Source of the DNA: a virus
Length of the DNA stretch: 43,702 nt
Reading direction: 5' to 3' (one strand)
Virus record (IMG/VR): IMGVR_UViG_3300022744_000010
Span: 1 to 43,702 of that record
Position 1 is the stretch's first letter. Each line of letters begins with the position of its first letter. Positions 1-43,702 of this stretch are shown piece by piece. The notes under the pieces were generated by a model. That model had not been told where the DNA came from. It saw nothing but the letters and a program-made list of their open reading frames with translations, and made no database searches. The translations under genes were made by a program, and so were the position numbers.

Positions 1-56
1 CGCGGACCTTCGCGGCGCGGACCTTCGCAGCGCGAACCTTTACGGCGCGGACCTTT
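1..56. repeat. Left copy of the 56-bp terminal direct repeat
   Basis: The first 56 bases equal the last 56 bases (43647-43702) exactly. The repeat lies inside the 15-bp repeats of a pentapeptide gene. Merging the two copies keeps the reading frame intact, whereas butting the ends together would break it. This is the mark of a circular assembly graph cut at a k-mer overlap, not a physiological terminal redundancy. Confidence 0.93.
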
Positions 57-454
57 GCGGCGCGGACCTTCGCGGCGCGGACCTTCGCAGCGCGGACCTT
101 TACGGCGCGGACCTTCGCGGCGCGGACCTTCGCAGCGCGGACCTTCGCAGCGCGAACCTTGGGGACGCGAACCTTGGGGACGCGAACCTTGGGGACGCGG
201 GCAAATTGACTGGCGACCGTCCGTATTTCGCGGTCGGCCCAATCGGTTCGCGGCAAGACGTTTTAGCGGCGTTCCTCACGGAAAAAGGGGTATTCCTTCG
301 CGCAGGTTGCTTCTTTGGAACCGTGGAAGAGTTCAAGGGTAAGCTGCAGGACGAACACGGGGACAACGCGCACGCGGTCGAATACCGCGCCGCCTTGGTG
401 CTGATCGAAGCACATTACACCGCATGGCCCGTAACTATGACCGAAGGGGAATAA
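2..454 (+). CDS. Pentapeptide-repeat protein, 3' part (gene wraps around the window ends)
   Basis: This is the C-terminal part of a gene that starts at 43468. Merging the terminal overlap gives one protein of about 210 residues. Read from base 2, the frame gives A(D/N)LxG/S units, then three ANLGD units, then a globular tail of about 85 residues beginning near base 200 (motifs AVGPIGSR, AFLTEKGVF, RAGCFFGT, EYRAALVLIEAH). That tail is familiar from other phage pentapeptide proteins. Pentapeptide repeats fold into a right-handed quadrilateral beta-helix, and some members mimic DNA and protect gyrase; the role here is not known. The stop TAA at 452-454 is followed after two bases by the ParB-like gene, so the two probably share a transcript from the promoter at 43398. 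Near-identical 15-bp DNA units mean the repeat number may be collapsed in the assembly. Confidence 0.88.
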   Translation, partial: ADLRGADLRSANLYGADLCGADLRGADLRSADLYGADLRGADLRSADLRSANLGDANLGDANLGDAGKLTGDRPYFAVGPIGSRQDVLAAFLTEKGVFLRAGCFFGTVEEFKGKLQDEHGDNAHAVEYRAALVLIEAHYTAWPVTMTEGE

Positions 455-456
455 TT

Positions 457-1296
457 ATGGAAAACTTTGAACAGTCAATGACCGCGGGCAATGTCAAAGC
501 CGCAATGAAGGAAGTCGGCGCCGTGAGTGCTGACCTGTGGCAAGTCACGCCGGACAAATTGCGAGTGCTGGAAGGCTTCAATGCCCGCGTGAAGAATGAC
601 ACTTACACCGGCCGCGTGCGCTGGATTGCTGACAGCATCAAGGTCAACGGCTATTACAAGGATAAGCCCCTTTCCGGCTTCGTGGCCCGTGAAGGCGACG
701 ATAACGTCATTTATGTGACCGGCGGACACCGGCGGCATGAAGCGGTTTTGCTGGCTATCAGTGAGGGCGTGGAAGTGCCCGCCGTGCCGGTTATCGTGAG
801 CCCCAAAGGCACCAGCATGGAAGACTTAACGGTCGCCCTTGTGGTGGGCAATGACGGGGAGCCCTTGAGCCTGTACGAAGCCGCGGTCGTGTGCAAGCGC
901 CTGGCGACCTTCGGCTGGTCTTCCCAAGAGATTGCCCGGCGCCTGGGGTACGCATCCACGCAATACGTCGACGGACTGCTGGCGCTGGCCGGGGCACCCC
1001 TGGCAATTCGCAAAATGGTAATGGAAAACGTCATTGCGGCCACGACAGCCATTGAAGCCATAAAGAAGCACGGGGACAAGGCGGTCGACGTGCTGCTGGC
1101 CGCGCTGGTCAAGTCCGGCGGCGGGCGTGTCACGACCAAGCACATGCCGCAAGCTGAATTCAAAAAGGCCGTGCGCAAGCTGGCCGAACCAATGCACACG
1201 GCATTGACCAAGGTGCAGGCCGACCCCGGCTTCGCCAGCCTATCGGAAGAGGTCCGGGGTATCCTGGCGGAACTGCTGGGAAGCATCAAGCAATAG
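457..1296 (+). CDS. ParB-like domain protein
   Basis: The protein has 279 residues. Near residues 20-100 it has a ParB/Srx-type N-terminal fold: VTPDKLRVLEGFNAR, then GGHRRHEA, which resembles the ParB GxRR box. A helical middle follows with an HTH-like stretch (SSQEIARRLGYASTQYVDGLL). ParB family members bind DNA and some are CTP-dependent clamps or nucleases; no ParA partner exists in the window, so a partition role is doubtful. The ATG at 457 is preferred over 424 because AAGGGGA lies just upstream and the gene then follows the pentapeptide stop by two bases. It probably shares the 43398 promoter and ends at the terminator at 1317. It could be a transcription regulator or a host-takeover factor. 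Confidence 0.75.
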   Translation: MENFEQSMTAGNVKAAMKEVGAVSADLWQVTPDKLRVLEGFNARVKNDTYTGRVRWIADSIKVNGYYKDKPLSGFVAREGDDNVIYVTGGHRRHEAVLLAISEGVEVPAVPVIVSPKGTSMEDLTVALVVGNDGEPLSLYEAAVVCKRLATFGWSSQEIARRLGYASTQYVDGLLALAGAPLAIRKMVMENVIAATTAIEAIKKHGDKAVDVLLAALVKSGGGRVTTKHMPQAEFKKAVRKLAEPMHTALTKVQADPGFASLSEEVRGILAELLGSIKQ

Positions 1297-1316
1297 CCAA
1301 AATTAAATTTTCAATT

Positions 1317-1340
1317 GCCCGCCGCGTGCGGGCTTTTTCT
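1317..1340 (+). terminator. Rho-independent terminator after the ParB-like gene
   Basis: GCCCGC (1317-1322) pairs with GCGGGC (1328-1333) across a CGCGT loop, followed directly by TTTTT. It separates the ParB-like gene from the next promoter, whose -35 starts ten bases after the stem. Confidence 0.85.
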
Positions 1341-1342
1341 TG

Positions 1343-1371
1343 TTGACATAGATAAATTATTTATCTATAAT
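1343..1371 (+). promoter_or_regulatory. Sigma70-like promoter with palindromic operator (copy 1)
   Basis: TTGACA at 1343-1348, a 17-bp spacer and TATAAT at 1366-1371 make a perfect consensus promoter. The spacer holds the palindrome AGATAAATTATTTATCT (1350-1366), which runs into the -10 box. A protein bound there would block RNA polymerase. The same arrangement recurs at 1653, 43398 and (leftward) 30119. Confidence 0.87.
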
Positions 1372-1400
1372 TGAGCCATCAACTACCCGGAGCCCTTCAA

Positions 1401-1613
1401 ATGACACTCGCAACCTTCACCCCTGGCAAGACCTACACCACCCGGAGCATTTGCGACCACGACTGCATCATCCGTGTGACCGTGGCAAAGCGTACCGCCA
1501 AGACCATCACCACCGACGCGGGCAAGGTGTTGCGTGTGGGTGAATATGACGGCGCCGAATTTGTGAAGCCCTGGGGCTCCTACAGCATGGCCCCGATTGT
1601 GCGGGCATCCTAA
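1401..1613 (+). CDS. Hypothetical small phage protein (single-gene cassette 1)
   Basis: This is a 70-residue protein of unknown function. It is small, basic and probably beta-rich (FTPGKTYTTRSICDHDC, then VTVAKRTAKTITTD). No known domain, signal peptide or membrane segment is visible. The ATG at 1401 is chosen because CGGAG lies about ten bases upstream; an in-frame upstream TTG at 1371 lies inside the -10 box. The gene is alone between the 1317 and 1619 terminators and has its own promoter/operator, so it is an independently regulated cassette, like a moron. Its leader resembles that of the next gene (TTGAGCCATCAAC then CGGAGCC), which suggests the control region was duplicated. Confidence 0.72.
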   Translation: MTLATFTPGKTYTTRSICDHDCIIRVTVAKRTAKTITTDAGKVLRVGEYDGAEFVKPWGSYSMAPIVRAS

Positions 1614-1618
1614 CCACC

Positions 1619-1640
1619 GCCCCGCAAGGGGCTTTTTATT
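1619..1640 (+). terminator. Rho-independent terminator after cassette 1
   Basis: GCCCC (1619-1623) pairs with GGGGC (1628-1632) across a GCAA tetraloop, followed by TTTTTATTTT. Confidence 0.85.
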
Positions 1641-1652
1641 TTGGGCGACCGC

Positions 1653-1681
1653 TTGCATTAGATAAATAATTTATCTATAAT
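1653..1681 (+). promoter_or_regulatory. Sigma70-like promoter with palindromic operator (copy 2)
   Basis: TTGCAT (1653-1658), 17 bp and TATAAT (1676-1681). The spacer carries AGATAAATAATTTATCT (1660-1676), differing from copy 1 by one central base. The transcribed leader also begins like copy 1 (TTGAGCCATCAAC). Confidence 0.85.
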
Positions 1682-1713
1682 TGAGCCATCAACAACGCAA
1701 CGGAGCCCCGAAA

Positions 1714-2013
1714 ATGTCCAACATCATCGCCCAAACCATCCTTGCCCAACTTGGCGGCAATCGCTTCCTTGCCATGACCGGCGCAAAGGATTTGGTCAAT
1801 ACCGGCAAGGGCCTTCAATTCGCTATCGGCCGCGGCGCCAGCAACAAGGCCAACAAAGTGGTCGTGACCCTGACCGACGCGGACCTGTACGACGTGCGCT
1901 TCCTGACCATTCGCGGCGTCAATATGACCGAACGCGGCACCGTGGAAGGCGTGCATGCTGACCGCCTGGCCGCCGTCTTCACCGAACAAACCGGATTTGA
2001 TACCCACATGTGA
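1714..2013 (+). CDS. Hypothetical phage protein (single-gene cassette 2)
   Basis: This 99-residue protein begins MSNIIAQTILAQLGGNRF, then has LAMTGAKDLVNTGKGLQF and a probable beta/alpha C-terminal half. I recognise the style as a phage small protein of unknown function, with no catalytic motif. The ATG at 1714 has CGGAG about ten bases upstream; the in-frame TTG at 1681 is in the promoter. The gene has its own promoter/operator (1653-1681) and is followed by a strong hairpin. Control by the same palindrome as the pentapeptide and ParB-like genes suggests a role in the same phase of infection. Confidence 0.72.
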   Translation: MSNIIAQTILAQLGGNRFLAMTGAKDLVNTGKGLQFAIGRGASNKANKVVVTLTDADLYDVRFLTIRGVNMTERGTVEGVHADRLAAVFTEQTGFDTHM

Positions 2014-2023
2014 GGACAAGGCC

Positions 2024-2052
2024 GCCGGGAGCCCCTACGGGGGCCGCCCGGC
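2024..2052. terminator. Strong hairpin between convergent genes, possible bidirectional terminator
   Basis: GCCGGG (2024-2029) pairs with CCCGGC (2047-2052), and inside it GCCCC (2031-2035) pairs with GGGGC (2040-2044) across a TACG loop. There is no clear U-tract on either strand, so termination is inferred from the convergent gene arrangement. Confidence 0.5.
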
Positions 2053-2559
2053 TTACTTGAAGGACATTGGGGGCGTGCTATCGGGCGGTAAGTAGTCACC
2101 GACCCGATTTAGAAAGCTGACGCTTTGGCAATCCACTTCCCGCATGTGTGAGCGCACGATATCGACCGCCAGCGTGCGAAGCGTGTCGACGTCTTCGTGG
2201 TGGCAATAGAACGCATAAAGGCCCGTGCCGTTCGTCTTGTCCTGGGGGAGCGTGTGCGGGTCGATATCACCCAAGGTCAACACCGGGTAGCGCATGACCG
2301 CCATTGCCCACGCCGAAGCCGCGAAAGTCTCCCGGTCGACGTCATGAAGCCGGAAGCGGGCTTGCACCAATTGAACTTTTGCGGCACGCCGGGCCGCCGT
2401 AGTAGGGTCAACGGGGCCGCCGTTCGCATCTTTTATGCAACTGGCACACGTCCCCGACTGGGTATAGCGGTAGGAATCGTGCCCATTGCGGCAAATTTTC
2501 CCGGTGTAGTAGGTTTTAAGGCCCTTTGCGCGGGCTTCCGGCCTGGTTATGATATCCAT
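2053..2559 (-). CDS. Hypothetical protein with N-terminal zinc-ribbon-like motif
   Basis: The protein has 168 residues. Near residues 20-42 it carries CRNGHDSYRY followed by CASC, a Cys/His arrangement like the zinc-binding entry of phage HNH/endonuclease VII-type proteins (compare 'GKxCxNGH..RY...GxCxxC'). The catalytic HNH core is not present; the rest is helical with a later HHEDVDTLRTLAVDIVRSH stretch. It may be a DNA-binding accessory protein or a decayed endonuclease. AGGAG lies eight bases before the ATG at 2559. It is the only leftward gene between the regulatory region and terminase and faces the cassette-2 gene tail to tail. Confidence 0.65.
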   Translation of the reverse strand: MDIITRPEARAKGLKTYYTGKICRNGHDSYRYTQSGTCASCIKDANGGPVDPTTAARRAAKVQLVQARFRLHDVDRETFAASAWAMAVMRYPVLTLGDIDPHTLPQDKTNGTGLYAFYCHHEDVDTLRTLAVDIVRSHMREVDCQSVSFLNRVGDYLPPDSTPPMSFK

Positions 2560-2584
2560 CGTTTACGCTCCTATGATGCGTTGA

Positions 2585-2613
2585 AGTGTAACCGACCCCT
2601 TGCGATTCCGCAA
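2585..2613 (-). promoter_or_regulatory. Possible leftward promoter for the zinc-ribbon gene
   Basis: On the minus strand TTGCGG (2613-2608), 17 bp and TACACT (2590-2585) precede the gene at 2559. An inverted repeat TTGCG-ATTC-CGCAA (2600-2613) overlaps the -35 box. Confidence 0.35.
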
Positions 2614-2890
2614 TACCTACCGGCTAAAATTATGATCTTTTACCCCAAAACCGCACCCCGACACACGTTTTCGTCTACTGCCGCTACTTTTGCTATACAT
2701 ACATTAAGGTATGGTGCATATACTTAGTTATGCAGGGCTACCGTATACAGTAATTTTATATTTAAGGGGTATAGGGGTAAAGAGAGTGTAGACCGTTGAT
2801 TTAATTGAATAAATTTTACCCACCCCGTAATTTTTGGGGCTGGGGTAACAGGGTAAGGGGTCCGGCAAATATGGGCGCCGTTCGTTGTGG

Positions 2891-2920
2891 TTGCTACATG
2901 TGGCCGCCTGGGGCTAGAAT
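2891..2920 (+). promoter_or_regulatory. Possible terminase-operon promoter
   Basis: TTGCTA (2891-2896), 18 bp and TAGAAT (2915-2920) lie directly before the terminase small-subunit ATG at 2930. Transcription would start only one to three bases before the ATG, so this promoter would make a nearly leaderless message. Confidence 0.35.
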
Positions 2921-2929
2921 TAGGGCACT

Positions 2930-3658
2930 ATGAGCCTGACACCCAAACAACGCCGATTTGTGAACGAGTATTGCGTCGATGAAAACGCAACGCAGGCGGC
3001 TATTCGCGCCGGATATTCCGAAAATGGCGCCGGGCAAACGGCCCATAACTTACTGAAAATCACTGAAATTAAGGATGCGATACGCGACCGGATGGAAGAG
3101 GTAGCCGTCGCGGCCAGCATTACGCCGGAGTGGGTCGTCAACCAATGGGCCAAAATCGCATTAGCCGACCCTAATGCCCTGGTGCAAGTCCGCCGCCTAA
3201 ATTGCCGCCATTGCCATGGCTTCGACCATCAATACCAATGGACGGAAGGCGAATATGCGCGGGCGGTCGACAAGGCTGTGGAATCCGAAAAGCCAGCCCC
3301 CGACGGCATGGGCGGCTTTGGGTTTGACCCGAACGGAGCGCCAAACCCGAAATGCCCGGAGTGTGGCGGCCTGGGGGTTGAAGACGTGCATATTGCGGAC
3401 ACCCGGAAAATCAAGGGCTCCGCAAAGGTGCTTTATGCTGGCGCCGAACGGACCCGCAACGGAATCAAAATAACCATGCGGGACAAAGACGCCGCCGTGT
3501 CAAATCTGGCCCGTTACTTGGGCATGATGGTCGACCGCAAGGAAATCAGCGGCCCCGGCGGCGGCCCGGTTGCCCTGGCGCACCTATCCGCGGACGATTT
3601 GAGCGACGACCAACTTGCCGCCATTCTCAAGGCCGACGATGCTACCGACGAAGCGTGA
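2930..3658 (+). CDS. terS: Terminase small subunit
   Basis: The 242-residue protein recognises phage DNA and delivers it to the large terminase for packaging. The N-terminus LTPKQRRFVNEYCVDENATQAAIRAGYS is the typical HTH region of the Terminase_2 family, which fixes the start at 2930. Unusually for this family it carries a DnaJ-like zinc knuckle: CRHCHG near residue 91 and CPECGGLG near residue 142, with an insertion between. The C-terminus is acidic (LSADDLSDDQLAAIL). Only a weak AGGG precedes the ATG. The gene overlaps the large subunit by 20 bases. Confidence 0.92.
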   Translation: MSLTPKQRRFVNEYCVDENATQAAIRAGYSENGAGQTAHNLLKITEIKDAIRDRMEEVAVAASITPEWVVNQWAKIALADPNALVQVRRLNCRHCHGFDHQYQWTEGEYARAVDKAVESEKPAPDGMGGFGFDPNGAPNPKCPECGGLGVEDVHIADTRKIKGSAKVLYAGAERTRNGIKITMRDKDAAVSNLARYLGMMVDRKEISGPGGGPVALAHLSADDLSDDQLAAILKADDATDEA

Positions 3659-5084
3659 AGCCGCGGCGGAACTGCTACGGCGCCGGGAAGCGCGGCGCAA
3701 CCTGGCCGCCTATATCAACTTTACGAACCGAAAATATAAACAAAGTGGCTTTAGTGCCGCCGTGTGCGCGGCGCTCGACATGTTCATTGATGACATGATT
3801 GCAGGCAAGCGGCCCATTCTGGTGCTGCAGGCCCCGCCCCAGCACGGCAAGTCTGAAATTGTTAGCCGCAAGCTCCCCGCGTTTCTGCTGGGACGCTTCC
3901 CGGACTGGCGGGTCGGTGCGGCCAGCTATTCGGACGAACTAGCCGGAGCCATGGCCCAAGACGTGCGGCGCAACCTGGCGTCGGACGAACATAAACGGCT
4001 ATTCCCCGTGACCGCCGAACGGCGCCGCTATGACGTCAACCGCACTGGGGAATTTACGGCGCCCGGCGGCGCTGGCGGATACCTGGGCGTCGGCGTTGGT
4101 GCTGGCCTCACGGGGCGCCCGGTTGATATCGGCATCATTGACGACCCGGTAAAGAACGAAAAAGAAGCCTTGAGCCCCACCACGAAGGAAGGGCATTGGA
4201 ACTGGTATCAAACCGTTTTCACGACCCGGCTTTCGGAGAACTCCGGGCAAATCATCATGGCGACAAGCTGGGCGGAAGACGATTTGCCCGCCCGCATTTG
4301 CAACCACTTCAAGGGCGACCCGCGGCTTACCGTGTTGCGCTTCCCGGCAATCAACTTGCCCGGAGAGGTCGGCTATAACCCGAACTTGCCGCCCGGTCCC
4401 CTGGTCCCCGAACTCAAGAGCCTGGCCTTTCTGCATGAGGTCAAGGGGCTATTCTCGGAATACTGGTGGGCGGCCATGTACCAACAATGCCCGCGGCCGC
4501 TGGGTGGCAACGTGTTCAAGGAATCAGGCTTGCGCTATTACTTACCCAAGGACTTGCCCGCCAAATTCGACAAGGTGCTGGCCTCTTGGGATTGCACATT
4601 CAAGGACACGGACGGCACCGACTTTGTCGTGGGCCAGGTGTGGGGCAAAGCTGGCGCCAATGCCTATTTGCTGGCGCAAGTCCGCGCCCGCATGTCATTC
4701 ACCAAGACCGTGAAGGAAGTCGTCGCCTTGCGTGCCGCCTGGCCGCGCACCAAAGAAGTTTTGATTGAAGACAAGGCGAACGGTCCGGCGGTAATTGATA
4801 CCCTGAAAGCCAGCGTGCCGGGTATCATTCCGATTGAACCGGACGGCTCCAAGCTGGCGCGGGCGCACGCCGTTACCAGTTATTGGGAAGCGGGCAACGT
4901 GTGGCTTCCGAATCCTGACTTGTTCCCATGGGTCAAAGATTTGGTCGGGGAGTTGACCGGCTTCCCGGCGGCGGCCAATGATGACCAAGTGGACGCCCTT
5001 ACCCAAGCATTGCGCCGCTTGTATCCGTTGTTTAACAAGCTCAAGATTACGCAAGAAGCGATAAACAAGGCCATGGGTAGATAA
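3639..5084 (+). CDS. terL: Terminase large subunit (packaging ATPase-nuclease)
   Basis: The 481-residue motor pumps DNA into the prohead and cuts it. The ATPase domain shows Walker A QAPPQHGKSE near residues 64-73 and Walker B DIGIIDDP near 162-169. The RNase H-like nuclease domain shows SWDCTFKDTDGTDF near 316, EDKANG near 377 and NDDQVDAL near 447, which supply the acidic metal ligands. The ATG at 3639 lies inside the end of terS with AAGG upstream; an in-frame codon at 3615 is less likely. Gene order terS-terL-portal is conventional. The packaging mode (cos or headful) cannot be told from sequence alone. Confidence 0.95.
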   Translation: MLPTKREAAAELLRRREARRNLAAYINFTNRKYKQSGFSAAVCAALDMFIDDMIAGKRPILVLQAPPQHGKSEIVSRKLPAFLLGRFPDWRVGAASYSDELAGAMAQDVRRNLASDEHKRLFPVTAERRRYDVNRTGEFTAPGGAGGYLGVGVGAGLTGRPVDIGIIDDPVKNEKEALSPTTKEGHWNWYQTVFTTRLSENSGQIIMATSWAEDDLPARICNHFKGDPRLTVLRFPAINLPGEVGYNPNLPPGPLVPELKSLAFLHEVKGLFSEYWWAAMYQQCPRPLGGNVFKESGLRYYLPKDLPAKFDKVLASWDCTFKDTDGTDFVVGQVWGKAGANAYLLAQVRARMSFTKTVKEVVALRAAWPRTKEVLIEDKANGPAVIDTLKASVPGIIPIEPDGSKLARAHAVTSYWEAGNVWLPNPDLFPWVKDLVGELTGFPAAANDDQVDALTQALRRLYPLFNKLKITQEAINKAMGR

Positions 5085-5130
5085 TGCCCGCGGCGTTACA
5101 ATGACCAACAATTTACCCGGAGCGTCGACC

Positions 5131-6717
5131 ATGCCCGAAGCAAAACCAAGGATTCGCCGCAACGAACCCAAAGCCCCGCCAGCCCCCAAGGGCTCCGGCC
5201 TACGTCGGGCAGCAACCAAAGCCAAGAGCATTGCGGCCGACGGCGCCCTCAAGCCCTACGCCTACCCAATCAAGCCGCCCACCCTGGCGCCTGGCGTTGT
5301 CCCGGCCGGAGTGGTGGCGCCGGTCATGGCAACGGACGCGAACCCCTACAGCTTCGCGCAAGACGTGTACCCCGGCGGCGGCTTCCCTGGCTTTTCGTAC
5401 CTTTCGCAGCTTGCGACCCGTGCGGAATATCGGGCGTTCGCTTCCACCATGTCGACCGAACTTACCCGCGAATGGCTGGAATTCACCAGCAAGCAAGACG
5501 ACGACAGCGATACCGCGGACAAAATTAAAGCGATTGAAGACGAATTCAAGCGCCTGAATGTGCGCGGGGTGCTACAGCGTGCGGCGGAAAATGATTGCTA
5601 CTTTGGCCGGGCTCAAATCTTCATTGAGATTGACGGCGCCGACCGCGGCACCCCGCTAATTTTGGACCCGCGCACGGTCAAGCAAGGAAGCCTAACGCGG
5701 GTCGTCCCTGTGGAAGCCATTTGGACCACGCCCGCCGGTTACAACGCCTTGGACCCAGCGGCCCCGGATTTTTACAAGCCGTCCAAATGGTTCATGCTGG
5801 GGCAAGAGGTCCATGCTTCCCGCTTGATGACGGTCGTAACCCGTCCACTCCCGGACATTCTCAAGCCCGCTTTTAACTTCGCTGGCATGTCCCTTTCCCA
5901 GCTTGCGGAACCCTACGTCGACAACTGGCTCCGCACCCGTCAAAGCGTTGCGGACCTTATCAACAATTTCAGCATTACGGTACTTGCCACGGCAATGGAC
6001 CAAGTGCTGCAGGGTGACGATGACGGCACGGACCTTTTCGCACGGGCTGACCTTTTCACGGCCACGCGGAGCAATCGCGGCTTGATGCTGCTGGACAAAG
6101 AGCGGGAAGAGTTGGTGCAGGTCAACACCCCGTTGTCGGGGCTTCACGAATTGCAGGCGCAAAGCCAAGAACACATGTGCAGCGTGTCACGCATGCCCGC
6201 CATTGTCTTGACGGGTATCAGCCCCAGCGGCTTGAACGCTTCCAGCGACGGGGAAATTCGGATTTTTTACGATTGGGTCGCGGCGCAACAGGAAGCCTTT
6301 TGGCGCGAACCGCTGGAAGTAATTTTGAAGGTCGTGCAGCTTTCGCTATTCGGGGAAATCGACCCGGATATCGGCTTTACCTTCGTGCCCCTGTACCAAA
6401 TGACGCCCAAGGAAGAAAGCGAAATCAGGGCGGCCGATGGCGTCACGGATTGCGCCTATGTGGCCGCCGGTATCATTGACCCCAGCGAAGTGCGGGACCG
6501 CCTGGCGAAAGACCCGAACAGCGGTTATCAGGGATTGGACACCGACGCCGTTATCGTGCCCCCCACGGAGCCTACGGGCGAAACGGACCCGGCGGCGGCT
6601 GGCGACAAGAGCGTAAGCGAAGCGCAACATAAAGCCATGGAAGCCGCGGCGCATGGTCATAGCACCTTGGGGATTCCAGCCAAAGTCGGTAAAGAATATG
6701 TCGCCAAAGACGCCTAA
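5131..6717 (+). CDS. Portal protein (DUF1073 / HI1409-like)
   Basis: The 528-residue protein forms the dodecameric ring through which DNA enters and leaves the capsid. The body (FSYLSQLATRAEYRAFAS, TRPLPDILKPAFNFAGMSL, EHMCSVSRMPAIVLTGISPSGLN, EIRIFYDWVAAQQE) is the DUF1073 portal type. Databases may label this family with an anti-CBASS Acb1 name because of shared domain naming, but the position between terL and MuF says portal. The ATG at 5131 is preferred because GGAG lies eight bases upstream; an ATG at 5101 would add ten residues. The N-terminal 60 residues are proline/lysine-rich and probably disordered. It overlaps the MuF gene by 20 bases. Confidence 0.9.
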   Translation: MPEAKPRIRRNEPKAPPAPKGSGLRRAATKAKSIAADGALKPYAYPIKPPTLAPGVVPAGVVAPVMATDANPYSFAQDVYPGGGFPGFSYLSQLATRAEYRAFASTMSTELTREWLEFTSKQDDDSDTADKIKAIEDEFKRLNVRGVLQRAAENDCYFGRAQIFIEIDGADRGTPLILDPRTVKQGSLTRVVPVEAIWTTPAGYNALDPAAPDFYKPSKWFMLGQEVHASRLMTVVTRPLPDILKPAFNFAGMSLSQLAEPYVDNWLRTRQSVADLINNFSITVLATAMDQVLQGDDDGTDLFARADLFTATRSNRGLMLLDKEREELVQVNTPLSGLHELQAQSQEHMCSVSRMPAIVLTGISPSGLNASSDGEIRIFYDWVAAQQEAFWREPLEVILKVVQLSLFGEIDPDIGFTFVPLYQMTPKEESEIRAADGVTDCAYVAAGIIDPSEVRDRLAKDPNSGYQGLDTDAVIVPPTEPTGETDPAAAGDKSVSEAQHKAMEAAAHGHSTLGIPAKVGKEYVAKDA

Positions 6718-7495
6718 AACATTACGGGCAATCCATGCGAACCGCGGGGTCGAAGCGAAATACAGCAAAGCCCTGCAGCGCATGATTGCCGAAATGCACG
6801 GGTCGGTCGAATACTGGCTTACGGCCGCCTATCGCAAAGACCCGCCCCGCATGCTGGCGCTGGTCGAACAAGCGCAAGACGCGGCACCCAGCGCCAAAAT
6901 GAAAAAGGTATTGGACGAACTGGCCCGGCGCTGGATTGCCCGCTTTGACGAATGGGCGCCCAAGATTGCCGACGCCTATTTGCAAGGCATGTTCAAGACT
7001 ACCGACAGCGCAATGCGCCAGGCGCTCAAGGAAGCGGGGTGGACAGTTGAATTCAAGATGACGCCCGCCGTGCGCGACGCCTTCAATGCGTCACTTGAAG
7101 AAAACGTCGGCCTTATCCGGTCCATTCCTGAAAAATATTTGCAACAGGTAGAGGGTAGCGTTATGCGCTCCTACAGCGCCGGGCGCGACCTTGAATCCAT
7201 GGTGAAGGAATTAAAACAACTTTACCCGGCGGCCAGTCACCGGGCGGAATTGATAGCGCGGGACCAATCGAACAAGGCGAACGCCGTCGTCAACCGTGCG
7301 CGGCAAATGGAACTTGGAATTACGGAAGCCGTTTGGATGCACAGCCACGCGGGGAAGAATCCACGCCCTGACCATGTGGCCGCAAATGGAAAACGGTATA
7401 ACATCGCGGAAGGCTGTAAAATTTCCGGCGAATTTATCCAGCCAGGCGAAGAAATAAATTGCCGCTGCACTAGCCGGGCAATATTGCCAATATAG
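6698..7495 (+). CDS. Head morphogenesis protein, SPP1 gp7 / MuF-like
   Basis: The 265-residue protein is a minor head protein thought to sit near the portal during prohead assembly. The C-terminal MuF domain is clear: ARDQSNKANAVVNRARQMELGI, then WMHSHAGKNPRPDHVAANGK near residue 216, then a paired-Cys end (GEEINCRCTSRAILP). The ATG at 6698 lies inside the portal 3' end; an in-frame upstream codon at 6653 is unlikely. The N-terminal half is helical. No toxin domain is fused to the C-terminus, unlike some MuF proteins. Confidence 0.9.
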   Translation: MSPKTPKTLRAIHANRGVEAKYSKALQRMIAEMHGSVEYWLTAAYRKDPPRMLALVEQAQDAAPSAKMKKVLDELARRWIARFDEWAPKIADAYLQGMFKTTDSAMRQALKEAGWTVEFKMTPAVRDAFNASLEENVGLIRSIPEKYLQQVEGSVMRSYSAGRDLESMVKELKQLYPAASHRAELIARDQSNKANAVVNRARQMELGITEAVWMHSHAGKNPRPDHVAANGKRYNIAEGCKISGEFIQPGEEINCRCTSRAILPI

Positions 7496-7504
7496 GGGGC
7501 AATC

Positions 7505-8041
7505 ATGTATCCATCAAATCAACCGGGGAACCGGAACAATCGGACCAAGGTCGACAGTGAATTGGGGTCGTTCTATTCGGGCACGCAATTCCGCACGTTC
7601 AAGGAAATCACCCTTGCCGCCGGGGCTTCGCTGAATGTCAAAATGGTGCGCCCGCTGGATATCATCATTCGCGGTTTTCAAATGCACGTAAGCGCCGGGG
7701 AAATGCGTTGCGAGATTTACCGCGGCGCCACGCCTGGGGGAACTTGGAACGGCACCCTTCCAGTTATTGGAAAATGCGAATTTACCGACAATCCGCTTCC
7801 GCTTTATGTCCCGCAATGTTCATTGACGTCGGGCGGCACCTTTAGCGGCGGCACGCTTTATGATTTGATGCACGTTAAGACGGCCGGGGCAACGGGCCAG
7901 GCTTCCACAATTGGCGACGAAATGGAAAGCCAGCTTGGAGCCCCAGCCAATAGCACGGGCATTTATAAATTCATGAACCCCGGAAATTCTGACGCCGTCG
8001 GCATCTTTGCCATGTGGTGGGAAGAATTGCCTACAAAGTAG
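7505..8041 (+). CDS. Hypothetical virion-associated protein
   Basis: This 178-residue protein has alternating hydrophobic/polar stretches typical of a beta-sandwich (ITLAAGASLNVKMVRPLDIII, MRCEIYRGATPGGTW, FMNPGNSDAVGIFAMWWEE). I recognise no named family. It sits between MuF and the capsid protease, where HI1409-type modules often carry a decoration or head-fibre protein; that role is inferred. A GGGGG run lies about six bases before the ATG. Confidence 0.7.
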   Translation: MYPSNQPGNRNNRTKVDSELGSFYSGTQFRTFKEITLAAGASLNVKMVRPLDIIIRGFQMHVSAGEMRCEIYRGATPGGTWNGTLPVIGKCEFTDNPLPLYVPQCSLTSGGTFSGGTLYDLMHVKTAGATGQASTIGDEMESQLGAPANSTGIYKFMNPGNSDAVGIFAMWWEELPTK

Positions 8042-8062
8042 ATTTGATGCCATAATCTGACT

Positions 8063-9316
8063 ATGCCTATCTTGAGATTAGCTTTTGACCGCACAGCACG
8101 CCGGATTGACGCCGACGGGCGTTTGCACGTCGACCGCTCCCATATCTCCAAGGCCACGGTCAACCCCTATTACGGCAAAGAGATTCCGGGCTTTGATGCC
8201 CTGGGCCTGCAGCCTGATACGGTTTACCGCTTGCTTCGTGACCCTGTGGAACTTGAGCGCGGGGCCCCGACCTTCGCCCGCCTTCCCATTCTCTCCGAAC
8301 ACGTCCCCGTTACCGTGGATGCGCCCCGCCCCGATTTGGTCGTCGGCGCTATCGGTTCCGAAATAACTTTTTCCGCCCCCTATCTTGACGCTGATTTGTG
8401 CGTATGGGACGCGACCGCAATTGCTGGCATTGAAACGGACAAGGTAAGGGAACTTTCTTGCGCTTATCGTTACGTGCCAGTCATGGAGCCCGGCGAATTT
8501 GAAGGCCAGGCATACGACGGTCGCATGACGGAAATTCAAGGAAATCACCTAGCGTTAGTTGAGGTCGGCCGCGCTGGGTCTGATGTAGTGGTGGCCGACC
8601 GTAACCCTTTCACTTTCAAGGAATCCGCCATGAAGATGACCAAACTGGGCAAGGCCCTTTTTGCGGCATTGTGCGCGGCCTCTCCGGTACTGGCAGCGGA
8701 TTCCGCTTTGCCTGCACTGGTTGGCCCGGCAACCCGCAAGAATTTCAAGAAGGAAGACGTTAAGGCCAAATTGCTGGCCCTCGACGCCGAACTCGACCCG
8801 CAACAACTCGACAACGTAATCGACGCGCTGCTGGACGTGGAACAGGAACCCAAGGCCGTTGAAACGCCGATGGCCGCCGCCGATGAATCCCCCGCCGACA
8901 AGCTCCGCAAGTTGCTGGCCGGTAAGGTGGACGAATCGGTAATCAATGAGGCTTGCAATCTGCTGGCCGCACCGGCTCAAGACGCCGAAAAAATGATTAA
9001 GGACGGCGAAAAGCCGGTCGACGTCAAAGCGGCAATGGATGGTTTGCGCAAAGACTTGCGCGAAGCCGAAGAGGCCCGCCGTGATGTTCGCGCAATCGTT
9101 GGCGACGTCATGGGCATGGATTCAGCGGCCGAAGTCTACGGCTTCACCCTGGACCACATGAAGGTCGACCGCAAGGATGTGGAAGGCGCCCCGGCCCTTC
9201 GCGCACTCTTCAAGGTTGCCGCTTCAAAGTCTGCAACCCCGACCCCGCGCATCGCTCAAGATGCTGGCGGCCTGGATAAGCAGTTTCCGGGCGCCGCCCG
9301 TTTCCGTAACGCTTAA
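8063..9316 (+). CDS. Capsid maturation protease with C-terminal scaffold (DUF2213)
   Basis: The protein has 417 residues. Residues 1-185 are the DUF2213 protease: RTARRIDADGRLHVDRSHISKATVNPY at the start, then LSCAYRYVP and QGNHLALVEVGRAGSDVVVAD, which carries the conserved His of this family. Residues after about 190 are charged, alanine-rich and helical (AKLLALDAELDPQQLDNVIDALL, MKVDRKDVEGAPALRALFK), as expected for scaffolding. A nested in-frame start at 8630 probably makes the scaffold alone. The protease is expected to cut the scaffold and itself during head maturation. It is followed by a cement-like protein and the capsid protein. Confidence 0.88.
   Translation: MPILRLAFDRTARRIDADGRLHVDRSHISKATVNPYYGKEIPGFDALGLQPDTVYRLLRDPVELERGAPTFARLPILSEHVPVTVDAPRPDLVVGAIGSEITFSAPYLDADLCVWDATAIAGIETDKVRELSCAYRYVPVMEPGEFEGQAYDGRMTEIQGNHLALVEVGRAGSDVVVADRNPFTFKESAMKMTKLGKALFAALCAASPVLAADSALPALVGPATRKNFKKEDVKAKLLALDAELDPQQLDNVIDALLDVEQEPKAVETPMAAADESPADKLRKLLAGKVDESVINEACNLLAAPAQDAEKMIKDGEKPVDVKAAMDGLRKDLREAEEARRDVRAIVGDVMGMDSAAEVYGFTLDHMKVDRKDVEGAPALRALFKVAASKSATPTPRIAQDAGGLDKQFPGAARFRNA
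8630..9316 (+). CDS. Nested in-frame scaffold protein (internal start in the protease gene)
   Basis: An internal ATG at 8630 (codon 190 of the protease gene) is preceded by AAGGA at 8618-8622, a seven-base spacing and a stronger site than most in the operon. The product would be 228 residues, all of the scaffold region without the protease, as with lambda C/Nu3. Oddly, its first 25 residues (KLGKALFAALCAASPVLAADS) look like a Sec signal peptide with an A-x-A site. Either the hydrophobic helix has a capsid-assembly role or the resemblance is chance. Confidence 0.6.
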   Translation: MKMTKLGKALFAALCAASPVLAADSALPALVGPATRKNFKKEDVKAKLLALDAELDPQQLDNVIDALLDVEQEPKAVETPMAAADESPADKLRKLLAGKVDESVINEACNLLAAPAQDAEKMIKDGEKPVDVKAAMDGLRKDLREAEEARRDVRAIVGDVMGMDSAAEVYGFTLDHMKVDRKDVEGAPALRALFKVAASKSATPTPRIAQDAGGLDKQFPGAARFRNA

Positions 9317-9330
9317 AAGGAGTCACCACC

Positions 9331-10242
9331 ATGAGCGGCTTTCAAAAAACGGTCAACCTGACTCCCGCCCCCGCGGTAGCTGGTGACTTTGCATCATCCA
9401 ATCCACGGGCGACCGTGCTGGCTGGCCCTGGCGGCTTTGTTGCGGGGGCGCTTGGCGTCACCGTTGGCAAATTTGCTTGGGTCGATGACGACGGCGTTAC
9501 TGTCCAAAGTTTCGGCACCGCCACAAAGGCTCCGAACGGCTTTGTTCACCGCGAACAGCAAGCCTTGATTCAAACCTATTTGGCTGAATCGGGCATGAAC
9601 ATTCCGCACGGCTTCCCGGTCACTCTGCACAATCAGGGCGATTTTTGGGCGGTCAATAAAGGCCCGAACGCTTGCGCCGTTGGCGACGCCGTTTATGCGG
9701 ACTACAGCAACGGGGACGTCTACACCGTTTCGGCACCGACCGGCGCTTCGGCAACCGGCGCAATGGGCGCAACCTTCACCGCTTCGGGCTCCGGCACGAA
9801 TCTGACGGTTTCCGCGGTTACTGGCGTGCTGACCGTTGGCGAGACTTTGAGCGGCACCGGCATTCCGGCCGGTACGACCATCGTTTCGCAAACCAGCGGC
9901 ACGACCGGCGGCGCTGGCGTCTATGTCACCAGTGCGGCGACCACAATCTCCGCGGCAACCGGCACCAGCTTCGGCAACACCCTGGTCGTGTCCGCTGTGG
10001 CTTCCGGTTCGCTGAAAGTTGGCGACCCTGTGAGCGGCACCGGCATTCCTTCGGGCGCCGTTATCGCTTCGCAAGTGAGCGGCACGGCTGGCGGCGTGGG
10101 TACTTACAGGCTGGACCAAAGCGCCACGGCTTACGCCGCGTCGACCACTGTCACCGTTACCGCGGGCGTTGCTGCTACTGGCTGGAAAGCTCAGTCGGTT
10201 GCGGCCGTTGGTGAACTCGTCAAAATCTCTACCTGGGGTTAA
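9331..10242 (+). CDS. Putative capsid cement/decoration protein with two beta-repeat domains
   Basis: The protein has 303 residues. The first 130 match the style of DUF2190-like structural cement proteins (VLAGPGGFVAGALGVTVGKF, ANGFVHREQQALIQTYL-type segment, ACAVGDAVYADYSNG). Residues about 150-280 hold two copies of a roughly 55-residue repeat, each with a LTVSAVxxGxLxVGxxxSGTGIPxG core and a G-T-x-GG-x-GxY end. This glycine/threonine/serine-rich repeat is widespread in phage surface proteins, where it may bind host surfaces or decorate particles. AAAAGGAG precedes the ATG. The neighbouring capsid gene starts three bases after its stop. Confidence 0.78.
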   Translation: MSGFQKTVNLTPAPAVAGDFASSNPRATVLAGPGGFVAGALGVTVGKFAWVDDDGVTVQSFGTATKAPNGFVHREQQALIQTYLAESGMNIPHGFPVTLHNQGDFWAVNKGPNACAVGDAVYADYSNGDVYTVSAPTGASATGAMGATFTASGSGTNLTVSAVTGVLTVGETLSGTGIPAGTTIVSQTSGTTGGAGVYVTSAATTISAATGTSFGNTLVVSAVASGSLKVGDPVSGTGIPSGAVIASQVSGTAGGVGTYRLDQSATAYAASTTVTVTAGVAATGWKAQSVAAVGELVKISTWG

Positions 10243-10245
10243 ACC

Positions 10246-11286
10246 ATGAATCCAATCCTTCAAGCACTGATGGAACGCGCCGGGGTCCATTTCATGGGCC
10301 AGCCCGGCGTCGACTTCCAAGCCCCTGGCGCCTCGTTGCGCCTGGCACACGATGGCTTTGCGTGCGACGCACAGCCCGCCCTTATCACCACCAGCAATGC
10401 CGGTATTCCGGCCTTCCTGACTACCTTCATCGACCCGAAACTGATTGAAATTTTGGTTTCCCCGATGAAGGCGGCCGAAGTTGTCGGCGGCGAAGTCAAA
10501 AAGGGCGATTGGACTACTGAAACGGCAATGTTCCCGGTTGTGGAATCCACGGGCGAAACTTCGTCATATGGTGACTACTCCGAAAACGGCGTCGCTGGCG
10601 TCAATTCCAACTTCCCGCAACGCCAAAGCTATCACTATCAAGTGATGACGCAATGGGGTGAACGGGAACTTGAACGCGCCGGGCTGGCCCGCATTGATTG
10701 GGCAAACCGCATGAACATTGCGTCGATTCTGACCCTGAACAAGTTTCAGAATAAGACGTATTTCTTCGGCGTGTCCGGCCTGCAAAACTATGGTCTGCTG
10801 AACGACCCGAACCTGTCCGCTGCCATCGTGCCCACCACGAAGACCGCGGGCGGCACGGGCTGGGCGAATGCCACGGCGCAAGAAATCAATTCGGACGTGC
10901 AAAAGCTCTACAAGCAATTGCAAACCCAAGCGGGCGGCCTGGTTGAACTTGATACCAAAATGACCTTGGCAATGTCCCCCATTTCGGAAGTCTATTTGAC
11001 CAAGACGACCGACTTCAATGTCAACGTGCAGGACATTCTGAAAAAGAATTTCCCCAATTTGACAGTGAAGACCGCGCCGGAGTACACCACGGCGTCCGGG
11101 GAACTGGTGCAACTGATCGTGGACGAAGTGGAAGGCCAGCGCACGGCCGACACCGCTTTTACCGAAAAGCTCCGCGCCCACCCAATCGTCGTGCAGTCTT
11201 CCAGCTTCAAGCAAAAGAAGTCGCAAGGCACCTGGGGCACCGTGATTTTCCGCCCCGCCTTCATTGCCCAAATGTTGGGCGTGTAA
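10246..11286 (+). CDS. Major capsid protein (DUF2184, HK97-like fold)
   Basis: The 346-residue protein has DUF2184-type features: ALITTSNAGIPAFLTTFIDPKLIEILV near residue 45, VGGEVKKGDWTTETAMFPV, then QWGERELERAGLARIDWANR and KTYFFGVSGLQNYGLLNDP. This family is the HK97-fold capsid subunit of HI1409-type phages. It follows the protease and cement genes and is followed by a strong terminator, fitting its need for high expression. Residues 1-45 may be removed by the protease, but I see no defined cleavage motif. Confidence 0.93.
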   Translation: MNPILQALMERAGVHFMGQPGVDFQAPGASLRLAHDGFACDAQPALITTSNAGIPAFLTTFIDPKLIEILVSPMKAAEVVGGEVKKGDWTTETAMFPVVESTGETSSYGDYSENGVAGVNSNFPQRQSYHYQVMTQWGERELERAGLARIDWANRMNIASILTLNKFQNKTYFFGVSGLQNYGLLNDPNLSAAIVPTTKTAGGTGWANATAQEINSDVQKLYKQLQTQAGGLVELDTKMTLAMSPISEVYLTKTTDFNVNVQDILKKNFPNLTVKTAPEYTTASGELVQLIVDEVEGQRTADTAFTEKLRAHPIVVQSSSFKQKKSQGTWGTVIFRPAFIAQMLGV

Positions 11287-11306
11287 GGAATCAGTAAGTA
11301 AGCAAT

Positions 11307-11331
11307 CCGGGGGCTTCGGCCCCTGGGTTTT
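11307..11331 (+). terminator. Terminator after the major capsid gene
   Basis: An eight-pair stem (11307-11314 with 11319-11326, one G-T wobble) closes on a TTCG tetraloop and is followed by GTTTT. The short U-run may let some transcription pass into the tail genes. Confidence 0.75.
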
Positions 11332-11356
11332 AATCGCAAACTAGGAGAGTTTGAAA

Positions 11357-11701
11357 ATGGCAAAAATCGTCGTAGTGGGTTGCAAATTGCCCCACGGTAT
11401 CATCATTCAGCACCCCATGGACCCGACCAAAAAGGTCGAATTGGCGGGCAAAAACAAAGCCCTGATTGTGGGCGCGGACTACGCCACAACCGAAGTCGAC
11501 GGGGACTTTTGGGAACAATGGGCCGCAGTCAATAAAGAATTTTCGGCCGTCAAATCGGGCGCCATTTTTGTCGCCAAAAGTCTGACGGACGCCGCCGCAA
11601 TTGCTGGCGAATTCAAGGACCGCAAAACAGGCTTTGAGCCCATGCGTACCGACGGCAAAGACGAACGCGCAAGCGGCGTGAAGCCAGCCGACAAGGACTA
11701 A
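11357..11701 (+). CDS. Hypothetical head-tail region protein
   Basis: This 114-residue protein starts with a beta-rich part (AKIVVVGCKLPHGIIIQH) followed by a helical, charged tail ending in KPADKD. No family is certain. Proteins at this place, just after the capsid gene and before DUF4054, are often small head or neck components. GGAG lies about 11 bases before the ATG at 11357. The stop is four bases before the DUF4054 gene. Confidence 0.7.
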   Translation: MAKIVVVGCKLPHGIIIQHPMDPTKKVELAGKNKALIVGADYATTEVDGDFWEQWAAVNKEFSAVKSGAIFVAKSLTDAAAIAGEFKDRKTGFEPMRTDGKDERASGVKPADKD

Positions 11702-11705
11702 GACC

Positions 11706-12104
11706 ATGACCGCCGTAGTATTCGACCCGGTAGCCTTCAAAGCCCGCTATCCCGAATTTGCGGCGGTTGCCAATGCGACCTTGGGGGCCTACTTCACGGA
11801 AGCGGGCCTTTACTTGTCCAATGCGAACAATTCGCCCGTGCGGAACCTGACCCGCCGGGCCATCCTTTTGAACATGCTGACCGCCCACGTCGCCTATATC
11901 GGCGGCGCTTTGAGCGCGGACGGCATGCCGCGGCCCGTGGGGCGCCTATCGCAAGCCGGTGAAGGTAGCGTGTCCGCCGCCTTTGAAGGTGCGCCCCCTG
12001 GCTCCGCGCAATGGTTCCAGCAATCACAGTACGGCGCCGCATTCTGGCAAGCGACTTCCAGCTTGCGCGGCTTCCGCTACGTTTCCCGGCCTACGGCGTA
12101 TTGA
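11706..12104 (+). CDS. Head-tail adaptor (DUF4054)
   Basis: The 132-residue protein has the DUF4054 signature: VFDPVAFKARYPEFAAVANATLGAYFTEAGLYL, then LLNMLTAHVAYIGG and a C-terminal GSAQWFQQSQYGAAFWQATSS. The family corresponds to the helical adaptor that docks on the portal (compare HK97 gp6). It overlaps nothing and is followed after one base by the next neck gene. Confidence 0.87.
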   Translation: MTAVVFDPVAFKARYPEFAAVANATLGAYFTEAGLYLSNANNSPVRNLTRRAILLNMLTAHVAYIGGALSADGMPRPVGRLSQAGEGSVSAAFEGAPPGSAQWFQQSQYGAAFWQATSSLRGFRYVSRPTAY

Positions 12105-12105
12105 T

Positions 12106-12549
12106 ATGGCCGACCACACTCTCAGCGGTTCCGATGGGGTCATGAAGGCCCTGGAAGCAATCGCCCAACGCATGGGCGGGGGAGAGGTTGCGGTCGGCTT
12201 CATGGAAGGCGCCACTTACCCGGACGGCACGCCCGTCGCCGCTGTGGCCTATTGGAATGAGTTTGGAAGCGTGGGGCAACCGGCCCGGCCGTTCTTTCGC
12301 CAAATGATTGCCGCGGAGTCTCCCACCTGGCCGGGCAAAATGGCGAAGCTGGCAAAGGGCACGAATTACGACGGCCCCCGCGTGCTGGCGCTGATGGGTG
12401 AAGATATCAAAGGTGCATTGCAACAAAGCATAAATGACTTCACGACGCCCGCGCTGGCCGAAAGCACGATTGAAGCCAAAGGCTTTGCCAAACCGCTGAT
12501 TGACACGTCGCACATGCTCAATTCAATTGCCATTGAGGTATCAGAATAA
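12106..12549 (+). CDS. Neck/tail-completion protein, HK97 gp10 or Mu gpG-like
   Basis: The 147-residue protein contains EVAVGFMEGATYPDGTPVAAVAYWNEFG, followed by ARPFFRQMIAAE. This 'VAYWNEFG...PARPFFR' pattern is typical of HK97-gp10/Mu-virion-morphogenesis tail-completion proteins. The ATG at 12106 starts one base after the previous stop and lacks a clear Shine-Dalgarno site, so translation is probably coupled. The stop overlaps the next ATG (TAATG). Confidence 0.75.
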   Translation: MADHTLSGSDGVMKALEAIAQRMGGGEVAVGFMEGATYPDGTPVAAVAYWNEFGSVGQPARPFFRQMIAAESPTWPGKMAKLAKGTNYDGPRVLALMGEDIKGALQQSINDFTTPALAESTIEAKGFAKPLIDTSHMLNSIAIEVSE

Positions 12550-12923
12550 TGGACTTGCGCGGACTCGCTAACGGTGTGACCAGCACCATAAATCCGAATG
12601 AAACCGTTACCGTTTTGCGGTCGACGGGTTACACCATTGGCGCCGGAGCCAAACAAGTTCCAGCGTTTGCCGCCCCCGTGACCGGCCCCGCGCAAGTGCA
12701 AGCCCTGGACGCGAACGATATCAAGCAACTGGACGGCCTGAATATTCAAGGTACCATCCGGGCAATCTATTTGCGCGGCACCCTGGCGGGCGTCGTGCGG
12801 CCGAATCAAACCGGCGGCGATATCGTCAAGCGCAAGAATGAAACGGAATCATGGCTTGTCGTCAAGGTGCTTGAAAGCTGGCCCGATTGGACTAAGGCGG
12901 CAATATGCCTTCAAGGTGCGTAA
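12549..12923 (+). CDS. Putative head-closure or tail-joining protein
   Basis: This 124-residue, largely beta-type protein (NETVTVLRSTGYTIGAGAKQ, VQALDANDIKQLDGLNIQG, IRAIYLRGTLAGVVRPNQTGGDIV) sits in the neck gene cluster between the gp10-like protein and the neck terminator homologue. Its size and order match stopper/head-closure proteins. I assign the role by position, with moderate support from its predicted beta-barrel character. It overlaps the previous gene by one base. Confidence 0.7.
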   Translation: MDLRGLANGVTSTINPNETVTVLRSTGYTIGAGAKQVPAFAAPVTGPAQVQALDANDIKQLDGLNIQGTIRAIYLRGTLAGVVRPNQTGGDIVKRKNETESWLVVKVLESWPDWTKAAICLQGA

Positions 12924-12924
12924 T

Positions 12925-13518
12925 ATGACCGGCAAAATTTATTTGATTCGTAATCTGGTCAATGGCAAAGGTTACGTCGGACAAACGGCTATTGGGATTG
13001 ATAAGAGGTTTGCGAAGCATTCCGAAAACGCCCGTTCCGGCATTGACCTTGCGTTATATCGAGCTATGCGAAAGCATGGAATTGAAAATTTCAACGTCAT
13101 TGAAGTCGCAACATGCGGTCGGGAATTGCTGGACGATTTGGAAAAGCATTACGTTAAATTTTATGGAACATCGTCAACCAATGGTCACGGGTATAACATG
13201 ACAGACGGTGGCGATTCTGCGCGTCGCGCAAAAGGTTCGCGCAACTCCGAAGAGAGCAAAACCAAAAATTCAGCGGCGCATAAAGGTATGAAGCGCCTCC
13301 CGCGTTCGGAAGACTATCGCGCCAAACAGTCCGCCGCACAATCTGGCAAAAAACTTTCTGACGATACGAAAATCAAAATTTCGGCCAAACTAAAAGGGCA
13401 GAAAAAGCCCCCGCGTTCGGAAGAACATAAAGCCAACATGGCGGCCGCGAAAAAGGGTCAAGGTAAAGACAAACCGTGGTCGGAAGCCCGCCGATTAGCA
13501 CATAAAGGGGCCGCATGA
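12925..13518 (+). CDS. Free-standing GIY-YIG homing endonuclease with NUMOD3 repeats
   Basis: This 197-residue nuclease begins KIYLIRNLVNGKGYVGQT, the GIY-YIG motif with its second half GYVGQT, and continues with an Arg-containing helix (KRFAKHSE) and the catalytic Glu in DDLEKHYVKFYGT. The lysine-rich C-terminus (residues about 100-190) has repeated NUMOD3-like DNA-binding units (HKGMKRLPRSEDYRAK, KGQKKPPRSEEHKAN). It is inserted neatly between neck genes with one-base and overlapping junctions. Its A/T content is higher than that of its neighbours, a sign of independent acquisition. The target is probably the matching neck-gene junction in related phages. Confidence 0.88.
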   Translation: MTGKIYLIRNLVNGKGYVGQTAIGIDKRFAKHSENARSGIDLALYRAMRKHGIENFNVIEVATCGRELLDDLEKHYVKFYGTSSTNGHGYNMTDGGDSARRAKGSRNSEESKTKNSAAHKGMKRLPRSEDYRAKQSAAQSGKKLSDDTKIKISAKLKGQKKPPRSEEHKANMAAAKKGQGKDKPWSEARRLAHKGAA

Positions 13519-14039
13519 TGTACACCGCCAGCATTTCGGTCGAGCAAGTCATTGATGCCCTGGTGGCATTCCTTGCACCTTTCATGCCTGGGGCGCAAAT
13601 CGTCCGCGCACAGGTCAACCGGGTGGCCTTGCCGTCAAATCCTTGCGCTGTGCTTACGGAACTTTTGCAAGTTGATTTGAGCGTACCGGCCACGGAATAC
13701 CAGCCGCCGGTCGCCCCGGCGCCAGCCATTGGGACCGCCACAATCTACGGCCCGTCGCGCATCGACGTGCAAATTGACTTTTACGGGGCGCAAGCTGGTG
13801 AGTTTTGCAAGACCGTAAAAACCGCGTTCCGGTCGCATTGGGGGTTTGCCCATTTCCCCGCGAACATTAAGCCGCTGTACACGTCCGACGGCGTTCAATC
13901 GCCCCTCTTAACCGGGGAACAGCAATATGAAAGCCGATGGACGCTTACGGCATCAATGCAATACAATCCAACTGTTACGGTTCCGCAGGAATTTGCCGAA
14001 CAGGCTTATCCAGCTTTGGTTATTCCGGCGGACGTGTGA
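13515..14039 (+). CDS. Neck terminator protein (LIC_12616-like)
   Basis: The 174-residue protein shows SVEQVIDALVAFLAPFMPGAQIVRAQVNRV and then PSRIDVQIDFYGAQAGEFCKTVKTAFRS, resembling the LIC_12616 family assigned as the neck terminator of contractile phages. It caps the tail tube/sheath and joins it to the head. Its start overlaps the GIY-YIG gene by four bases; two ATGs (13515 and 13518) are both usable. Confidence 0.8.
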   Translation: MMYTASISVEQVIDALVAFLAPFMPGAQIVRAQVNRVALPSNPCAVLTELLQVDLSVPATEYQPPVAPAPAIGTATIYGPSRIDVQIDFYGAQAGEFCKTVKTAFRSHWGFAHFPANIKPLYTSDGVQSPLLTGEQQYESRWTLTASMQYNPTVTVPQEFAEQAYPALVIPADV

Positions 14040-14075
14040 TTATGCGGATTACCACTTATTTCATGAGGTGAACAA

Positions 14076-15557
14076 ATGACTATCCCGGCAAGCGACATTG
14101 TTGTTGTCAATCCCGGCGTCGTTGGTTCCGGCGGTAATCCGCTGGCCCTAAACGGCGTCATTCTCTCCAAAAATACTTTGCTCCCGACCGGGGCTGTGCG
14201 TTCATTCGCCAGTGCTGACGCCGTGAGTGCGTTTTTTGGCCCGTCTTCCACGGAATACGCCCTTGCCCAAACTTACTTTTTGGGCTTTGACAATTCCACG
14301 ATCAAACCGGGCACGCTGTATTTCGCCCCGTTTGTGGAAGCCGACCGCGGCGCCTGGTTGCAATCCGGCTCCCTGTCCGGCATGACCCTGGCGCAACTGC
14401 AAGCCCTTTCCGGCGTGCTGACTGTGACCGTCGACGGCACGGCCTTTACGTCTTCAAGCATCAACCTCGCAACGGCAACCAGTTTCAGCAATGCGGCGAC
14501 GATGATTGCCGCGGCCTTCACTGGCACCGGCAAACCGACTTGCGCCTGGAATGCGGTCAACAGTACCTTCACGCTAAATAGCGTCACGACCGGCGCATCC
14601 TCGACAATCGGCTATGCAACCGGCACCCTGTCCGCGGGCCTCAAGCTGACCAGCGCGACCGGCGCCATCCTGTCCCAAGGTGACATTGCGGACACCCCGG
14701 CCACGGCCATGGATGCGGTCAAGGCGGCGACTCAGAATTGGGTCGACTTCATGACGATTTGGGAACCCTTGCTTGCCGACAAAGAACTCTTTGCCGAATG
14801 GGCGAACGCGCAAAATCAGCGTTACATGTACGTTTGCTGGGACACGGACGCGCAAGCAATCGTCAACGGTTCGACTACCTGTTTCGGTGCGGTTGCCAAG
14901 TCCCTGGGCTACGACGGCGTCGTGCCGGTTTACAACACTGTGACCCTGGCCGCGTTCATGCTGGGCACCGTGGCGTCGATTGACTTTAGCCGCCTGAATG
15001 GCCGCATCACTTCGGCTTTCAAATCGCAAAGCGGATTCGTGCCCACTGTGACCGACCAGCAAATCGCCGCCAATCTGCTGGCGAACGGCTACAGCTTTTA
15101 CGGCTCCTATGCGACCGCAAACGATCAATTCAATTTCCTTTACAACGGCCAAATGTCCGGCAAGTGGAAATGGGTTGATACCTTTGTCGACCAAGTCTAT
15201 TTGAACAGTCAATTCCAATTGGCCTTGCTTTCGCTGCTGACCAGCGTTAAGTCGATTCCTTACAACGAATCCGGCTATTCGCTGATTCGTGCGGCCATGA
15301 TCGACCCAATTTCCGCCGGTATCAACTTTGGCAGCATTCGCACCGGCATTACCATGTCGGCATCGCAAAAAGCCCAAGTGAATCAGGCCGCCGGTTTGGA
15401 CGTGTCGACCATCATTGAGCAACAAGGCTATTACCTGCAAATTCTCGACCCTGGTGCGCAAGTGCGCGGCAATCGCGGGACGCCGGTAATCAACTTTTGG
15501 TACACCGACGGCGGCGCGGTCCAAAAGATCAACGTCGCATCTATTGACATCATGTAA
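14076..15557 (+). CDS. Tail sheath protein (DUF3383)
   Basis: The 493-residue protein is DUF3383-like: PLALNGVILSKNTLLPTGAVRSFASADAVSAFFG at the start, ATKF-like and FMTIWEPLLADKELFAEWANAQ in the middle, and RTGITMSASQKAQVNQAAGLD with FWYTDGGAVQKINVASIDI at the end. DUF3383 is the contractile sheath of HI1409-type myoviruses. Its presence, together with a tube and gp25-like and J-like baseplate proteins, defines the virion as contractile. GAGGTG lies eight bases before the ATG. Confidence 0.92.
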   Translation: MTIPASDIVVVNPGVVGSGGNPLALNGVILSKNTLLPTGAVRSFASADAVSAFFGPSSTEYALAQTYFLGFDNSTIKPGTLYFAPFVEADRGAWLQSGSLSGMTLAQLQALSGVLTVTVDGTAFTSSSINLATATSFSNAATMIAAAFTGTGKPTCAWNAVNSTFTLNSVTTGASSTIGYATGTLSAGLKLTSATGAILSQGDIADTPATAMDAVKAATQNWVDFMTIWEPLLADKELFAEWANAQNQRYMYVCWDTDAQAIVNGSTTCFGAVAKSLGYDGVVPVYNTVTLAAFMLGTVASIDFSRLNGRITSAFKSQSGFVPTVTDQQIAANLLANGYSFYGSYATANDQFNFLYNGQMSGKWKWVDTFVDQVYLNSQFQLALLSLLTSVKSIPYNESGYSLIRAAMIDPISAGINFGSIRTGITMSASQKAQVNQAAGLDVSTIIEQQGYYLQILDPGAQVRGNRGTPVINFWYTDGGAVQKINVASIDIM

Positions 15558-15566
15558 GGAACAATC

Positions 15567-16004
15567 ATGGTTGATACCACAATCACCAGCGCGAACAGCG
15601 TTTTTACCATCGTGGTCGCGGGCTTGTTCCCGGCCCCGGTGCAGCTTCGCGGCTACGCCAGCGACAAGGCTTTCACCACGGAAGCTATTGACCTGGCCGA
15701 AGTCCAAATGGGCGTCGACGGCCGCATGACTGCCGGTTTCATTCCGAACCCGACGAAGCAAACCGTTACGCTGCAGGCTGATAGCCCCAGCAAGGACATT
15801 TTCACCGCACTGATTCAGGCAATGAAGACGGCGCGGGAAGTGTTCTACATTTCCGGTTCAATCGCGTTACCTTCGACCGGCGAATCTTTCACGCTGACCC
15901 GCGGCATTCTCACGAATGCAAAGCAAATCCCGGACGCGCAAAAAGTCTTGCAGCCCGTGGATTACGTCATTACCTGGGAAAGCGTGAACCGTTCGCTGCT
16001 GTAA
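15567..16004 (+). CDS. Tail tube protein (DUF3277-like)
   Basis: The 145-residue protein follows the sheath gene and has the tube-type layout: LRGYASDKAFTTEAIDLAEVQMGVDGRMTAGF, KQTVTLQADSPSKDIFTALI and a C-terminal VDYVITWESVNR. The DUF3277 family forms the inner tube along which the tape measure lies. AAGGA precedes the ATG. A structured leader for the next gene follows. Confidence 0.88.
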   Translation: MVDTTITSANSVFTIVVAGLFPAPVQLRGYASDKAFTTEAIDLAEVQMGVDGRMTAGFIPNPTKQTVTLQADSPSKDIFTALIQAMKTAREVFYISGSIALPSTGESFTLTRGILTNAKQIPDAQKVLQPVDYVITWESVNRSLL

Positions 16005-16019
16005 CAGGCGCACCAGTTA

Positions 16020-16113
16020 GCCCCCGGCAAGGCCAACAAAGCCGCTTTGCCCTCTCCCGAAGCACGCCGGGGGCACCTTAACACCACGGGAGAGGAATCA
16101 CGATACGGAGAGG
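16020..16113 (+). promoter_or_regulatory. Structured leader with two interlocking hairpins and duplicated ribosome-binding region
   Basis: GCCCCCGGC (16020-16028) can pair with GCCGGGGGC (16066-16074). CTCTCCCG (16052-16059) can pair with CGGGAGAG (16087-16094), and the same CCTCTCC (16051-16057) can instead pair with GGAGAGG (16107-16113), the Shine-Dalgarno of the chaperone gene. The two ribosome-binding regions are tandem copies (GGAGAGGNATCAC twice); in the first copy the start codon position reads ATA. This could tune chaperone translation. Confidence 0.6.
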
Positions 16114-16120
16114 TATCACA

Positions 16121-16579
16121 ATGGCACGCACGACAGCAAATTACACCATTCAAGACGAAGGCCGCGACCACGGTAAGGTTTTCGTTTTAACCGAACTACC
16201 CGCCAGCCGGGCGGAATCTTGGGCAATGCGGGCGCTCCTGGCCCTCATGTCAAGCGGCGTCGAAGTCCCGGAAGGGTTTGACCGCATGGGCATGGCTGGC
16301 ATGGCGGAAGTCGGCATTCGCGCCCTGTCCGGCCTCAAATGGGAAGTCGCGGAGCCATTGCTTGCGGAAATGTGGTCTTGCGTGCAAATCATGCCGGACC
16401 CCAGCAAACCGCACATTGTCCGAAATCTGATTGAAGAGGACATTGAAGAAATTTCGACCCGCGTGAAGATTCGCGCCGAAGTGTGGAAATTGCACACGGG
16501 TTTTTTGAAGGCCGTCGCCCCCTCAATCTCCGAAGGCTCCCCGGCGGCGGCCCGCAAAAAGGGTTCGCGGAATACTTGA
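16121..16579 (+). CDS. Tail assembly chaperone, short form (gpG-like)
   Basis: The 152-residue protein begins with a beta-rich part (TANYTIQDEGRDHGKVFVLTELPASRAESWAMRALLAL) and continues helical (RVKIRAEVWKLHTGFLKAV). This is the layout of tail assembly chaperones that coat the tape measure. It lies between tube and tape measure, where such a gene is almost always found, and a second ORF in the -1 frame overlaps its 3' end. The zero frame keeps good codons up to about 16561 and then ends soon after (TGA at 16577-16579). Confidence 0.82.
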   Translation: MARTTANYTIQDEGRDHGKVFVLTELPASRAESWAMRALLALMSSGVEVPEGFDRMGMAGMAEVGIRALSGLKWEVAEPLLAEMWSCVQIMPDPSKPHIVRNLIEEDIEEISTRVKIRAEVWKLHTGFLKAVAPSISEGSPAAARKKGSRNT

Positions 16580-16728
16580 ACCTTTCGGCCGTTATTGGCA
16601 CGTTGCTTTCCAAACGCATGGCGACGCTGCACGAATTGGATACGGTTTATGGGGTGCAAGACGTCTACGATATGCTGGAAGTCATAACAGTAGATGACTA
16701 CAATAACGCTTTGGCGAACCGGGAATAA
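16121..16728 (+). CDS. Tail assembly chaperone, frameshifted long form (gpG-T-like)
   Basis: A -1 slip on CAAAAAG at 16555-16561 would fuse the first 147 codons to a 55-codon extension (GFAEYLNLSAVIGTLLSKR, ATLHELDTVYGVQDVYDML), giving about 202 residues. An earlier heptamer TTTTTTG (16501-16507) is also a possible slip site, but the -1 frame between the two uses poor codons (CGA AGG), so the later site is favoured. An ATG at 16618 could start a separate product instead, but it has no good ribosome-binding site. Lambda G/GT is the model. Confidence 0.65.
16555..16561 (+). promoter_or_regulatory. Probable -1 frameshift slippery site
   Basis: C AAA AAG in the zero frame of the chaperone gene. 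AAG/AAA lysine slips are efficient in bacteria. The zero-frame stop follows 18 bases later while the -1 frame stays open to 16728. A rival site T TTT TTG lies at 16501-16507. Confidence 0.55.
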
Positions 16729-16733
16729 TCCAC

Positions 16734-18602
16734 ATGGCTACAATCATCGACAGCTTGCTTGTAAAACTTGGGCTAGATTCTTCGGAATTTAGCGCGGGGA
16801 AGAACAAGGTCGACAAGGGCCTCAAGGATACCGGCGCCGAAGCCGATAAAGCCGGGGCGAAGCTCAAAAAATCGGGCAAGGACGGCGCCGAAGGTTTCGA
16901 GAATGTAGCCAAGAGCGCGACCAAATTCCTGGCAATCATTGGCGGCACCATGGCCGTTAAGCGGTTCATTGAACAAACCGTCGAATCGTCCGCCGCCCTC
17001 GACCGTCTTTCGCAAAATCTAAGTGCCAACGTGGCGACCGTGTCCGCCTGGTCCAATGCGGCCGAACTTGCCGGGGGTTCCGCGTCCGGGCTCCAAGGCA
17101 CCATGGATATGCTCAGTAAGTCACAAACGGAATTGCAGCTTACCGGGCAAAGCGGCCTTATTCCCTATTTCTCCGCGCTGGGCTTGAGCCTGGCGGACAC
17201 TCAAGGGAAAGCCAAACCCGTCAACGACCTGCTGCTGGAACTGTCTGACCGTTTCAGCAAAATGGACCGCACCACGGCCAACAATATGGGCCGCATGATG
17301 GGCCTTGACCAAGGGACAATGCAACTTTTGCTAAAGGGGCGTTCCGAAGTTGAATTGATGATTAAGCGGCAAAAGGAATTTGGCGCCGTCACGAAGCAAC
17401 AGGCCGAAGAATCTAGCCGCCTCAAATTGGCAATGACTGACAGCCGCCAAAGTTTTGAAGCCTTCGGGCGCGAACTTTTGTCGGCCGCAACCCCAGCCAT
17501 TGAAAAGCTCTTTTCCATCATGGCCGATTTTGGCGCATGGATGCGGGAAAACAAGGAATTCGTCAACGCCTTCCTGACCATCATTGCGGTCGGCCTGGGT
17601 GCGATTGCCGCGGCAACCATCCCGATTAACCTGACTGTGGCCGCCGTCACCGGCCTGGCCGCGGCAATCGCATTGCTATATCAGGATTACCAGACATGGA
17701 AGCGCGGCGGGGAAAGTTTCATTGACTGGTCGAAATGGGAGCCCGGATTTAAAGCCGCTGGCGCCGGTATCCGCTGGCTCAAGGACTTGTTAAGCGACTT
17801 GGTTTATCGGGCGATTGCTGGCGCCGACGTCCTGTCCGCCGTGTGGAATCGTGATTGGGATAGGGTCAAATTTGCAGCGGGGGAATTCATGAACGGAACC
17901 GGCAAGACTTACGGCGAATCCCCGCCCCCTGCACCACCCGCCACGGCTCCCATGGCTTCGGCTGGGGGTAAGGGTGCGTCGAACCAAGAGCAAGCCGCCA
18001 TGGCCTATTTTCAGGCCCAAGGCTGGTCGCGTGAGCAAGCGGCCGGACTGGCGGCCAATATCAAACGAGAATCGGCTTTTAACGCCGGGGCCGTGGGTGA
18101 CAGCGGCAAGGCATACGGCATTGCACAATGGCACCCTGACCGGCAAGCCGAATTCCAAAAGAAGTTTGGCAAACCCATTCAAGGGTCGACGCTTGAAGAG
18201 CAAATGGCTTTCATGCACTACGAATTGACCCAAGGTAATGAGCGTGCCGCCGGGGCCAAATTGCGCGGAACAAGTAGCGCCGCCGAAGCCGCCGCCGCGG
18301 TATCTATGCACTACGAACGCCCGGCCGACAGCGCGGGCGAAGCGGCGAAGCGCGGACAAATGGCCCTTGCCATGCTTGGGGGCGTGCCTGGGGCCTCTCA
18401 GGCGGCCGCCGGGGCTGGTGCTGGTCAAGTTGCCCAAGGCAATCTTGCGGGCGCCCCTGGGGCCGGTAATCGAAGCGTTGAAACCCACATTGGAGAGGTC
18501 AAAGTTTATTCAGCGGCCACGGATGCGAACGGCATCGCCAAAGACATGGGCAAGTCGCTGGATTACCTTTTCACATCGCAAGCAAATTACGGGTTGAATT
18601 GA
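16734..18602 (+). CDS. Tail tape measure protein with tail-lysozyme domain
   Basis: The 622-residue protein sets tail length and probably opens a path in the cell wall. Residues 1-250 are helical and Ala/Lys/Asp-rich. Around residues 280-320 are hydrophobic segments (FLTIIAVGLGAIAAATIPI, AAVTGLAAAIALLYQ). A proline/alanine linker near 400 leads to a phage tail lysozyme domain at about 420-535: MAYFQAQGWSREQAAGLAANIKRESAFN, with the probable catalytic Glu near 445, then SGKAYGIAQWHPDR and MHYERPA. The C-terminus is Gly/Ala-rich. For a tape measure it is short, suggesting a tail on the order of 90-100 nm. Confidence 0.9.
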   Translation: MATIIDSLLVKLGLDSSEFSAGKNKVDKGLKDTGAEADKAGAKLKKSGKDGAEGFENVAKSATKFLAIIGGTMAVKRFIEQTVESSAALDRLSQNLSANVATVSAWSNAAELAGGSASGLQGTMDMLSKSQTELQLTGQSGLIPYFSALGLSLADTQGKAKPVNDLLLELSDRFSKMDRTTANNMGRMMGLDQGTMQLLLKGRSEVELMIKRQKEFGAVTKQQAEESSRLKLAMTDSRQSFEAFGRELLSAATPAIEKLFSIMADFGAWMRENKEFVNAFLTIIAVGLGAIAAATIPINLTVAAVTGLAAAIALLYQDYQTWKRGGESFIDWSKWEPGFKAAGAGIRWLKDLLSDLVYRAIAGADVLSAVWNRDWDRVKFAAGEFMNGTGKTYGESPPPAPPATAPMASAGGKGASNQEQAAMAYFQAQGWSREQAAGLAANIKRESAFNAGAVGDSGKAYGIAQWHPDRQAEFQKKFGKPIQGSTLEEQMAFMHYELTQGNERAAGAKLRGTSSAAEAAAAVSMHYERPADSAGEAAKRGQMALAMLGGVPGASQAAAGAGAGQVAQGNLAGAPGAGNRSVETHIGEVKVYSAATDANGIAKDMGKSLDYLFTSQANYGLN

Positions 18603-18603
18603 T

Positions 18604-19359
18604 ATGGCGCTTATCCCATTCCCTGACGTGCCCAAATTGCCAGGCGTACCGGCGTTGCCACGTTCGCCCAATTTCCCGCCGTCCCTACGTGCTGGCCTGG
18701 GATTGCTGCAGGGCATGCTATGGCGCATTTTCCAAGTGCAAACCCGCTGGGGAATTTTCGACAGCAAGGGCAAGCCCCTGGGCGACCCGGCCAAATTTTC
18801 GGGCCTCATTGGTAACGCTTTGGACGCGGCCGGGCTGGGTTCTACCTTATCGACCGGGGCCGTTGATTACTCCAAAGAAACCCGCGTAAGCGACTTCCCG
18901 CTTGAGCGTGGCAGCTTCGCCAGCTACAACAAGGTCGAAACGCCAGCGTCGCCCGTGGTTACGCTGTGCCTAACTGGCAGCGAAAAGAACCGCCGCACAT
19001 TTTTGGAAGCCATCGACACCGCTTGCAAATCGACGGACCTTTACAGCGTGGTAACGCCGGAAGTGACTTACATCAATTACAGCGTCGAACGGTACAACTA
19101 TCAGCGCCGGAGCAACAAGGGCGCGACCCTGCTGATTGTGGAAATCACCTTGAAAGAAATCCGCCAGGTTTCGGCCTCTTATTCCCAATCGAACAAGGGA
19201 CAAGTCGACAAGCCAAAAGACGCCAGCGCAACGCCGCAAGCTGACAATGGTAAGGTGCAGGCGCAAACGCCGAACGCTTCCACGCTCAAGAGCCTGGCGG
19301 ACAAAGTGCCCGCCCTAGCTGATAAGGCCGGGGCATACCTTCAAGGATTGGTGAACTGA
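18604..19359 (+). CDS. Baseplate/hub-associated protein
   Basis: This 251-residue protein has a proline-rich start (FPDVPKLPGVPALPRSP), then FQVQTRWGIFDSKG, VSDFPLERGSFASYNKVETPASP and TGSEKNRRTFLEAIDTACKSTDLYSVVTPEVTYINYSVERYNY. It follows the tape measure in the place held by the Dit/LysM-like baseplate protein in related myoviruses. The DUF name is uncertain. It probably joins tube to hub. Its stop overlaps the next start. Confidence 0.75.
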   Translation: MALIPFPDVPKLPGVPALPRSPNFPPSLRAGLGLLQGMLWRIFQVQTRWGIFDSKGKPLGDPAKFSGLIGNALDAAGLGSTLSTGAVDYSKETRVSDFPLERGSFASYNKVETPASPVVTLCLTGSEKNRRTFLEAIDTACKSTDLYSVVTPEVTYINYSVERYNYQRRSNKGATLLIVEITLKEIRQVSASYSQSNKGQVDKPKDASATPQADNGKVQAQTPNASTLKSLADKVPALADKAGAYLQGLVN

Positions 19360-19667
19360 TGCAAAGCGTACCTTTACAGCCTATCCCGTCCCAATCGACC
19401 AAAGTTGTTTTGGGCGGCCAGAATTGCCAGCTTTTGATTAACCAAAAGCCGCAAGGGATTTTTGTCGACATGAATGCGGACGGCGTGGATATCGTCACCA
19501 GTGTTATTGCCCGCGACGCCGTTCCGCTGGTTTGCCGCGAATATACCGGCTTTGCCGGGAACTTGCTTTTTATTGACACCCAAGGCAGCGACGACCCGTC
19601 TTATGCCGGATTGGGCGACCGCTTTTCTTTGGTCTATTTGACGGCGGAAGAATATGCCCTCATTTAG
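19359..19667 (+). CDS. Baseplate plug protein (cyanophage Pam3 gp18-like)
   Basis: The 102-residue beta-rich protein contains LQPIPSQSTKVVLGGQNCQLLINQKPQGIFVDM and ends RFSLVYLTAEEY. This pattern fits the small baseplate plug family described in Pam3 and widespread in HI1409-type myoviruses. It sits between the hub-associated proteins and overlaps the downstream hub gene by 14 bases. Confidence 0.8.
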   Translation: MQSVPLQPIPSQSTKVVLGGQNCQLLINQKPQGIFVDMNADGVDIVTSVIARDAVPLVCREYTGFAGNLLFIDTQGSDDPSYAGLGDRFSLVYLTAEEYALI

Positions 19668-20526
19668 CAACAAGAAACAATTGCGCTTTGTCATTACGCT
19701 AGGAACTGGCAAATTCGGTTCAAGCAACAATGACCAAATTACGCTGCAGGGCTTCCGCGCAATCGCTGATATCGACAAAGCTGGCGGCATGATGATGGGC
19801 ACGCTACGCGCTAAAATTTTTGGCGTGAAGCAAGTCGACATGAACAGTGTTACGACGCTGCAATGGAAGCCCGGCACACTGATTCCCAACACCGTGGAAG
19901 TGTTCGCCATCGACGGGGCCGCGGAAACGCTGGTATTCGCCGGGAACATCGTCAACGCCTGGGCTGATTACCAAAGCATGCCGGACGTGTATTTGCACAT
20001 TCAGGCGCAATCTGCATTTTTCAACGCTTTGAAGGCAATCCCGCCGCGGAGTTTCAAAGGCCGCGTCGACGTGGCTTCGGTCATGGCGCAAATTGCCCGC
20101 GACCTGGGCTACACCTTTGAAAATAACGGCGTCACCACGCAATTGACCGACGTTTATTTGCCCAATACCGGCATGGAACAGGCCAAAGACCTTGCGCGGG
20201 CCGCCGGGTGCGACCTGTATCTTGACGACAAGATTTTGGCAATCACGCCGCCGAATGTTCCGCGCAAAGTAATCATTCCGCTGATATCGCCAGCGTCCGG
20301 CCTGGTTGGTTATCCGACGTTTGACGGCGTGGGCGTCAATTTTCAAACCCTATTCAATCCGGCCGTAACCTTCGGCGGTTCCGTCAAATTGGAAACTGAC
20401 GTGCAACAGGCGGCCGGGGAATGGGTTGTTACTTCGGTCGGCCATAGGCTGGAATCAGAAAAGCCGGGCGGCGCCTGGTTCTCTTCGATTCGTGGCAATT
20501 CGGTCGGTCTTGCCGTGGTGAGGTGA
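19654..20526 (+). CDS. Baseplate hub protein (gpD / gp27-like)
   Basis: The 290-residue protein contains LQGFRAIADIDKAGGMMMGTLRAKIFG, VEVFAIDGAAETLVFAGNIVNAWADYQS, VDVASVMAQIARDLGYTFENNGV, KDLARAAGCDLYLDDKILAI and VTSVGHRLESEKPGGAWFSSI. This order of beta-domains with a gpD-like 'DLARAAGCDLYLDDK' segment is typical of the hub that carries the spike. Its stop is followed after four bases by an inserted endonuclease gene, which separates it from the spike gene. Confidence 0.85.
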   Translation: MPSFSNKKQLRFVITLGTGKFGSSNNDQITLQGFRAIADIDKAGGMMMGTLRAKIFGVKQVDMNSVTTLQWKPGTLIPNTVEVFAIDGAAETLVFAGNIVNAWADYQSMPDVYLHIQAQSAFFNALKAIPPRSFKGRVDVASVMAQIARDLGYTFENNGVTTQLTDVYLPNTGMEQAKDLARAAGCDLYLDDKILAITPPNVPRKVIIPLISPASGLVGYPTFDGVGVNFQTLFNPAVTFGGSVKLETDVQQAAGEWVVTSVGHRLESEKPGGAWFSSIRGNSVGLAVVR

Positions 20527-20530
20527 AATC

Positions 20531-20962
20531 ATGGCGTACAAAGACCAAGATAAAAAGAAGGCCAATGCCAAAAAGCATAACGCCAAATATTACGCAAATC
20601 GGACGCCCGAACAAAAATTAGTCGATTTGGAACGTGCGCGGGCGTATGGGTTGAAAAATAAGGCCGCACAATCAGCATTAAAACGTAACTGGCGATTAAA
20701 AACTAAGTATGGAATTACCGTCGAAGAATATGATTTGATGCTCGAATCACAAAACAATTCATGCGCTATTTGCAAAACAACTAATCCGGGAAGCCCGGCG
20801 GGTTGGCATATCGACCATTGTCATGCAACCGGGAAGGTTCGCGGAATTTTGTGCACCTGCTGTAATGTAATGCTGGGCCTTGCCAAAGACAATGAATACA
20901 CACTTTTTGAGGCAATGGCCTATTTGCTGACACATAGAGGGGCACCCAATGTCGGACGCTAA
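20531..20962 (+). CDS. Endonuclease VII-type HNH nuclease, free-standing mobile gene
   Basis: The 143-residue protein has a lysine-rich helical N-terminus (KDQDKKKANAKKHNAKYYANR) and the recombination endonuclease VII core: YGITVEEYDLMLESQNNSCAICKTT, GWHIDHCHATGKVRGILCTCCNVMLGLAKDN. The CxxC...HIDHCH...CxxC pattern gives the zinc site and the catalytic His. As a free-standing gene with higher A/T than its neighbours, between hub and spike genes, it is best read as a homing-type element rather than as the phage's Holliday-junction resolvase, although the fold is the same. Its end overlaps the spike start by 14 bases. Confidence 0.88.
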   Translation: MAYKDQDKKKANAKKHNAKYYANRTPEQKLVDLERARAYGLKNKAAQSALKRNWRLKTKYGITVEEYDLMLESQNNSCAICKTTNPGSPAGWHIDHCHATGKVRGILCTCCNVMLGLAKDNEYTLFEAMAYLLTHRGAPNVGR

Positions 20963-21710
20963 CGGCATCCCAAGCGGGCAATTGAAGCCTTCCAGCACTT
21001 GGGGGGAATTCAACAATATCGCCTTTATGGTGCAGCAAGCATTGTCGAAGATGCAAACCGCGACCCTTGTCCGCGTGGAATCTTGCACGAACGCCGGGGC
21101 ACTGTCCCCGGTAGGCTTTGTCGACGTCACGCCCCTGGTCAACCAATTGGACGGCCAGGGCAACCCGACGCCCCATGTGACCATTTACAATGTCCCATAT
21201 TTGCGGCTGCAGGGCGGCGCCAATGGCATCATCATGGACCCGCAAAAAGGGGATATTGGCGTTTGCGTTTTCGCTTCCCGTGATATTTCCAAGATCAAGG
21301 CGACCAAGAAACAAGGCAATCCGGGCAGCTTCCGGCAATACAGCTTTTCCGACGGCATGTACCTGGGCGGCATGCTTAACGGCACCCCGACGCAATATGT
21401 CCAATTCAGCGCCGCGGGCATCAAGATTCATTCCCCGGTCGCCGTAGTGCTGGACGCTCCCGATATCCAATTGAACGCGGCCACCGTGGAAATTAACGGC
21501 ACCACGTCGACCACGGTCACGACCCCAACATTCACGGTCAACGGCGCCACGGTCCTAAACGGCACCATTTCCCAAACTGGCGGGGGTGCGGCGCAATTCT
21601 CCGGCTCCATGGACGTGACGGGCGACGTGACAGCACAGGGCACAAGCGTTCATAATCATACCCATTCGGGCGTGCAGCCTGGCGGCGGCAACAGCGGACC
21701 CCCAACATGA
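20949..21710 (+). CDS. Baseplate spike protein (gp138/gpV-like)
   Basis: The 253-residue protein has an OB-fold N-terminal part like Gp138_N (MVQQALSKMQTATLVRVESC, GNPTPHVTIYNVPYLRLQGG, IIMDPQKGDIGVCVFASRDIS) and a repetitive beta-helical C-terminal needle (TPTFTVNGATVLNGTISQTGG). It ends with HNHTHSGVQPGG; such His-rich tips bind a metal ion at the needle apex. It pierces the outer membrane. Its start lies inside the end of the endonuclease gene. Confidence 0.88.
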   Translation: MSDANGIPSGQLKPSSTWGEFNNIAFMVQQALSKMQTATLVRVESCTNAGALSPVGFVDVTPLVNQLDGQGNPTPHVTIYNVPYLRLQGGANGIIMDPQKGDIGVCVFASRDISKIKATKKQGNPGSFRQYSFSDGMYLGGMLNGTPTQYVQFSAAGIKIHSPVAVVLDAPDIQLNAATVEINGTTSTTVTTPTFTVNGATVLNGTISQTGGGAAQFSGSMDVTGDVTAQGTSVHNHTHSGVQPGGGNSGPPT

Positions 21711-22066
21711 CGCAATACAACACACTTTTACTAGATCAATCCGCATGGGATTTGGTCATTGACAGCGCCGGAAATATCGCAATGGCGACGCCCCCTTACG
21801 CCCTGGCGCAAGACGTTGCCAGCGCCGTGCGCTTGTTCCTGGGTGAATTGTGGTATGCGACGACCAAGGGCATTCCGTATTTTGAGGACGTTCTAGGTCA
21901 CTTGCCGCCCGCGTCCCTGCTGACCGGCTATATTGAAAAGGCGGCCTTGACGGTCCCCGGCGTCGTGACTGCTCAATGTATAATTTCGGCATTCGACGCC
22001 CGCGAAATTACCGGACAAATTCAGTTTATTGACGAAACAGGAACCGCCAACGGCGTGACCTTCTAA
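21707..22066 (+). CDS. Baseplate wedge protein (gp25 / gpW-like)
   Basis: The 119-residue protein contains WDLVIDSAGNIAMATPPYALAQDVASAVRLFLGELWYATTKGIPYFEDVLGH, the gp25-like layout in which the 'G.P..' turn follows a long helix. It anchors sheath polymerisation to the baseplate. It overlaps the spike gene by four bases (ATGA). Confidence 0.88.
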   Translation: MTQYNTLLLDQSAWDLVIDSAGNIAMATPPYALAQDVASAVRLFLGELWYATTKGIPYFEDVLGHLPPASLLTGYIEKAALTVPGVVTAQCIISAFDAREITGQIQFIDETGTANGVTF

Positions 22067-22072
22067 GGGGCA

Positions 22073-23290
22073 ATGATGGCATCCAGCGCAGTACCAAAAA
22101 TTCAATTTACGGCCGCTGGTTTGGTCATTCCGGCGGAAACTGACGTATTGGCGGGCGTGCAGGCCGACATGAATGCGGCATTCGGTGGCGGGCTGAATCC
22201 GGCGCTTGAGACTCCGCAAGGGCAACTTGCTTCAAGCCAGGCCGCCGTTATTGCTGACAAAAATAACGAAATCGCAACTTTCGTAAATCAAGTCGACCCC
22301 CAATATTCCGCCGACCGTTTTCAGGACGCAATCGGGCGTATTTACTTTCTGACCCGCAAGCCAGCCACGCCGACCGCCGTGACGGCCACGCTTACCGGCC
22401 TGGCGGGCACGGTCATTCCCGCGGGAACTTTGGCCCAAGACACCAGCGGGAACACTTACGCCGCTTCCGGCGCCGCAACAATTGGCCCCACTGGCTCCAT
22501 CGACGCCGAATTCCAAAATATTGAAAATGGCCCCATTCCATGCGCGGCCGGAACCTTGACCCAAGTTTATCAAGCCGTGCCGGGCTGGGACGCAATCACG
22601 AACGCGGCCGACGGCACCATGGGCCAGGACGTTGAAAGCCGGGCCGACTTTGAATACCGCCGGAAGAATTCGGTCGCATTGAACGGCAAGGGGACACCGA
22701 CCGCCATTTACGCGGAAGTGTTCGTCTTAACTGACGTGCTCGACGTTTATGTCAAGGACAACCCCAGCGGCGACACGGTCCTGACGGGAAGCACCAATTA
22801 TCCTTTGCTTCCGCATTCGGTCTATGTGGCCGTCGTGGGCGGCACCGACGCGGACATTGCCGCCGCAATCTGGCGCAAAAAAGACGTGGGATGTGATTAC
22901 AACGGCAACACGTCCGTCGTGGTGACTGACGACAGCGGGTACAACTACCCACAACCGACCTATACCGTGAAATTTGAGCGCCCCGCGGCCCTTCCCGTCA
23001 AGTTTGCCGTGCAATTGGTCAATGACGTAAGTTTGCCGTCCAACATCGCGCAACTTGTTCAAGATGCCATCATTGCGCGGTTTAACGGGGCCGACGGCAC
23101 CACGCGGGAGCGCATGGGGTCTTTGATACTTGCCAGCCGATACTATGGCGCCGTCGTGAGCGTGGCCCCTAACGTGTCCCTTATCAGCGTTTTGATTGGC
23201 ACCAGCACGCCAACATTGAGCCAGGTTGCCGTCGGCATTGACCAAAAGCCGACCTTGAGTGTTGCTGATATTTCCGTTACGCTGGTTTGA
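22073..23290 (+). CDS. Baseplate J-like protein (gp6-like wedge)
   Basis: The 405-residue protein has the baseplate J domain order: EVDP-like NQVDPQYSADRFQDAIGRIYFLTRKPATP, GTLAQDTSGNTYAASGAATIGPTGSIDAEFQNIENGPI, TQVYQAVPGWDAITNAADGTMGQDVESRADFEYRRKNSVA and a conserved VYVKDNPSGDT. It forms the wedge ring around the hub. Two tandem ATGs at 22073 and 22076 follow a GGGG site. The next gene starts right after its stop. Confidence 0.9.
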   Translation: MMASSAVPKIQFTAAGLVIPAETDVLAGVQADMNAAFGGGLNPALETPQGQLASSQAAVIADKNNEIATFVNQVDPQYSADRFQDAIGRIYFLTRKPATPTAVTATLTGLAGTVIPAGTLAQDTSGNTYAASGAATIGPTGSIDAEFQNIENGPIPCAAGTLTQVYQAVPGWDAITNAADGTMGQDVESRADFEYRRKNSVALNGKGTPTAIYAEVFVLTDVLDVYVKDNPSGDTVLTGSTNYPLLPHSVYVAVVGGTDADIAAAIWRKKDVGCDYNGNTSVVVTDDSGYNYPQPTYTVKFERPAALPVKFAVQLVNDVSLPSNIAQLVQDAIIARFNGADGTTRERMGSLILASRYYGAVVSVAPNVSLISVLIGTSTPTLSQVAVGIDQKPTLSVADISVTLV

Positions 23291-23292
23291 CC

Positions 23293-23958
23293 ATGATTAA
23301 CGTCGAAGAAACCATAATCAGCCAATACGGCAACAGCGCCACAATCACGCAATTGGTTCGCAATATGGACCAATATATTGACCCGCGGGCGGACTTCGAC
23401 ACGTTTTACAATTTTGTTTGGAATGTGGAAACCGCGCAAGGTTTCGGCCTGGACATTTGGGGTCGCATCGTCAACATTGTGCGAACCCTACTCATTCCGC
23501 CGCCAATCTTAAACTTCGGTTTCAATGAGGCCGGGTCGCAAGCAAAGCCGTTTAACGAAGCGCCATTTTACGATGGCGTTCCGCCAGCATCCGAAACTTA
23601 CTTTTTGTCCGACGACGCCTATCGCAAGTTAATTTTGGTTAAGGCGCTGGCGAATATTTCAGCCACGAATGCACCGACCCTAAATCAACTTTTGCAAAAT
23701 TTGTTTGGCGACCGCGGCCGTTGCTATGTCAATGACATGGGCGGCATGGCGTTACGCTACACCTTTGAATTTGACCTTACGACCTACGAATTTGCTATTA
23801 TTACGCAATCGGGAGCCTTGCCGCGTCCGGCTGGGGTTGCGTCGTCAATGTTCAACAGCGCATTGCCTCTTTTTGGATTCTCGGAAGCTGGCCCGTCGGC
23901 CGCACCATTTGGGCAAGGCGTTTTTATTCCACAAGGGGCAATCAATGCAACTATCTAA
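23293..23958 (+). CDS. Baseplate/tail protein (DUF2612)
   Basis: The 221-residue protein shows the DUF2612 pattern: ATITQLVRNMDQYIDPRADFDTFYNFVWNVETAQGFGLDIWGRIVNIVR, LSDDAYRKLILVKALANISATNAPTLNQLLQNLF. The family corresponds to the outer wedge protein that carries fibres. Two similar segments, FGFNEAGSQAKPFNEAPFYDG and FGFSEAGPSAAPFGQGVF, frame it and look like an internal duplication used for fibre attachment. It overlaps the fibre gene by 14 bases. Confidence 0.85.
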   Translation: MINVEETIISQYGNSATITQLVRNMDQYIDPRADFDTFYNFVWNVETAQGFGLDIWGRIVNIVRTLLIPPPILNFGFNEAGSQAKPFNEAPFYDGVPPASETYFLSDDAYRKLILVKALANISATNAPTLNQLLQNLFGDRGRCYVNDMGGMALRYTFEFDLTTYEFAIITQSGALPRPAGVASSMFNSALPLFGFSEAGPSAAPFGQGVFIPQGAINATI

Positions 23959-26377
23959 CATTCCCGGCAAACTGGTTTTGCCCTTCGCAAATGGTGGCGG
24001 AAAAAGCACCATTCCGGTCGCGTCACAAATTGGCATTACTGCTGGCGCCGCATCCCTTACGGACGGATTCCCGCCCCTGACTCGCACCCCGATTGCGGCG
24101 GGCGGTGTACCACCTTCCGGCCTGGACATGAACGGCATTCTTTACGAAATGTCAGCAATCATCCGTTGGGCCAATGCAGGCGGCGGCTATCCGTTCGACG
24201 GAACTTTTGCCGCTGATACCAATGTCGGCGGCTATCCGAAGGGCGCCCGAATCATGCGTACCGACGGCACAGGCTATTGGTTCAACACCGTCGAAAACAA
24301 TGTGACCGACCCGGAAGGTGCAGGGGCGGCCGCGGCCGGATGGGTTCCCGACTATACCAACGGCGCCGCAAGCGTCCCAATGGCAAGCGCAAGCGTTACC
24401 CTAACACCTTCGCAATACGGCAAGCCGGTAATTGTTATTACCGGAACGCTTACCGCCAATTTGAATTTGATATTCCCCGCGATTGTTGGGGAATGGAGCA
24501 TTTTAAATAACACGACCGGCGGCTACACCGTAACGGGTAAAACTGCAACAGGCGTCGGCGTTCCGTTGCAACCAGTCGACCGCATTGTTTGTGACGGCAC
24601 CGACATGCATTCCAATTCGGCGCAACTCATGGCCGCAATAGGCGCAGGGCTCGTCGGGTTTTCTCAAGCAAGTACCTACCCGCAAGGCTCAGTCGGCTTG
24701 TCCTTAAAAGGCGTCGTGAGCGTCAAAGATGCGCCTTATAACGCCAAAGGTGATGGCACCACGGACGACACTACCGCAATTCAAGCCGCAATCAACGCGG
24801 TCGTCGCTTCGGGTGGCGGTGAGGTTTATTTTCCGCGTGGAACCTACAAAATAACAACCGCGCTTGTCATGGATACCGGTTCATATTTGGTCGGAATTGC
24901 TTTGCGGGGAACCGGGCGAAATTCAATCATTTCTCAAACCGGCGTTGGCGAAGATGCAATTAAATTTTCGACAACTCAGTTTTTGCAAAATAGCTATATC
25001 CGCGATATGCAAATCAACACGTCGGCCACATCGGGCCACGTTATCAATATCGTTTATGGCTGTACTTGCTGCTATTTTGACAATTTGGAATTGAATGTCG
25101 GTAATACCGGCAAATCAATTTTTTATGCCGACTTTACAACTTTCGGCGGCGGAATTTACGACGTCAAATGGCGCGGCGGTTCTTGGTATTGCCAGGCTGG
25201 TGCGACTGTTCCTGGCTTTAGAGTTATCGCAAAAGGTACGATTTTCAATGAGAACGTGTTTGAAAACTTGCGCCTTTATAACGCCACGGGTGCGCAATTC
25301 TTCAAGATTACAACCGTAACGACCGGGTCGGTATGGCTGACAAATAACACTTGGAAGAATATCAATTTTGAGGTTTGCAAAGGCGGCGGCTTTTATGTGG
25401 ATTCTCTAAATAGCTGCAAATTTGAAAATATTTCATTTTGGGATGCTGGCGGTGCATATACCGGCAACCTAATGGACTTTCAAGCGGGCGCCGGTTACGA
25501 AACATCCGCGTGTGTAATTATCAACGTCGGTCGCCGCGGTGACACATTGACGGCAGGCATTAGGGATATCAACCTTGCCAGCGGTCAAGATACGGTAATT
25601 ATCAATGCTTACACACAAGCGGGCGACTCCCCGTCCTATGACTTTCATAGCAAGCGCGTTACGCTTATCGGTCGGCTTCATAACTTGCTTAATGCCTCAA
25701 ACGTGTTAAGCATTCTTCCCGATATTTCTAAAATCCCGCTTCTTTATTCAAATGATGTTTACGGCGACACTCTCCATGTCGGCGGAAACAGTGTTGCTGA
25801 AAGTGGTCGCATTTTATATGCAAGTGGATATTTGCAAATTATCTCATTGGCAAATAGCTCTGCTTTAATATTGGAATGCAAGACCGTTGGGGGCGCATCA
25901 CAAAAAATTATTTTTGATAGTGGTGCATTTTGGCCGCTTACAGATAACGCCGTTTCCTTGGGAACTACGGGGCAACGGTGGACGCAACTCTTTGCGGCGA
26001 CAGCAACAATCAACACGTCGGACGAAAACGAAAAACAGCAAATTGCGGCCATTCCCGCAAAAGTGCTTAATGCCTGGGGTAAAGTAAATTATTGCCAATT
26101 CAAGTTCAATGATGCAGTCGAACAAAGAGGGAAAGCCGCCCGCTTGCATATCGGCGTAATTGCTCAGAAAGTCAAAGCCGCTTTTGAATCCGAAGGAATC
26201 GACCCGTTTGCGTATGGCATCCTTTGTCATGATGAATGGGACGCCGCCGACGCGGTGCTTGATGAATCCGGGGTCGAAATTATCCCGGCCAGGGAAAAGG
26301 GCAGTCGCTACGGCGTCCGTTATGAAGAGGCTTTGGCCTTGGAATGTGCATACCTTCGCAGTAAGGTAGGTGTGTAA
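23945..26377 (+). CDS. Tail fibre/tailspike with pectate-lyase-like helix and S74 chaperone
   Basis: The 810-residue receptor-binding protein starts at 23945 after AAGGGG. Residues 1-130 are a virion-anchoring part (FPPLTRTPIAAGGVPPSGLDMNGILYEM). From about 259 a pectate-lyase-like beta-helix begins (DAPYNAKGDGTTDDTTAIQAAINAVV, GGGEVYFPRGTYKI) and runs to about 560, suggesting a capsule or polysaccharide depolymerase. From about 689 the S74 intramolecular chaperone (NTSDENEKQQI, IGVIAQKVKAAFESEG, YEEALALECAYLR) should trim itself at the Ser of TSD after trimerisation. The helix region is visibly richer in A/T than the structural genes before it, as expected for a swapped host-range module. 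Confidence 0.9.
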   Translation: MQLSNIPGKLVLPFANGGGKSTIPVASQIGITAGAASLTDGFPPLTRTPIAAGGVPPSGLDMNGILYEMSAIIRWANAGGGYPFDGTFAADTNVGGYPKGARIMRTDGTGYWFNTVENNVTDPEGAGAAAAGWVPDYTNGAASVPMASASVTLTPSQYGKPVIVITGTLTANLNLIFPAIVGEWSILNNTTGGYTVTGKTATGVGVPLQPVDRIVCDGTDMHSNSAQLMAAIGAGLVGFSQASTYPQGSVGLSLKGVVSVKDAPYNAKGDGTTDDTTAIQAAINAVVASGGGEVYFPRGTYKITTALVMDTGSYLVGIALRGTGRNSIISQTGVGEDAIKFSTTQFLQNSYIRDMQINTSATSGHVINIVYGCTCCYFDNLELNVGNTGKSIFYADFTTFGGGIYDVKWRGGSWYCQAGATVPGFRVIAKGTIFNENVFENLRLYNATGAQFFKITTVTTGSVWLTNNTWKNINFEVCKGGGFYVDSLNSCKFENISFWDAGGAYTGNLMDFQAGAGYETSACVIINVGRRGDTLTAGIRDINLASGQDTVIINAYTQAGDSPSYDFHSKRVTLIGRLHNLLNASNVLSILPDISKIPLLYSNDVYGDTLHVGGNSVAESGRILYASGYLQIISLANSSALILECKTVGGASQKIIFDSGAFWPLTDNAVSLGTTGQRWTQLFAATATINTSDENEKQQIAAIPAKVLNAWGKVNYCQFKFNDAVEQRGKAARLHIGVIAQKVKAAFESEGIDPFAYGILCHDEWDAADAVLDESGVEIIPAREKGSRYGVRYEEALALECAYLRSKVGV

Positions 26378-26631
26378 TGGACAATCAACAACTTTTTAAC
26401 GTGCTTTTTGCAATCGTCGGCGTGCTGGGTGGCTGGTGGATGAAGGCCATGTGGGAAGCCGTTAAAGACCTGGAAAAAGCCGACAAGGTGCTTAGTTCCC
26501 AAGTTGGCGACTTGAAAGTCTTGGTCGCTGGCGGGTATGTCCGAACGGAGCAATTCGACGGCCTATCGAAAGCCATATTTGCCAAACTCGACCGCATTGA
26601 AGACAAACTAGACGGGAAGGCCGACAAATGA
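26377..26631 (+). CDS. Small membrane protein of the lysis cassette
   Basis: The 84-residue protein has one N-terminal membrane segment (LFNVLFAIVGVLGGWWM) and a charged helical C-terminus (KDLEKADKVLSSQVGDLKVLV, IFAKLDRIEDKLDGK). It overlaps the fibre stop and the endolysin start, so it belongs to the lysis operon. It may be a second holin, an antiholin or an anchor; no family is certain. Confidence 0.75.
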   Translation: MDNQQLFNVLFAIVGVLGGWWMKAMWEAVKDLEKADKVLSSQVGDLKVLVAGGYVRTEQFDGLSKAIFAKLDRIEDKLDGKADK

Positions 26632-27011
26632 GCTATGCACTTGGGAACCGCTCCCGGCAACGCCTTCAAGGTGTGCATGCTGATTTGGTCAAAGTGGTAG
26701 AGCGTGCCATTCAAATCACGCCGGTCGACTTCACGGTCTTGGAAGGGTTGCGCACCATCCAGCGCCAGCAAGAGCTATTGAAGTCCGGCGCAACGACCAC
26801 GCTCAAGAGTAGGCACCTTACCGGCCATGCGGTTGATTTGGGCGCATTCGTGGGCGGGGAAGTGCGTTGGGATTGGCCGCTTTATTACAAGATCGCCGCG
26901 GCCGTCAAACAGGCGGCAAAGGAAGTCGGCGTGCCCATTGAATGGGGCGGCGATTGGAAGAGCTTTAAGGACGGCCCGCATTATCAACTTCCTTGGAAGG
27001 ATTACCCGTGA
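26628..27011 (+). CDS. Endolysin, M15 family L-alanyl-D-glutamate peptidase
   Basis: The 127-residue enzyme cuts the peptide stem of peptidoglycan. The zinc ligands are visible: SRHLTGHAVDLGA (His and Asp near residues 63-72) and DGPHYQL (His near 119). FTVLEGLRTIQRQQELLKSGAT is the usual preceding segment of VanY/T5-like endolysins. It has no signal peptide, so it needs the holin for export. It overlaps both neighbours by four bases (ATGA/GTGA). Confidence 0.93.
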   Translation: MSYALGNRSRQRLQGVHADLVKVVERAIQITPVDFTVLEGLRTIQRQQELLKSGATTTLKSRHLTGHAVDLGAFVGGEVRWDWPLYYKIAAAVKQAAKEVGVPIEWGGDWKSFKDGPHYQLPWKDYP

Positions 27012-27208
27012 AACCCTGGTATCAATCGAAAACCATCATTGTCAACGCTATCGTGGCCGCCCTGGTGGCCCTTGAAGCTGGCACCGGGCTTTTGCAAGCC
27101 TATTTGCCCGGCAACTTTTACACCATCATTGCCGTCGGTCTTCCCGTGGTCAACGCGATTTTGCGCGTAGTCACCACCACGGCACTGACATCTAGCAAAG
27201 AGGCTTGA
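27008..27208 (+). CDS. Holin
   Basis: The 66-residue protein has two hydrophobic segments (TIIVNAIVAALVALEAGTGLLQ and TIIAVGLPVVNAILRVV) with a short turn and a charged C-terminus (SSKEA), the layout of a small class II-type holin. The GTG start at 27008 overlaps the endolysin stop and has GGAAGGA upstream. It would form the membrane hole that frees the endolysin. Confidence 0.83.
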   Translation: MKPWYQSKTIIVNAIVAALVALEAGTGLLQAYLPGNFYTIIAVGLPVVNAILRVVTTTALTSSKEA

Positions 27209-27210
27209 CC

Positions 27211-27726
27211 ATGTGGAAGATGATTGTCGGCAATCCCTGGGCGCTGGCGGCCCTCTTTGCGCTTGGGCTGGCCTTTGGTGGCTCCGGGGCATGGTGGGTG
27301 CAGGGGCAACGCCTGGCGGCCACACAAGCGCGGTTTGACGGCTTCGTCGGCACGGTGAAGGCCGAAGGGGACGCCGCAAAGAAGCTGGCCGAAGCGAAAG
27401 CGGCCGAAGACAAACGAATAAAGGAGAATTCCGACCATGAATATCAAATTACTTTGGCTGGTTTGCGTGCTGACAATAAGCGGTTGCGCGACGCCCGTGC
27501 CGGTAGCCGTATCGTGCCCGCCGCCCCCGCCGGTTCCCGAAGTCCTGGCCTTGCCTGTTTCGACCGGGCCGAGCTTGAGCAAGCGTTACAGCGATTTGAT
27601 GCAGGAATTGCGGGACTCTTTGACGAAGGCGACACGGACGCCGTAGGGCTCAACGTGGCACGCTCTTGGGCGGCAAGCATTCGCGCCGGTATGTCCCCTG
27701 ATAGTCCGGCCAGTGTCCGGCCTTGA
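27211..27726 (+). CDS. i-spanin (Rz-like)
   Basis: The 171-residue inner-membrane spanin has an N-terminal anchor (LAALFALGLAFGGSGAWWVQG) and a periplasmic coiled coil (VKAEGDAAKKLAEAKAAEDKRIKE) followed by an Rz-like region (LACFDRAELEQALQRFDAGIAGL). The ATG at 27211 is used; an in-frame TTG at 27205 is unlikely. The o-spanin gene is nested in the +1 frame. The last 77 bases overlap a leftward gene on the other strand. Confidence 0.88.
   Translation: MWKMIVGNPWALAALFALGLAFGGSGAWWVQGQRLAATQARFDGFVGTVKAEGDAAKKLAEAKAAEDKRIKENSDHEYQITLAGLRADNKRLRDARAGSRIVPAAPAGSRSPGLACFDRAELEQALQRFDAGIAGLFDEGDTDAVGLNVARSWAASIRAGMSPDSPASVRP
27437..27646 (+). CDS. o-spanin (Rz1-like lipoprotein), nested in the i-spanin gene
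   Basis: The 69-residue protein has a lipoprotein signal ending in a lipobox LTISGC (Cys near residue 17), then a proline-rich stretch (CPPPPPVPEVLALP), both typical of Rz1. AAGGAG lies ten bases before the ATG. It lies wholly inside the i-spanin gene in the +1 frame. It would pair with the i-spanin to fuse inner and outer membranes at lysis. Confidence 0.9.
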   Translation: MNIKLLWLVCVLTISGCATPVPVAVSCPPPPPVPEVLALPVSTGPSLSKRYSDLMQELRDSLTKATRTP

Positions 27727-27844
27727 CCATGTCGCAGTATTGAGCCTGGGCGACCTTTTCGTCTTCATAGTCCATGTGACCAACGAAACCGAAGGCGGCC
27801 AGCACCAGCAACATTGCGGCCGGGATTGTGATTTGTTTTTTCAT
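27650..27844 (-). CDS. Small exported or membrane-anchored protein
   Basis: The 64-residue protein has an N-terminal signal/anchor (ITIPAAMLLVLAAFGFVGHMDYEDEKVA) followed by a short domain with two cysteines (YCDMVKAGHWPDYQGTYRREC). Similar small phage proteins of unknown function exist. It is the last gene of the leftward small-gene operon, and its 3' end overlaps the i-spanin gene by 77 bases antisense. Confidence 0.72.
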   Translation of the reverse strand: MKKQITIPAAMLLVLAAFGFVGHMDYEDEKVAQAQYCDMVKAGHWPDYQGTYRRECLPPKSVPR

Positions 27845-28140
27845 GGTTCCATCCTGTCCAAAAATAAACGGTAAGCGGCTTGCATGCCTGCACTGTGGCC
27901 GCCGTGGGCCTGGTAAGTCTTGACCATTTCGACGGCCACATCATCCGGGAGCTTGACGGGAAGCCGGGCCGGTTCGTTGGGTTTGCTTTCAAACTTCACA
28001 GCATCCTTGACCGCTTTAAGGCGCCGGTCAACCTTGCGGCATTCCGGCGGCTCCGGGTCGTTGACGTCCCAATTGAGCCCGCGCGGGGCGCAAATCATTT
28101 GGTCGCCGTACTGGCGTGCCTGGCAATTGTGGCGCTTCAT
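27841..28140 (-). CDS. Hypothetical small phage protein
   Basis: The 99-residue protein starts at an ATG at 28140 (KRHNCQARQYGDQMICAPRGLNWDVNDPEPPEC). This start overlaps the stop of the 30-residue peptide upstream, so translation is probably coupled; a longer in-frame reading from 28203 is unlikely. The N-terminal half carries three Cys and may bind metal; the C-terminal half is helical (DDVAVEMVKTYQAHGGHSAGMQAAYRLFL). No function is known. Confidence 0.7.
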   Translation of the reverse strand: MKRHNCQARQYGDQMICAPRGLNWDVNDPEPPECRKVDRRLKAVKDAVKFESKPNEPARLPVKLPDDVAVEMVKTYQAHGGHSAGMQAAYRLFLDRMEP

Positions 28141-28229
28141 TGTTGATCGTCCCGCGGGTTGATTCGGAAGATTTGCGCAACAGCGACGCCCGCCAGCAAC
28201 CAAAGAAGCAAGAGGGCGCCGACGGTCAT
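28137..28229 (-). CDS. Tiny membrane peptide (30 residues)
   Basis: MTVGALLLLWLLAGVAVAQIF makes one membrane segment or signal anchor, followed by a short charged tail (RINPRDDQQ). The start overlaps the upstream stop as ATGA and the stop overlaps the next start as ATGA. Such tight coupling on both sides supports a real gene despite its size. Function unknown. Confidence 0.6.
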   Translation of the reverse strand: MTVGALLLLWLLAGVAVAQIFRINPRDDQQ

Positions 28230-28384
28230 TTCTTTTGCTCCAATTTCCAAGCCTTATACCACGGGGCCATGTAAATGGCGGAACGGGTCAAACCAACTTT
28301 GGCGGCAGCGGCATAGGGCGTAACGCCCTGTTCCGTTACCATTTTGCAGGCTTTGACCATTGCGGCGGATTCGCGGGCGGCCAT
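28226..28384 (-). CDS. Small HTH-like protein (52 residues)
   Basis: The protein contains KACKMVTEQGVTPYAAAAKVGLTRSAIYMA, the pattern of a single helix-turn-helix ('GVTPYAAAKxxGLxxSxxY') seen in small phage DNA-binding proteins. It overlaps its upstream neighbour by one base (TAATG) and the next gene by ATGA. It could be a regulator of this operon or of the shared palindromic promoters. Confidence 0.68.
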   Translation of the reverse strand: MAARESAAMVKACKMVTEQGVTPYAAAAKVGLTRSAIYMAPWYKAWKLEQKK

Positions 28385-28857
28385 TATTCAGACCCCAGCA
28401 ATTCGGTAAGGCCCTGCAGCGTGTGCGTGGCTTTCTTGATATCCAGCATACCCCCCTTGTCTTGCTCCCGCGCTAGATACGCAATTGCTGTACCCTTCAT
28501 GTACCCGCGGAACTCTTCGGGCGTGAGCCAGCGCCGCAAGACTTCCCACGGCTGATAGTCCCCCAGCTTTTTGTAATGGTCCCCACCCTCTTGAATATCC
28601 AGCACCGACACGGCTTCGGGTGCGTCAACCTCAAAGATTACGGCAATTTCCGAAGTCTTCGCGTAGCCCCGGCCGCTGGCGCCTTGGTAATGGGTTTCTT
28701 TTGCGTTCGACGCACTGACAATAAACACGGCGCCGGACTCCCGGTCGACCAATTTCGTTCCATTTTTGTAAATCACTTCAAGCCCCTTGTTTTGACAAAA
28801 TCCCGCGCATTCCCCTTCCGGGTAATTGCAACCGCTTGCGCCATGCGTGCAAGTCAT
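28384..28857 (-). CDS. DUF3310 domain protein with N-terminal cysteine cluster
   Basis: The 157-residue protein ends with the DUF3310 pattern: GGDHYKKLGDYQPWEVLRRWLTPEEFRGYMKGTAIAYLARE, then DIKKATHTLQGL, a family often next to nucleotide-metabolism genes in phages. The first 30 residues have five cysteines (CTHGASGCNYPEGECAGFC) and may bind zinc. The ATG at 28857 is chosen because AAGGAG lies eight bases upstream. It overlaps the genes on both sides. Confidence 0.78.
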   Translation of the reverse strand: MTCTHGASGCNYPEGECAGFCQNKGLEVIYKNGTKLVDRESGAVFIVSASNAKETHYQGASGRGYAKTSEIAVIFEVDAPEAVSVLDIQEGGDHYKKLGDYQPWEVLRRWLTPEEFRGYMKGTAIAYLAREQDKGGMLDIKKATHTLQGLTELLGSE

Positions 28858-29348
28858 TTGGCGCACTCCTTAACGATAAATTCCCGCGCCACTTCATAGG
28901 CCGCACCTTCCCACGGTTTGCGCATCCCCGTAGCCTGCAGCCTGATTGCGATAACTTCGACGCCCCTGTGAGCGACCGCCCGGTCATGTTTGGCGACCAT
29001 CATGTCCCCCAAATAATCGACAGCGTAATGCAAGCGATTGGCCGACGGCCACATGGCGTCGAGAGTGGCCCGCAAATAGGCTTCATAAGCCAGCATGCCG
29101 CCAAGTTGGCAAGGGTTCGCGCTGGCCTGCTGTGGGGCCGCCACGGGCTCCCGTTGCACTTGGACAGGGCAAGGGCCTTCCGTACCGTCCGCGGCGATTC
29201 TGACGCATGCGGCATGCGCCCCCGTGGCCGCCAATGTGGCAACAATCACCACGGCCGCAAGCGCCGCCCAAAAATGCCACTTGGGCACCCAGCGCGGGCC
29301 GCAAGTACAATTCCGCCCCTGGTTGCAATTTTGATTGCACATGGTCAT
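28854..29348 (-). CDS. Hypothetical membrane-anchored or secreted protein
   Basis: The 164-residue protein has a cysteine-rich cytoplasmic start (CNQNCNQGRNCTCGP), one membrane segment (FWAALAAVVIVATLAATGAHA, with an A-x-A-like end), and a long domain beyond the membrane (MLAYEAYLRATLDAMW, VEVIAIRLQATGMRKPWEGAAYEVAREFIV). The start at 29348 overlaps the previous stop (ATGA); an ATG at 29342 is better spaced from AAGGAG. No family recognised. Confidence 0.68.
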   Translation of the reverse strand: MTMCNQNCNQGRNCTCGPRWVPKWHFWAALAAVVIVATLAATGAHAACVRIAADGTEGPCPVQVQREPVAAPQQASANPCQLGGMLAYEAYLRATLDAMWPSANRLHYAVDYLGDMMVAKHDRAVAHRGVEVIAIRLQATGMRKPWEGAAYEVAREFIVKECAK

Positions 29349-29737
29349 TTCTCCTTTTTCGGGTTAAGTATCTGGTCCAATTCTTCCCGCCCGTAGGCGG
29401 CGGCGTTTGCCACTTGTTGCCCAAGTTCGCTAAGTTCTTTGGCTATCGCGTGGGCTTCCGCCTTGTTGTCGCCCCGGAGCTTTTCGCCAAGTTCAAAGAC
29501 CCGGTCGGCCAACTTTTCTAAAAAATCCTCTTCCGGGTATTGGGCGATTGCTTCCGATACGCGGGCTTCAATCGTGTCGACTTCGGGGCGTTCGGCCAAT
29601 TCGTCCGCCAGGCGTTCGCAACGGGCAATAAGTTCCAATTCGACCGGCGTCCGCATAATTGCCGGTTCGCACTCAAGCGACCGGATTAAGTGGTCGTCGT
29701 CCATTGACGCCATAAGGCCGGGATGCAAAATTAGCAT
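29345..29737 (-). CDS. Hypothetical helical acidic protein
   Basis: The 130-residue protein is acidic and helical with repeated Glu/Leu patterns (LELIARCERLADELAERPEV, DFLEKLADRVFELGEKL, AIAKELSELGQQVANAAA), probably a coiled coil. No known domain. It overlaps the genes before and after, as the whole operon does. Confidence 0.7.
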   Translation of the reverse strand: MLILHPGLMASMDDDHLIRSLECEPAIMRTPVELELIARCERLADELAERPEVDTIEARVSEAIAQYPEEDFLEKLADRVFELGEKLRGDNKAEAHAIAKELSELGQQVANAAAYGREELDQILNPKKEK

Positions 29738-29859
29738 GGCTTTACGCTGATGCGGCGGGCACCCGGGAAGCGTTCGGCGGCATCAATGACCGCGTCGACG
29801 CTGGATGCGAAGAGACCGAAATACTCTTCGCCATCTACAGTAATCTTAAATTCAATCAT
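29731..29859 (-). CDS. Small hypothetical protein (42 residues)
   Basis: The peptide reads MIEFKITVDGEEYFGLF, then a helix (SSVDAVIDAAERFPGA) and a beta end (RRISVKPC), a compact beta-alpha-beta. AGGAG lies about seven bases before the ATG at 29859. Its end overlaps the next start by seven bases. Together with coupling this supports a real gene. Function unknown. Confidence 0.65.
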   Translation of the reverse strand: MIEFKITVDGEEYFGLFASSVDAVIDAAERFPGARRISVKPC

Positions 29860-29920
29860 TAGCATCACTCCTAAATTGATAGCTACCCGCGCTTATGTGG
29901 CGGGGCCGGTGGGTTATTTG

Positions 29921-30064
29921 TTATGCGAAACGGGCTTGAATTTCGCAACCGTGGAATTCCGCGGCGTGACGCTGGGCGGCCACAAGGGTTCGATGCATGC
30001 GCGTACCTTCGATGTACACCCAGCGCCCGTTAACTTTATGGTAAATGTCAATCAGTTCAAACAT
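29921..30064 (-). CDS. Small hypothetical protein (47 residues), first gene of the leftward operon
   Basis: The peptide begins MFELIDIYHKVNGRWVYIEG and ends HRTLVAAQRHAAEFHGCEIQA. AGGA lies before the ATG at 30064, and the palindrome-bearing promoter at 30119-30091 lies directly upstream, so this is the first gene of the nine-gene leftward operon. About 60 bases separate it from the next gene; I see nothing in that gap. Function unknown. Confidence 0.68.
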   Translation of the reverse strand: MFELIDIYHKVNGRWVYIEGTRMHRTLVAAQRHAAEFHGCEIQARFA

Positions 30065-30090
30065 GAAATCCTCCGGTTGTTGATGGGCTG

Positions 30091-30119
30091 ATTGTAGATC
30101 AATAATTTACCTACGTCAA
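30091..30119 (-). promoter_or_regulatory. Leftward sigma70-like promoter with palindromic operator (copy 4)
   Basis: On the minus strand TTGACG (30119-30114), 17 bp and TACAAT (30096-30091). The spacer carries AGGTAAATTATTGATCT, matching the palindrome of the other three copies at 14 of 17 positions or better. The -35 box lies inside the last codons of the DNA polymerase gene (Leu-Thr-stop). Confidence 0.8.
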
Positions 30120-32141
30120 CGCATAGAACCCGATATCTTTTAACATGCCTTCGGCCTTGGACGTGTACCACGCATAGTCGATATCATCCGGCAATTGGTC
30201 CGGTAAGTTCATGCACGGACGGGCGCCGTAGGATAGCGACACGGTGTTACCGTTGCTGGCATAGACAATAGGGCCGGGCGCCTGGGTGCTGTAATACCAG
30301 CGCACCACCTTGCCCAAGTATTCCGGCGTTTGGGGATGGAAGCATGCGCCGTATGCTGTGGTCGCGTCCGTCACACTGTCGCCCTTGCGCCACTTGCGGC
30401 CCTCTTTGACCCAGCCGCACGCCTGCAATGTGCCGACCATATCCATGACCCTGGCGCCCTTGCGCGGCCCTTCGCCCCACATTTTCACCCCGCCGCCGTT
30501 GACCTTTTGGATGGTTACAAATTTGCGAATGTCCCGGCATGCTGCAATGGTGTAAAAAATGGGCGTTCCCTTCGACAAGAATTCGGCCACGGCGTCCGCG
30601 CAAATTTCGACGTCGGGGTTCTTTTTCTCCACCAATCCGGCTTTGCTGTATTCCCCTTTGCGCTTCACTTCCCCGTCGGTCTTCACGGCAAAATAATTAT
30701 TCACGTCACGGGAGTAGACCGCCTGATATTCCACGGTTTCCATTTCCAGCCCCGTGCGCTTTTGCCATTCAGCAATCAGGGCTTCACTCACGGGCACTTT
30801 GTCGCGGGGGCACTTGATAACGACGCCGTCGGTGTTCGCGCTGATAACTGGAATGCCGTAAATTTCGTGCCATTCAATCAGCATCAAAAGGGACAATTGC
30901 CCCGTGATTGTGGTTTGAATCAACATGGTCGGCGCAAATAGAACGCTGTACGGGCTCCCGGTCTTGCCGAAAGTGCCGTTAATCATAATCTTGCCGCCTT
31001 CGTTGCCGACCTTCGCGTCTTCGTATTCTTCCCCCTCAGTGCGACCGGCTTTCTTCAATTTACCTTGCAACTCTTTGGCGGCCAGGCGTTCGTTTTTGAT
31101 GGCCTCATATTCCTGCAAAAAGGTTTGCCCAAGTGCTGGGGGCCATTCGCCAGAATTGAGAATTAGCGACGGGTAATAGCTGGCGACGTCATTGTCCCGC
31201 AAAACCCAATTTTCGTCGGAGCGGTGGACAATGGTTTCTTCCCGGCTGTGCAATCCACCAATGCCCACTTTATAGGTCGACTGGTTGATCGTGATAAGCA
31301 AACCTTCAAGCTGTGGCGGCATTTCGACCGTACCTTTTGGCCCCAGCATAAAAACGGATTCGCGCACCAATTCAAGCGCCTTTTGAAGCTGTGGCAAGCT
31401 GTAGGAAATAAACGGCGGCACCTTGTAACGAAAGCGCAAATTCCAATCAATTTCCGGCTTAAAAATGCGTTGTCCTGTGGCCTGTTCGCATCGACGCTTC
31501 AATACGGCTTCGGCTAATTGGGCATCCGATTTGCTCCGCAAGTCAATGCCATAGCGTGCGCTCAATGCGACCCGCTGATGAATTTGCGGGGCCAGGGCAT
31601 CAAAGAGGGCTTCAAGGACGGCAAGGTCGTTTTCACAATAGGCGTCGACTTCCACAATTTCCGCTTCGGTCACGTAATGGCCTGGGTCATAGGGCAAGTC
31701 GCGCATGGTGGGGCAATGGATGCGCCCGGCGTATTGCTTTTGACTTCCGGCACCTGGCGCCACTTCCATGACGTCGATATGGTCCGAAGGCTTCCATTCA
31801 GGCAAGCCCAATTCCCACGGCTTCACCTTTTCAACAATGATGCGGTCGTTAAGCCATTTCAATTGCTCCGCGGTGTAGCCGGAGAGGGCCGCGGTAATCA
31901 TGGGCACGTCGTAATAATTGCCGTTGAAACTTACCGCGCAAAAGGCGTCGAACAGTAGCCGAATGCGGGCGGCCGTGGCCTGGTCAAACGCTTGACCGGC
32001 GCGAAGCCGAAAGCCATACGCCTGGCCGCCACGGGGGCGAAATTTCAACAGCCAATAATTTGGGAAACATTCCGTGTCGTAAAAGGCAACGGGGCGGCTT
32101 GCTGTGGCCGGTGGGGGCGGTGGCGGGGCAATTATCATCAT
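30111..32141 (-). CDS. DNA polymerase, family B-like, with 3'-5' exonuclease motifs
   Basis: The protein has 676 residues from the ATG at 32141, which overlaps the deaminase stop; an upstream ATG at 32171 is less likely. Exonuclease motifs are visible: AFYDTECF near residue 21 (Exo I), SFNGNYYD near 70 (Exo II) and YCENDLAV near 170 (Exo III). Polymerase motifs: A DNDVASYYPSLI near 317, B KIMINGTFGKTG near 383 and C ANTDGVV near 435. Motif C reads NTD where most family B enzymes have DTD, but the essential second Asp is kept. It would copy the phage genome. It is the last gene of the leftward replication operon. Confidence 0.87.
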   Translation of the reverse strand: MMIIAPPPPPPATASRPVAFYDTECFPNYWLLKFRPRGGQAYGFRLRAGQAFDQATAARIRLLFDAFCAVSFNGNYYDVPMITAALSGYTAEQLKWLNDRIIVEKVKPWELGLPEWKPSDHIDVMEVAPGAGSQKQYAGRIHCPTMRDLPYDPGHYVTEAEIVEVDAYCENDLAVLEALFDALAPQIHQRVALSARYGIDLRSKSDAQLAEAVLKRRCEQATGQRIFKPEIDWNLRFRYKVPPFISYSLPQLQKALELVRESVFMLGPKGTVEMPPQLEGLLITINQSTYKVGIGGLHSREETIVHRSDENWVLRDNDVASYYPSLILNSGEWPPALGQTFLQEYEAIKNERLAAKELQGKLKKAGRTEGEEYEDAKVGNEGGKIMINGTFGKTGSPYSVLFAPTMLIQTTITGQLSLLMLIEWHEIYGIPVISANTDGVVIKCPRDKVPVSEALIAEWQKRTGLEMETVEYQAVYSRDVNNYFAVKTDGEVKRKGEYSKAGLVEKKNPDVEICADAVAEFLSKGTPIFYTIAACRDIRKFVTIQKVNGGGVKMWGEGPRKGARVMDMVGTLQACGWVKEGRKWRKGDSVTDATTAYGACFHPQTPEYLGKVVRWYYSTQAPGPIVYASNGNTVSLSYGARPCMNLPDQLPDDIDYAWYTSKAEGMLKDIGFYALT

Positions 32142-32563
32142 TCCCCCAGCGCCGTAATTTGCGTGCCGCATTCGTTGAACATCAATTGCGCTTGGTGCAT
32201 TTCAATTCCCCAGCGTTCAATAAAGTCGACCGGCGGCAACGGATACACCACGCGGGCAATGCCACTTTGAACCAGCTTTGCGGCGCACCTTGCGCACGGC
32301 GGCCGGGTTACATAAATGGTCATGCCCGTAACATTGCGCCGCGCAAAGAGCAAGGCGTTTTCTTCCGCGTGAATCGTTCGCAGCAATTTGACTTCACGGT
32401 CGACCGGGGCATCATTGACGCCTTGCGGAAAGCCATTGAAGCCAGTCGAAACAATGCGTTTGTCTTGGTCAACAATCACGGCGCCGACTTGGGTCGACGG
32501 GTCTTTGCTCCAACTGGCAACAAGCGAAGCCAGCGCAATAAAACGGGCATCCCATTTACTCAC
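32138..32563 (-). CDS. dCMP deaminase
   Basis: The protein has 141 residues from a GTG at 32563 (SKWDARFIALASLVASWSKDPSTQVGAVI). Zinc motifs are clear: HAEEN near residue 64 and PCARC near 88. A TTG at 32569 is also possible. It makes dUMP from dCMP and so supplies thymidylate, but no thymidylate synthase is present, so it depends on the host enzyme. It overlaps the polymerase by four bases. Confidence 0.92.
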   Translation of the reverse strand: MSKWDARFIALASLVASWSKDPSTQVGAVIVDQDKRIVSTGFNGFPQGVNDAPVDREVKLLRTIHAEENALLFARRNVTGMTIYVTRPPCARCAAKLVQSGIARVVYPLPPVDFIERWGIEMHQAQLMFNECGTQITALGE

Positions 32564-32565
32564 AA

Positions 32566-32961
32566 TCAATACTTCTTACCGTTTTCAAGTTTGCGATTTT
32601 CCGGCTTATGGTCCGGCCGTGTGGCATTGAATGCCATTTTTTCAGCGATAGCGCCGCCAAGGTCAAGACCCAAGGCGCCCGCCAAATCAGCAATGCGAAT
32701 CACGGCGTCGGCAAGTTCCACTTCAACCATGGGGCGGTGCGGGAGCTTGTCGTCGGGCAAATTCTTGCGGTGACCTTCCATGGCTTCGGACACTTCCGAA
32801 ACGACCAGCATGAGTTTTTCACCCACAACATGGGGCCGCTCAATCAGCGGGGCGCCGGTTTGCAAATCGTTCCACCAGCCCGCGGCCTTGCTGGCACCGT
32901 GGCAAATCCGCACAAGTTCATTACCGCAAGACGCGGCAAGTTTCATATCATTTATCGGCAT
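32566..32961 (-). CDS. MazG-like nucleotide pyrophosphohydrolase
   Basis: The 131-residue protein contains EKLMLVVSEVSEAMEGHRKNLPDDK, then VEVELADAVIRIADLAGALGLDLGG, the paired ExxE and ExxD helices of the all-alpha NTP pyrophosphatase (MazG) fold. It may hydrolyse dNTPs or ppGpp. The ATG at 32961 is preferred over a longer reading from 33054, which would run through the terminator of the preceding gene. Confidence 0.85.
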   Translation of the reverse strand: MPINDMKLAASCGNELVRICHGASKAAGWWNDLQTGAPLIERPHVVGEKLMLVVSEVSEAMEGHRKNLPDDKLPHRPMVEVELADAVIRIADLAGALGLDLGGAIAEKMAFNATRPDHKPENRKLENGKKY

Positions 32962-32970
32962 TTTGAATTC

Positions 32971-33002
32971 CAAAAGTAAGCCCGGCCCCGAAGGGCCAGG
33001 GG
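32971..33002 (-). terminator. Leftward terminator after the ssDNA-binding-like gene
   Basis: On the minus strand CTGGCCC closes on a TTCG tetraloop with GGGCCGG, followed by CTTACTTTT. It probably reduces but does not stop transcription into the MazG, deaminase and polymerase genes. Confidence 0.65.
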
Positions 33003-33008
33003 TTTGAT

Positions 33009-34019
33009 TTAGGCGACCAGCAAGCCGTTTGCCACGAGTTGCGCGTCGTTCCATCCGGCGGCAATGTAGGCTTCATACGTTGCACCATTGGCCGCCGCGG
33101 TCATTTGGCGAACCGGCGCCACGGGGGCGGGCGGCGCTGGCGGGGGAGCCATTGGGGCCGCTGGGGGCGGTACTTGCACGAATGCCGGGTTAGGCGTCAC
33201 CGGAATGGGTGCAGGCATGCCAGGGACGGCCGGGGGCGCATAGGCGGCAACCGGGGCACCCATGGGCACGCCAGGCAGCACGGGGACACCGGCGGGCATT
33301 CCGGGCACTGGCGGCGGCATGTAGCCAGCCGGGGCACCTGGGAGCGCCGGAGCGGCTGCAGGGGCTTGAGCCTGTGGCATTGGGATTGCGCCAGCGGGCG
33401 GCGTCATGCTTGCGCCAGCGGGCAAGGCCGATTGACCAAAGCCAGCCGACGACACGTCCGGGCCAAATTGAATTTCTTGACCGTAGGCGCGGAAGCAAAC
33501 CATGCTGTGATTGAGGTAGACGCCCGGCTGACTGGTCGAACCGTTGCCGTCGGCGCTGAATGCCACTTCAACGAAATAGCCAGGCTTGCAAAAGTCTTTT
33601 TGCATGACTTGCACGTAACCGGCGCCCTCTTGCTGGTATACCTTCGGAGCGAAGCCGCCGGAGAATTTCAGAATCCAATGACCGCGCCAGCCTTCGTTAT
33701 CGCAAGGTTTGCGGCCTTTTTTGTTCGGGATTTGTGAATCGCCGTCTTCAATCTTCCAAGCGAACGCGGGGGACTGTGCGGCGTTGGGGTGCGCCTGGTT
33801 GCCGACGGCCCAAATTTGTTGCCCCCAAGGGGTATGCGCCCAATGCGGTTCCGCACCCTTCGGGATTGCCAACGCGAAAAAGTAGTTGACGCGGGGCTGG
33901 CCTGCATTGGGGCCGGTCTTGACGACCAGCGGTTTGCCTTCGGCGTCCGTGGTGCTGGGGTCATACAGCGACCCCATGACAATGCGGCCGACCGGGGAAG
34001 TGATATTTACTTTTGCCAT
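33009..34019 (-). CDS. Putative single-stranded DNA-binding protein with proline-rich tail
   Basis: The protein has 336 residues. The first 185 suggest an OB-type fold of the DUF2815 style (NITSPVGRIVMGSLYDP, PRVNYFFALAIPKGAEPHW, GHWILKFSGGFAPKVY, GYFVEVAFSADGNG). Residues 190-305 are a low-complexity Pro/Ala/Gly/Met tail, and the last 25 (TYEAYIAAGWNDAQLVANGLL) form a conserved-looking helix. It lies next to the DUF2800 nuclease gene, as DUF2815 often does. The role is inferred. AGGAG precedes the ATG. Confidence 0.68.
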   Translation of the reverse strand: MAKVNITSPVGRIVMGSLYDPSTTDAEGKPLVVKTGPNAGQPRVNYFFALAIPKGAEPHWAHTPWGQQIWAVGNQAHPNAAQSPAFAWKIEDGDSQIPNKKGRKPCDNEGWRGHWILKFSGGFAPKVYQQEGAGYVQVMQKDFCKPGYFVEVAFSADGNGSTSQPGVYLNHSMVCFRAYGQEIQFGPDVSSAGFGQSALPAGASMTPPAGAIPMPQAQAPAAAPALPGAPAGYMPPPVPGMPAGVPVLPGVPMGAPVAAYAPPAVPGMPAPIPVTPNPAFVQVPPPAAPMAPPPAPPAPVAPVRQMTAAANGATYEAYIAAGWNDAQLVANGLLVA

Positions 34020-34033
34020 TTGAAAAACTCCTA

Positions 34034-35176
34034 TTAAGTTGAAGTGCCGAAGACGCGCCGCGCATCGGCGGGATTATCGGGAACTAATTTGATCGACCCC
34101 AATGGAGTCACACTATAAGCCTTAATGACGGCTTCGTCAACACCGGATTTTTGCGCCTGTTTTGGGGTCTTTACGCCAGGCTTTGAAAGATCGACGCCCA
34201 TGAGCGAACCCATGGCAAGCACTTGGTCGACGGGCATGGTCCATTGCTGGCGACCGTAGCCTTGTTCCGCACGATGCCAGGGTACGGAATGACCTTGCCG
34301 AATGTACGTCGCCACGGCTTCGCGCATCCCTTCGACGCGGCTTTGCAACCGTTCTAGGGACCGTTCCAGCATCTTTAATTCAAGGCTGGCGGCCGCTGGC
34401 GGCAATTCCACGGGGGACGACTTCACGGCAAATTCAGCGTCGTAATACGCGGCTTTTTGCAAGGCCGGGCAAGCATGGCGGCCTGGGCAATCTCCGCATT
34501 CCGAATTTGTCACGGCGGGCGGATTGGGGGCCAGGGCAACGGCCGCGGCGCCGGTCAATAAATTGATGTGGCCGCGAAGGTCCGACGCCATAACTGACCA
34601 AGTGCGAACCGGGGAACCCTTGTAAAAGCATCGCGGCTGAATGACCGTAAAATTAACTTTGCAATGCTGGTCGAACAGGCCCGGACCTTCCCCGAACTTT
34701 TCCGCCAGCATATCCACAATGCCCGTGATGTATGCGACGCCCTGGTCATTTTCGTATTCATCGACAAAGCGGTGGCCGAATTTGTAGTCGATGACTTCCA
34801 GCACCAGCGGCGAAGCTGAGAAAGCCCAAATGTCCGGCGTGCCCCAGCATTCCGGGTGAATGCGTGAAATTGCGACGGCCTCTTCCACACGGGGAGCCCC
34901 GAAGCGTTCGACGGGCATGCGGGCGCGGACGGTTTCGACAACCAACTCCCCGCCTTCAATCATTTCTTCGGTCACGACCACGCCGTTTGGCGCAATCAAG
35001 CCTTCACAAACGACACGCCCGGCCAGCATTTCAGCGAAGACCCAATGCGCCGCGTTGCCTTCCATGCTTTCGGGCGTGTCGGGTTGCGGGTAAGCCTGAT
35101 TCATTGCGACCCAAAGGCCGCAACGGCGCCAGGCCGCCGCCCCAGAAGGCGGCAGGATTGAATGGGCGCCTGACAT
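34034..35176 (-). CDS. DUF2800 protein, Cas4/PD-(D/E)XK-like nuclease
   Basis: The protein has 380 residues. WGTPDIWAF followed by LEVIDYKFG is the PD-(D/E)XK active site. CGDCPGRHACPAL further on supplies cysteines for a possible iron-sulfur cluster, as in Cas4/AddB-like nucleases. It probably processes DNA ends in replication or recombination together with the ssDNA-binding-like protein. It overlaps its upstream neighbour by one base. Confidence 0.83.
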   Translation of the reverse strand: MSGAHSILPPSGAAAWRRCGLWVAMNQAYPQPDTPESMEGNAAHWVFAEMLAGRVVCEGLIAPNGVVVTEEMIEGGELVVETVRARMPVERFGAPRVEEAVAISRIHPECWGTPDIWAFSASPLVLEVIDYKFGHRFVDEYENDQGVAYITGIVDMLAEKFGEGPGLFDQHCKVNFTVIQPRCFYKGSPVRTWSVMASDLRGHINLLTGAAAVALAPNPPAVTNSECGDCPGRHACPALQKAAYYDAEFAVKSSPVELPPAAASLELKMLERSLERLQSRVEGMREAVATYIRQGHSVPWHRAEQGYGRQQWTMPVDQVLAMGSLMGVDLSKPGVKTPKQAQKSGVDEAVIKAYSVTPLGSIKLVPDNPADARRVFGTST

Positions 35177-36234
35177 TATCGGGCCGCAATCATGGCGTCG
35201 ACCTGGGCGGCAACCTGGGCCACAAGGTCAAGACGGTTTGCCAACAGGGGCAGCGCGGGCACGCCAGCGGCGGCGCAGCATTGCGTTATTTCGGCTTGCG
35301 TCACCTTGCCCGCCTGGATTGCAGCGGAAGCGCGGCCCACCAGCCCCACGAATTGGGCGCGGGCGTCTTGCGGCACTTCACCGACCGGAGCGGCCAAAGG
35401 CGCGGGCGGCGGTGGGGCAACCGGGGCCGCTGGTGCGGTCGAAGGCGCGGGGACAGCTACGGCCGAAGAGGCAACCCCAGCGGTCGGCATTGTCACAGTC
35501 GCCGCCTGTGGGGCAGGGATAGGGGCGACCGGAGCCAAAGGGACAGCTGAGGCGGCGCCCATAACCTGGCGCAATTCGGCTTCAACCGTGGCAACCAGCG
35601 CCGGGTCGACACCGCGTTTCTTGCGCCATGTACCGTCGGCAATCTTGGCTTTGCTTTCGGCATGAATGCGGCCATCCCATGGCAAGCCGTGTTTGTCCAA
35701 ATCAACGGCGCCGACAGGGTTCGCGGTTTGGGGTGCAGCAATCGCCGCCGCGGGTGCGGAGTTCGGTGCAGGGGGTACGGGGGCGGTCGGTATCGCGGCA
35801 AAAGTAGTCGCCGTCGTATCCGCGGGGGCAGTCAAGGACGGAGCGGCAACCGCAATAGAGGGGGCAGCGGTCGCCCCAAGGGGCAAAGGGGCCGGGGTAC
35901 TCCCGAAGACAGCCGCGGCGGTAGCGTCACCGACCGGGGCTCCGAATGCCACGGAAGCGTCGAATTCCCCGCCCTCTTTGGCAAGCTGGGCAATTTCAGG
36001 GTCGAGGGCTTGAGTCGCAACGCCAGGCAAACCGGCGGCGTGCGTGTGGGCGGCCAGGGCATCAACAGCGGCCGTCGCTTTGGACGTGTCGACGCGGACT
36101 TCAAGGTCGAGCGTTTGCTTACTGTGGCAAGTGCCGCCGCACGCCTTGGAAGGGTAAGCCAGAATGAAGCCCGCAACGGCTTCGCGTTGTTCCTGAGTCA
36201 GCCCGGCGGGGTCGACGTTGATCTGCATGGACAT
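35176..36234 (-). CDS. Hypothetical Pro/Ala-rich replication-operon protein
   Basis: The protein has 352 residues. The N-terminal 50 contain LTQEQREAVAGFILAYP and CGGTCHSKQTLDLEVRV. Two long Ala/Pro/Val linkers flank a central motif HGLPWDGRIHAESKAKIADGTWRKKRGVD, which I recognise from phage recombination/SSB-like proteins ('LPWD.RIH...K....G.WR.RRGVD'). The C-terminus looks like a small helical domain (EITQCCAAAGVPALPLLANRLDLV). It is the first gene of the leftward replication operon. AGGAG lies nine bases before the ATG at 36234. Confidence 0.7.
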   Translation of the reverse strand: MSMQINVDPAGLTQEQREAVAGFILAYPSKACGGTCHSKQTLDLEVRVDTSKATAAVDALAAHTHAAGLPGVATQALDPEIAQLAKEGGEFDASVAFGAPVGDATAAAVFGSTPAPLPLGATAAPSIAVAAPSLTAPADTTATTFAAIPTAPVPPAPNSAPAAAIAAPQTANPVGAVDLDKHGLPWDGRIHAESKAKIADGTWRKKRGVDPALVATVEAELRQVMGAASAVPLAPVAPIPAPQAATVTMPTAGVASSAVAVPAPSTAPAAPVAPPPPAPLAAPVGEVPQDARAQFVGLVGRASAAIQAGKVTQAEITQCCAAAGVPALPLLANRLDLVAQVAAQVDAMIAAR

Positions 36235-36266
36235 GTTCAAATTCTCCTAAAAGTTGAGTACGGGGA

Positions 36267-36295
36267 TTGACCGCATGGCTATTGTTGCCGATAAT
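36267..36295 (+). promoter_or_regulatory. Rightward promoter for the methyltransferase/helicase operon
   Basis: TTGACC (36267-36272), 17 bp and GATAAT (36290-36295). It overlaps the leftward promoter on the other strand. Confidence 0.7.
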
Positions 36296-36309
36296 GACGA
36301 ACACGTCAA
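36281..36309 (-). promoter_or_regulatory. Leftward promoter for the replication operon
   Basis: On the minus strand TTGACG (36309-36304), 17 bp and AACAAT (36286-36281). It faces outward from the same 43 bp as the rightward promoter, so polymerase cannot use both at once. Confidence 0.7.
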
Positions 36310-36325
36310 CACGGGTTAGATAAAA

Positions 36326-37525
36326 ATGATTTTGAACTTAGATTGCCGCCACGGGCTGGCTATGCTTCCAGACAACAGCGTCGACGCCATCCTTACCGAC
36401 CCTCCTTACGAACTAGGGTTTATGGGCCACGCCTGGGACCGTTCCGGCATTGCTTACGACGTCGCCATGTGGCGCGAAGCCTTGCGGGTCTTGAAGCCCG
36501 GCGGCCACATTCTGGCATTTTCCGGGTCGCGCACCTATCACCGGATGACGTGCGCCATCGAAGACGCCGGGGCGGAAATTCGGGATTCCATCGTGTGGGT
36601 CTACGGCTCCGGGTTCCCCAAGTCTTTGGACATTTCCAAGGCGCTGGACAAGCTGGCGGGCGTTGACCGTCAAGTGGTGGGCCAGCAATACCGGGCGGCA
36701 ACCGGACGCGACGAAGGGTACGGCTTCGGGGAGAGTTTCGACATTACCGCACCGGCTACCCTGGCCGCACAAATTTGGGACGGTTGGGGCACGGCATTAA
36801 AGCCAGCGCATGAACCGATTTGCGTCGCACGCAAGCCGCTGGCGCTGGGCACTGTGGCCGCCAATGTGCTGGCGCATGGCGTGGGTGGGCTCAATATTGA
36901 CGGCTGCAGGGTTGCCATTGACCCAGCGGCGGACGCTTCCCAGCTTCGCACCATGGCCGTGAGCCAGCACGACGGCGCCGACGGGTGGGGTATGAACACA
37001 AGCCGCCCAAATCCGGCCGCCCGCGTGCTGGGTGAGGAAGGGCGTTGGCCTGCAAATTTCATTCATGACGGGTCGCCGGAAGTGCTGGCAATGTTCCCGC
37101 AAGCAACCGGCGCAAAGGCGCCAGTAAGGGGCACCGAAGGAAGCCCTGCCAGCGACGGCCAGGTGGGCAACTTCCGGGAGCGTGTCGCCAGCGCGGAGCC
37201 CCGCGGGGACGCCGGAAGCGCCGCCCGGTTTTATCAGCAATGCCAATGGGCGCAAGACGATTTGGAAGCCGCCTTGTTCCACTATTGTGCAAAGGCCAGC
37301 AAGCGAGAAAAGGGCGCCGATAACACCCACCCGACCGTTAAGCCTATCGCCTTGGGTCGCTATCTGGCACGCCTCATTTGTCCGCCTGGCGGCACGCTCT
37401 TGGACCTGTTCGCCGGTTCTGGTTCCTTTGGTGTTGCTGCAAAACTGGAAGGGTTCAATTTCATGGGCTTTGAATTGGACAGCACGCACGCGGCGCAAGC
37501 GAATAACCGAATGGGGGCGTTCTGA
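36326..37525 (+). CDS. DNA (adenine-N6 or cytosine-N4) methyltransferase, beta-class
   Basis: The 399-residue enzyme has motif IV TDPPYEL near residue 30, WREALRVLKPGGHIL after it, a target-recognition region in the middle (residues about 120-290), then HPTVKPIALGRYLARLI (motif X) and LDLFAGSGSFGVAA (motif I) at the end; this order marks the beta class. It probably modifies phage DNA against host restriction. The target sequence cannot be read from sequence. It overlaps the helicase start by one base (TGATG). Confidence 0.9.
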   Translation: MILNLDCRHGLAMLPDNSVDAILTDPPYELGFMGHAWDRSGIAYDVAMWREALRVLKPGGHILAFSGSRTYHRMTCAIEDAGAEIRDSIVWVYGSGFPKSLDISKALDKLAGVDRQVVGQQYRAATGRDEGYGFGESFDITAPATLAAQIWDGWGTALKPAHEPICVARKPLALGTVAANVLAHGVGGLNIDGCRVAIDPAADASQLRTMAVSQHDGADGWGMNTSRPNPAARVLGEEGRWPANFIHDGSPEVLAMFPQATGAKAPVRGTEGSPASDGQVGNFRERVASAEPRGDAGSAARFYQQCQWAQDDLEAALFHYCAKASKREKGADNTHPTVKPIALGRYLARLICPPGGTLLDLFAGSGSFGVAAKLEGFNFMGFELDSTHAAQANNRMGAF

Positions 37526-39276
37526 TGCAGGTCGAACTTCGCCCATTTCAAGCCGAACTTGAGCGCCGCGTGTACGAAGCCTGGCACGGCGGGGCGCTAA
37601 ATGTCATGCCTGTGGCCGCCACGGGGTCCGGTAAAACCGTGATTCTGTCAAAGGTACTTTATGACGAACCCGGCGCATCTATCGCCATCGCGCACCGACA
37701 AGAACTGGTAAGCCAAATTTCCATTGCGCTGGCCCGCAACGGCGTGCGCCATCGCATCGCCGGAGCAAAGAAGGGGTCGAACCTGATACGGGTCATAAGT
37801 GCGCTGCAGGTTGCGGAATTGGGTTACAGCTTCTTTGACCCGAACGCGAAGACCGGCGTCGGCGGCGTTGATACCGTCATACGCATGGACGCTTCCGACC
37901 CGTGGTTTAAGCAAGTGCGGCTTGTGGTGCAGGACGAAGCGCACCACGTCTTAAAAACAAACAAGTGGGGCATTGCCGCCGAAATGTTCCCCAACGCCCG
38001 GTCGTTGCTCCCAACGGCGACGCCACTCCGGGCGGACGGCAAGGGCCTGGGGCGGCACGCGGACGGCCTGGTCGACGCAATGGTGCTGGCGCCGTCCATG
38101 CGGGACATTATCGACATGGGGTATCTGACGGATTACCGCATTTTTGCGCCGCCGTCCGACCTTGACCTTACCCAAGTTGCCTTGAGCCAGGCGACCGGGG
38201 ACTTCAACGCGGACCAACTCCGCAAGGCCGTCCACAAATCCCACATTACCGGGGACGTGGTGGCGCACTATCTCAAGCTGACGCCGGGCAAATTGGGCGT
38301 GACTTTTGCCGTCGATGTGGAAGCCGCGACCGAAATTGCGGCGGCGTTCCGTGCGGCCGGTGTGCCCGCGGAAGTGGTGAGCGCCAAAACCCCGGACGCC
38401 CTACGCTCTCAAATTCTCCGGCGATTCAAGGCGCGGGAAATCCTGCAGCTTGTCAATGTGGATTTGTTCGGGGAAGGCTTCGACCTTCCGGCAATTGAGG
38501 TCGTGAGCTTTGCCAGGCCGACGGAATCGTTCGCCCTGTTCTGCCAGCAATTTGGCCGGGCTTTGCGCTTGATGCTTTCCAAGGAAGCCGCGGCCGTGCA
38601 TGCCCACTTGACGGACGCCCAACGCAAGGCCGCAATTGCCGCCAGCGAAAAGCCGGTCGCCTACATCATTGACCACGTCAACAACGTGCTACGCCACGGG
38701 CTCCCGGACGCAAAGCGCGAATGGTCATTGAACCGTCGGGACCGCAAGAGCGGCGGCAAGTCTGACGCCATCCCCATGCGCGTGTGCGTCAACCCTGAGT
38801 GCATCCAGCCCTATGAGCGGATTTATAAATGCTGCCCGTATTGCGGCCACTACCCGCCGCCGCCATCCCGTAGCGCCCCGGAGTTTGTCGACGGTGACTT
38901 GCTGGAACTGGACGCCGAAACCCTGGCCGCCTTGCGCGGGGAGATTGCCCGCATTGATGGCGACCCGGTCATTCCATACGGTGCGGCGCCGGAAGTGGTG
39001 GGGGCGGTCAAGCGACGCCATTGGGAACGTCGGGAATCGCAAAACAATTTGCGGAATGTCATTGCCTGGTGGGCGGGCCTTGAGAGTGCTCAAGGCCGCG
39101 GGGAGTCTGAAAGCTACCGCCGGTTTTATTACCGCTTCGGCATCGACGTCGCCAACGCGCAAACCCTCAACGCAAAGGACGCCGGGGAGCTTGCCGAACG
39201 TGTCCGCGTCGAGCTTGCAAAAAATGGAATTGACGGAACCGTCAACGCCGCCTCATACTTCGCAAACCATGAATAA
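37525..39276 (+). CDS. SF2 DNA helicase (DEAD/DEAH type) with zinc ribbon
   Basis: The 583-residue protein has motif I VAATGSGKTV near residue 31, motif Ia AIAHRQELV, motif II QDEAHH near 136, motif III PTATPLR, and motif VI-like QQFGRALRL near 340. A CVNPEC...CCPYCG zinc ribbon follows near residue 420. It probably unwinds DNA in replication or recombination. It overlaps both neighbours by a few bases. Confidence 0.9.
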   Translation: MQVELRPFQAELERRVYEAWHGGALNVMPVAATGSGKTVILSKVLYDEPGASIAIAHRQELVSQISIALARNGVRHRIAGAKKGSNLIRVISALQVAELGYSFFDPNAKTGVGGVDTVIRMDASDPWFKQVRLVVQDEAHHVLKTNKWGIAAEMFPNARSLLPTATPLRADGKGLGRHADGLVDAMVLAPSMRDIIDMGYLTDYRIFAPPSDLDLTQVALSQATGDFNADQLRKAVHKSHITGDVVAHYLKLTPGKLGVTFAVDVEAATEIAAAFRAAGVPAEVVSAKTPDALRSQILRRFKAREILQLVNVDLFGEGFDLPAIEVVSFARPTESFALFCQQFGRALRLMLSKEAAAVHAHLTDAQRKAAIAASEKPVAYIIDHVNNVLRHGLPDAKREWSLNRRDRKSGGKSDAIPMRVCVNPECIQPYERIYKCCPYCGHYPPPPSRSAPEFVDGDLLELDAETLAALRGEIARIDGDPVIPYGAAPEVVGAVKRRHWERRESQNNLRNVIAWWAGLESAQGRGESESYRRFYYRFGIDVANAQTLNAKDAGELAERVRVELAKNGIDGTVNAASYFANHE

Positions 39277-39901
39277 ATTAAAAGCCCTTATCGCCTGTGA
39301 AGAATCCGGGGCCGTGCGCGACGCCTTTATCGCCCGCGGTCATTTTGCAATGAGTTGCGACCTGATACCCACACGAAGCCCCGGCCCGCATTGGCAGGGT
39401 GACGTTATGGAAATCATCTATGCCGGGTGGGATTTAATGATTGCGCACCCCCCTTGCACGTTCTTGAGTTCGTCCGGCTTGCATTGGAACAAACGTCGAC
39501 CGGAGCGTGCCGCCCAAACGGAAGCGGCGCTTGATTTTGTTCGCATCTTACTTGCGGCGCCCATTGCCAAAATTGCTTTGGAAAACCCGGTCGGTTGTAT
39601 TTCTTCGCGCATCCGAAAGCCCGACCAAATAATCCAGCCCTACGACTTCGGGGATGACGCCAGCAAGGCGACTTGCCTATGGCTCAAGGGGTTAGCCCCA
39701 CTTCGCCCGACGTTGCGCGTGCCGGGCCGTGTGGTTGAATGGCCGGTCGGTTCCGGCAAGATGGTCGAACGCTGGGCAAATCAAACGGACAGCGGCCAAA
39801 ATGTACTTGGACCCAACGAACACAGGCAGAGAGAGAGAAGCAAGACTTATGCCGGGATTGCAGCGGCGATTGCGGACCAATGGGGCGGGGGCTTGATATG
39901 A
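39269..39901 (+). CDS. Short DNA cytosine-C5-methyltransferase-like protein
   Basis: The 210-residue protein begins LIACEESGAVRDAFIARGHFAMSCDL (SAM-binding motif I-like), has MIAHPPCTFLSSSG (the PPC catalytic cysteine of motif IV) and ALENPVG (motif VI 'ENP/V'). The long target-recognition domain of full-length C5-methylases is missing, as in many phage Dcm-like proteins, so it may not be an active methylase. It overlaps the helicase by eight bases and the VRR-NUC gene by four. Confidence 0.78.
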   Translation: MNKLKALIACEESGAVRDAFIARGHFAMSCDLIPTRSPGPHWQGDVMEIIYAGWDLMIAHPPCTFLSSSGLHWNKRRPERAAQTEAALDFVRILLAAPIAKIALENPVGCISSRIRKPDQIIQPYDFGDDASKATCLWLKGLAPLRPTLRVPGRVVEWPVGSGKMVERWANQTDSGQNVLGPNEHRQRERSKTYAGIAAAIADQWGGGLI

Positions 39902-40383
39902 CACCCCACGTCTACCAATGGGCCGCCCGGCACGGTGTAAGCATGCAAGCCCTTCACGAACTGCAAGCCCTCTTTGGCATGCACGGCGGCCACGATCTAC
40001 CGCCGACTGTCAAGGGCACCAGTGAAGCGGCCGTGCAATCCGCTGTGCGCCTGGAAGCGGCACGCAAGGGGGTGCGCCTGTTCCGTAACAACGTCGGCGC
40101 CCTGATTGATTCCCGCGGCGTGCCGGTGCGGTATGGCCTGGCGAACGAATCCAAACAGGTCAACGAGGTTATGAAATCTGCGGACCTTATCGGCTGGCGG
40201 CCGCTGCAAATTGAGCAACACCACGTCGGGCAATGTGTGGCCGTCTTCGTGTCCCGCGAATGCAAAAAGGTTGGCTGGCAATATACCGGGGACGCGCACG
40301 AACTGGCGCAACTGGCTTGGGCGCAACTGGTCACGGCTTCCGGCGGCGACGCGGCATTCTGTACCGGAGAGGGCACGCTATGA
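39898..40383 (+). CDS. VRR-NUC domain nuclease
   Basis: The 161-residue protein contains SEAAVQSAVRLEAARKGVRLFRNNVGALID, VRYGLANESKQ, KSADLIGWRPLQIEQHHVGQCVAVFVSRECKKVGW, the layout of a VRR-NUC nuclease (Glu in the first helix, S-DL-G-W, then the strand before E-x-K/ECKK). VRR-NUC enzymes cut branched DNA. The ATG at 39898 overlaps the previous stop as ATGA. Confidence 0.83.
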   Translation: MTPHVYQWAARHGVSMQALHELQALFGMHGGHDLPPTVKGTSEAAVQSAVRLEAARKGVRLFRNNVGALIDSRGVPVRYGLANESKQVNEVMKSADLIGWRPLQIEQHHVGQCVAVFVSRECKKVGWQYTGDAHELAQLAWAQLVTASGGDAAFCTGEGTL

Positions 40384-40475
40384 TTTTATTTTTAATTTGG
40401 ATTTGGGCCATTGCCAGCGGGCACCACGTCGTCGCAATGTGGCTCATTGTTCATTGGGCCTTGTCTGACCGTTGA
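40380..40475 (+). CDS. Tiny membrane peptide (31 residues)
   Basis: The peptide MILFLIWIWAIASGHHVVAM plus WLIVHWALSDR is almost all hydrophobic with two His in the middle and could cross the membrane once or as a hairpin. GGAGAGG lies about seven bases before the ATG, one of the strongest sites in the window, and the ATG overlaps the VRR-NUC stop. The start of the next promoter lies just at its end. It could be an inhibitor or a superinfection-exclusion peptide; this is a guess from type. Confidence 0.6.
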   Translation: MILFLIWIWAIASGHHVVAMWLIVHWALSDR

Positions 40476-40504
40476 CGGCCCCGTCACCATAACGCATAAT
40501 GCGA
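40472..40504 (+). promoter_or_regulatory. Promoter with inverted repeat before the TetR-type gene
   Basis: TTGACG (40472-40477), 17 bp and CATAAT (40495-40500). The -10 box is inside the inverted repeat CGCAT-A-ATGCG (40494-40504), a likely operator, perhaps for autoregulation by the HTH protein downstream. Confidence 0.65.
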
Positions 40505-40529
40505 CAACTATTCACCGGATACTCTTACC

Positions 40530-40832
40530 ATGCGCCTACACCCTGACAACCGAAAAGAACAAATCATTGATGCCGCCGTGAAGGTCGCCGGACAACCTGG
40601 GGGCTGGGCAAAGCTGACACGCGAAGCCGTCGCCCGTGAAGCCCAATGCGCCGAAGGGCTTATTTCAAAATATTTCGGCACCATGATTACGTTTCGACGC
40701 ACCATCATGCGCCACGCAATCAAGGCCGCGAACCTGTCCGTCGTCGCCCAAGGTTTGGCGGCCGGTGACAGCTATGCAAAGAAAGCCGACCCGGAGTTGA
40801 AGGCCCGCGCACTCGAAACCCTGGCAGGTTGA
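40530..40832 (+). CDS. TetR-type HTH protein without ligand domain
   Basis: The 100-residue protein begins RKEQIIDAAVKVAGQPGGWAKLTREAVAREAQCAEGLISKYFGTM, a complete TetR DNA-binding head with the terminal Y-F-G motif. The C-terminal ligand-binding domain of TetR proteins (about 130 more residues) is absent; only a short helical tail follows (LSVVAQGLAAGDSYAKKADPELKARALETL). It is a candidate repressor of the palindromic promoters. It has its own promoter with an inverted repeat and is followed by the primase-helicase gene three bases after its stop. Confidence 0.78.
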   Translation: MRLHPDNRKEQIIDAAVKVAGQPGGWAKLTREAVAREAQCAEGLISKYFGTMITFRRTIMRHAIKAANLSVVAQGLAAGDSYAKKADPELKARALETLAG

Positions 40833-40835
40833 CCA

Positions 40836-43229
40836 ATGCGCGAACTTCCACCAGCTTTAGGGCCAATGGGTGCGTATCGACAATTTATTGTCTATATGGC
40901 GCAACCCAGCCGAACACGCCCCGGCAAAACTGACAAATTCCCCGCCGACTTTCGTTCCGGCCGTGTGGTATCCGCGCACGACCCCGCCTTTTGGACGGAC
41001 CACGCGACTGCCATTGCCGCCGCCGCGACGCTGGGTGGCTCCTACGGCGTGGGGTTCGTTTTCACGGAAGCCGACCCCTTTTGGTTTATCGACCTTGATG
41101 GTTGCCTATTGCCCGACGGTTCCGATTGGTCCCCGGTAGCAAAGACACTTTGCGGGGCGTTTGCTGGCGCTGCTGTGGAAGTGAGCCAAAGCGGCCGGGG
41201 CTTGCATATTTTCGGAAGTGGCCGCCCGCCCCTGCACGGTTGCAAAAATGAACCCCTGGGCCTTGAGTTCTACCATTCCGGGCGCTTCGTTGCGCTGACT
41301 GGCACCAGCGCCAGCGGTAACGCCGCCGCGGATTTTACGCACCTACTCCCCAGCCTGGTCGCGCAATACTTCCCGCCGGACGCCGCGCAAGCCATGGGAC
41401 AAGGATGGACCGAAGGCCCGGCCGCTGAATGGCGCGGACCTACCGACGACGACGAACTTATCCGCCGGGCGTTGCGGTCACAATCCACGGCTTCCGCATT
41501 TGGGGGCCGGGCCAGCTTTGCGGACCTGTGGACGGGCAATATGGAAGCCCTGGCCCGCGCATACCCTGACCCCGCCCGCGGCTATGATTCCAGTAGCGCC
41601 GACGCCGCCCTGGCGCAACATTTGGCATTTTGGACGGGCAAGGATTGCGCCCGGATTGATAGGCTTATGCGCCGCTCCGCGCTGGTCCGTGACAAATGGG
41701 AACGTGAAGACTATTTGCCCCGCACCATCTTGGGCGCCGTGGGCCGTCAATTTGAAGTGCTGACCGACAAGGCCCTTGAACCTGTGGCCGGTGCGCCAGA
41801 AAGCCCGGCACCCAGCGCCAGCACCGAACCGCCCCGGCCGACCATGGTGACGGGCGCCAGCTTCGTGAATAACGACATGCAATTGCAACTGTTCGCCGGT
41901 TGCGTCTACGTTCAAGACCTTCACCGCGTCCTAGTGCCTGGCGGCGTCATGCTCAAGCCGGAGCAATTCAAAGTTCATTTTGGCGGCTACACCTTCACCA
42001 TGGACGCCGCGAACGAAAAGACAACAAAGGACGCATGGGAAGCCTTCACGCAAAGCCAGGCTTACCGCTGCCCGCGTGCAAATGCCCCATGCTTCCGACC
42101 TGACTTGCCGCCCGGCTCCCTGGTGCAGCGCGGGGGCCAAACCTTCGTCAACACCTATTGGCCGGTCGATGTTCCGCGCAAAGCTGGGGACGGCTCCCCG
42201 TTCCTCAATCACTTGGCAAAGGTGCTACCGGACGAACGCGACCGCTTTATCCTGCTGTGCTACATGGCCGCATGCGTGCAACACAAGGGCGTCAAATTCC
42301 AATGGGCGCCGCTGCTGCAGGGCGTTGAAGGCAACGGAAAAACCCTGTTCACCCGGTGCGTTGCCGAAGCCGTGGGGCGCCGTTATGTCCATTGGCCCAA
42401 GGCGTCAAAGCTGGCCGCGCAATTCAATTCATGGATGATTGGAAAACTCTTTTACGGCGTGGAAGATATTTACGTGCCGGACCAAAAGCGCGAAATTATT
42501 GAAGAGTTGAAGCCCATGATTACCGGCGGCGATGGCCTGGAAATTGAAGGCAAGGGCGTCGACCAAATCAGCGCGGACGTGTGCGGCAATTTCATGTTCA
42601 ACAGCAACCACCAAGACGCCGTAAGGAAGACCAAAAACGACCGCCGGTTCTGCCTGCTATTCAGCGCCCAACAACAGGCCGAAGACTTGAAGCGCGACGG
42701 CATGGATGGGGATTACTTCCCGCGCCTTTATGACTGGCTCCGGGCCGACGGTTACGCCATCGTTTCGGACTTGCTTCACACGTTTCCAATCCCTGACGAA
42801 TACAACCCGGCCACACATTGCCAGCGGGCGCCCGTTACCACCAGCACCGCGGCCGCTATCAGCGCCAGCACGGGCGGCGTCGAACAAGAGGTACACGAAG
42901 CCATCGCCCAAGGGCTCCCCGGCTTTTGCGGGGGCTGGATATCGTCAATTCAACTCGACCGCCTGCTGGAACGCCTGGGGGTTGCCCGCCGCGTCACGCA
43001 TTCCAAACGCAAAGAAATGCTCAACGACCTGGGGTATGCCTACCATCCCGCCCTTGTGGAAGGTCGCGTCAACAATCTGGTATTGCCGGACGGCGGAAAG
43101 CCCCGCCTCTTTGTCAAGACCGACAGCCCCGCCCGTGCAATCCAAGGGGCCGCGGAAGCCGCCAAAGCCTACGAACAGGCCAACAACCATAACCGCGTGC
43201 CGTTCCCCCTGGCGCCTGTGCATTTATGA
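40836..43229 (+). CDS. Primase-helicase: prim-pol-like N-terminus, SF3-type helicase C-terminus
   Basis: The 797-residue protein makes primers and unwinds DNA. Residues about 60-170 show an AEP/prim-pol-like site: FWFIDLDGC near 81, then SGRGLHIFGSG near 120. Residues about 400-720 hold a D5/SF3-type helicase: LLQGVEGNGKTLFTRCVAEAVG (Walker A near 495), YGVEDIYVPDQKRE (Walker B region), FNSNHQDAV (motif C-like Asn). The C-terminal 80 residues may be a winged helix. It probably starts phage DNA replication with the family-B-like polymerase. It overlaps the next gene by four bases. Confidence 0.88.
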   Translation: MRELPPALGPMGAYRQFIVYMAQPSRTRPGKTDKFPADFRSGRVVSAHDPAFWTDHATAIAAAATLGGSYGVGFVFTEADPFWFIDLDGCLLPDGSDWSPVAKTLCGAFAGAAVEVSQSGRGLHIFGSGRPPLHGCKNEPLGLEFYHSGRFVALTGTSASGNAAADFTHLLPSLVAQYFPPDAAQAMGQGWTEGPAAEWRGPTDDDELIRRALRSQSTASAFGGRASFADLWTGNMEALARAYPDPARGYDSSSADAALAQHLAFWTGKDCARIDRLMRRSALVRDKWEREDYLPRTILGAVGRQFEVLTDKALEPVAGAPESPAPSASTEPPRPTMVTGASFVNNDMQLQLFAGCVYVQDLHRVLVPGGVMLKPEQFKVHFGGYTFTMDAANEKTTKDAWEAFTQSQAYRCPRANAPCFRPDLPPGSLVQRGGQTFVNTYWPVDVPRKAGDGSPFLNHLAKVLPDERDRFILLCYMAACVQHKGVKFQWAPLLQGVEGNGKTLFTRCVAEAVGRRYVHWPKASKLAAQFNSWMIGKLFYGVEDIYVPDQKREIIEELKPMITGGDGLEIEGKGVDQISADVCGNFMFNSNHQDAVRKTKNDRRFCLLFSAQQQAEDLKRDGMDGDYFPRLYDWLRADGYAIVSDLLHTFPIPDEYNPATHCQRAPVTTSTAAAISASTGGVEQEVHEAIAQGLPGFCGGWISSIQLDRLLERLGVARRVTHSKRKEMLNDLGYAYHPALVEGRVNNLVLPDGGKPRLFVKTDSPARAIQGAAEAAKAYEQANNHNRVPFPLAPVHL

Positions 43230-43411
43230 GCCCCGGCCACTTCACCACCATGGCGACACTGATTTGCGGCCCCGCGGGCTTGCTGGTGCGCTATGAGTGG
43301 TCGGGCGATTGCTTCCGCTGGAATTTCTACCGGGGCGCCCGGCGGGTCAAGAGCATCAAGAAAGCGACGGCCGTAATCCAAGCCGCTGAAAAACTTGTTG
43401 ACGCTAGATAA
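43226..43411 (+). CDS. Small hypothetical protein
   Basis: The 61-residue basic protein reads through VRYEWSGDCFRWNFYRGAR and ends KSIKKATAVIQAAEKLVDA. The ATG at 43226 overlaps the primase-helicase stop (ATGA). Its last codons form the -35 box and part of the operator of the promoter for the pentapeptide gene. Function unknown. Confidence 0.7.
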   Translation: MSPGHFTTMATLICGPAGLLVRYEWSGDCFRWNFYRGARRVKSIKKATAVIQAAEKLVDAR

Positions 43412-43427
43412 ATAATTTAGCTATAAT
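43398..43427 (+). promoter_or_regulatory. Sigma70-like promoter with palindromic operator (copy 3)
   Basis: TTGACG (43398-43403), 18 bp and TATAAT (43422-43427). The spacer holds AGATAAATAATTTAGCT, the same palindrome as copies 1 and 2 with one changed base. It drives the pentapeptide-repeat and ParB-like genes across the window join. The -35 lies in the last codons of the preceding gene. Confidence 0.82.
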
Positions 43428-43467
43428 TTACCCGTGACATATTTTTAACCACCTGGAGAGGTACACC

Positions 43468-43702
43468 ATGAAGATTGAAATCAAAAGCCGCTTTTCTCTT
43501 CAAATTCTGTTTTCACATGAATGCGAAGACAACAGCGTCGCAATTACTTTAGCCGCCGCGATAAACGCAAAAGCGGACCTTCGCGGCGCGGACCTTCGCA
43601 GCGCGAACCTTTACGGCGCGGACCTTTACGGCGCGGACCTTTACGGCGCGGACCTTCGCGGCGCGGACCTTCGCAGCGCGAACCTTTACGGCGCGGACCT
43701 TT
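43468..43702 (+). CDS. Pentapeptide-repeat protein, 5' part (continues at base 2)
   Basis: The protein starts at 43468 after GGAGAGG. The first 35 residues form a short domain ([29 protein letters not shown]), then [15 protein letters not shown] and ADLYG units follow, each coded by a nearly identical 15-bp unit. After merging the 56-bp terminal overlap the frame continues at base 2, giving 18 pentapeptide units and a total of about 210 residues. Four and a half turns of a right-handed quadrilateral beta-helix are expected. The gene is driven by the palindromic promoter at 43398. Possible roles include DNA mimicry or gyrase protection; nothing in the sequence proves one. Confidence 0.88.
43647..43702. 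repeat. Right copy of the 56-bp terminal direct repeat
   Basis: Identical to bases 1-56. It shows that the window is circular, or circularly permuted, with one redundant end. The true genome length would be 43,646 bp if the internal 15-bp repeats were resolved correctly. Confidence 0.93.

Follow-up and report, generated by a model that had tools for sequence, protein, structure and literature searches.

The genes g2 to g9, on the minus strand of the virus record IMGVR_UViG_3300022744_000010 (43,702 nt, analysed at full length as the window), probably form the accessory end of an early transcription unit that runs leftward and serves replication and nucleotide functions, with a promoter of their own and early support roles. 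Nine ATG-started open reading frames (ORFs), g1 to g9, lie between positions 30064 and 27650 (Table 1), and all nine, with their sizes, agree with the leftward run of small genes reported in the initial annotation. That annotation described nearly all junctions as overlaps of the ATGA or TAATG type; seven of the eight do overlap, and the sole gap, of 61 nt, separates g1 from g2. When ATG-started ORFs of 28 aa or more were considered, the longest overlapping chain had eight members (g2-g9), and that on the antisense strand had one. In 1,000 dinucleotide shuffles the longest chain never exceeded four. The arrangement of the genes is therefore not a product of chance.

Table 1. Genes, promoter elements and neighbouring features of the leftward block.
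Feature	Position	Strand	Length (aa)	Description	Distance to next gene (nt)	Median dN/dS	Distinct sequences
g1	29921..30064	minus	47	orphan ORF, strong ribosome-binding site; coding uncertain
g2	29731..29859	minus	42	conserved small soluble protein	-7	0.29	14
g3	29345..29737	minus	130	start by overlap with g2	-4 (ATGA)	0.34	10
g4	28854..29348	minus	164	N-terminal hydrophobic signal and exported four-helix domain; invariant Cys80, Cys162	-4	0.35	
g5	28384..28857	minus	157	Cys-rich N-terminus, small domain, C-terminal DUF3310	-1 (TAATG)	0.23	
g6	28226..28384	minus	52	helix-turn-helix protein	-4	0.17	28
g7	28137..28229	minus	30	single transmembrane helix, optional gene; KD19 2.35	-4	0.27	5
g8	27841..28140	minus	99	four-Cys finger-like domain C..C-x2-C..C	-4	0.31	30
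g9	27650..27844	minus	64	N-terminal membrane anchor, conserved YCxMVKxGxWPDYxGTYRxEC tail		0.37	
Promoter	30091..30119	minus		sigma-70-type, TTGACG-17-TACAAT; inside polymerase gene end; same place in 27 relatives
Palindromic spacer	30095..30113	minus		TAGGTAAATTATTGATCTA, probable operator; holds polymerase stop codon TAG
DNA polymerase (family B type)	30111..32171	minus		PHROG 1252, E 8e-181; 'DNA polymerase B' in annotated relatives
Protein without assignment	starts at 36240	minus		upstream in leftward unit

Good ribosome-binding sites precede g1, g2, g5, g7 and g9; that of g1 is the strongest of the nine, and that of g8 is weak in this record. No ribosome-binding site was found for g3, where the anti-SD duplex amounts to 0.0 kcal/mol both here and as the median of 10 relatives, which is consistent with coupling to g2. 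The ORFs of 52 aa or less had been proposed to be backed by both coupling and ribosome-binding sites. The overlaps that such coupling would use are found at g2, g6 and g7, but not between g1 and g2; good ribosome-binding sites are present at g1, g2 and g7.

Across about 30 distinct uncultured relatives, g2-g6, g8 and g9 keep their frame, their order and most of their junctions, with the number of relatives differing gene by gene. An excess of third-position changes relative to this record was seen in g2 and g6; none was seen in g9 against its closest relatives. The overlaps (ATGA, TAATG or 7 nt) are maintained despite gene gain and loss, and in many relatives that lack g7, a new ATGA overlap joins g6 directly to g8. 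The start/stop overlaps expected of a translationally coupled operon are conserved across relatives. Disruption in relatives, named by the initial annotation as evidence that would count against the small genes, affects g1 alone, through an insert in one relative (L052); in two others (L015 and L030) g4 has decayed to a 46-aa remnant. Judged by these comparisons of sequence, g2-g9 are genes and make up one co-directional block that ends against convergent lysis genes. Their coding status rests on conservation, and that of g1 is uncertain.

Among the relatives, g1 was found in L052 alone, and none has an intact copy. L052 shares the promoter, the ribosome-binding site and the first 13-14 codons of g1; an insert of about 1.8 kb, encoding a DNA methyltransferase and other ORFs, follows, and then the last 12-13 codons. 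Both halves keep frame and stop, and 4 of the 6 changes in the shared parts fall at third positions, so that the common ancestor probably had g1 as a coding sequence. A degenerate DNA pattern of the g1 middle gave 0 exact matches among viral contigs. The position of g1 (slot 1) is occupied differently among relatives: six of them (L002, L004, L005, L006, L041 and L015) carry a protein of about 185 aa, which in L015 matches PHROG 947 (polymerase processivity factor; 2e-8) and, more strongly, PHROG 3007 ('RusA-like').

The leftward unit begins near 36240, and g1-g9 form its distal end. Upstream of g1-g9 on the same strand lie genes for an exonuclease, a Gp2.5-like SSB, a protein matching a 'pyrophosphatase' PHROG, a dCMP deaminase and the DNA polymerase. 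On the plus strand, genes for an endolysin, a probable holin and an Rz-like spanin converge on the g9 end, where the Rz gene (27205-27726) shares 77 bp with g9 at their 3' ends; no terminator-like site was found there. The earlier description of the block as an operon thus stands as far as one overlapping block is concerned, but g1-g9 are the accessory tail of a longer leftward replication unit and not a free-standing operon. A near-DNA search of the g1-g9 region against phage records returned no match, nor did a host search in which the polymerase was queried against 84,980 genomes.

A palindromic promoter ahead of the block had been noted from the start, and we recovered it as a sigma-70-type promoter whose 19-bp palindrome fills the gap between the -35 and -10 boxes. 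In this record the palindrome is imperfect, with 7 of 9 positions symmetric. Relatives were retrieved through their similarity in the polymerase; in 25 of them the palindromic promoter sits exactly on the polymerase stop codon, and in two more (L010 and L030) it is shifted. Further copies in this record, at 1343, 1653 and 43399, precede a 70-aa ORF, a 99-aa ORF and a pentapeptide-repeat ORF, respectively. The palindrome is most likely a repressor operator, also at these three promoters. The excess of covariation between its arms is small: 7.5 of 9 against 7.0 on re-dealing, a value reached in 7 of 2,000 re-dealings, with a sample that includes one chance match from L046, a relative without g6.

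Two proteins are equal candidates, on sequence grounds, for binding the palindrome: g6 and a TetR-like protein encoded at 40530-40832. The latter is 62-99% identical in palindrome-bearing relatives and 37-52% identical in others. Since its identity also tracks the presence of the palindrome, its role as the operator binder is inseparable from that of g6, and we did not adopt it as the binder. The gene g6 is present in 24 of the 27 relatives with the palindromic promoter; in the other three (L005, L018 and L040) the contigs end before its place. None of the contigs without the palindromic promoter has g6. As read from these genomes, the co-occurrence of g6 and palindrome is an association in related genomes and not proof of binding. 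A minimal self-limiting early regulon can be proposed, in which g6 would bind the promoter palindromes and repress its own operon together with the three other palindromic promoters. All relatives that have g6, and whose polymerase end can be read, carry the palindrome, and g6 is absent from those that lack it. We consider such a g6 regulon doubtful.

The gene g6 is under the strongest purifying selection in the set. Its AlphaFold model has four helices in helix-turn-helix order (mean pLDDT 85), in agreement with the HTH-like protein of the initial annotation, which also correctly listed a DUF3310 protein (g5) and several membrane or exported proteins (g4, g7 and g9, predicted from hydrophobic segments). 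A fold search with g6 returned generic HTH matches, the best at E 0.4-1.6 and none significant. Membership in the KorA family was considered and rejected: the profile search returned no KorA sequence at E 1, and neither sequence nor fold gave a significant match (E 0.4 or worse). Neither g6 nor g4 has a match among 50,697 phage records, in keeping with the earlier statement that most of the products are undescribed.

The g5 protein matches PF11753 (DUF3310) with 35.2 bits, above the curated cut-off of 24 (E 1.3e-8), and PHROG 236 'nucleotide kinase' at E 3.7e-15. It is 32% identical over 53 aa to T7 gp1.7, which itself scores 81.5 bits against the same PF11753 model. Residues 78-130 of g5 alone align, with residues 112-163 of gp1.7, and no full-length alignment was obtained; g5 was therefore classed as a DUF3310-domain protein and not as a gp1.7 orthologue. 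PMC9339283 credits Tran et al. with the report of nucleotide kinase activity in T7 gp1.7. Taken by analogy, the DUF3310 precedent and the neighbouring dCMP deaminase and DNA polymerase point to nucleotide metabolism.

Neither g2 nor g3 has an informative match, g3 having a weak match to PHROG 10122 (E 3.5e-4). The structure model of g4 is confident over approximately residues 80 to 162, a domain bracketed by both cysteines; in relatives the N-terminal signal varies and the exported domain is retained. For g4, fold searches of the PDB and of viral libraries gave best E values of 0.9 and 0.2; the probabilities of these matches were low, and they were attributed to chance. One hydrophobic segment each was found in g7 and g9. 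The former recurs in nine relatives at 63-100% identity, and unrelated membrane proteins take its place in L036 and L072/L073; assignment of the L036 protein to DUF3789 was dropped, as it scored 15.8 bits, below the cut-off of 22. Among aligned sequences that keep the motif of g8, this record alone has Arg in place of the third Cys, at 28081-28083; 55 phage records contain the N-terminal motif. A GATA-type finger was not accepted for g8 on PDB profile E values of 0.02 and 0.05, which at most hint at a finger that binds metal. Residues 1-58 of g9 match positions 2-59 of the 65 in the PHROG 6168 profile (E 4.1e-23). The family occurs in 122 phage records, and in those inspected its neighbours are recombination, dCMP deaminase or regulatory genes.

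If these parts work together, the genes on one mRNA would be translated as a coupled series, with g3 dependent on g2. The promoter at the polymerase end would allow the tail to be expressed apart from the replication genes, and the palindrome, acting as an operator, would make that expression repressible. The DUF3310 protein g5 would most likely serve nucleotide supply, g6 and perhaps g8 would most likely act in DNA binding or regulation, and g4, g7 and g9 would most likely bring about envelope changes.

Other accounts of the block were weighed against this one. Short ORFs are common by chance in G+C-rich DNA, and g1, known from one relative in which it is split and with a middle that has no exact match among viral contigs, could be of this kind. 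For g1, g2, g6 and g7 together to be chance ORFs between larger genes is nevertheless very improbable: g2, g6 and g7 stay in frame under purifying selection with fixed overlaps, and g1 has the best ribosome-binding site and halves in L052 whose changes fall mainly at third positions. It is also improbable that the block is an island whose small genes chiefly inactivate host defences or machinery, the anti-defence and host-takeover functions suggested initially. Its place in a presumably early unit, the small and mostly undescribed proteins, the swapping of slot 1 cassettes among relatives, as is typical of accessory loci, and the frequency with which small phage proteins target the host (reviewed in PMC11323111) would all suit such an island. 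However, we found no family, fold or context evidence for it. The Pfam and PHROG matches include no known anti-defence or takeover family (a weak negative, these libraries being unspecialised), and g4 is without a structural match. Most close relatives retain g5, g6 and g8, on which purifying selection acts, and the domains that were recognised suggest nucleotide metabolism, as with DUF3310, and DNA binding.

A narrower proposal, that g4, g7 and g9 form an early set for superinfection exclusion or envelope protection with the other genes as bystanders, appears rather unlikely. The swapping of the signal-like N-terminus of g4 around a retained exported domain, the exchange of membrane proteins in the g7 slot and the recurrence of the membrane-anchored g9 family among phage records are in its favour. 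But homology with described exclusion proteins is absent, g7 is missing in most relatives and g4 has decayed in two. We favour the reading of g2-g9 as an accessory tail with early support roles.

Phages are well known to carry small, overlapping genes with poor annotation (PMC11323111; PMC6853651). The set described here is real, mostly conserved and partly new in sequence, yet it constitutes a known type of phage operon. What is new are the g4 and g6 families, unseen in the phage records searched. Guessed ORFs have become a comparatively tested set, in which g2, g6 and g7, none longer than 52 residues, stand as real genes. The conserved palindromic promoter offers a handle on the timing of accessory genes in this phage group, with candidate regulators named, and the question of greatest interest is what protein recognises the palindrome.

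Several known systems resemble parts of the block. The g6 model shares a generic HTH fold resemblance with KorA-type plasmid repressors, although its 52 residues leave little space for a dimerisation domain. T7 gp1.7 is like g5 in its C-terminal DUF3310 and in its surroundings of small genes beside replication genes; it differs in its 110-residue N-terminal part, which is missing from g5, where another domain is found. Within PHROG 6168, gene 54 of Burkholderia phage KL1 follows a dCMP deaminase gene at a distance of two genes and is similar to ORF051 of Pseudomonas phage 73; members of the family have a genome backbone different from that of this phage, and none has an assigned function.

No close cultured member of this phage group was found. 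The Jedunavirus JD001 (NC_020204) shares the primase (52%), helicase (46%), exonuclease, SSB, polymerase and TetR-like gene, with terminases 26% identical, and Aeromonas phage AeroV_348 (PV784690) matches the helicase, exonuclease and TetR-like protein. Both have a replication unit that joins exonuclease, SSB and DNA polymerase genes and is followed by small genes, a divergent helicase/TetR-like unit and lysis genes beyond, and relatives of g1-g9 were detectable in neither. With a distant replication backbone and the small-gene set absent, membership in Jedunavirus was rejected in favour of distant relationship only. In conclusion, the record likely represents a small uncultured phage whose replication backbone is distantly akin to that of Jedunavirus-type myoviruses.

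Four promoters in the window have a palindrome as the spacer between their -35 and -10 boxes, with the consensus TTGACA-TAGATAAATAATTTATCTA-TAAT, and a CCATCAAC stretch lying 3' of the copies is common to them in part. Together, they likely constitute a phage regulon.

Features of the window and of contigs from uncultured related viruses (L-numbers)
Feature	Coordinates	Strand	Remark
Palindromic-spacer promoter, four copies	1343-1371, 1653-1681, 43399-43427	+	
	30091-30119	-	
Short TetR-like DNA-binding protein	40530-40832	+	PF00440, score slightly below cut-off
Pentapeptide-repeat gene	1-250 and 43468-43702		spans both contig ends
~185-aa protein in slot 1	L015:5310-5873, L004:3404-3976, L041:6865-7416		3' of palindromic promoter
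1.8-kb cassette	L052:235-1992		inserted within g1

The first place after the promoter is held by g1, a 47-aa ORF, in the window and by a ~185-aa protein in relatives including L015, L004 and L041. The L015 copy of the latter resembles a polymerase sliding clamp (PHROG 947); its top PHROG bears the label RusA-like, perhaps a misannotation. The cassette within g1 of L052 starts with the hairpin-like sequence GTGCCCGGC-TTTTC-GGGCAC; besides a gene for a DNA methyltransferase it carries two or more uncharacterised small genes.

In g8, a four-Cys finger-like protein, the third conserved cysteine is Arg in the window (28081-28083, -), whereas aligned relatives have Cys; this is either a true loss or an assembly error. 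On two contigs (L033:8453-8668, L034:3039-3257) the finger part forms a separate protein of 71-72 aa, with the C-terminal half mostly missing.

The pentapeptide-repeat gene runs across both contig ends, and 15-nt tandem repeats are present at either end; the sequence therefore probably represents a genome, circular or redundant, that was opened inside the repeat array. The TetR-like protein, a candidate binder of the promoter palindromes, is also found in Jedunavirus-type phages.
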